DNA of 39,043 nucleotides, taken from the NCBI GenBank assembly GCA_023544645.1, contig JAMJFO010000031.1:1-39043 (forward strand), given 5' to 3'. The notes beneath the pieces are model-generated. The model made no database searches and had not been told where the DNA came from. It saw only the letters and a list, made by a program, of their open reading frames with translations. Origin of the DNA: Desulfobulbaceae bacterium (GTDB taxonomy: Bacteria > Desulfobacterota > Desulfobulbia > Desulfobulbales > Desulfobulbaceae). A program made the position numbers and the translations under genes. Below, piece after piece: positions 1 to 39,043 of this stretch (position 1 is the first letter of the stretch; each line of letters begins with the position of its first letter).

Positions 1-102
1 TGTTATGTAAAAAAATCCTTGCAAATCGTCACTCGTGTCATTTTGCAAGAGGCTCGGATGTTTGAATAGTGAGGCTTGGAGTAATGTCTTGAAATAAAAT
101 CA

Positions 103-140
103 ATTCCTGTCCAGTCGGACATGTCCGACTGGACAGGAAT
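103..140. terminator. Perfect 38-bp palindrome downstream of small ORF
   Basis: The sequence is a perfect palindrome with 19-bp arms that meet around ACATGT. It lies about 70 bp beyond the stop of the minus-strand gene ending at 212. In that direction it is followed by a T-rich stretch (GATTTTATTTC), so it could serve as a rho-independent terminator. It is also clearly related to a second element at 18015-18049, which lacks a T tract. A protein-binding site or dispersed palindromic repeat is therefore equally possible. Confidence 0.55.
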
Positions 141-211
141 ACAAGATGTTTAAATGAAAATTACAGTATAATTTGGTGGAAGCTGATAAATACCGTTTAC
201 CGGTTTCCGGT

Positions 212-466
212 CTAGAATTGCTCACCCTCGATATTTTTCTTGAGCTGTGCAATCTCCAGGCCGAGTGATACACACTGTTTTCCTTCCATGCACTGATCGG
301 CGTCAGGTATCTCCAGATGATGCTTGAGTTCGTGTTTATCTTTTTTGAGATCAACTACCCAGGCATTTTTAGCCTCATCAAAGGCAACTTCCACATTAAT
401 GCCGCACTCTCCGATTTCAGGATAGAGTTCAATGATTTTGTTACATAATTCCTTTTTGTCATGCAT
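212..466 (-). CDS. Small conserved-looking cysteine-containing protein, unknown function
   Basis: I do not recognise this 84-residue protein. It is soluble, with no signal peptide or membrane segment. It begins with a short helical stretch (MHDKKELCNKIIELYPEIGE), passes through a charged lysine/histidine-rich middle (about residues 40-50) and has four cysteines, two of them close together in DADQCMEGKQC near residue 60. The start at 466 is supported by a GAAGGGA ribosome-binding site about 8 bases upstream. The protein reads as a compact alpha/beta fold with plausible hydrophobic spacing, so it is probably a real gene. It stands alone, divergent from the next gene. Confidence 0.65.
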   Translation of the reverse strand: MHDKKELCNKIIELYPEIGECGINVEVAFDEAKNAWVVDLKKDKHELKHHLEIPDADQCMEGKQCVSLGLEIAQLKKNIEGEQF

Positions 467-537
467 AATTTCATTCCCTTCCAGTGATTATTGAATGTAC
501 GTTGCTGTAACTGTTCTTATAGTAAATCTATCAAGAA

Positions 538-577
538 TTATACCATTTCTCAGTCCTGTTGTTGAATAATGGTATAA
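538..577. promoter_or_regulatory. 10-bp inverted repeat, possible enhancer (UAS) site
   Basis: TTATACCATT (538-547) and AATGGTATAA (568-577) are perfect inverted arms separated by 20 bases. The repeat lies roughly 95-130 bp upstream of the sigma-54-type promoter at 668-684. That is the usual distance for a binding site of a bacterial enhancer-binding protein. The link to the promoter is inference. The site could equally regulate the divergent gene starting at 466. Confidence 0.4.
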
Positions 578-667
578 ATATGATCATCATTTCCCATATA
601 TTTTCCTTTTTTTTACTCGAAATCCGCCCGCTCCGGTTTGTGCTGGCTCATTGCGGGATTCGTCATT

Positions 668-684
668 CGGGCACGCTAATTGCA
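668..684 (+). promoter_or_regulatory. Sigma-54-type -24/-12 promoter
   Basis: GGGCACG followed by CTAA and TTGCA matches the sigma-54 consensus (TGGCACG-N4-TTGCW) with one mismatch. The invariant GG (670-671) and GC (682-683) are exactly ten bases apart. The predicted transcription start is near 695, about 86 bases before the ATG at 781. The only gene it can drive is the 99-residue protein at 781-1080. Confidence 0.65.
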
Positions 685-698
685 AAATTTTGATCCAC

Positions 699-728
699 AA
701 GAACGCTTAGAGCCTAAGGTGCGTTCTT
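699..728 (+). other. Leader hairpin at the predicted 5' end of the 781-1080 transcript
   Basis: AAGAACG (699-705) pairs with CGTTCTT (722-728), and the inner CTTAG (706-710) pairs with CTAAG (714-718) around the loop AGC, leaving a three-base GTG bulge. It begins only about four bases after the start predicted from the sigma-54 promoter. A 5'-terminal stem is a common mRNA-stabilising arrangement. An alternative is a terminator for readthrough from the left. Confidence 0.45.
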
Positions 729-780
729 TACTCATAGTATTTCGTGATTCAATTCAAATGATTAGCACACAGGAGGAAAC

Positions 781-1080
781 ATGGAGCAGCAAAAAAAAAT
801 GGAAGAAAGCTTTCTCAGGGCCCATCGGGAATTTGTCACCAACCTGACTCGTTCACTTGAACTTCTCGAAAAAGACATTGGCGAAGTTGTTGATATGGAA
901 CAAGTCTGTACAGATGAATGGTGTAAGGCGACCGAGAGTGTCCTGGATGACCTGGCCAAGTTGATCTATTCAATCAGTGAGCCGAGGTGGCTCGGCAAGG
1001 AAGACTCCAAAAAAATCAAAAAACTCCGGAACCGTGTTCATGACCTGTATAGTCAATATAAACAAGCCAAGGTCCGCTGA
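781..1080 (+). CDS. Small helical cytoplasmic protein, unknown function
   Basis: This 99-residue, highly charged protein is predicted to be almost wholly alpha-helical, with heptad-like stretches in its first 40 residues and last 25. It has two cysteines in the segment VCTDEWC (near residue 45). I do not recognise a family. The start is well supported: AGGAGG sits six bases before the ATG. It is preceded by a sigma-54-type promoter, a leader hairpin and a possible upstream activator site, so it is probably a regulated, conditionally expressed protein. It could be a small stress-type helical bundle, but nothing in the sequence fixes a function. Confidence 0.7.
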   Translation: MEQQKKMEESFLRAHREFVTNLTRSLELLEKDIGEVVDMEQVCTDEWCKATESVLDDLAKLIYSISEPRWLGKEDSKKIKKLRNRVHDLYSQYKQAKVR

Positions 1081-1243
1081 AATAATTTTTCCCGTGTTCC
1101 TGATCGAGATCCGATCGGCCATGGACATCAAACAAAGCTGATGGAACAATAATTCAACAAGTCATATCAGGCGGCGAGAGTCCATGCCGGGACTGAAAAC
1201 CTAGTTTCATTTCCGGCCTGATACAGAGGTAGAGGTCTGTGGA

Positions 1244-1741
1244 ATGAATATTTATGAATTTGCAATGCAGATGGAAGTCGATGGCGAACAGTATTACCGC
1301 AAGCTCGCAGGGGAGAGCAGCTCCGCCGGGCTGAAAAGGATTTTCCAGATGCTGGCCGATGAAGAGGTCAAGCATTACAAGATGATTGAATTGATGAGCC
1401 GGGTAACGGTTCCGCCGGAGCTTGCCAGGACCCCGCTCCTGGACAATGTTAAAAACATTTTTGTTGAAATGAAAGACACTGAGCCAAATCTGCATATTGA
1501 TGCAACAATGGAAACGCAGAGCTACCGCAAAGCTTTGAAAATTGAAGAGGAAAGCCGGGCATTTTACCTGGAACAGGCGGCCAAGGAAGATAATGGTGCG
1601 CAGCGGGCGATATTTTCGCAATTAGCGCGGGAAGAAGAAAAACACCAGCGGATCATGGAAAATATCGTTGAATTCGTCTCCAGGCCCGAACCAGGGAACT
1701 GGCTGGAAGATGCGGAGTGGCACCATCTCGATGAATACTAG
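1244..1741 (+). CDS. Rubrerythrin-like ferritin-family protein
   Basis: The 165-residue protein has the paired-helix pattern of the ferritin-like superfamily. The first half has EVDGEQYYRKLA (from residue 11) and DEEVKHYKMIE (39-49), the second has KIEEESRAFYLEQA and REEEKHQRIMENI. These supply the Glu and ExxH-type ligands expected for a di-iron site. It lacks the C-terminal rubredoxin CxxC domain of classical rubrerythrin, so it is the short, rubredoxin-free type. Such proteins act in peroxide reduction or iron handling in anaerobes. The start follows an AGAGGTAGAGG purine stretch. The neighbours are unrelated small genes, and it ends just before a cluster of hairpins shared with the convergent gltB. 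Confidence 0.85.
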   Translation: MNIYEFAMQMEVDGEQYYRKLAGESSSAGLKRIFQMLADEEVKHYKMIELMSRVTVPPELARTPLLDNVKNIFVEMKDTEPNLHIDATMETQSYRKALKIEEESRAFYLEQAAKEDNGAQRAIFSQLAREEEKHQRIMENIVEFVSRPEPGNWLEDAEWHHLDEY

Positions 1742-1776
1742 GCAGAAAGGCCGGCATCCCCATCGCGATTGCCGGT

Positions 1777-1824
1777 CTGCCCGCTACCTGATGTAGAGCG
1801 GGCAGGTCCCTTTCGCAGACCTGC
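1777..1824. terminator. Overlapping hairpins between convergent genes
   Basis: CTGCCCGCT (1777-1785) pairs with AGCGGGCAG (1797-1805). GCAGGTC (1802-1808) pairs with GACCTGC (1818-1824). The two stems share bases and are mutually exclusive. They lie between the converging 1244-1741 gene and gltB, where a bidirectional terminator is expected. No strong T tract follows either one. Confidence 0.5.
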
Positions 1825-1942
1825 GTTGCCCGGCAGCCCGCTATAAATGTTGGTAAAGGCGCAAGGAGTGGTTGCTCTGCCCGTGAGTGTTTATTTTTGT
1901 TCCTGTTCCATCTGTTGAAGTCTGTTCCTCCGGGCGTGAAAA

Positions 1943-4900
1943 TTACTCGGCAGAGACAGGCCGTAGAGATTGGGCTGTCAGCATAACAAACCGTTTGTCC
2001 GCCTCCCGGAGAAGATTTGTCACCGCCACTGCTTCATCCCGCTGCAGGGCGCCTTCGAGTTGCAGGATATAGTTTCCCAGTAACCGGTGGATATCGGCCA
2101 GCCCTTTTTTGGATATTTTCCTGATTCGCATCCGGGCACTCTCTGCCAGGCGCCTTTTTATTGCATCACGGTCAAACCCGAATTCAGGATAGAGGCACTG
2201 GTAGATCACGCCGCCGGTCATGCCGGCACAGATCCAGGGGCCGGGATCACCCAGGACCACGACTGTGCCGCCGGTCATATATTCAAAGGCAAAACCCTTG
2301 AGGTGAGCTCTACTGGCTATATTGCCCTGCCGGTCGTCCACCGGGGCAGTTATCCGGGCGCCGAACACAGCTTCTGCGCCGGACATGCGGATGCAGGCCC
2401 TGGAATCAGCCATGTTCTGAACAACAAACAGGCCGCCGATGGCGCCGTAGGCAAAGCTTTTTCCGGTCGATCCGTCCACCGGACTGCCGAGAAGATTACG
2501 GCCTTTGAGCACGGCAAGAGACCCGCCGGAGCTGCCCTTGACTGCGCCATCCTGTGATCCGCCCTCCACCACCCCGTTGAGCCCGTTGATGTTGAAGGCG
2601 AAAAGCCCGTTTCCCGGCACCGAGGCGGCAAAACGGGCAAAGGCCTGGTGGTCCGATCCGCTGCCGTATTTCCGGATCATGGCCCCTGCCAGATGCGTTC
2701 CCACAGCCCGGTCTGTGCTGCGTACCTGTTCTTCGGCAAAATGGACTATGTTTTCTCCATTGTCAAACCGGGTCATGCTCAGGCTGGAAAAGAGCTTGGT
2801 GAGATAGTCAAGGGGTTTGTGCATTACCCAGGGATGAAGCTGCCCCACGGGGTGTGGTGGAAGTGAGGGCGGCTCCAGGAGCTCCCGCACATCCAGTCTG
2901 TTGTTCATCCGGTTTTGGACCATCAGGTCTGCCCGCCCCACCAGGTCCTGCAGCCGTTTCTCCCCCATTTCCGCGAGCAGATGACGAATTTCATCGCCGA
3001 TGGCATTGAGCATCCTGGTCAGGTTTTTCACTTCAATCTCAAGATCCCGGGCGCGAAATCCTTTGACGCCCCTGGCTTCGGCCTCGATACTGGTGCCGAG
3101 CTGGGTTGATATGCCGCGGGGGCAGCGGTCCAGATGACAGCGCCGGCAGCTGATGCAGCCGATGCCCATGAGCGCCGCGGTGCCGAGGCCAACGCGATTG
3201 GCCCCCAGAAGGATCATTTTCAGTACATCCGCGCCGCTGCGTATGCCGCCGTCCGCCCAGATCTCGACCCCGTCGCGTAGGCCGGCCTCCCGCAGTCCGT
3301 TATGGGCGTGAAAGACGCCGATTTCCACCGGCAGTCCCACATGGCGCTTGGCGTGCTCCCGGGCCGCGCCGGTGCCGCCTTCAAAGCCGCTCAGGTTGAC
3401 GATGTCCGCCCCGGCCTTGGCAATGCCGACGGCAATGGTGCCCACTCCGCTGGTAACCGGGATCTTGACCGAGACGCGGGCGGCAGGGTTGGCGGTTTTC
3501 AGCTCGGTAATGATCTGGGCCAGGTCTTCAATGGAATAAATGTCGTGATGATTGGCAGGGGAAATCAGGGTCGTTCCTGTCTTGCAATGACGGGCGGCAG
3601 CGACCATGCGGGTGACCTTGCTGCCCGGCAGATGACCTCCTTCTCCAGGCTTGGCGCCCTGACCGATTTTGATTTCCAGGAAGTCGGCTGAGTTGAGAAA
3701 TTCCATGGAAACGCCGAAACGGCCGGAAGCAATCTGCTGGCTGCGGTTGGCGCGGTACTGGCCCAGCATATCGGGAATTTCCCCCCCCTCGCCGTTTATG
3801 CAGATGATATTTGCCGCCTTTGCCGCCCCGGCATAAGTTCGAAAAGAATTCTCCCCCTGGGAGCCGAACGACATGGCGGCAATCAGCAGCGGCATGGCGT
3901 GGTTCCCCAGTGAAATGTCCACGTCTTCCAGGCGGAGCTGCTTTTTCGGACTTTTATTTTTGAAGTCGAGAAGATGGCGGATGCCGGTGGGCATCTCGAT
4001 GGCTGTTTTCTCGAGTTCACGGCTCATGGTCAGGTAATCTGATTTACCCAGCGCCGCCTGACGCAGCACCTTGCCTACCTTGGGGTTTCTCGGGGGCTCC
4101 CGGTGTATTTTCTGTTCTTCTCCCCCTGTTGCCCGGGCATAGCGGTGACGACCCATTTCCTCCAGTTGGGTGAAGGTCAAACCTGACTTTTTTGCCGAGC
4201 AGAAACTGGTGGTTTGAAAAATATCCCCCAACTCCTGTGAAAGACCGATTGCGGAAAAAATCCTGCCGTAGCCGCCGAGTTCGTGAATGCCCATGGTTGA
4301 CATTACTTTTTCCATGCCTTTCTGCAATACCTCTATGGTATTGCTCATCACCTGCTGCCACGGATGATCTTCATCGGCAAAATCAGCCGCAACCTCCCAC
4401 AGGAGATAGGGGTTGAGGGCATCGGCGCCCAATCCCAGCAGAATCATGATGTCATGAAGATTGCGAATGGCGGCGGACCGGCTGATAATACTCACCTTCC
4501 GCCGCTGTTCGGTGGCCAGCAGGTATTCATTGAGCGAGGCAACGGCCAGGGCCGGATCGATGTAGACCCGGTTGTTGCGGAAGCTCTGCGAGTCATCCAG
4601 GACCAGAAGCGCAGCCTCCTGTGCAATTGCCTGTCCGGCTTCGCGATGCAGCCGCTGCAGCGCCCGGGGCAGCTTTTCATCCACCGCTGAGGTTGCGTCG
4701 AGGATGTGAATACGCGCAGGGTTCCTCCCTTGACCGGTAAAAAAATTGGCAACATCCTCTAAAAGCAGCGTACTGAATTCCTTTCCCAGGTCGCGCCACT
4801 CATTTTCTTCACCGGCCGAGAGAGCGTTTCCTCCTCCCAGCAGCAGCGGAGTGGTGATCTCGAGTCCCACCGGAATGCTGTTATCTCCGCCATTCAGACC

Positions 4901-6535
4901 AGGACGATTGCCGAGGGTGACGTGGGTGGAAAAATGTTCCCTCTCCCTTTCCCTGTCAATGGCCGGGTTGGTGACCACGGCCACGTTTTCTTTGAAGTAG
5001 TCGGCAATGTTGGGCAGCGATTCCGGCACGAATGCGGCGAGGGGGCCGGTATGGCCCATGGAGCCGATTACCTCACGCCCGCTCCGGGCCACTTTTTCCC
5101 GGATCATCAGGTCATACTGCTGCCAGCCAAAGGCCCCGAGCAGTTCAGTATTGCGGCTCAAACCGGCTGAAGAGCCCTTCCTGTTGTCCACAGTTTGACA
5201 ATGCCATGGCAGGTCTTTCTTTTTTGCTGATGCTGTTGCGGCTATCCCGGCCGCCCTTTGCGCGGAAGTGTGGAAGCCATATTCATCTTTTTCGCGGCCA
5301 AGCCGCGCCTCCAGCAACTTCTGCAGGCGCAGCTGGACAGCGCTGTAGTCAAGTACTTCGGCACTGCGGCCGCTGCCGCTGAGGATCACTGTTTTCTCTC
5401 CCGGCGCGAGGGGGCGTGGATCGCCGATGGTCCTTTTCAGATCGACCACACCTTTCTCCGAGGAAAGCACGTAGTCATAATCGCTTTCCACAAACCACAG
5501 GGGCCTCAATCCCAGGGCATCGACACTGCCCAGACACTGGTCGCCGAAGCGGGCGATAATGGCTGCCGGCCCCTGGGCGCTGCTGGGAAAAAACCAACGA
5601 TAGAATGTATATACTTTTTGCAGGTCAGGGGTGTAGTTCCGCACTTCGCTGTGGATGGCGGGAAAGACCATCTCCATGGCTTCAATTATGTCCAGCCCGT
5701 GGAGATGAATGAGGCCTTCAATGGTCCGGTTCAGACTCTGGGAATCACTGGCCCCGGGGACCGGGTGGATGCCCAGTGCCCTGCCGCAGGCCCGCAGGCG
5801 GTCAACAGTATTTATTTCTCCGTTATGGCCGAGAAGGGAAAAAGGCTGGGAAAGGGTGACCGAAGGCAGGGTATTGGTCGAATACCTGCTGTGTCCCAGG
5901 CACATGACTGAGCGCATGTTTTCATCAAGCAGTTCAGGGTAGACACGGGGCAGCATGTCCGGCGTTCCCTGGAGTTTATATATTGCTGAATCCATATCCA
6001 GGGAGGCGATATGTATTTCCGGCAGCTTCTGTTCAATCTCCAGCTGCAGGTGAAAGAGTTTGCGGGAAGCCGCCGGATGATCATTTTCGGAAACCATTCC
6101 GGCTATCTGCCAGAACAGGGGGGCGTCAGCCCTGGCACGGGGGCCGAGTTCGTTCTCGTTCATGCCGTCATGCACTTCGCACAGCAATTCGACATCCTGC
6201 TCCGCGAATATGGCTTTAATCCGGGTGATTATTGACCTCGACTGCGATCTGATTGCCAGGGGCAGCATAAAATGGCCGACAAAAAAGCTTTTGCTCTCGG
6301 CAAGGTGGGGACTCAGGTTCATTGCCGAAAGGCGCCGGGACCATATTGCGCGGGGGATATCGGCGGCAATGCCGCAGCCGTCACCCTCTCCGTGGATGTC
6401 TCCGGAACGGTGCCCCATTTTCTGGAGGGCATCGATGGTTCCGGTTATTTTGGCGTGGGTTCTGCGGCCGCGTTTGTCCACCATGGCCACAATCGCGCAG
6501 CCGTCTCTTTCTTCAACAAAGCTTTTTTTTCTCAT
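1943..6535 (-). CDS. gltB: Glutamate synthase large subunit
   Basis: At 1530 residues this is a full-length glutamate synthase large subunit, which moves the glutamine amide nitrogen onto 2-oxoglutarate. Cys13 (ERDGCAIVA) fits the amidotransferase class II nucleophile and is exposed after removal of a 12-residue propeptide. The FMN/3Fe-4S synthase domain carries Cys1127, Cys1133 and Cys1138 in the expected C-x5-C-x4-C spacing, followed by PRGISTQ. The GXGXG beta-helix domain fills the C-terminus. The N-terminal HRSG...GEGDGCG segment resembles the variant often annotated as 'glutamate synthase-related'. No Shine-Dalgarno sequence precedes the ATG, and an AT-rich leader is seen instead. The small subunit gltD is not in the window, so electrons must come from a partner encoded elsewhere. 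Confidence 0.95.
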   Translation of the reverse strand: MRKKSFVEERDGCAIVAMVDKRGRRTHAKITGTIDALQKMGHRSGDIHGEGDGCGIAADIPRAIWSRRLSAMNLSPHLAESKSFFVGHFMLPLAIRSQSRSIITRIKAIFAEQDVELLCEVHDGMNENELGPRARADAPLFWQIAGMVSENDHPAASRKLFHLQLEIEQKLPEIHIASLDMDSAIYKLQGTPDMLPRVYPELLDENMRSVMCLGHSRYSTNTLPSVTLSQPFSLLGHNGEINTVDRLRACGRALGIHPVPGASDSQSLNRTIEGLIHLHGLDIIEAMEMVFPAIHSEVRNYTPDLQKVYTFYRWFFPSSAQGPAAIIARFGDQCLGSVDALGLRPLWFVESDYDYVLSSEKGVVDLKRTIGDPRPLAPGEKTVILSGSGRSAEVLDYSAVQLRLQKLLEARLGREKDEYGFHTSAQRAAGIAATASAKKKDLPWHCQTVDNRKGSSAGLSRNTELLGAFGWQQYDLMIREKVARSGREVIGSMGHTGPLAAFVPESLPNIADYFKENVAVVTNPAIDREREREHFSTHVTLGNRPGLNGGDNSIPVGLEITTPLLLGGGNALSAGEENEWRDLGKEFSTLLLEDVANFFTGQGRNPARIHILDATSAVDEKLPRALQRLHREAGQAIAQEAALLVLDDSQSFRNNRVYIDPALAVASLNEYLLATEQRRKVSIISRSAAIRNLHDIMILLGLGADALNPYLLWEVAADFADEDHPWQQVMSNTIEVLQKGMEKVMSTMGIHELGGYGRIFSAIGLSQELGDIFQTTSFCSAKKSGLTFTQLEEMGRHRYARATGGEEQKIHREPPRNPKVGKVLRQAALGKSDYLTMSRELEKTAIEMPTGIRHLLDFKNKSPKKQLRLEDVDISLGNHAMPLLIAAMSFGSQGENSFRTYAGAAKAANIICINGEGGEIPDMLGQYRANRSQQIASGRFGVSMEFLNSADFLEIKIGQGAKPGEGGHLPGSKVTRMVAAARHCKTGTTLISPANHHDIYSIEDLAQIITELKTANPAARVSVKIPVTSGVGTIAVGIAKAGADIVNLSGFEGGTGAAREHAKRHVGLPVEIGVFHAHNGLREAGLRDGVEIWADGGIRSGADVLKMILLGANRVGLGTAALMGIGCISCRRCHLDRCPRGISTQLGTSIEAEARGVKGFRARDLEIEVKNLTRMLNAIGDEIRHLLAEMGEKRLQDLVGRADLMVQNRMNNRLDVRELLEPPSLPPHPVGQLHPWVMHKPLDYLTKLFSSLSMTRFDNGENIVHFAEEQVRSTDRAVGTHLAGAMIRKYGSGSDHQAFARFAASVPGNGLFAFNINGLNGVVEGGSQDGAVKGSSGGSLAVLKGRNLLGSPVDGSTGKSFAYGAIGGLFVVQNMADSRACIRMSGAEAVFGARITAPVDDRQGNIASRAHLKGFAFEYMTGGTVVVLGDPGPWICAGMTGGVIYQCLYPEFGFDRDAIKRRLAESARMRIRKISKKGLADIHRLLGNYILQLEGALQRDEAVAVTNLLREADKRFVMLTAQSLRPVSAE

Positions 6536-7173
6536 GGCAATAAATAGTGAATAATATGTCTGTCTGCCGGGTCAGTAGGGGTGATGACTCGACACCTCCT
6601 TTTTCCTCTTAGCCGGGACTTCATCAGGGAATACCCGTCCAAGCACACCAGCATAATGGATACCATGGGTAAAGAAACAGTTTTTTTTCTATCCATAATT
6701 TTTCCGGACCAGCCGGAAAATGTTATGGCTGGTTACTCTTTAAGGAAAGACGATAAATTGTTCCTACCTTGTCATCTGAAATATAATTAAAGAACAGATG
6801 GTTATGGTCTTTATTTTCGATGCTTATAAATTTTTGTCCGGTTATCCCGGATAATTCCTGTGAATCAGGACAGGAAATGTAAATTGTCATTAAAAGCCGG
6901 AAAGAAAATTGATAATCCTGCATGAAAAAAAAGTATAACAGTTCTGATCCATTGCAGGAATGACTGTTCCATTGATAACAATGAGAAAAAAGAAAGGAAA
7001 ATCGGGTTGTTTCTCTATCTGCAATTTGGGCGGCAGATGAACAGGGAACGGTGGCCCGGGCCAGGACGCCCGGGGGTTCATGGTTGCGGCCGCATTCGTT
7101 TTCCCAAACATTTTGGACTGGGAAACGAATGCGGCCGCATACCGGAATTGAATAAACAGGATTCAGGCTTTAA
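6536..7173. other. Long intergenic region upstream of gltB with small inverted repeats
   Basis: I find no convincing gene in these 638 bases. The region holds an 8-bp stem, TTTTCCGG/CCGGAAAA (6700-6707 and 6713-6720), and a 7-bp inverted repeat, TTCCTGT/ACAGGAA (6855-6861 and 6870-6876). The second resembles the half-motifs of the palindromes at 103-140 and 18015-18049. The gltB promoter should lie here on the minus strand, but I could not define it. The right end carries the large hairpin at 7085-7139. Confidence 0.5.
7085..7139. terminator. Very strong 20-bp hairpin downstream of the 7174-7476 gene
   Basis: TGCGGCCGCATTCGTTTTCCC (7085-7105) pairs with the complementary arm at 7120-7139. 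Only one extra T is unpaired, and the loop is 14 bases. It lies 35 bases beyond the minus-strand stop at 7174, the right place for a terminator or 3'-stabilising stem. No T tract follows, so a purely rho-independent role is uncertain. Confidence 0.6.
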
Positions 7174-7476
7174 CTAGCCTCCGAAATCGTAGTCGAATAG
7201 TACTTTTGATGTCTCCTTGTACCGGCTTTCGAGATCGTCAAGTTTAACGCGGATTTCTTTGTCCTCAGGGCTCCATTCAGTTGGACAGGATGTGCGCAGG
7301 CTGTCGAGACGGTCTTCAAGTTCGGTCATCAGGATGTGCAGGCCGTTGATGTCTTCATAAACTTTTTCCTTGGCGCCGGTAGGGGCACTGTCCATTTTCC
7401 GGATTACGTCATACAGTTTGGATTTCCACGAAGTAAGTTCCATTTCCATGTTGCGGCAATAGTCTTTGACTTCCAT
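7174..7476 (-). CDS. Small coiled-coil stress-type protein (sll1863-like)
   Basis: The protein is 100 residues, soluble and almost wholly helical. It shows a long heptad pattern from MEVKDYCRNMEMELTSWKSK through ELEDRLDSLR to LDDLESRYKE. This pattern, the size and the two-helix hairpin layout recall the family called sll1863 family stress response protein. I make that match from memory and hold it tentatively. The start at 7476 is chosen because AAAGGAGA lies just before it. A longer frame upstream (to 7551) has no ribosome-binding site. It stands alone with a strong hairpin after its stop. Confidence 0.7.
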   Translation of the reverse strand: MEVKDYCRNMEMELTSWKSKLYDVIRKMDSAPTGAKEKVYEDINGLHILMTELEDRLDSLRTSCPTEWSPEDKEIRVKLDDLESRYKETSKVLFDYDFGG

Positions 7477-7777
7477 AATATTCTCCTTTTGCATGTTTAA
7501 TATTCTCCGGTCAGGACGGTTTCTATTTCCTTCCGGCAACCGGAATTGCATAACTTCAGGGCGGCAGAAAAAACAGGCAATATCCCGCCGCCCTTTATTG
7601 TTTCATGCACTTCATAGGAGAGAAGCAAAAAATGTGCCACTGGAAATCGGTATCATTCGCATCAACATATCGAATCTGAAATGAGGTTTCAGGCAACCGG
7701 ATGCATCAACCTCCATGTCATTGCTTGTGCAGGGCAATCAATTTCTTCACTTATGGCGCAATATGCTATTTCGTCAA
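7477..7777. other. Intergenic region, no gene seen
   Basis: About 300 bases lie between two minus-strand small genes. A short plus-strand reading frame at 7466-7684 has no ribosome-binding site and mostly overlaps likely promoter sequence. I see no strong hairpin, promoter match or repeat here. Confidence 0.4.
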
Positions 7778-8077
7778 TCAGCGGACGATATGTCGGGAAG
7801 TCGGGGCGGAATGTGCTGTGAAATCGTCTTGGTGATTTACGTTGTCTGCTGGCAGATATTCTCCTTGGTCCTTTTCGGTAAGCTGCATACGACGCATTTG
7901 CTCCCGGAGCACATTTTCCTGTTGATGCATATAACTGATCAGAGGGATTAATTCTTCAAAGAGGTCCATCCGTTTTGCCTTCTTGTTGCCAAATTCCACT
8001 TTGACATTATGATAAATGGACTTTTCTTCATTCTGATGAATCTGGTCTGTATCAGCGGGGGTATTTCTATCAATCAT
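7778..8077 (-). CDS. Hypothetical 99-residue hydrophilic protein
   Basis: I do not recognise this protein. It is hydrophilic with a central amphipathic helical stretch of about 35 residues (MDLFEELIPLISYMHQQENVL and onward) and likely disordered ends rich in Asp, His and Gln. There is no signal peptide or membrane segment. The start at 8077 has a good ribosome-binding site (AAGGAGA, seven bases upstream). It is downstream of the cytochrome gene on the same strand, with 312 bases between them, so it probably has its own promoter. Confidence 0.6.
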   Translation of the reverse strand: MIDRNTPADTDQIHQNEEKSIYHNVKVEFGNKKAKRMDLFEELIPLISYMHQQENVLREQMRRMQLTEKDQGEYLPADNVNHQDDFTAHSAPTSRHIVR

Positions 8078-8389
8078 GCCGAAATCTCCTTTTTTCGTTA
8101 AAGGGGAGGTTCCGATCCTTGCAGTTGGATTGGGTCTTGAGGATCGATTAATCGTTAATGTTTGTTCAGCATCTCATATGATATGCCTTTGAGATGTTCC
8201 CGACGAATAGCAAGCCTGTTTTCTTTTCTTTTGCCGGCCGGGGGATCAGCAAAAAACAGCTTCTTTGCATTTCATCTATGCCTGGGCGACAGAGGGATCC
8301 GGGACTTCCGGCTGCTTCATCGGAACCGGAACAAAACAGGCGGCTCTACCGCTGTGTCAACAGGATTTCTGTCTATCGGATCAGTCGCA
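8078..8389. other. Intergenic region, no gene seen
   Basis: These 312 bases separate the cytochrome stop from the next minus-strand start. A long plus-strand frame begins here (8162-9019), but most of it is antisense to the cytochrome gene and has no ribosome-binding site. A pyrimidine-rich run near 8220-8232 is the only notable feature. Confidence 0.4.
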
Positions 8390-10225
8390 TTACCTGACAG
8401 TTGCCACGGTCGATGCCACTGCAATGGGCATTTTATCCGCCTGGTCCACCATCCTGACAAAACGCGCGACCATATCCAGGTCTTTGTCTCTTCGCAGGTC
8501 CTCCATGAAAGAATAGGAGAGGGAAGAGTAGAGCAGTTCGACCTGAACGGTGAACGGTCCCTGGTGGTCTCCGGTATTCACTGCATAAGTAATGGTATCG
8601 GTCCCTCCCTGGAAATCGCCATCAGTGGCGGCATAGCCATGCACCGCAATTTCAGGGGGGACATTATGTTTGTCAAATCCTTTCGGCAGAAGCCGGCTGT
8701 CCTTGAGATAAGTGCTTGCCCGCAGCAGGGTGTAGGTGACCCTGTTGTCGGTATCCCGCATGACAGCTTCATATATCTGTACCTGATCGGGAGCGGTAAT
8801 CTCCGTATAATGCGGTTCATACCGTTCAGGATTTTCATCATTGTCATTTCCGGAAATCGCCCCGGTTGCCAGCGGTTTTCCCGATTCAAAAATAATTTCC
8901 CCGTTTTTATCCGCTACGTTGTAATGGATCCACAGCCGCCTGGAGGGAAAACCGGAAGGGAATTTGTGGCTGACAAGATTTTCGACTGTCACGCCGGCGG
9001 TAAGAATGGAGTCCTTTAACCGGACATCCTGCAGCGTCAGGCGGGCGCTCTGGTTCTGCAGCTGCTCAAGGGTCCGTCTTTTGGTTTGTTCAAAATGCTT
9101 CGAGGAGGCTGTGAGGTTCAGTTCATCCACATTGTCCTCCAGGATATCCATCATGAAGACGTTCCCTCCGACAAAAAAATGCTTGGAAAAATGTTCTTTC
9201 GGTTTCGCGTTATCCGGCGCCCAATTGGATATCATGATCTTGCCGGGAGGTGTATGGGGCATATGGCATTCCTGGCAGATCCGGCCGGGTCCCGGATTCT
9301 CGCCAATATCGTATCGGGCCGCTTCAGGCACATTGTATTGGCTGTGCCGCCATTCGATGAATATGGTCTGTTCCGGGAAATTGCCGGCAACATTGCCTTC
9401 GCCGTCAACGTACGGAGTGAAAAGGGTGTGGCAGGTAGCGCACAGGACGGAATGATTGGTATGCGCCCCGAAGTCGGGAGTGTAACCCACGCTTGTTTGC
9501 ATCGGTTTTTCAACGGGATCGTGATAAGGGCCGAATATGATTCGGTCGGGCTCCTCCGTGGAGGTGTCAATCTTGAAATTGCCGCTGAAGGTTTCAGCTG
9601 TTCCCAGCCCCTCATCCATGATCTGATGGCAGAGGGTGCAGGATACACCGTCCATGGCGGCTTCATGCAGGCTGTTCTCTTTATTTAAAAAACCCTTGCC
9701 GAACATCGAGGCTTCGCCGTATCCTTCCACCGCCCGCGCCTGGGTCCAGGCCATCGGCATGTGACAGGTGATGCATTTCTGTTCAATAACTTTTTTTAAT
9801 CCGGGATTGCGCCGCACTTCGGACTGGACCTTTGCCTGCCAGAACGGGTCCTTTGCTGCATTGGCCATCATGGTGGACCGCCAGTCTGAAATGATTGAAA
9901 CATCGTTCCCGACGGCATCCGTCAATAGATGGTGGCAGTTGAAGCAGAAGTGGGGACCGACAAAATCCGCTGTCTTGAAGCCTGTTACATGTTTTCCGTA
10001 AGATGGGCTGGCAGTGAAGGGACGATCATATTTCTTCGCGGTCTCCACCAGGATTTGGTTACGCGGAGCGGAGAGCATGTCCGCGGCAGAAGCGGGGTAG
10101 GGTTGTAACGTACCGAACAGGCTGAATGCCGGACAAAAAAGAAACACGACGGTACAGAATATTACCGGATTCATCATTTTCTGTTTCCACATCATTTTGT
10201 TGGTTTCCCGCATACTTTCTTTCAT
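8390..10225 (-). CDS. Exported pentaheme c-type cytochrome
   Basis: This 611-residue protein has an N-terminal signal segment (about residues 16-48, VIFCTVVFLFCPAFSLFG then ASAAD). It has five CxxCH heme-attachment motifs, at Cys94 (CFNCH), Cys151 (CITCH), Cys196 (CTLCH), Cys262 (CATCH) and Cys317 (CQECH). The remaining ~290 residues have no heme motif and look like a beta-rich domain. It is therefore a periplasmic or outer-surface electron carrier or oxidoreductase, and its partner is unknown. Its start overlaps the stop of the upstream USP gene by four bases (ATGA), indicating translational coupling. Methionines 5, 11 and 12 are alternative starts, and Met11 would give a more typical signal peptide. 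Confidence 0.85.
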   Translation of the reverse strand: MKESMRETNKMMWKQKMMNPVIFCTVVFLFCPAFSLFGTLQPYPASAADMLSAPRNQILVETAKKYDRPFTASPSYGKHVTGFKTADFVGPHFCFNCHHLLTDAVGNDVSIISDWRSTMMANAAKDPFWQAKVQSEVRRNPGLKKVIEQKCITCHMPMAWTQARAVEGYGEASMFGKGFLNKENSLHEAAMDGVSCTLCHQIMDEGLGTAETFSGNFKIDTSTEEPDRIIFGPYHDPVEKPMQTSVGYTPDFGAHTNHSVLCATCHTLFTPYVDGEGNVAGNFPEQTIFIEWRHSQYNVPEAARYDIGENPGPGRICQECHMPHTPPGKIMISNWAPDNAKPKEHFSKHFFVGGNVFMMDILEDNVDELNLTASSKHFEQTKRRTLEQLQNQSARLTLQDVRLKDSILTAGVTVENLVSHKFPSGFPSRRLWIHYNVADKNGEIIFESGKPLATGAISGNDNDENPERYEPHYTEITAPDQVQIYEAVMRDTDNRVTYTLLRASTYLKDSRLLPKGFDKHNVPPEIAVHGYAATDGDFQGGTDTITYAVNTGDHQGPFTVQVELLYSSLSYSFMEDLRRDKDLDMVARFVRMVDQADKMPIAVASTVATVR

Positions 10226-10683
10226 TTGCGCGTGAGGTGAATGGCCGGGTTGAGGATAAGTATGGGGCAGGGCGCATTTTGGGTTAATTTGCCGGCCACG
10301 CTGCCCATGAGAACCTTTTCCAGTCCGCTGGCGCCATGGGTTCCAATAATGATCAGGTCAAACTCCCCTTTGTCGGCATATTCAACCAGCTTGTCAACTG
10401 TGTCGCCAACCATGACCTGGCCTGAGATGTTTTCAAACTCGGATTTATTGTCTTCCACCAGATTTGCCATGAGTTCATCGGCTCTGGCCTTCAGATCTGC
10501 TGATATCTTCTCAAAAGAGGGATGGACCAGCAGCATCTCATACCCTGAGAATGACTCGACAATATGAACAAAGGTAATCTCGGCAGCCATGGTTCTGCCC
10601 ATTTGCAGAGCGTATTTCACCAGTTTATCAGTGTGTCTGGTAAAGTCGACGGGGACCAGTATTTTCATTTTCATTTCGTCCAT
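10222..10683 (-). CDS. Universal stress protein (UspA family)
   Basis: The 153-residue protein has the single UspA fold. The N-terminal strand is KILVPVDFTRHTDKLVKYAL, and the ATP-binding loop near the C-terminus is GTHGASGLEKVLMGSVAGKL, matching G-x2-G-x9-G-[ST]. It should therefore belong to the ATP-binding USP class, soluble dimers active under energy or oxidative stress. The start at 10683 is chosen because GGAGCAGGA precedes it closely. The open frame extends 27 codons further without a ribosome-binding site. It is followed by the pentaheme cytochrome with a four-base overlap, an unusual pairing of a cytoplasmic stress protein with an exported respiratory protein. Confidence 0.9.
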   Translation of the reverse strand: MDEMKMKILVPVDFTRHTDKLVKYALQMGRTMAAEITFVHIVESFSGYEMLLVHPSFEKISADLKARADELMANLVEDNKSEFENISGQVMVGDTVDKLVEYADKGEFDLIIIGTHGASGLEKVLMGSVAGKLTQNAPCPILILNPAIHLTRK

Positions 10684-10833
10684 AGTCCTGCTCCACTGAA
10701 ATTGTGATTTGAAAGGAATCTGCATCAGCAGGAAGTAACGGGGGTCCGGGGAAAAAGCGGTCAACAGCTGCTGTTGCCCATGAAAAGGTTTTTCTTTTTA
10801 CTTTCCCACCCGTTGAAAACAATTGAGAGTTGG

Positions 10834-11031
10834 TTATTTTATCCCGCCATTCCGGTTTGCTTCCCTGTTTATGGAACCGGATTTTTTCCGGTAGAGCTGT
10901 TTGCAGTGTTCATCCACCTGCAAAGCCGTTTTGTCGACAAATCCGTCCTTGTCGCAGTTCTTGTTTTTGAGGACTCTTTCAAGATGTTTGAAGGTGTTGT
11001 CCAATATTTTTTCAGCTGTCTGATTTTTCAT
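10834..11031 (-). CDS. Possible very small hydrophilic protein
   Basis: This is a 65-residue, lysine- and asparagine-rich reading frame with an N-terminal amphipathic helix (AEKILDNTFKHLERVLKNK) and two cysteines. There is only a weak AAAGAGA ribosome-binding site before the ATG. It lies upstream of the USP/cytochrome pair on the same strand, with a 150-base gap. The amino-acid pattern looks more like a protein than a shadow frame, since nothing is coded opposite. No family is recognised. Confidence 0.4.
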   Translation of the reverse strand: MKNQTAEKILDNTFKHLERVLKNKNCDKDGFVDKTALQVDEHCKQLYRKKSGSINREANRNGGIK

Positions 11032-11142
11032 GATTATTTCTCTTTGATAGTTGAAGGACCTTGTATGCTGATATATCCGTCGTCATTTGTTGCTATGTGA
11101 TATATCAATAACCATGCCAAAATTTTGTCGGGCTCAATAATA

Positions 11143-11159
11143 TTGGCACAGGGATTGAA
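11143..11159 (+). promoter_or_regulatory. Possible sigma-54 promoter before the EncFtn gene
   Basis: TTGGCAC (11143-11149) is a perfect -24 element, and TTGAA follows at the correct ten-base spacing. The usual GC at -12 is GA here, so the match is imperfect. The predicted start, near 11170, would give a leader of about 37 bases to the ATG at 11207. Confidence 0.4.
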
Positions 11160-11206
11160 TGATTGGAGAAAAGGTAAGGAAAGCAACTCAACATGGAGGA
11201 GGCATC

Positions 11207-11515
11207 ATGGCCCTTGGACAGTTACATGAAGATAAAAAAGATCTGCGGCCGGAAACCAGAGATATGCATCGCGCTCTTGCATCCCTGGTCGAAGAACTGG
11301 AAGCGGTTGCCTGGTATGACCAGCGGGCCGATGCCTGCATCGATCAGGAGTTGAAAAAAATTCTGCGGCATAACCGGGATGAGGAGAAAGAGCATGCGGC
11401 AATGCTTTTGGAATGGATACGTCGCCAGGATCCGTCATTTAATGCTGAATTGCAGGACTACATGTTTTCGGGAAAAAGTATAACCGGCACTGAATCGGAG
11501 AAAAAAGGCGAATAG
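11207..11515 (+). CDS. EncFtn-type encapsulated-ferritin family protein (orphan)
   Basis: The 102-residue protein closely matches the encapsulated ferritin (EncFtn) family. Recognisable blocks are LVEELEAVAWYDQRADA and RHNRDEEKEHAAMLLEWIRR. Using the Rhodospirillum rubrum protein as a memory-based guide, the ferroxidase ligands are Glu30, Glu60 and His63, with Trp36-Tyr37 in the entry region. These proteins form a ring decamer that oxidises Fe(II) inside an encapsulin shell. Two things are odd. The C-terminus ends in a charged GTESEKKGE tail with no recognisable encapsulin-loading peptide (LTVGSLRR-like), and no shell gene is in the window. The start is fixed by GGAGGAGG four bases upstream. 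Confidence 0.85.
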   Translation: MALGQLHEDKKDLRPETRDMHRALASLVEELEAVAWYDQRADACIDQELKKILRHNRDEEKEHAAMLLEWIRRQDPSFNAELQDYMFSGKSITGTESEKKGE

Positions 11516-11635
11516 TCGTCTCTTTGGAGCGACAAAGCAGATCGTCTGCTTCGCAACGTTTTGTATTTTTTCCAGGCAGGCCGCATATCAGGTTGGCATG
11601 GGTAAACCCGACATTTCTTTCGGTGGAGGTACAGT

Positions 11636-12094
11636 ATGACAGATGTGAGAATTCGTACAGGATATCCTGTCTGGGCCCGGGTAGTGGCAGCTTTTGTCGC
11701 CGGATTCCTGGCAACGCTTATTTTTCACCAGCTGACCCTGGTTCTCCTGCGGGCAGTGCAGATAGCGCCCATGTCTCCTTTTTCAATGGCGCCGACCAGT
11801 CCTTTCGGTGTACCGGCTGTTTTTTCGCTGGCTTTCTGGGGAGGAATCTGGGGAATTCTTTATGCCTTTATCGACAAACGTTTTCCTCCCGGGGCAGGGT
11901 ATTGGGCAAGCGCTTTTCTTTTCGGGGCCATTTTTCCTACCCTGGTGGCCATGTTGATCGTCCTGCCGCTCAAGGGGCTCCCGGTGGGAGGCGGCTGGAA
12001 GCCTACCCTGTTGATCACTGCTTTTCTGATCAACGGGGCATGGGGAATCGGCACCGGTTTGATTCTCAAATTGCTTCTGCGGCGGTCCTTTTAG
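11636..12094 (+). CDS. Small four-helix integral membrane protein
   Basis: The protein has 152 residues and about four transmembrane segments (near residues 15-37, 58-82, 88-112 and 122-145). A Pro/Ser/Met-rich loop after the first (APMSPFSMAPTSPFGVP) is likely periplasmic. I recognise no catalytic motif, and it is best called a conserved-type hypothetical membrane protein. The start is supported by GGTGGAGG upstream. It follows the EncFtn gene on the same strand after 120 bases, so it may be co-transcribed, but the sequence gives no functional link. Confidence 0.7.
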   Translation: MTDVRIRTGYPVWARVVAAFVAGFLATLIFHQLTLVLLRAVQIAPMSPFSMAPTSPFGVPAVFSLAFWGGIWGILYAFIDKRFPPGAGYWASAFLFGAIFPTLVAMLIVLPLKGLPVGGGWKPTLLITAFLINGAWGIGTGLILKLLLRRSF

Positions 12095-12216
12095 CCCTGT
12101 TCCGTATTGTCGGTTTCGGAAGAACTGTCGCCTGACCGCAAAAGGGGAGCATTTCTTGTGCTGAGCACTGCCGACCCCTGCCGGCCACAGCTGCAGCCGC
12201 ATTTCGAGCTCGACCA

Positions 12217-12846
12217 TCAGCGGGGATCCGTGGGCCCCTCTTTTTTGGTTATCTCTTTATAATATTCGGGATAGAGTTTTTTGGCGCAGACCGGGCAGAT
12301 GCTGTGGGTGAACTCCGCTTCGGAATGGGCTTTGACATATTCCTCCACCTGATGCCAGAATCCTTCATCATCCCTGATATTTTTACAGGCGGCGCAGATC
12401 GGTAGCAGACCGGACAGTGTTTTGATCCTGACCAGTGCTTTCCGCAGTTCGGTTGTCAGTTTTTCCCGTTCAATGGCATATCTGATGGACCGGACCAGCA
12501 GGTTGGTGTCCACATGCGCCTTTAACAGGTAGTCCTGAGCTCCTTCCTTGACTGCCTTGAGGGCTGTTTCTTCATCGGACAGGTCGGTCATGACGATAAT
12601 GGGTATGTCGCCCGACGCTTTTTTGACCGCCAGAAAGGTTTTAAAATTGCTGCTGTCGGGTAAATTGAGGTCCAGCAGAATAACTTCGAAAGGATTGCCG
12701 GCCAGTTCTTCGAGGCACTGGGAAAGCAGGCTCACATGCTGTACCGTGCCGGAAAAATCCCTGTCCTCTGTCAGCAGTTCCTGTATCAGGACGACATCGG
12801 CAGGATTATCTTCAACATGGAGGATATGTGTGTTGGTCATAGGCAT
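12217..12846 (-). CDS. Response regulator with C-terminal four-cysteine domain
   Basis: This 209-residue protein begins with a receiver domain (about 6-125). The acidic pocket is Glu12-Asp13, the phosphoacceptor Asp59 (VILLDLNLPD), and the conserved Thr87 and Lys109 are present. A short helical linker (125-143) leads to a C-terminal module from about 145. There CAAC (151-154) and CPVC (184-187) bracket the KNIRDDEGFWHQVEEY helix and frame a probable metal site. This module occurs at the ends of some PAS kinases and receiver proteins, but its function is not established to my knowledge. There is no DNA-binding or enzymatic output domain. The gene follows the PAS/GAF kinase by 100 bases, so the two probably form a pair. 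The ribosome-binding site is weak. Confidence 0.85.
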   Translation of the reverse strand: MPMTNTHILHVEDNPADVVLIQELLTEDRDFSGTVQHVSLLSQCLEELAGNPFEVILLDLNLPDSSNFKTFLAVKKASGDIPIIVMTDLSDEETALKAVKEGAQDYLLKAHVDTNLLVRSIRYAIEREKLTTELRKALVRIKTLSGLLPICAACKNIRDDEGFWHQVEEYVKAHSEAEFTHSICPVCAKKLYPEYYKEITKKEGPTDPR

Positions 12847-12946
12847 GTAACTCGGTATGTTGAATTTGAAGGATATACCCGAAAGCTTTTTTAAGCCATT
12901 TTACCTGAAATCGTCCATGGGGAGAAATGGTGATTTGTTGCAGCAG

Positions 12947-15900
12947 CTAAAATACCTCCCCGCCGTTTTCTTCTTCCGCGGGCAGGGCGAAATAAAATGA
13001 TGCTCCCTGTCCCGGAGCTGACTCCACCCATATGCGTCCGCCATGGCGCTCGACAATTTTTCTGCATATTGCCAATCCTATTCCCGTGCCGGCGTATTCG
13101 CCCCTTCGGTGCAGCCGCTGGAATATAAGAAAGATGCGTTCGGCATACTGGGGATTTATGCCTATTCCATTATCCCGGACACAGATAATCCATTCGCTGT
13201 TTTTTCTTTCAGCGGATATGTGCACGCGGGGGGGATTCTCGCCATGGAACTTAATCGCATTGGCGATGAGGTTCTGGAAAACATGCATCAGTTGGGTTTC
13301 GTCTGCGTCAACTGTCGGCAGGGAGGAGATTTGGATTTCCGCGCCGTTTTCCTCAATTGCCCTTTGGAGATTCATCATTGTTTTTTGCACGACGGCCTCA
13401 AGGGACACAGCCTGCACGGTAAGGCTGCCTCCTCCCAGCCTGGAAAAGAGCAGCAGGTCCTGCAGCAGCCCCTGCATGTGGGAGGCGCCGTCAATTGTAT
13501 AATCAATATAGACATCCGCTTTGTCGTCCAACGCTCCCCGATAACGCCGCCGAAGCAGCTGCAGAAAGCTGGAAATGGTGCGAAGCGGCTCCTGGAGATC
13601 ATGGGAAATGATGTAGGCGTACTGCTGCAGGTCATCGTTGGAACGTTTGAGTTCCTGGTTCATAATTGCCAGCTCACGGATACTGCGCTGCAGATTCTTG
13701 TTGAGGCACATTATCTGCTGCTCGGCTTCTTTGCGGTCGGTGATATCCCTGGCCACGTGCACTGTTGCCATAATCTCGCCCTGGTCATCGAAAAGCGGCG
13801 TTGTTGACACCAGGTAGTCACCGCCCCACCTTTCCTCACGCACTTCAGCCCTATGCTCCCTGCCATCCTGAAGGGTCATGATGTGCGGACAATTTTCTAG
13901 GGGACCGGAGCCGCCATGGACACAGGAATAGCAGCGCATCCCGACGCACTGGCCCGGTGTCATCCCCATCTTTCTGGACATGCTCCGATTGGCTCGGATA
14001 ATTCTGTGCTGCGGATCCAGGATCGCGATGAGATCCGGTACAGCGTCAAATGTTTTTTCCCATTCCTGCTTGGCCTGCAGCAGCTGGTCCTCGAGCCACT
14101 TGCGATCGGTGATATCGATGTACGCGGCGATTCCTCCCTGCACGTTCCCGTCATTGTCAAACAGAGGGGTGGCGGCGCCCTTCATCCGCTTTAATTGTCC
14201 ATTGGGGGGGAGGATGTCCACTTCAACGTCATCCACCCTGATACCGTTGGCAACAGCATACTGCAGGGGCATTTCCTCAACGGTTAGTTCCCTTCCATCC
14301 TTGAATTGCCGGATGAGGAGGGACTTGAGTCCGGAAGCGGGAGACTGGGTAATGTTCATGTCAGGTTCCACGCCCAGCAGATTGGCGGCAGCCATGTTGC
14401 TGGTAATTACCCGGCATTCGGGATCATGGGCGATCCAGACCGGAACCGGGGTAAAATCAAGGAACTGCTTGAACCGCAGAGCATTTTCATATTCACGGGT
14501 CCGGCTCGCTGCCAGGGCTCTTTCAGCTCTGCATTTGAACAAAACTTCGATAAAGGATGGCGCCAGCATCTCCAGGGATTCCAGTTCGTCCTCACGATAT
14601 CCATCTTTTCTGTTGCCCAAGGCAATCAGGCCGATGGTTTTGTTGCCGTAGTTCAGGGGGACCCCGAGAAAGGAGGTCAAGGGAGGGTGACCCTCCGGGG
14701 TTCCTTTGCTCTGCGGATGCCGGGCCGGGTCGTTGGTAAAAAAAGCCCGGCCTTCGGTTACTACCTGGCCATACAGGCCGTGGGCCTGGAAATTGCCGGG
14801 CAGCTGTCGATGTCCGGTTTGTTCGGACATGGAACAATTTTCCCAGCCGGGAGCACTGATGGCGAGATCCTGCAGCAGTCCATCCTGGTCTATCTCGCCG
14901 ATGAAACCGAAGCCGCTGCCGGTGACTTCTTCCGCAATGCGAAGCGCCTCCCGCGCCAGCTCCTGGTCATTGGCACAGCGTATCCCCACTTTAAAGATGC
15001 TGTTAATCCCTTTCAGCACCTCGGTGCGGAGCCTGATTTTCTGCTCGGTGGTCCTGCGCTCGGTGATGACGCGGGCAATACCCTGAATTCCGGCGGCAAA
15101 CCCCTTTCTCTTGAGGGGGGTGGCGCTGACCTCACAATAATCGGTGGTCCCGTCGGCCTTGATAATGGGCAATTCCAGGAGACTGATTGGTTTTCCCCTG
15201 TTCACAGCCTGGAGCACTGCTTCGGCATCAGCCAGTTCCCCTGCCGGAATAAATTCGGCAAAGAGCCTGCCCCGCACCTGCTCCGGAGTGTATCCTATCT
15301 GCTGCACAGCCGGGGAAATATAGGTGATTCTGCCCCTTGTATCCGTCTGGAAGATAATGTCCGCGCTGGTCTCCGCAATGAGGCGGAATTCTTCTTCACT
15401 TCTGGCCAGCGCCAGTTCAGCCCGCTTATATTGCGTTGTTTCACGAAGTGAAAATACCAGCCCGTATACACGGCCATCACTGTTTTTTACCGGAGTCAGG
15501 CTCCAGTCCCAGTAGGTAATACCGCGCTCCGGCTGTCCCGGGAATTCAAAAGGTTTGTCCTTGAAAAAAACCGGTTCACCGCTGTCGCGGACTTTTTTGA
15601 AGATGGCTTCGTTTTCCGCATGGGGAAAGAGGTCAAAGTGATTTCGGCCGGCCATATCCTCCGGCTGCATGCCGCAGGATTGAGCATATGCAGGATTGAC
15701 CCAGACGAAATTGAAGTCATGGTCCAGATAGACCAGCATCACTTCGGTGGAGTCGATGATGGCTTTAAGAAGAGATGCCTTCTGCTGCTGATCCCGCTCC
15801 GCTTGTATCTGTTTGGAGACGTCGATTGCGGTTGTCCGTATTTCAACAAGAGTATCCTGGTCATTGGTGACCGGTAAGCCCTCAAGGTGAATATGCAGGA

Positions 15901-16468
15901 CGGATCCGTCTTTTTTTACCAGCCTTATCCTGGAGCCTTCTCTGTTTTTTTTCTTGATTAAGTTGCTGATATAACGTAAAAATGTATCTCTGTCCTCTTC
16001 GTGAACAAAATCAGCGAAAGACCTGTTAAGCAGTTCGTTTCTGGCTCTTCCCAGCACGGACGCGCCGGTCAGATTAAGAGAAATTGTTACTCCTTCCGGA
16101 TTAAAGGTGAAACAGCCGACCGGAGCGGAATCGTAGAGTTCGGCATATTTGAGTTGTGCTTGTTCATGCTCTGCCCGGGCGGTACGCAGTTGCTCATTCT
16201 GCCTTTCCAGTTGGATCCGGTGGTGGTTGAGTTCCTGGATAATTTTCTTCAATTCCTGCCTGGACAGCTTATCCAGACAACCGGTGTCACGCTCCAGGAG
16301 ATCCTCGGTTGTTTGTCGAAGGTTTGTGCGGTCGGGTTTGCTTTTGACGGCTGTTGGCTTCTGTTTTCCCGCTGCCGAGTTTGGTTGGCTAAGGCTGCCG
16401 TCAGTATTCCCGGTTTGAGTTTTTCTGGCCTTTTTCACTGTGCAGGCACCAATTTCAGTTATGGTCAA
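12947..16468 (-). CDS. Cytoplasmic multi-PAS/GAF sensor histidine kinase
   Basis: This is an 1173-residue soluble kinase with no membrane segment. The order is: basic low-complexity N-terminus (1-60), coiled coil (65-105), PAS 1 (105-220), PAS 2 (232-350), PAS 3 (355-470), GAF (485-645), PAS 4 (660-785), PAS 5 (800-912), coiled linker, HisKA with His956 (IISHDLQEPLR), and HATPase (1050-1165) with N box NLIANAIKF and G boxes DNGIGI and GTGIGLAI. PAS 5 contains cysteines 841, 846, 849 and 860, which might bind metal or heme. There is no receiver domain. The likely partner is the response regulator just downstream. The frame opens with TTG at 16468, and a GTG at 16438 is an equally possible start. 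Confidence 0.9.
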   Translation of the reverse strand: MTITEIGACTVKKARKTQTGNTDGSLSQPNSAAGKQKPTAVKSKPDRTNLRQTTEDLLERDTGCLDKLSRQELKKIIQELNHHRIQLERQNEQLRTARAEHEQAQLKYAELYDSAPVGCFTFNPEGVTISLNLTGASVLGRARNELLNRSFADFVHEEDRDTFLRYISNLIKKKNREGSRIRLVKKDGSVLHIHLEGLPVTNDQDTLVEIRTTAIDVSKQIQAERDQQQKASLLKAIIDSTEVMLVYLDHDFNFVWVNPAYAQSCGMQPEDMAGRNHFDLFPHAENEAIFKKVRDSGEPVFFKDKPFEFPGQPERGITYWDWSLTPVKNSDGRVYGLVFSLRETTQYKRAELALARSEEEFRLIAETSADIIFQTDTRGRITYISPAVQQIGYTPEQVRGRLFAEFIPAGELADAEAVLQAVNRGKPISLLELPIIKADGTTDYCEVSATPLKRKGFAAGIQGIARVITERRTTEQKIRLRTEVLKGINSIFKVGIRCANDQELAREALRIAEEVTGSGFGFIGEIDQDGLLQDLAISAPGWENCSMSEQTGHRQLPGNFQAHGLYGQVVTEGRAFFTNDPARHPQSKGTPEGHPPLTSFLGVPLNYGNKTIGLIALGNRKDGYREDELESLEMLAPSFIEVLFKCRAERALAASRTREYENALRFKQFLDFTPVPVWIAHDPECRVITSNMAAANLLGVEPDMNITQSPASGLKSLLIRQFKDGRELTVEEMPLQYAVANGIRVDDVEVDILPPNGQLKRMKGAATPLFDNDGNVQGGIAAYIDITDRKWLEDQLLQAKQEWEKTFDAVPDLIAILDPQHRIIRANRSMSRKMGMTPGQCVGMRCYSCVHGGSGPLENCPHIMTLQDGREHRAEVREERWGGDYLVSTTPLFDDQGEIMATVHVARDITDRKEAEQQIMCLNKNLQRSIRELAIMNQELKRSNDDLQQYAYIISHDLQEPLRTISSFLQLLRRRYRGALDDKADVYIDYTIDGASHMQGLLQDLLLFSRLGGGSLTVQAVSLEAVVQKTMMNLQRAIEENGAEIQISSLPTVDADETQLMHVFQNLIANAIKFHGENPPRVHISAERKNSEWIICVRDNGIGINPQYAERIFLIFQRLHRRGEYAGTGIGLAICRKIVERHGGRIWVESAPGQGASFYFALPAEEENGGEVF

Positions 16469-16672
16469 TATATTGAAATATGTAGCACATACGGGAGATT
16501 TAACAAACGAAATTACGATATCACTATTTGTTGGAGATGATCTGTTTCGCTGGAAGTCGACTGAGAGTAAGAATCACCTGCACATGTCATAAAGAGCATG
16601 GGAAAATATTATAACTGACCGGAGGAATAAGCAAAGCCCATACTATACAAAAGGGCAGACATGGATCTGTTG

Positions 16673-17143
16673 TTATTTATCCTCGGCTCCTCCCGGGATA
16701 ATGAGAACGGGCACGGTTGATCTGCGAATAGTTTTTTCGGTTACCGAACCCAGCATCAAATGGGCCATTCCTGTCCGGCCATGGGTCGCCATCACAATCA
16801 CGCTGATATCATTACGCCGGGCAAAATCAATAATTGCATCCGCAGGCCATCCTATATCGACGTGGACTTCTACGTCTACTGTTTCGGGAACTTTTTCCGC
16901 AATGGTCTGCTTTAAAGCCTCCCTCGTTGTTTTCACCAATTCCTCTTCGTAGAGTGACACGTTGAAACCAGGCACCATCCCCGCTGCAAAGCCTGTTTCG
17001 GGTAAAACCGGCACCGGGCTGACAACCTGCAGAACATGCAGCTTGGCCTGGAATTGTTCCGCCAGCTCAATGGCCGTGTCCAGAGCGTGCAGCGCAGCTT
17101 TGCTTGCATCAGTGGGCCAGAGAATTGCACTGATAGGGGCCAT
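16673..17143 (-). CDS. Universal stress protein (UspA family)
   Basis: This 156-residue UspA-fold protein has the N-terminal strand AILWPTDASKAALHALDTAI. The ATP-binding loop is ATHGRTGMAHLMLGSVTEKT, with the G-x2-G-x9-G-[ST] pattern intact. An insertion after the second strand (PVPVLPETGFAAGMVPGF) is typical of Desulfobacterota-type USPs, in my experience. The start is supported by AGGAAAG eight bases upstream. A good sigma-54-type promoter on the same strand lies about 60 bases before the ATG. It is monocistronic as far as can be seen and is the second USP of the window. Confidence 0.9.
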   Translation of the reverse strand: MAPISAILWPTDASKAALHALDTAIELAEQFQAKLHVLQVVSPVPVLPETGFAAGMVPGFNVSLYEEELVKTTREALKQTIAEKVPETVDVEVHVDIGWPADAIIDFARRNDISVIVMATHGRTGMAHLMLGSVTEKTIRRSTVPVLIIPGGAEDK

Positions 17144-17204
17144 TGTGCTTTCCTGGAAAAAATTGCGGGTGCTTCCCGTTGTTTACATACATCCAATAAC
17201 ATGC

Positions 17205-17220
17205 AGCAATATGCATGCCA
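17205..17220 (-). promoter_or_regulatory. Sigma-54-type promoter of the second USP gene
   Basis: Read on the minus strand, TGGCAT, then five bases, then TTGCT matches the sigma-54 consensus with one main deviation (T for C in the -24 block). GG (17219-17218) and GC (17207-17206) are exactly ten bases apart. The predicted start near 17194 gives a leader of about 51 bases to the ATG at 17143. Confidence 0.55.
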
Positions 17221-17439
17221 TCGAAAGAAAGGAAGCTGTTTTTTGCTTTGCGTGGTTGAACACCAATTTGGGCTGGCATGGTTATTGAAGTTTTATCGAC
17301 ATGGTGCACTGGACCAGCAGAAATTTTTCCACAGGATGTACTGTTCCCGAATCCGTCATGAGTGTTGATTGATTGGTTTACACTCGGATGGCGCTAAAGC
17401 ATTGCGATGCAAAACAGCTGATCAGTACGGGAGGGCTGG

Positions 17440-17775
17440 ATGAACGAAAAATTCATTAAAAAAAGTTTCAAGACCCTTCACCGGGAAATTGATGATCATC
17501 TCAGCGGCGGCAAGCAGGGATTAACCGTGTCCATTCCGGTGGGTGAACACCTGTTTCCGGCAAGCTTGCCGCCCCGGCTGGAAATGGTGCTGCTTGATCC
17601 TGAGGAGATGATTGTTGCCTATCGGAAAGTTGCTGACGCCGGGGGGATAAGCCGGAAAAAAGGGGAGTGGTATGTCGGACCTTCAGCGGCAGCTGCAGAA
17701 AAGCTCCTTGCCTGGATCGACCAGATGATCTCCTGCAAGACCGGTACAGGTTTTTATGAGGTAGAGGAAATTTGA
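17440..17775 (+). CDS. Hypothetical 111-residue protein
   Basis: I recognise no family. The protein is soluble, with a basic helical N-terminus (MNEKFIKKSFKTLHREIDDHL), a beta-rich centre (GLTVSIPVGEHLFPASLPPRLEMVLLDP is the readable core in two parts) and an alpha-helical end (AAAAEKLLAWIDQMI). The start is well supported by GGGAGGG before the ATG. It stands alone between the USP promoter region and the superoxide reductase gene. Codon use and base composition resemble its neighbours. Confidence 0.65.
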   Translation: MNEKFIKKSFKTLHREIDDHLSGGKQGLTVSIPVGEHLFPASLPPRLEMVLLDPEEMIVAYRKVADAGGISRKKGEWYVGPSAAAAEKLLAWIDQMISCKTGTGFYEVEEI

Positions 17776-18230
17776 CGAACATGTACAAAGGGAGCAGCGC
17801 CGGATGAGCGTTGCGGTGATTCAAGCAGCTGCAATGATTACTGCTTTGATTGCGCACTGTATGGCGAATCAATGAGTTGCTCCCTTCCTGGATCGATAAT
17901 GTAGTAATAATTACACAAGATGATTTTATCATATTTTCTGAATTTCAAATACTGTCCAAAATTGTCGTCTTCAGCCTGTCTCGGATTCCGGATGTTTGGA
18001 AATTTGGAAAAGTGTCCTGCCTGACTGGACATGTTCCTGCCGGACAGGATGGGAGATTGTTCAATTGATAAAAATATAAACCGGGAGAGAGGTTGAATTA
18101 TTTCCCGTTTTCTGGGCGAAGATCATTCTGTCCCCGGCATAAAAAGGAAAAATACAATCAGTCTCTTTACTGTCAGAATGCAAGCTGAACAGTAGTGGTA
18201 ATTAAAAAACAAAAAACAGGGAGGAAAATC
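17776..18230. other. Intergenic region containing a palindromic element (18015-18049)
   Basis: These 455 bases hold no gene I can support. The middle is AT-rich. Positions 18015-18049 form an imperfect palindrome beginning TCCTG, centred near GGACATGT and ending GGACAGGA, and it aligns along its whole length with the perfect palindrome at 103-140. It lies about 180 bases upstream of superoxide reductase. Either an operator or a dispersed repeat fits. Confidence 0.5.
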
Positions 18231-18626
18231 ATGACTAAAATTGGCGAAATGTATCAGAGCGCGGACTGGAAAAAAGAAAAACATGTTCCGGTAATCGACT
18301 GTCCCGATAAAGTGAAGGGTGATGAAGTATTTGCCGTGAGCGCTTCCATCGGCAAGGAAGTGGCTCACCCCAACACCATCGGGCACCATATCCAGTGGAT
18401 TGAATTATTTTTCAAACCCGATGATTCCAAGTTCGTTTACCAGGTCGGCTCCTTCACTTTCAGCGCCCACGGCGCATCGACCGAAGGAGATGATGAGGGG
18501 CCGGTATACACTCACCACGGAGTGACCGCATCCATGAAGATTAAGCAGCCGGGCACTCTCATTGCCACCTCGTCGTGCAATATCCACGGGTTATGGGAGA
18601 ATTCCCGGAAAATAGAAATCGGATAA
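18231..18626 (+). CDS. sor: Superoxide reductase (neelaredoxin type)
   Basis: The 131-residue protein is a one-domain (class II) superoxide reductase. It reduces superoxide to hydrogen peroxide at a mononuclear iron site without making oxygen, a typical defence of anaerobes. The ligands are visible: His18 (with lid residue Glu16 in KEKHVP), His46 and His52 (HPNTIGHHI), Cys116 and His119 (SCNIHGLWEN). The N-terminal desulforedoxin domain of desulfoferrodoxins is absent. The start at 18231 follows GGGAGG closely, and an in-frame ATG 12 codons upstream has no such site. It begins a plus-strand run with sulfurtransferase, sulfur transporters and copper ATPase. Confidence 0.93.
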   Translation: MTKIGEMYQSADWKKEKHVPVIDCPDKVKGDEVFAVSASIGKEVAHPNTIGHHIQWIELFFKPDDSKFVYQVGSFTFSAHGASTEGDDEGPVYTHHGVTASMKIKQPGTLIATSSCNIHGLWENSRKIEIG

Positions 18627-18697
18627 TGTGACGCTCAGCAACCGGACCGGCAGAGACACATATCGATAACAGGCAAACTCATTCAAGGAGAAATGCT

Positions 18698-19804
18698 ATG
18701 AAAAAGGCCAGGCTCATACGGCATGCGATTATCGCCGTCGTGCTTTTATCCGGGCTTATCTGGTCAATGGCAGAGGCGCAGCAGGAGATGAAGGGTGCCT
18801 CTTTTCCGGAAGGCGGTTTTCTGGTGACCGGTCAATGGCTCCGCGAGCATCAGGGGGATGACAACCTGGTCATTGTTGACGTGCGCAGTGAAAAAGATGT
18901 GCAGCAGGAAGGGGGAACCTATATTGCCGATGCCATCCAGCTGCCCTGGAGCACATTCCGGTTCAGTGATACCGCCTACGGAATAGGCGACAGGTTTGTC
19001 GGGATGGAGGAAGCCCGGAAAATTCTGGGCAGCGCCGGCATTGCCAGAAACAGCACCGTTGTCCTCTATGATTCGGTTAAAAATGACGGCGGGGCCACGG
19101 CATCGTATCTGTTCTGGATCCTGGACCTGCTGGGGCATGAGAAAATGCACCTTCTGGAGCGGGGCATTGATGGGTGGATTGCCGTGGACGGCGCTGTCGC
19201 AAGCCAGCCCCGCAAGGCTGAACCGGTCCTTTACCAGGTTCCAGCCGGGGCTGTAAGGGTGGATCGGCTGGCCTCTGAACAATTTATTTACGGCCGGCTT
19301 GGTGATCCCCTGTACATGATCCTGGATGTCCGCTCCCGGGAGGAATATCTGGGTCAAAAGCCTAACATGGGCCTGACCGGCAGTGTGTTGAAGCTTGGCC
19401 ATATCCCGACGGCGGTTAATGTTGACTACCGGCTCAACTGGGCGGATTCGGAAAGCAAGGCGGTCAAGTCATACCCTGACCTCCAGGAGTTATACAGGGG
19501 GGTTGACCCGACCCTGCCGGTTATTGTGTACTGCCATTCGGGGCGCCGCAGCTCATTCACCTATTTTATTCTCCGACTCATGGGTTTTGAAAAAGTTATT
19601 CTCTACGACAATTCCTGGAACGGCTGGGGGCGGCACCAGGCCTATTTCCCTGTCGAGACCAGTGAAAACAAGGTGAGCGGCACATTTCTGCCTGGTGCCG
19701 GCGGCAAAGCATCGCGCCGGCAGCAGCAACAGGTAAATCTTTCCCGACAGGACACCCGTGAACTGCAAGCGCCAGCAGGCGGTTATGTGTCCTGCGGCGG
19801 ATGA
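18698..19804 (+). CDS. Exported two-domain rhodanese (thiosulfate sulfurtransferase)
   Basis: The 368-residue protein has a signal peptide (basic start, hydrophobic IIAVVLLSGLIWSMAEA, cleavage near residue 27) and two rhodanese domains. The N-terminal domain (about 40-175) has Asp125 where a catalytic cysteine would be, so it is the usual inactive one. The C-terminal domain (about 185-325) carries Cys279 in the loop CHSGRRSS, preceded by IVYCH. It would transfer sulfane sulfur, for example from thiosulfate, in the periplasm. A Gln/Arg-rich tail of about 50 residues ends in YVSCGG and is unusual. The start is supported by AAGGAG. Its stop overlaps the first possible start of the YeeE/YedE gene, suggesting a sulfur-uptake operon. 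Confidence 0.88.
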   Translation: MKKARLIRHAIIAVVLLSGLIWSMAEAQQEMKGASFPEGGFLVTGQWLREHQGDDNLVIVDVRSEKDVQQEGGTYIADAIQLPWSTFRFSDTAYGIGDRFVGMEEARKILGSAGIARNSTVVLYDSVKNDGGATASYLFWILDLLGHEKMHLLERGIDGWIAVDGAVASQPRKAEPVLYQVPAGAVRVDRLASEQFIYGRLGDPLYMILDVRSREEYLGQKPNMGLTGSVLKLGHIPTAVNVDYRLNWADSESKAVKSYPDLQELYRGVDPTLPVIVYCHSGRRSSFTYFILRLMGFEKVILYDNSWNGWGRHQAYFPVETSENKVSGTFLPGAGGKASRRQQQQVNLSRQDTRELQAPAGGYVSCGG

Positions 19805-19812
19805 GGTGGATG

Positions 19813-20355
19813 ATGGAAAAGAAACAGAACAACTCCATGTCCCCGTATTGGCAGCCTTTGCCTGCGGCATTTGCTCTTGCCGGAATAATTGTTTTTATTT
19901 TTGCCACCTTCGGGCCGCCTGCATCCTCCAGCGGTTTTGTCACCACCCTGAAAGGTTTTCTGCAGGCCGTTGCCCCGGATTACGCCGCGGCCAAGGAACA
20001 TTACCGGATGCTTCCCGGCCCGGGCTCCTGGCTCATGACCTTTGTCATCGGGATGGCTGTCGGTGGGTTTATCGGCGGCAGAACCTCGCAGAATCGGCTG
20101 GATGATGTGCCCGTGTTGTGGCGGCAGCGATTCGGCAATAATCCCTGGCTGCGGTACGGCGCAACTTTTCTGGGCGGTTTTCTCATCCTCTTTGCTTCCC
20201 GGCTGGCCGGGGGATGCACGTTGGGACTTTTCATGTCCGGAACGACCCAGATGGCCTTGAGCGGCATCTACTTCGGCGCTCTCATTTTTCTGGCAGCGAT
20301 GATCACCGCCCGCCTTGTCTATGGCAATACCGGCAGGAGGAAAACCAATGACTGA
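19813..20355 (+). CDS. YeeE/YedE-family sulfur transporter, first half-size subunit
   Basis: The membrane protein has about 180 residues and four to five transmembrane segments. It contains the family signature SRLAGGCTLGLFMSGTTQMA with the conserved Cys of the YeeE/YedE (TsuA-like) thiosulfate or sulfur-compound transporters. The full-length family protein holds two such repeats, and here they are split between this gene and the next. ATG codons at 19801, 19810 and 19813 are possible. I use 19813 because GAGG sits five bases before it, but 19801 overlaps the rhodanese stop as ATGA and would permit coupling. The exported rhodanese upstream suggests it handles sulfur released in the periplasm. 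Confidence 0.88.
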   Translation: MEKKQNNSMSPYWQPLPAAFALAGIIVFIFATFGPPASSSGFVTTLKGFLQAVAPDYAAAKEHYRMLPGPGSWLMTFVIGMAVGGFIGGRTSQNRLDDVPVLWRQRFGNNPWLRYGATFLGGFLILFASRLAGGCTLGLFMSGTTQMALSGIYFGALIFLAAMITARLVYGNTGRRKTND

Positions 20356-20878
20356 TCTCATGCTCGGCCTTTTTTCCGGCATTGCCTTCGGCTATGTCAT
20401 CCAGCGCGCCGGGGCAACCAATCCTGACAAAATGGCCCGCGGCCATCTCATGCTTGATCCGGCTATCCCCCAGCTGATGCTCCTGGCAGTGGCTTTTTCC
20501 TCCGTGGGTATCATCGGTCTGCAGGCTGCCGGGGTAGGGCGTTTTTCTGTACTGCCCATCAGCCTGGTGGCCACTGGTCTGGGCGCCGTGATTTTCGGGA
20601 TCGGCTGGGGGCTGGCCGGCTATTGCCCGGGCACCTGCTGGGCGGCAGTCGGTGAGGGCCGGATGGATGCCATTTTTGCCTTCCTGGGAGGACTTGCCGG
20701 CGCGGCGGTTTTTGCCCATTTTCACGAACAGTTGATTCCCGTGCTCTATCTGCCGACCAGCCTCGGCAAGATGACCCTGACCGACCTGGTAGGCAGCAAC
20801 ATCCTGGCAGTGGTCATCCTGGTGGCCGTTCTGCTCAGCGGTGTCTGGCTCATCGGCAGGATATGGGATGCGGATTAA
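20348..20878 (+). CDS. YeeE/YedE-family sulfur transporter, second half-size subunit
   Basis: This 176-residue membrane protein has about four to five transmembrane segments and the second YeeE/YedE signature, GWGLAGYCPGTCWAAVGEGR, with two cysteines. It overlaps the preceding gene by eight bases and is preceded by AGGAGG, so the two are surely co-translated. Together they presumably make one two-repeat transporter for thiosulfate or a related sulfur species. It also overlaps the following lipoprotein gene by 11 bases. Split YeeE pairs are common in proteobacteria. The exact substrate cannot be read from the sequence. Confidence 0.88.
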   Translation: MTDLMLGLFSGIAFGYVIQRAGATNPDKMARGHLMLDPAIPQLMLLAVAFSSVGIIGLQAAGVGRFSVLPISLVATGLGAVIFGIGWGLAGYCPGTCWAAVGEGRMDAIFAFLGGLAGAAVFAHFHEQLIPVLYLPTSLGKMTLTDLVGSNILAVVILVAVLLSGVWLIGRIWDAD

Positions 20879-21503
20879 CCGTTCATCGTTCATAACCCCG
20901 GCCGCCCTGGCCCTGGTATTGATCTCAGTTCTCTGTTCATGCAGAACCGTTGAGCCGGAGCAGGAGAAAGTTCATGTGCCAACGGGGTATTATGCAACCC
21001 TGGAGGTGCTGCACGAGGGGAGATTGTACCGGTTCGGGCCCTTTGTCGGTTATCATTTCCGTCCCCGGGAGCCGACCGATCTCACCAGGCTCGATTTTCT
21101 CTGCTTCAATGAAAGGAATTTTTACACCAGGGATCTACCCGCCGGCGCTCTTCTTTTCACCGGCGAAGCCAGGTTGACGGAACTGCCCGCGGCTGATTTG
21201 AAAATACCGCAGGGCAATGGCCGGATAATCCCGATTTTCGCAGATTCAATCCCGGACCAGTGGCTCGCCACCAGGCCGGATCCACAGGATGAATACCGCC
21301 ACTTTCATTCCTGTCACGATGACCGGGGAGCGGTGCTCATCGGCTACTGGCTGCGTCATGTCGGCGAAAAGACTTTTACCTACGACATGGGGGGTCGAGT
21401 GGATAAGGACAGTCCGCTGTATCACAGGGTTGATCCGGGAGTTGACTCCCAGTTCGCCGCCATTGTGGAATTTGACCATGGCCAGCAGGCCGGGGACCGG
21501 TAG
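20868..21503 (+). CDS. Putative lipoprotein, unknown function
   Basis: The start at 20868 is chosen for the GGCAGGA upstream. It gives a 211-residue protein with a lipoprotein signal (about residues 1-24, SFITPAALALVLISVLCSC, likely cleaved before the second Cys). The mature part has no family I recognise. It has a HFHSCHDD segment near residue 146 that could bind a metal, and several tyrosine/glycine-rich beta-like stretches. It overlaps the end of the YeeE gene by 11 bases and precedes the copper ATPase by 45, so it belongs to the same operon. A periplasmic partner for metal or sulfur handling is possible but unproven. Confidence 0.7.
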   Translation: MRINRSSFITPAALALVLISVLCSCRTVEPEQEKVHVPTGYYATLEVLHEGRLYRFGPFVGYHFRPREPTDLTRLDFLCFNERNFYTRDLPAGALLFTGEARLTELPAADLKIPQGNGRIIPIFADSIPDQWLATRPDPQDEYRHFHSCHDDRGAVLIGYWLRHVGEKTFTYDMGGRVDKDSPLYHRVDPGVDSQFAAIVEFDHGQQAGDR

Positions 21504-21548
21504 GCGGAATTTTTTCTTTCCCTCTCCATTTCTGTGCAGGAGGTATAC

Positions 21549-23612
21549 ATGGCAGAACAGGACAAAAATAATCATGAACACCATGATGAACACGGTGACC
21601 ATGAAAACCATGAAAATCATGGCGATCATGAAAACCACGGAGGCCATGAAGATCACCAGGGACACCATGCCCATATGGTAAAGGACTTCCGGCGCCGCTT
21701 CTGGATATCCCTGGTTCTCACTGTCCCCATTCTGGTCCTGGCTCCGCTTCTGCAGGAACTGCTCGGTTTGACCGGAACCCTTGGCTTTCCCGGTGACAGC
21801 TTTGTGCAGTTCGGTCTTGCCACAGTGGTCTTTTTCTATGGCGGCTGGCCTTTTCTCAAGGGGCTTGTTGATGAGCTTCGCGGGAAACAGCCGGGCATGA
21901 TGACCCTGATCGGCGTTGCGATCATCGTCGCCTACACCTACAGCTCCGCGGTTGTGTTTGGTCTGCCGGGCAAGGTGTTTTTCTGGGAGCTCGCTTCCCT
22001 GATCGTTGTCATGCTGCTCGGCCACTGGATTGAAATGCGCTCGGTCATGGGCGCATCCGGGGCCCTGGAGGAGCTCGTCAAAATGATGCCGTCCGAGGCC
22101 CACCGGCTCATGGACAACGGTAAAACCGAGGACGTGCCGGTTTCAGAACTGGAAAAGGGCGATCGGGTGGTGATCAAGCCCGGGGAAAAAGTACCCATTG
22201 ACGGAATTGTCGTTGAAGGGCATACCAGTGTGAACGAGGCCATGCTGACCGGTGAAAGCGCCCTGGTTGAAAAACAGAAGGATGACGAGGTCATCGGCGG
22301 GGCGGTCAACGGTGAATCCTCCATAACCATCGAGGTGAGAAAAACCGGGGATGAGACCTATCTCTCCCAGGTGGTGGACATGGTCAAAAAGGCCCAGGAA
22401 TCACGATCGCGAAGCCAGGACCTGGCCGACCGGGCTGCCCTGTGGCTCACTATCATCGCCCTTACCGTTGGCTTTGCCACCCTTGGCATCTGGCTGATGA
22501 TCGGCAAGGAGTTTGTTTTTTCCCTGGAACGTATGGTGACGGTTATGGTCATCACCTGTCCCCATGCCCTGGGGCTGGCAGTGCCCCTGGTGGTGGCCGT
22601 CTCCACCTCCCTCGCCGCCGGCCGCGGCCTGTTGATCCGGGACCGCTCTGCCTTTGAACGGGCCCGCAATCTCAACGCCATTATTTTTGATAAAACCGGC
22701 ACCCTCACCGAAGGCCGTTTCGGGGTGTCCGATGTTGTCGCCCTGGAGGACCGGGACAGAGGCGAAATCCTCAGACTCGCCGCCAGTATCGAAAGCCGTT
22801 CCGAGCATCCCATTGCCCGGGGAATTCTCGATCAGGCCGGGGAGGATAACATTGATTTTCCCGATCCCCGGGAATTTAAGGCCATTGCCGGCAAGGGCGC
22901 CCAGGGAGAGGTGGACGGGGAGCATGTCAAGGTTGTCAGCCCGGGCTACCTGTCTGAAAACAGCATTGACGTTGAAAACACCGAGATCAGTGACCTGGCC
23001 GAAGAGGGCAAAACAGTTGTCTATGTCCTCGTGGACGAGAAGCCGGTGGGAGCTGTTGCCCTGGCTGATATTATCCGGGAGGAATCACGGCAGGCAATCA
23101 GGCAACTCAAGGAGCAGGGGATCGAGGTCATGATGCTCACCGGAGATGCCAGGGCAGTGGCCCGCTGGGTCGCCCGTGAGCTGGAGCTTGATGATTATTT
23201 CGCCGAGGTCCTGCCCGAGGCCAAGGCCGCCAAGGTCAGGGAGGTGAAAGACCGCGGCAGGATTGTGGCCATGGTCGGCGACGGGGTCAATGATGCCCCG
23301 GCCCTGGTCGAAGCCCATGTCGGCGTGGCCATCGGGGCCGGTACCGATGTGGCCATTGAGGCGGCCGACATTGTCCTGGTCCGATCCGATCCGCGGGACA
23401 CGGTTGCAATTGTTAATCTTGCCGGCGCCACCTATCAGAAAATGGTCCAGAACCTCTGGTGGGCCACCGGCTATAACGTGGTGGCCATCCCCCTGGCTGC
23501 AGGGGTACTGTATCCTGTCGGGTTCCTCCTGCCGCCGGCGGTCGGGGCGCTGGTCATGTCGATTTCAACGGTCATTGTGGCGGTGAACGCCAAACTGCTT
23601 GGTCGGGCCTGA
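21549..23612 (+). CDS. copB: CopB-type heavy-metal-exporting P-type ATPase
   Basis: The 687-residue pump has a His-rich N-terminus instead of CxxC domains. His occurs at every third residue from 12 to 39, 14 in total before residue 43. Around eight membrane helices follow, the key one with CPH at 337-339 (VITCPHALG). The actuator loop has TGES (234-237). The phosphorylation motif DKTGT begins at Asp381, SEHPIARG is the HP nucleotide-binding motif, and GDGVND closes the ATP domain. CPH marks the P1B-3 (CopB) group, thought to export Cu(II)/Cu(I) or Ag(I). The start has CAGGAGG seven bases upstream. Gene order ties it to the sulfur and superoxide genes before it. Confidence 0.92.
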   Translation: MAEQDKNNHEHHDEHGDHENHENHGDHENHGGHEDHQGHHAHMVKDFRRRFWISLVLTVPILVLAPLLQELLGLTGTLGFPGDSFVQFGLATVVFFYGGWPFLKGLVDELRGKQPGMMTLIGVAIIVAYTYSSAVVFGLPGKVFFWELASLIVVMLLGHWIEMRSVMGASGALEELVKMMPSEAHRLMDNGKTEDVPVSELEKGDRVVIKPGEKVPIDGIVVEGHTSVNEAMLTGESALVEKQKDDEVIGGAVNGESSITIEVRKTGDETYLSQVVDMVKKAQESRSRSQDLADRAALWLTIIALTVGFATLGIWLMIGKEFVFSLERMVTVMVITCPHALGLAVPLVVAVSTSLAAGRGLLIRDRSAFERARNLNAIIFDKTGTLTEGRFGVSDVVALEDRDRGEILRLAASIESRSEHPIARGILDQAGEDNIDFPDPREFKAIAGKGAQGEVDGEHVKVVSPGYLSENSIDVENTEISDLAEEGKTVVYVLVDEKPVGAVALADIIREESRQAIRQLKEQGIEVMMLTGDARAVARWVARELELDDYFAEVLPEAKAAKVREVKDRGRIVAMVGDGVNDAPALVEAHVGVAIGAGTDVAIEAADIVLVRSDPRDTVAIVNLAGATYQKMVQNLWWATGYNVVAIPLAAGVLYPVGFLLPPAVGALVMSISTVIVAVNAKLLGRA

Positions 23613-23636
23613 TCCATTCACCCGATGATCAATACT

Positions 23637-23798
23637 GATGGCGTCGTAAAAAGTCCGATCTACTGCGTCATAGCGGGTACGGCCAATGCTCGACGTATCA
23701 TATGTACGCCTCCGCTTGGCCGACACCGTTATTCCTTGTATATCGAAATTTTTACTTAGCCATCTTTGAGTGTGTGATGGACTTTTTACGAGTCCATC
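23637..23798. mobile_element. 162-bp MITE-like palindromic element with terminal inverted repeats
   Basis: The left end, GATGGCGTCGTAAAAAGTCC (23637-23656), and the reverse complement of the right end (23779-23798) match at 18 of 20 positions. Internal sequence also pairs imperfectly (GGCCAA at 23681 with TTGGCC at 23716). The 10-base sequence ATCAATACTG occurs at 23628-23637 and at 23796-23805, overlapping the two ends, as expected for a target duplication. There is no open frame of note. From memory, similar TCGTAAAAAGTCC-ended elements recur in Desulfobacterota genomes. Confidence 0.7.
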
Positions 23799-23839
23799 AA
23801 TACTGGGCCAGGGAAAAAACGTTTCCTTGCCATAATGCA

Positions 23840-23878
23840 ACACAGGGGCAGTTCCTGTATCCGGAACTGCCCCTGTGT
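23840..23878. terminator. Perfect 16-bp hairpin between convergent genes
   Basis: ACACAGGGGCAGTTCC (23840-23855) pairs perfectly with GGAACTGCCCCTGTGT (23863-23878) around the seven-base loop TGTATCC. It lies 20 bases beyond the stop of the minus-strand BON gene and after copB, so it is a likely bidirectional terminator. Neither side has a T tract. Confidence 0.65.
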
Positions 23879-23897
23879 CCAGTACCGCCGGATCATG

Positions 23898-24763
23898 CTA
23901 GAACGGCGTGTAGTAGTGGTCAAATGGAAAATAGTAGGTCTGCGACAGCGGTTCCAGACCCTGCACCGTGAGATGAGTCTTTACCGATTTGGCCCCCCCC
24001 TCGAAACTGTTATTCACTGCCGCCTTGAATTCGCTCCAGCTGTCAACCGAGCCATCCAGGCTTGCTATGCCGTCATTGACAGGAACATTGATCAGCGCGT
24101 CATCAACATATTCATCTATGGCCAGCGCCTGTTTGACGTCCTGGGTTATTTCAGGATCAGGTCTCCGCGTTTTGATGTCAACAACAACCTGGTCGCTTTT
24201 GACTCCCTTCACGCCTTTTACCCGGTCCGCAACTTCTTCCGCCAGCATCTTTTCAGTCCAGGAATCGACTGTGCCGGCCAGGCGGACAACACCGTCGCTG
24301 ACTGATGTCGCGATCTCATAGGCATCCGCGGCAGGATCTTCCACCAGTGCTTCTTCCACATCCCTTTTGATCGCCTCGTCACTGCGGAGCGGCGGTTTGA
24401 TCTGGATCAGATCGACAATGGCAGTTACCCCCTGACGGTTTCGGTTATCTGTACCGCCTGTTTTCTGGCATGGAGGCTGTCAACGCTGCCCGCCAGAGTT
24501 ACGACCCCCTCGTTGGCGCTGACGTCCAGAAGGTGGGCGGGAACGCTTTTGTCGATGATCAATCTGACCTCGACCGCGCGGGCAATGTCGCTGTCGTCGA
24601 TTTTGTCCTGACTGCGGGCGGTTGCCGGTACAAAACAGCATAAAGCCAGCAGGAGGATGAAGGCTGCTGCCCCCGGCCGGGGGATTCTTTTCCCTGTTGA
24701 TCCTTCTCTCCTGCTCGGCCTCTTCAAACGATGGTGTCGGCTGACGAGATATGACGATAACAT
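23898..24763 (-). pseudogene. Triple-BON-domain exported protein, split by a -1 frameshift
   Basis: The N-terminal part (24763 to the stop at 24425) has 112 residues: a basic leader, a signal segment (AAAFILLLALCCFVPATARS) and BON domain 1 up to ITETVRG. One base out of frame, VTAIVDLIQIKPPL continues directly, followed by BON domain 2 (EDPAADAYEIATSVSDGVVR onward) and BON domain 3 (DVKQALAIDEYVDDALINVP onward). A stop at 23898 ends the frame. Restoring one G in the five-G run (plus-strand C's at 24428-24432) gives an intact protein of about 288 residues. BON domains bind phospholipid membranes and occur in periplasmic OsmY-like stress proteins. GGGAGG supports the start. It may be a true pseudogene or a homopolymer error. 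Confidence 0.85.
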
Positions 24764-25135
24764 ACGGCACCTCCCTTTGATTCTTGTTCCTCAAAAAATT
24801 TATGCACACCTTTCCCTGGTATCTACAAAATGTATGCCAGCGGTTTCATATGACTTTTTCAGTATTGGCCGACCAGCCAGCTACCCCGTCCACGAAGAGA
24901 AATAAGAAAAAAATCCTGCGGCCGCGGGAAAGAGGGTGAAGAAATTGCCCTCACTCCGGGAAAACGACGATTGACGGCAACCTTTTTTTTGTCTGGTATG
25001 CATTTTGTATGTCTCTGGTTGAGCCGAGTATCCACGGGAGGCGCTTCACATGGGAGTCCTTCCGATGCCGGTGAAAACCCGGGTGTTTTCGTTGACCCAA
25101 TGCGATTCAACCTGGCACAAAATTAAGGAGGGTAT
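24764..25135. other. Divergent promoter region between BON gene and gap
   Basis: This 372-base stretch separates the minus-strand BON gene from the plus-strand gap-ATPase operon and should hold both promoters. I could not assign either to a recognisable consensus. A small GAAAAC/GTTTTC stem occurs near 25073-25090, within 60 bases of the gap start. No gene is supported. Confidence 0.4.
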
Positions 25136-27671
<2,536 letters not shown>

Positions 27672-27729
27672 CTATACCGTTTCCCGGTATTGATATGCTG
27701 GGGGAAAGGATCGTAAACGGAGGTATTGC

Positions 27730-28113
27730 GTGCGTCTTAAAATATTGCTGCCCACAGAGATCCTGCTTGATCAGGAAATTCGGCAGGTAAGGGCGGAGAG
27801 CGGAACCGGCGAGTTCTGCCTTAAACCACGTCACATAGATTATGCAACCGCTCTTGTCCCTGGAATCCTTATTTATATTGACATGATCGGAAGGGAGCAT
27901 TTTGTGGCGGTTGACGGCGGCATTCTCGTCAAGCAGAAGGACGAGGTGGACGTGGCCACCAGGCATGCTCTGCCCGGTGAACTGGGCGAGCTTGCAGGGG
28001 TGGTGCAGAAAATGCAGGAAAATTTTATTGAAAGGGAAAAGATCAGCAGGACGGCCGAGGCGCGGCTGGAAATAGGATTTTTTAAGCGGTTTCTTGACCT
28101 CAGCGGTAAATAG
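27730..28113 (+). CDS. atpC: N-type ATPase subunit epsilon
   Basis: The 127-residue epsilon subunit of the central stalk has an N-terminal beta-sandwich (MRLKILLPTEILLDQEIRQV and FVAVDGGILVKQKDEVDVAT) and a C-terminal helical region of about 35 residues. It starts with GTG at 27730, supported by GGAGG six bases upstream. It regulates the catalytic head and couples it to the rotor. It is the second gene of the N-ATPase operon, unlike ordinary F-ATPase operons, where epsilon comes last after beta. Confidence 0.9.
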   Translation: MRLKILLPTEILLDQEIRQVRAESGTGEFCLKPRHIDYATALVPGILIYIDMIGREHFVAVDGGILVKQKDEVDVATRHALPGELGELAGVVQKMQENFIEREKISRTAEARLEIGFFKRFLDLSGK

Positions 28114-28126
28114 TAAGGAAGCAGGC

Positions 28127-28450
28127 ATGGCGGCAACAGGGAATGACCGGGAACAGTTTCCCGGTGAAGTCGACAAACGGGAGAAACGCAAGGTCCGTTC
28201 GCGTCGGAAATCCGATGAAACCGTATGGTTCGGGCTGGGGATGTTCGGCATGGTCGGCTGGGCGGTTGCCATACCGACGGTGGCGGGGATTTTTCTGGGC
28301 ATCTGGATAGACACGCGCTGGCCGTCAAAATATTCCTGGACCCTTATGCTGCTTCTGCTGGGCTTGATACTGGGCTGTTTCAATGCCTGGTACTGGGTGC
28401 AGAAGGAACGCAATGCCATCACCCGGCAAAGGGAGGACAACCATGAGTAG
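28127..28450 (+). CDS. atpQ: N-type ATPase accessory protein AtpQ (AtpI/AtpZ-like)
   Basis: This 107-residue protein has a charged, basic N-terminal 35 residues and two membrane helices (about 45-65 and 76-95). The first contains AIPTVAGIFLGIWIDTRWPS, as in AtpZ/AtpI-type assembly or cation-channel proteins. In N-ATPase operons the gene at this place is called atpQ. The start at 28127 follows AAGGAAGCAGG. Eight bases overlap with atpR. A role in rotor-ring assembly or magnesium supply is inferred from AtpI/AtpZ and is not seen in the sequence. Confidence 0.85.
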   Translation: MAATGNDREQFPGEVDKREKRKVRSRRKSDETVWFGLGMFGMVGWAVAIPTVAGIFLGIWIDTRWPSKYSWTLMLLLLGLILGCFNAWYWVQKERNAITRQREDNHE

Positions 28451-28733
28451 TCAGGCGCTGTTTCTGGGAGCTCTGTTGGGCGTGATCCTGGGATTGTTGT
28501 ATTTCGGCGGATTGTGGTTGACGGTGCGCAGGCTGCCCAAGGTGAAACGGCCGCGGTTTTTTCTGCTGCTGAGTTCGCTGTTCAGGCTTTCGCTGGTTTT
28601 GGGCTGCTTCTGGCTGATCATGCGCCAGGATCTGGTCCTTTTCCTGATAACCCTGTTGTTTTTTTTCCTGCTCCGTATCGTCCTCATCGGGCTGGCGAGA
28701 AAACCCGCCAGGAGGGAAATGCATGCGAATTAG
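28443..28733 (+). CDS. atpR: N-type ATPase membrane protein AtpR
   Basis: The 96-residue protein has three hydrophobic segments (about 5-28, 41-60 and 64-84) separated by basic loops (VRRLPKVKRPR, ARKPARRE). It occupies the position of atpR, a gene found only in N-ATPase operons. Its arginines within or next to the membrane helices (RLSLVLG, LRIVLIGLAR) fit proposals that AtpR touches the c-ring carboxylates. GGGAGG precedes the start. It overlaps atpQ by 8 bases and atpB by 11, so translation is coupled. Confidence 0.85.
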   Translation: MSSQALFLGALLGVILGLLYFGGLWLTVRRLPKVKRPRFFLLLSSLFRLSLVLGCFWLIMRQDLVLFLITLLFFFLLRIVLIGLARKPARREMHAN

Positions 28734-29409
28734 TCCTGATTCCATTATCTACTGGCAGACGGAATTGTTCACCCTCAATGCCACCATCCTGTATACCTGG
28801 CTGGTGATGCTTCTTCTTGTACTCGGCAGCCGGCTTGTTACCAGGAAGCTGCAAACCGGGGAAAGGATGCCGCGCTGGCAGAACCTGCTCGAGTCAATCG
28901 TTGTGCTGATAAACGGCCAGATCCGTGATGTCACCCGGCAGCAGCCGGAACGCTTCCTGCCGTTTCTGGGAACTCTTTTTATATTTATCGGCACTTCAAA
29001 CCTGCTCAGTGTAGTGCCCGGATTTCACCCCCCCACCGGGTCACTGTCCACCACGGCGGGACTGGCAATCTGTGTCTTTGTCGCGGTGCCGGCGTATGCT
29101 ATCGCGGACAACGGGATACTTGGCTACCTCAGGAACTATATACAGCCAACCCCCCTGATGCTGCCGTTTAACATCACCGGCGAAATAAGCCGAACCCTGG
29201 CCCTGGCGGTTCGGCTTTTCGGCAATATCATGAGCGGCAGTATGATTGCTGCCATACTTCTCGCCATTGCTCCGCTTATTTTTCCGGTGCTCATGAATCT
29301 GCTCGGGCTGCTCACCGGCATGGTCCAGGCCTATATCTTTGCCATTCTGGCAGCGGTGTATATCGGCGCGGGAATCAAGGTGCAGGCGAAAAAAGAAAAC
29401 TCAGGGTGA
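28723..29409 (+). CDS. atpB: N-type ATPase subunit a
   Basis: The 228-residue membrane stator subunit has five to six helices. The essential stator arginine is Arg164 in SRTLALAVRLFGNIMSG, and the C-terminal helix ends AYIFAILAAVYIGAGI. It forms the ion half-channels facing the c-ring. CAGGAGG supports the ATG, 11 bases inside the end of atpR. Compared with common subunit a it is short, typical of the N-type. Confidence 0.93.
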   Translation: MRISPDSIIYWQTELFTLNATILYTWLVMLLLVLGSRLVTRKLQTGERMPRWQNLLESIVVLINGQIRDVTRQQPERFLPFLGTLFIFIGTSNLLSVVPGFHPPTGSLSTTAGLAICVFVAVPAYAIADNGILGYLRNYIQPTPLMLPFNITGEISRTLALAVRLFGNIMSGSMIAAILLAIAPLIFPVLMNLLGLLTGMVQAYIFAILAAVYIGAGIKVQAKKENSG

Positions 29410-29487
29410 CGTGATGTTTAGGGGTATTGGTTTTTATTCAAAAAGAAATTCCTGGTGGAAATTCACTGTTACTGCAAGGAGATGACT

Positions 29488-29766
29488 ATGGATAATCTGA
29501 CATTGGTGGCTGTGGCCTCAATAGTTACCGCCGGTCTCTGTATAGGCATCGGCGCCATAGGGCCGGCGCTGGGTGAAGGACGCGCCCTGGCCCAGGCGCT
29601 GAGCTCCATAGCCCAGCAGCCGGATGAGACGAATACCATCACCCGGACATTGTTTGTCGGCCTGGCAATGGTTGAATCAACAGCTATTTACTGCTTTGTT
29701 GTTTCGATGATCCTCATCTTCGCCAATCCGTTCTGGGAATATTTTCTCTCCCGGGCAGGAGGATAA
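29488..29766 (+). CDS. atpE: N-type ATPase subunit c
   Basis: The 92-residue rotor protein consists of two membrane helices joined by the polar loop AQQPDET (residues 42-48). Helix 1 has GPALGEGRALAQ with Glu30, helix 2 has AMVESTAIY with Glu63-Ser64-Thr65 and Tyr68. The EST...Y set resembles sodium-binding c subunits, but a second carboxylate, Glu30, replaces the Gln of Ilyobacter tartaricus. Double-carboxylate rings of this kind have been reported as proton-translocating in one N-ATPase, so the coupling ion is open. The start at 29488 follows AAGGAG. Confidence 0.93.
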   Translation: MDNLTLVAVASIVTAGLCIGIGAIGPALGEGRALAQALSSIAQQPDETNTITRTLFVGLAMVESTAIYCFVVSMILIFANPFWEYFLSRAGG

Positions 29767-29769
29767 GCC

Positions 29770-30525
29770 GTGCTCCTCGACTGGTTCACGGTTGGCGCGC
29801 AGATCGTCAATTTTCTTATCCTGATCTATCTGCTGAAACGGTTCCTCTATAAGCCGATACTCAGGGCAATGGATGAACGGGAACAGAAGATCGCCGGACG
29901 GCTGCAGGAAGCGGCAAAGAAGAGAGAGTTGGCGGAATCGGAAGCCGCTTCTCTGGCCGAGGAGCGTCGTGAACTGGAAAACAGCAGGGAGAAAATGCGG
30001 GAAGATGCCCGGGCGGAAATCGAGAAGTGGCGCGATGAAGCCATGCAGCAAGCCAGAAGCGAGGTGGCGGAAACCAGACACACCTGGCAGGATAACCTGG
30101 AACGTGAGCAGAATGATTTTGTCCGCAGGCTGAAGGCCGTTCTGGGCCGCCAGGTATTCCGCGCTGCGGCCAAGGCCATGGAGGACCTGGTCGATGAAGG
30201 GCTTCAGGGCAAGCTGGTAGAGACATTTGCCGGAAAGCTCCCGACATTAATTGCCGATAATGAGGAAACGGGTCGGCGCATGGGAAATGAGCTGGAGGTC
30301 AAATCCGGATTTGAATTGAATGAACAGCAACTTAAAGATGTGCGGGCTGTGGTCGGGGAGCTTTTTCCGGAGTCTGATATCGATTTTGCCGTTGACCCGG
30401 ACATCGGTTTCACCATCCGGCTTGTGGGCGGCAACCATAGAATTGAATGGGGGCTGAACCGCTATATGGATGAAATGGAAGAAAAGGTCCTGAACACCAT
30501 GCATCTGGCGCAGGGTAAAAAATGA
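29770..30525 (+). CDS. atpF: N-type ATPase subunit b with delta-like C-terminal domain
   Basis: The 251-residue protein begins with GTG (ribosome-binding site CAGGAGG). It has one membrane helix (about 5-23, [19 protein letters not shown]), a long charged coiled coil (about 28-125) and a C-terminal domain whose segment [20 protein letters not shown], with [13 protein letters not shown] after it, resembles the last third of subunit delta. The operon has no separate delta gene, so this fused subunit presumably serves both as peripheral stalk and as head clamp. It overlaps atpA by four bases (ATGA). Confidence 0.9.
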
Positions 30526-32108
30526 GTCTGAAAGAACTGGAGAGTGCCCTTGATCACGTGGCTTCCGGAATCGAGGCACACCTGGAAAAATTCAACCCGA
30601 CGGTCGCCATCGAGGAAGTCGGGCGCATCCGCAAGATAAGCCAGGGCATTGTCTGGGCCGAGGGATTGAACAGAGTGCAGGCCGAGGAACTGGTGGTCCT
30701 GGGAGCGAATACGATTGGTGTGGTGCTGGATATTCTGCCGGAGAGGATCGGCATTGTGCTGCTGGGGCCCGACAAGAAACTGAGGGCCGGCGACGAGGTG
30801 GCCAGAACCGGGCGCATTCTGGAGATTCCGGTGCATGAGGATATGGTCGGCAGGGTGGTAGATCCGATGGGCAGTCCCCTGGATGACCGGGAAGCGCTGC
30901 CGGATGAACAACGGCTGCCGGCGCAGCGTGAAGCGCCGGCAATCATGGACCGGGCCCCGGTTGATACCCCCCTGCAGTCGGGCATCAAGGTGGTCGACGC
31001 CCTGATACCCATCGGCCGCGGCCAGCGCGAACTCATCCTTGGCGACCGCCAGACCGGGAAAACAGCGGTGGCGGTTGACACCATTATCAACCAGCGCGGC
31101 AAAGACGTGATCTGCATCTACTGCGCCATCGGCCAGCGCAGCTCCAGCATTGCCAAGGTGATTAATGACCTCAGGCGCTACGGTGCCATGGAACACACTA
31201 TTGTCGTGGTTGCCGAAGGCAATGATCCGCCGGGCCTGCAGTATATCGCGCCGTATGCGGCAACATCGATTGGGGAATTTTTTATGGAGCAGGGCCGCGA
31301 CGTCCTGATCGTCTATGACGACATGACCCGGCATGCCCAGGCCTACCGGCAGATCTCTCTTCTCATGCGTCGCCCGCCCGGTCGCGAAGCGTTTCCCGGC
31401 GATATTTTTTACATCCATTCCCGGCTGCTGGAACGGTCAACTCATCTCAGGTCCGAACTGGGGGGAGGTTCGCTGACCGCGCTGCCGATCATTGAGACGG
31501 AAGCGCAGAATATTTCCGCGTATATACCCACCAACCTGATCTCCATCACCGACGGCCAGATATACCTTTCCCCCGATCTGTTCCAGAAGGGGATGCTGCC
31601 GGCAATCGAGGTCGGTAAATCCGTGTCGCGGGTGGGCGGGAAGGCTCAGCTGCCCGCGTACCGTAAAGTGGCGGGCGATCTGCGGCTGTCCTATTCCCAG
31701 TACCAGGAGCTTGAATCATTCTCTCGATTCGGCACCAAGCTGGACGAGGAGACCCGCAATAAGCTGGCCCACGGCAGAAGGGTGCGTGAAATCCTCAAAC
31801 AGAAACAGTCCCGCGCCCTTTCGGCAGCCCAGCAGATAGCAGTATTGTTCTGCGTGAATGAGGGATTGCTTGACGGGCTTCCCCTGGATGCCATGGGATC
31901 CATTGAAGAAGAAATAGTTGAATTAATGGGTACGGATGACCACCTGGCGGAAGCGGTACTTGCGGCAGGCAGGAAAGACGCCGTCTGGGATGAACTCCTG
32001 GATAAGCTGAAGGAAGCCGTCGACAAGCTGTCGCAGAAAGATCAGGGACCGGACGATGATGAGCACGCCGGAAAAGATAAGGAAAACCGGGAAAAAGGAC
32101 AGGCCTGA
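30522..32108 (+). CDS. atpA: N-type ATPase subunit alpha
   Basis: The 528-residue head subunit has Walker [19 protein letters not shown] and the C-terminal helical domain through [12 protein letters not shown]-like sequence. It binds nucleotide non-catalytically and pairs with beta. The last ~25 residues are a highly charged tail ([19 protein letters not shown]), echoing the tail on the beta subunit. The ATG overlaps the atpF stop. The following atpG starts five bases after its stop. Confidence 0.95.
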
Positions 32109-32113
32109 AAACA

Positions 32114-32989
32114 GTGCAAACCCTGGAGAGCCTGCAGCGGAAAATTCATACGGCCCATGACCTGCTTTCCGTGGTCAAAACCATGAAAAGTCTGGCCGCG
32201 GTGAATATCAGGCAGTATGAATCAGCGGCCGCGGCCATGGATACCTATTACGGGATTGTGGAAAAGGGCTGGCAGGCGCTGTTCCGTGATTGGGGCGAAA
32301 TACCGTTCAGCGGGTCGGAGAAGGCCGCGGTGTGCCTGGTGCTGGGTTCGGACCAGGGAATGTGCGGCCAGTTCAACGACGTCGTGCTGAATATGGCCTT
32401 TGATCACGCGGACAAACTGGCATCACGGGGACAGCGCTGTTATTTCTGGGCGGCAGGGGAAAGAATTTCTTCCGGCCTGGAAGATGGTCCCGGAGCGGAG
32501 GAATATTTTGCGCTGCCGAGCAGCATCACCGGTATCAGCGAACAGATGTACAGGATTGTGGAAACTTTCGGCCGTTGGCGGCAGAAGAATAATACCGAGA
32601 TCCTGTATGTCATTCATAATCGGCAGGAGCACGAAGCGAGCGGTTACCGCCCTTCTTTAAACAGGATTCTGCCGTTGGATCGGGAGTGGCTTGCGGAAAA
32701 AAGAAAAAAGCCATGGCCCTCGCGATGTCTACCCATGCTGGGCCTGCCTGAAGAAAACCTGTTCGACCAGCTCCTGCGGCAATATCTTTTCGCCTCCTTT
32801 TTCAGGGCTTTTGCCCAGTCACTGGCCAGTGAGAACGCGGCCCGTCTGGCCTCCATGCACTCGGCTGAAAAGAATATTACCGAAATGGAGGAGCGGCTGC
32901 AGGGATCATACCGTGAAGCGCGGCAGAATTTGATAACTTCTGAACTGTTTGACATTATCTCAGGTTTTGAAGCGATCATGGAAGAGTGA
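32114..32989 (+). CDS. atpG: N-type ATPase subunit gamma
   Basis: The 291-residue central-stalk subunit starts with GTG. Both coiled-coil ends are recognisable: TLESLQRKIHTAHDLLSVVK with TMKSLAAVNIRQYE at the N-terminus, and EMEERLQGSYREARQNLITS near the C-terminus. The globular middle holds VLGSDQGMCGQFND. It has diverged considerably from typical F-ATPase gamma, as expected for N-type enzymes. It is the last gene of the operon, followed after 72 bases by ftsH. Confidence 0.9.
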   Translation: MQTLESLQRKIHTAHDLLSVVKTMKSLAAVNIRQYESAAAAMDTYYGIVEKGWQALFRDWGEIPFSGSEKAAVCLVLGSDQGMCGQFNDVVLNMAFDHADKLASRGQRCYFWAAGERISSGLEDGPGAEEYFALPSSITGISEQMYRIVETFGRWRQKNNTEILYVIHNRQEHEASGYRPSLNRILPLDREWLAEKRKKPWPSRCLPMLGLPEENLFDQLLRQYLFASFFRAFAQSLASENAARLASMHSAEKNITEMEERLQGSYREARQNLITSELFDIISGFEAIMEE

Positions 32990-33061
32990 CTTGCTGATAA
33001 TTTCCCGCTCGCGGCTTTGAATATTAGAAATCAAAAGGAAAACATAAATCGAAGGAGTAGT

Positions 33062-34942
33062 ATGGCTGATAAAAAAATACCGGGAAAAAAAGGCCTTGAC
33101 CGGGCGCCGGTATGGGCTCGACTGGCACTGTTTTTTCTCATATGGGTTTTTATTTCCTATGCATATATGTATTTCAGACCTGTGGAACAGGTCGAGCATA
33201 TCCCGTATACCCTTTTTAAGGAACAGGTTGCCCAAGGGCAGGTATCTGAGATTGAAGTAAAGGGACAGGAGGTATCGGGCCGGTATGTGTCTGAAAAAAA
33301 GAATGAAGAAAGTAAGAAAATTCTGGGTGGGCGGTATTTCGAAACCGTTCTCCCTTCTTTTGATGACCCTGAGTTGATAACTCTTCTTGAAAAAAAAGAA
33401 GTGATCATAAACGCTAAACCGGATGAACGATCATGGTTCTGGACTCTTGTCATTACCCTTCTTCCCTGGGTGCTTATTATTGGGTTTTTTGTCATGATAA
33501 ACAAAAGAATGAGGCAGCAGCTCGGATCTTCGGGGGGACCTTTCGGGTTTGGGAAATCAAAGGCTAAAAAAGTCAAACAGGAAGAAGTGACTGTAAAATT
33601 TAAGGATGTCGCGGGACTGGAAAATGCGAAACATGAGCTGGAGGAAATGGTCGACTACCTGAAGGAGCCGGGAAAGTTTCGCAACCTGGGAGGTGAACTG
33701 CCCAAGGGAATATTGCTCGCTGGGCCGCCGGGAACGGGAAAAACCCTCATGGCACGCGCAATGGCCGGTGAGGCGGGGGTCCCGTTTTTCAATATCAGCG
33801 GTTCGGAATTTATTGAAATGTTTGTCGGTGTCGGCGCGTCCAGGGTGCGAGACATGTTTGCGACCGCGAAAAAAGAATCACCGGCCCTGATTTTTATCGA
33901 CGAACTTGATTCCATAGGCAGAGTGCGCGGCACAGGCATTGGAGGCGGTCATGATGAACGGGAGCAGACGCTGAACCAGATCCTTTCCGAAATGGACGGT
34001 TTCAGCCCCCATGAGTCGGTTATTGTTCTGGCTGCCACCAACAGGCCTGATGTCCTCGATCCCGCCCTTGTCAGGCCGGGTCGGTTTGACCGGCAGATCA
34101 CCCTGGACATGCCCCAGCGAAACGCCAGGAAGGAAATCCTCGTTCTGCATGCCGGGAAAGTTCCCCTTGCCGATGACGTTGACTTCGATCTTATTGCCGG
34201 GGCAACCGTTGGTTTTTCAGGGGCGGATCTGAAAAACCTCGTCAACGAGGCTGCCCTGCTCGCAGCCAGAAAGGGAAAAGAGCAGGTGGAAATGGAAGAT
34301 TTCAACGAAAGCCGGGATAAGATTATCATGGGGGTGAAACGGGAAGACCGTATTTCCGATGAAGAAAAAAAGATGGTTGCCTATCATGAAGCCGGTCATG
34401 CCTTGACCGCATTGATGGTTCCGGGGGCGGATCCGCTCAGCAAGGTCACGATTATTCCCCGGGGCAGATCCCTCGGCGCTACCGAACAGGTTCCGGAAGA
34501 GGACAGGCACAATCTTGGGAAGAAATATCTGATGAACCGTATCGCGGTTATGGTTGGCGGTCGCGCAGCGGAAGAAGTTGTTTTCAATGATATAACCTCC
34601 GGGGCCGGAGATGATTTGAAAAAAGCCACCGAGATAGCCCGCCGCATGGTCTGTCAATGGGGGATGAGTGAAAAAATCGGCCCGGTGGCGTTTAAAAAGG
34701 GTGAACCCCATCCTTTTCTTGGCCGGGAACTGACGGAGGAAAAGGATTATAGCGAGGCCACGGCACAGGTTATCGACGATGAAATCAAAAGCATACTGTT
34801 GGCGGGTGAGGAAACGGCACGGAAAATAATGGAAGAAAACCGGCAGAAACTTGATACACTGGCTGAGGAGCTGATGAAAGAAGAGACCCTCACTTCTGAA
34901 GAAATACAGAAACTGCTCCAACTGGAAGAAGAAAAAAGTTGA
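33062..34942 (+). CDS. ftsH: Membrane-anchored ATP-dependent zinc metalloprotease FtsH
   Basis: At 626 residues the protein has all FtsH parts. They are two membrane helices (about 17-36 and 126-146) around a periplasmic loop, Walker A GPPGTGKT (221-228), Walker B IFIDE (277-281), the arginine fingers in the second region of homology (RPGRFDR), zinc motif HEAGH (442-446) and the third ligand region SGAGDD (about 513-518). It degrades unassembled or damaged membrane proteins. The ATG at 33062 has GAAGGAG in front. It follows the N-ATPase operon by 72 bases and may be co-transcribed, plausibly for quality control of the complex. It may be an accessory copy. Confidence 0.95.
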   Translation: MADKKIPGKKGLDRAPVWARLALFFLIWVFISYAYMYFRPVEQVEHIPYTLFKEQVAQGQVSEIEVKGQEVSGRYVSEKKNEESKKILGGRYFETVLPSFDDPELITLLEKKEVIINAKPDERSWFWTLVITLLPWVLIIGFFVMINKRMRQQLGSSGGPFGFGKSKAKKVKQEEVTVKFKDVAGLENAKHELEEMVDYLKEPGKFRNLGGELPKGILLAGPPGTGKTLMARAMAGEAGVPFFNISGSEFIEMFVGVGASRVRDMFATAKKESPALIFIDELDSIGRVRGTGIGGGHDEREQTLNQILSEMDGFSPHESVIVLAATNRPDVLDPALVRPGRFDRQITLDMPQRNARKEILVLHAGKVPLADDVDFDLIAGATVGFSGADLKNLVNEAALLAARKGKEQVEMEDFNESRDKIIMGVKREDRISDEEKKMVAYHEAGHALTALMVPGADPLSKVTIIPRGRSLGATEQVPEEDRHNLGKKYLMNRIAVMVGGRAAEEVVFNDITSGAGDDLKKATEIARRMVCQWGMSEKIGPVAFKKGEPHPFLGRELTEEKDYSEATAQVIDDEIKSILLAGEETARKIMEENRQKLDTLAEELMKEETLTSEEIQKLLQLEEEKS

Positions 34943-34999
34943 GGTGTGCAGGTTCTCTGGTTTTGTTCTGTTGCATTTTGTGAAGGCATTTTTTGCTTG

Positions 35000-35038
35000 G
35001 AGCAGGCAAGTGCAGAGAATGCCGGCATTTGCCTGCTC
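35000..35038. terminator. Hairpin between convergent ftsH and pfkB
   Basis: GAGCAGGCAA (35000-35009) pairs perfectly with TTGCCTGCTC (35029-35038), with a further small TGCCGGCA palindrome in the loop. It lies between the two stops (34942 and 35085). The plus strand is moderately T/C-rich afterwards. A bidirectional terminator is likely. Confidence 0.6.
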
Positions 35039-35084
35039 AAGCCCGCTCCTTTCTATTTCAGGAAATATTTACCCGGCTTTTATT

Positions 35085-36038
35085 TTATAACCATTTCCTG
35101 TTTTGCTCCAGTTTGCGGAAAATCTTTTCCGTATCATCTTTGCGGCACAATTCGGTTCCCTCCGTCAGCAGGGCCGCTGTGCCGGCTGCCATACCATACA
35201 AGAATGCTTCGTGGAGCTGCTTTCCCTGGTGCAGACCGAGGATCATGGCTCCGACAAAACTGTCGCCCGCGCCCACGGAACTGACTTCCTTGACCTCCAG
35301 GCCGGCAACTCTCAGCTGGTCGTCCCTGGTGGTCAGCAGAGCCCCGTCCCTGCCCAGGGAGAGGGCCAGCGCTTCGCATCTGCCGCTGTCAACAAGATTA
35401 CGGCATACCTTCTCCTGATCTTTTTCCTCGGAGAGGGAGCAATCGCAGATTTCCTCAAGTTCACGACGATTGGGTTTAATGAGATACACTCCGATCTCCA
35501 GGGCTCTTTTCAGGGGTTCTCCTGATGTATCCAGGATGATTTTGGTTGAACTGCCGCTGAAATGCTCCGCCAGCTTTGTATAAAAATCAGCAGGTACTCC
35601 GGGCGGCAGGCTGCCGGAGACTACGAGAAAATCCGGACCCGGCGCAAGTCCGGCGACTGCCTGGATGCACTGCTGCCATTCCTCCTCCCGGAGTTCTGGT
35701 CCGGGCAGGACAAAACGATATTGCTCCCCGCTTTTCGTAACGCGGACCGAAAAACTTTCCCTGGTCATATCGTCGATATGGACCGGATGGCTTTCGATTT
35801 GCTGCTGCGTAAGCATATCACCAATGCTTCTGCCCGTAGATCCGCCGGCGGGAAATATGGCCATTGACCTCCCTCCGAGGAGACTGACGGCACGGCTGAC
35901 GTTGATCCCCCCGCCGCCCGGGTCACGCAGGACATCGTGGCAGCGCAGTTTTTTAGTCGGCGCCATAGCGTCAACTTCACCGCTCACATCAAGACAGGGG
36001 TTGATGGTCAGTGTTACAATTGCATGGTCAACGGACAT
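35085..36038 (-). CDS. pfkB: 6-phosphofructokinase, PfkB type (Pfk-2)
   Basis: The 317-residue protein is a ribokinase-fold sugar kinase closest in pattern to E. coli PfkB. Matching blocks are LTINPCLD, KLRCHDV, DPGGGGINVSRAV, FPAGGSTG, SGEQYRFVLPGPEL, VVSGSLPPGV, IKPNRRELEEI and the catalytic anion-hole motif GAGDSFVGAM (catalytic Asp in GAGD). It phosphorylates fructose-6-phosphate with ATP. The start at 36038 is chosen for GAGAGG upstream and alignment with PfkB. The open frame extends 42 codons more with atypical sequence. It converges on ftsH and, with gap, gives the island two glycolytic steps. Confidence 0.92.
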   Translation of the reverse strand: MSVDHAIVTLTINPCLDVSGEVDAMAPTKKLRCHDVLRDPGGGGINVSRAVSLLGGRSMAIFPAGGSTGRSIGDMLTQQQIESHPVHIDDMTRESFSVRVTKSGEQYRFVLPGPELREEEWQQCIQAVAGLAPGPDFLVVSGSLPPGVPADFYTKLAEHFSGSSTKIILDTSGEPLKRALEIGVYLIKPNRRELEEICDCSLSEEKDQEKVCRNLVDSGRCEALALSLGRDGALLTTRDDQLRVAGLEVKEVSSVGAGDSFVGAMILGLHQGKQLHEAFLYGMAAGTAALLTEGTELCRKDDTEKIFRKLEQNRKWL

Positions 36039-36471
36039 ATTCTGCCTCTCTCGGAAATGTTTTTTCGTATCCTGGTGGTTCAACGGCGGAAAAGGGTAAT
36101 GAGTCTCCATCGGTGAATATACCTTCAGTGATCTGATTAACAAAGATTGTGCCATCCCGACCATTTTTTTAAGTATTCTGTCCAGCAGATCGGTGATTCA
36201 GCCACCTGCGGCCGAAATTTTTTTCAGCCGGAGAATGCCTGGCATGGATGTTCATTTATATTTATTTTGCAGAGGTCAAATCAGGGATGATTATCCGGCC
36301 GGGCAGGATAATTGTTCTCGCGACACGACTTCGAATCCATATTTCCTGATCATTAGCCTGTTTGACAGGTATGGTTATTGCTTCATGTTTAAGCGGGGCA
36401 TCAGCGTATTGGAATGACATATTTTTACTCGGTTTAAATCTGCACTGAAAACAAGCTAATGGTAGACAAGT
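36039..36471. other. Divergent intergenic region between pfkB and the CysRS-like gene
   Basis: No gene is supported in these 433 bases. A 7-bp inverted repeat, ATTATCC/GGATAAT (36290-36296 and 36306-36312), lies about 250 bases upstream of pfkB and 160 upstream of the CysRS-like gene. It could be an operator for either. The rest is AT-rich with no clear promoter consensus. Confidence 0.4.
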
Positions 36472-37752
36472 ATGGGGTCCGGAAATAAACGAATAAAGAA
36501 TAATACGTTATATCTGCGGAATACTCTCAGCCGCCGGCTTGACCCTTTTATCCCGGCAGACAGAAAGCTGGTCAGGATGTTCACTTGCGGGCCATCCATA
36601 TACGACAGGCCGCATATCGGCAACTACCGCACCTACATTTATGAAGACATCCTCGAGCGATATCTCAATTATCTCGGATGCCGGGTCAAACGGGTTATAA
36701 ATTTTACCGATGTCGAAGATAAATCCATTGCCCGGATGGAGAAGCAAGGGGCCTCTCTGGCGGAGGTTACGGAACCGAATGCCGCGCTTTTCAGAAAAGA
36801 GGCCCATGATCTGCATATCAGGCTGCCGACATATATCCCCCGTTCCTCAACCACTGTCGACCAGGCGGTCAAACTGATTCAGATTCTTCTCAAGAAAAAA
36901 ATCGCCTACCGGCATGGCCGGGATATTTTTTATGATCCGCTCAAATTCGAAGGTTTCGGCAAACTATTCGGGCTCGACATGAGCAAGTGGCCAACGCAGA
37001 AACGACGCTTTGCCAGGGATACCTACCCCGGACAACGCTGGAATCTCGGTGATTTCATCCTCTGGCACGGTTACCGGCGCAACTGGGGTGGCAGCCTTTG
37101 CTGGGACATGGAAATCGGCAAAGGACGCCCGGCCTGGAATATACAGGACCCCGCCATGATTACCGCCCATCTGGGGTATCAGATTGACATCAGCTGCGGC
37201 GGTGTGGATAATCTGTACCGGCACCACGATTATACGATCGCGGTTATCGAGGCGGTTTCGAGGAAACAGTTTGCCCGCTACTGGCTCCATGGAGAGCATG
37301 TTCTCATTGACGGCAAAAAAATGTCAAAAAGCAAGGGCAATATCCTCTATCCCGGTGATCTCGTTGACCGGGGATACAACCACGGCCATATCCGTTTTCA
37401 TCTGCTGCGCACCCACTATCGTCGGAGAATAACTCTCAGGGAGACAGAACTGGCTGAAAGCCGTGAACAACTTGATAACCTGCAGATTCAGATTCAGAAA
37501 GTTCTTGATCCCACCCTCTATGTCAAAAACGATTCCGCCAAATTCAGAAATTTGCTTGCCGCATTGCGTAATGGTTTTACGCAGGCCATGAATAACGACC
37601 TCGACAGCGGCGCGGCCATTTCAAATCTTGGCAACACCATCAACCTGCTGGTACAATTTAAAGATCAGCAGGGTATCAACAAGAAGCAGGCAGCCTCGTT
37701 CCGGCAGGTTCTTACCGGAATCGATTCGGTGTTAAAGGTATTTAACTTCTGA
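36472..37752 (+). CDS. Cysteinyl-tRNA-synthetase-like ligase with degenerate zinc site
   Basis: The 426-residue class I ligase-fold protein is homologous to CysRS: MFTCGPSIYDRPHIGNYR near the start (HIGN 48-51), FTDVEDKSI, GDFILWHG, FARYWLHG and KMSKS (283-287). Of the four zinc ligands of E. coli CysRS, Cys39 and His251 remain. Cys209 is Asp226 (PAWNIQDPAM instead of PGWHIECSAM), and Glu238 is Thr255 (HHDYT instead of HHENE). It ends early, lacking most of the C-terminal anticodon-binding part, and in length resembles MshC-type ligases. Zinc recognises the cysteine thiol in CysRS, so specificity is probably altered. The stop is 13 bases before the antiporter gene. The ribosome-binding site is weak. 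Confidence 0.88.
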   Translation: MGSGNKRIKNNTLYLRNTLSRRLDPFIPADRKLVRMFTCGPSIYDRPHIGNYRTYIYEDILERYLNYLGCRVKRVINFTDVEDKSIARMEKQGASLAEVTEPNAALFRKEAHDLHIRLPTYIPRSSTTVDQAVKLIQILLKKKIAYRHGRDIFYDPLKFEGFGKLFGLDMSKWPTQKRRFARDTYPGQRWNLGDFILWHGYRRNWGGSLCWDMEIGKGRPAWNIQDPAMITAHLGYQIDISCGGVDNLYRHHDYTIAVIEAVSRKQFARYWLHGEHVLIDGKKMSKSKGNILYPGDLVDRGYNHGHIRFHLLRTHYRRRITLRETELAESREQLDNLQIQIQKVLDPTLYVKNDSAKFRNLLAALRNGFTQAMNNDLDSGAAISNLGNTINLLVQFKDQQGINKKQAASFRQVLTGIDSVLKVFNF

Positions 37753-37765
37753 CCAGGTCAGTATC

Positions 37766-38991
37766 ATGCAGAGTCCTGAAGGCGACATCACCCTCCTTGT
37801 TTTGATGACCGGTGTCATCCTGGTTTCCACGGCACTGATAAAACTTGTTTTCGAACGTCTTACAATACCGCCGGTAGTCGGCTTCATTCTTTTTGGTCTT
37901 TCTCTCAACCTTATCAACACCCGCATCAGCTTTCTCGGCCCGGGTGCCGGTGAAACGCTCCGGTATCTCTCCGGAATCGGCATCATCTGCCTGTTGTTCC
38001 GGGCCGGACTGGAATGCGATCTCCATGGGCTGATTAATCAGCTGCGTCGGGCTACTGTTATCTGGATGGCCAATATGGTTGTCAGCGGTCTAACCGGATA
38101 CGCAGCAACCAGGTATCTTCTGGGCTACGCTCTTGTTCCCAGTCTGATCGTAGCCGTGGCCATGACCGCGACCAGTGTCGGCATCTCGTTGGCAGTCTGG
38201 CAGCAGCAAAAAGTCACTGATTCTGACAATGGGCGATTGTTGCTTGATATTGCCGAGCTCGATGACATATCGGCCGTTATTCTCATGGCCATGCTTTTTA
38301 CCCTTATCCCTCTTCTGATGAATGATCAGACGGATCAGCTATGGGTGGCTCTGTCCGGGACAGGCCTGGTTTTCGCGGTCAAGCTGTCGGGATTTGTCGC
38401 CTTGTGTTGTTTTTCGCCACCTTGGCAGAGCATCCCATTGTCAATTTTTTCCGCAAGTTCGACCCGCCACCCCTGCCGATGCTGACGGTAGTTGGCATTG
38501 GTTTCATTATAGCTGCCATTGCCGGTATACTCGGTTTTTCCGTGGCCATCGGCGCTTTTTTTGCCGGATTGGTATTCAGCCGCGACCAAAAAGCTGTAAA
38601 AATGGAGGCTTCATTTATTCCTCTGTATGAATTTTTTACCCCCTTTTTTTTCATCACCATAGGGCTTGATATAGAGATCACTTCTCTGGACAGGTCATTT
38701 CCCCTGGCATTCGTTCTTCTGGCTGCTGCAGTTATCGGAAAGATGCTTGCGATTGGGATACCACTATGGATATTAAAGGATCTGCCGACCGCGTTGCTTG
38801 TGGGCGCCAGTATGGTGCCGCGGGCGGAAATTGCCATGGTTGTCATGCAGAAAGGGGATCAATCCGGCAAGGACGTGCTGCCTCCGGAACTTTTCAGCGG
38901 CATGGCGCTGGTCAGTATCGCGACCTGTGCTTTTGCTCCGTTGTCCGTGCGTTTCATGCTCCTGCGATGGCCGCAGAAAAAGATTAAATAG
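37766..38991 (+). pseudogene. CPA2 cation:proton antiporter membrane domain, split by a one-base frameshift
   Basis: The first frame gives helices 1-7 or so of a KefB/NapA-like antiporter (RLTIPPVVGFILFGL, LLFRAGLE, VAMTATSVGISLA, DIAELDDISAVILM). The second frame, one base back, continues LFFATLAEHPIVNFF, GFSVAIGAFFAGLVFSR and PFFFITIGLDIEI to a stop at 38991. Adding one T to the five-T run at 38410-38414 restores an intact protein of about 408 residues with 12-13 membrane helices. There is no RCK/TrkA-N regulatory domain. It would exchange Na+ or K+ for H+. It forms a two-gene unit with the CysRS-like gene 13 bases upstream. Confidence 0.85.
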
Positions 38992-39043
38992 TGTCCATCC
39001 AGAAACGAGGATTTTTGTTCGAGGTCAAGGCATACGAAAAAAA

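Follow-up and report, generated by a model that had tools for sequence, protein, structure and literature searches.

Does a protein built like a cysteinyl-tRNA synthetase (CysRS), but with two of the four zinc ligands replaced, still charge tRNA with cysteine, and if not, what would it make? The question is raised by a gene found near the end of a 39,043-nucleotide contig of a Desulfobulbaceae bacterium, the whole of which is referred to as the window. The catalytic domain of the encoded protein matches PF01406 (E 9e-69), while its scores lie under the cut-offs of both curated models, with 286 bits against 340 for cysS (TIGR00435) and 181 bits against 485 for MshC, the cysteine:glucosaminyl-inositol ligase. 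The AlphaFold model (mean pLDDT 94.2) adopts the same fold as CysRS over the whole chain (PDB 8qhp and 1li5, Z 47.1 and 46.5, respectively), and its residues 12–426 align to residues 1–396 of E. coli CysRS with a Z of 46.5; for MshC residues 13–412, the Z is 41.5 (PDB 3c8z and 8hfm being the MshC structures). The chain stops where the anticodon-binding domain (ABD) of the E. coli enzyme starts.

The alignment bears out what the earlier note had read at this locus, namely a CysRS homologue carrying HIGN and KMSKS in which Asp226 and Thr255 stand for the E. coli zinc ligands Cys209 and Glu238. The two other ligands, Cys28 and His234, are present as Cys39 and His251. The protein therefore resembles CysRS in its HIGH and KMSKS motifs and in half of the zinc site, and differs from it in the replaced ligands, the lack of an ABD, an insert of its own and the sub-cut-off cysS score. 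Cys242, Arg250, Asp253, Tyr254 and the insert at residues 173–193 had been overlooked in that note.

Table 1 Features of the CysRS-like gene and of its downstream neighbour, in window positions
Feature	Position	Strand	Basis or remark
CysRS-like ligase, 426 aa, of an ABD-less family with Asp226	36472..37752	+	ORF call, domain and model matches, tree
HIGN (class I HIGH), codons 48–51	36613..36624	+	alignment
KMSKS, codons 283–287	37318..37332	+	alignment
Cys39 codon (= E. coli Cys28), kept	36586..36588	+	alignment
NIQD, residues 223–226, replacing HIEC; Asp226 for zinc ligand Cys209	37138..37149	+	alignment
RHHDYT, residues 250–255, replacing PHHENE; His251 kept, Thr255 for Glu238	37219..37236	+	alignment
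Cys242 codon	37195..37197	+	Cys in 85/89 family rows; CysRS mostly Gly/Thr/Ala there
Family-specific insert, residues 173–193, WPxxKxRFxxDTYxGxxWNxG, candidate acceptor-binding element	36988..37050	+	89-row alignment
CPA2 antiporter split over two frames, 37766–38485 and 38341–38991	37766..38991	+	ORFs, domain matches

The search for relatives covered 84,980 species genomes and gave 132, of which the best 80 were retained; all but three of these 80 are of the type found in the window. In the family alignment of 89 rows, a few of which come from duplicate genomes, Gln225, Asp226, Arg250, Asp253 and Tyr254 are each found in 89/89, and the HIGH and KMSKS motifs are invariant across the family. 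Cys39, Asp226, His251, Asp253 and Tyr254 are likewise invariant among 70 extracted proteins, where position 255 is occupied by N, T, S, V or I and never by E. The remodelled zinc site is thus a fixed family trait; of the two swaps that the earlier note proposed to check in homologues, Asp226 is kept throughout and Thr255 varies, though never back to Glu. An Asp226 present in 89/89 rows across phyla exceeds chance, and none of the close homologues found is an established CysRS that carries these zinc-site residues. The signature of the insert 173–193 is absent from every CysRS, MshC and INT protein (see below) examined. The shortening of the tRNA-binding C-terminus, also claimed earlier, extends to the whole family: the anticodon-binding CysS_C domain was found by domain search in none of 63 members, and about 70 C-terminal residues are left, where DALR_2 is matched weakly by 9 of the 63.

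Judged from the other genes of the genome, the Asp226-family gene is not the window cell's own CysRS. Two further CysRS homologues are encoded there, both with intact Cys/Cys/His/Glu sites, and one of them (L003) is the canonical CysRS, the second cysS that the earlier note had sought. The other (L002; G000:C92:18692-19915, 771 aa) joins a PLP-dependent, cysteine-synthase-like (PALP) domain to a complete CysRS in which the KMSKS motif is degenerate (KMTEE). Frames resembling it, of 760–820 aa, occur in most of the relatives and Desulfobacterales genomes searched; the fusion is widespread in the window's phylum, kept alongside a normal CysRS. Of the 20 carriers examined for it, 13 encode a canonical CysRS that scores over the cut-off, and five archaeal carriers without one possess SepCysS, as does a sixth archaeal carrier (G460). 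Another 21 archaeal genomes that encode a family or INT protein were examined, and SepCysS passes the cut-off in 19 of them. Two carrier MAGs, G445 (L035) and G454 (L075), yielded neither SepCysS nor a canonical cysS above the cut-off, likely owing to gaps in these MAGs. G445 also encodes a PALP-CysRS-type protein (L185, G445:C79) whose CysRS part has neither the zinc ligands nor KMSKS.

In a tree of 72 rows comprising the family, INT, MshC and CysRS, the Asp226 family forms a single clade (100/100). Its sister (98/94) is what we define here as the INT clade, ABD-less CysRS-like proteins of 402–424 aa from Methanosarcinales (archaea), with the members L136-L143, L150-L157, L162, L163, L170 and L175. 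The family branches with archaeal-type CysRS and MshC with actinobacterial CysRS, so the ABD was lost at least twice; the comparison with true CysRS and MshC that had been proposed for this protein sets it apart from MshC. Like the Asp226 family, the INT clade has no ABD, a non-Glu residue at position 255 (mostly Val, Glu in one protein only) and an ABC-2 exporter nearby; unlike it, the INT clade keeps HIEC with Cys209 and is without the insert signature. Loss of Glu238 alone carries little weight, since MshC (Ser) and the INT clade have lost it too. With the ABD lost and Cys209 kept, the INT clade looks like an intermediate, which makes the order of the changes open to testing.

The family is present in archaea and in at least three bacterial phyla, and its distribution is patchy. 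The closest homologue of the window protein (L008) matches at 67–68%. Carriers make up 12 of 395 genomes sampled in the window's phylum, the window genome counted, whereas in one spirochaete order they amount to half the genomes (23 of 46); the gene was found in 0/6 other genomes of the window's genus and in 0/56 relatives searched. Plasmid and phage matches were rejected as family members, being CysRS- or MshC-like at about 28–34% identity. Some 500 Klebsiella plasmid records (503) carry a CysRS-like gene, often unannotated, the product of which has about 29% identity with the window protein.

Two functions of CysRS paralogues are listed in reviews, MshC and CysRS* (PMC9437257, PMC7609411, PMC11415595). 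Like the window protein, MshC has no ABD, has lost Glu238 and has a Tyr in the HHxY motif. Its zinc is held by only three protein ligands, C43, C231 and H256, and its T46 and T83 contact the amino group of the substrate (PMC9736012). The zinc triad is incomplete in the window protein, where the equivalent of C231 is Asp226; the equivalents of T46 and T83, Ser42 and Thr79, are invariant in the family. With these contacts kept and the pocket residues new, recognition of the α-amino group looks conserved and that of the side chain rebuilt.

Asp226, Cys39, His251 and Cys242 together could still hold zinc, and the enzyme might then be an MshC-like ligase joining cysteine to a small molecule to make a low-molecular-weight thiol, with the metal on Cys39, His251, Asp226 and perhaps Cys242. 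MshC manages with three protein ligands, the Cys242 gained by most members could replace Cys209, and the INT sister clade retains Cys209 itself. We nevertheless find such a thiol ligase quite improbable, as it is Asp226 that is invariant whereas Cys242 is not, and the new invariant residues Gln225, Arg250, Asp253 and Tyr254 exceed the needs of a ligand swap.

CysRS* is a paralogue without an ABD that stands beside a canonical CysRS (PMC7609411, PMC11415595); it occurs in Desulfobacterales in a selC*-selB*-cysS* operon and serves an opal tRNA-Cys (PMC7609411, PMC9437257). The Asp226 family shares with it the missing ABD and an occurrence in Desulfobacterales, a likeness that would fit an enzyme still directed at RNA, charging a particular tRNA through the acceptor stem or modifying RNA. 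The remaining C-terminal residues with their occasional DALR_2 matches point the same way. However, no SelC-like or unusual tRNA was detected by ARAGORN in 60 family loci, no SelB-type ORF by a motif search of the ORFs in family loci, and the rebuilt pocket speaks against cysteine; CysRS*, compared here by its description, has changes in CP1, whereas the side-chain pocket is rebuilt too in the Asp226 family. The range of the family is also far wider than that of CysRS*, reaching well outside Desulfobacterales to archaea, spirochaetes and Nitrospirota, and a survey of 106 Desulfobacterales genomes gave no other CysRS-like frame of 380–440 aa assignable to CysRS*. An RNA-directed role is accordingly unlikely, if one to be taken seriously.

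Some duplicated aminoacyl-tRNA synthetases have lost catalysis and taken other roles, according to a general statement in PMC9437257, and the family could by analogy be catalytically dead and act in regulation or as a scaffold. We consider this very unlikely, given the strong conservation of the ATP-site motifs, of the amino-group contacts and of the new pocket.

The anatomy, with no CysS_C in 63 members and the amino-group contacts kept, is that of MshC-type small-molecule ligases, as had been suspected. Since the anticodon-reading part is lost and the cysteine pocket rebuilt, the enzyme probably joins another amino acid to a small molecule. Our best explanation, to which we give an even chance, is a CysRS-derived, tRNA-independent, MshC-like ligase for a non-cysteine α-amino acid, the product of which is exported in some lineages. 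Such an enzyme would work outside translation, with its class I ATP site intact and the residues by which MshC holds the α-amino group retained. Most carriers have a canonical CysRS or SepCysS for translation, which fits this reading; the two MAGs in which neither was found count against it. The amino acid adenylated would be an α-amino acid, not cysteine and probably small and polar. The enzyme may then transfer it to a small acceptor bound by the insert 173–193, onto an amine or a comparable group, much as cysteine is transferred to glucosaminyl-inositol by MshC. The changed pocket would then point to a new metabolite and provide a clear case for testing the way in which metal-dependent synthetase pockets are re-specialized.

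The exporter belonging to this reading is suggested by a NodIJ-like ABC-2 pair, permease and ATPase, which adjoins the family gene in three orientations in three lineages: divergent in Hadarchaeum (L054), convergent in archaea of the order Methanosarcinales (L082, L144-147, L149) and co-directional in a Desulfobacteraceae MAG (L046). The permeases match that of L046 at 39–45% and each other at up to 82% among the archaea. A related pair lies directly upstream of the INT gene, ATPase and permease included, in 6/10 loci. Genomes were called permease-positive at a profile score of 260 bits or more, a threshold set after the scores had been seen; cut-offs of 150 and 300 bits gave the same answer. 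The permease occurs in 29/41 carriers vs 5/73 non-carriers (Fisher p about 1e-12) and in 13/21 Desulfobacterota-type carriers in which it is not adjacent vs 3/60 (p about 2e-7), p-values that are too small because the genomes are related. Its nearest described relative is NodJ (133–160 bits), and those of the linked ATPase are NodI and DrrA (261–297 bits), all below the curated cut-offs; the transporter represents a distinct NodJ-like subfamily.

Against an exporter common to the whole family, the permease profile found no such permease in the window genome, and the spirochaete order with 23/46 carriers is devoid of the strict form. A related permease is found there in 13/23 carriers vs 8/23 non-carriers (p 0.24), and the link was rejected for spirochaetes in the absence of any association. 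Support for the ABC-2 link is thus good in some lineages, whereas others show no link, and it is in archaea and many Desulfobacterota that the product may be moved out by the NodIJ-like transporter. No third conserved partner was seen among the genes around the pair. Membrane proteins in general are more frequent near the gene than farther away (20/105 vs 23/220, p 0.037, the loci being related), an enrichment too weak to serve as main evidence. MATE neighbours were discarded as partners, their four loci tracing to about two lineages, and so were CNNM neighbours, which come from Syntrophobacteraceae-type synteny.

Taken further, the family would be a second, independent CysRS-derived small-molecule ligase, non-cysteine and with a rebuilt metal/polar pocket, forming with the NodIJ-like ABC-2 exporter a minimal three-gene make-and-export system spread horizontally among archaea and Desulfobacterota; this we put forward only tentatively, as a possibility with the chances somewhat against it. 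If true, MshC, the CysRS-derived small-molecule ligase of the reviews, would be joined by another lineage, one in which the amino-acid pocket has changed. The family is apparently undescribed: a search of mainly open-access literature met only MshC and CysRS*, and no published description. By default its genes would receive the label cysteine--tRNA ligase and so stay hidden. The carriers belong to uncultured, environmentally important groups, among them Methanoperedens, Nitrospira, sulfate reducers and soda-lake spirochaetes.

The earlier note had proposed instead that the ligase product is a small molecule controlling the CPA2 antiporter encoded next door. The spacing it gave is right, the antiporter starting 13 bases past the ligase stop on the same strand; the pairing does not stand. 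Both antiporter frames match only Na_H_Exchanger, and since these overlapping frames share one such domain, with the frame change near 38395–38415, the gene is frameshifted as assembled. A KefB/C-type regulatory domain was not found by domain search in either frame, which leaves gating by adducts without visible basis, and the antiporter does not lie beside the gene in any other family locus examined. Neighbour survey and frameshift together rule out a partnership; the antiporter is a chance neighbour outside the system, and gating by the ligase product is almost certainly wrong. Elsewhere in the window, positions 26145–32989 hold alternate F1F0 ATPase genes of the N-ATPase type (β, a and more subunits) beside a GAPDH gene, followed by ftsH.
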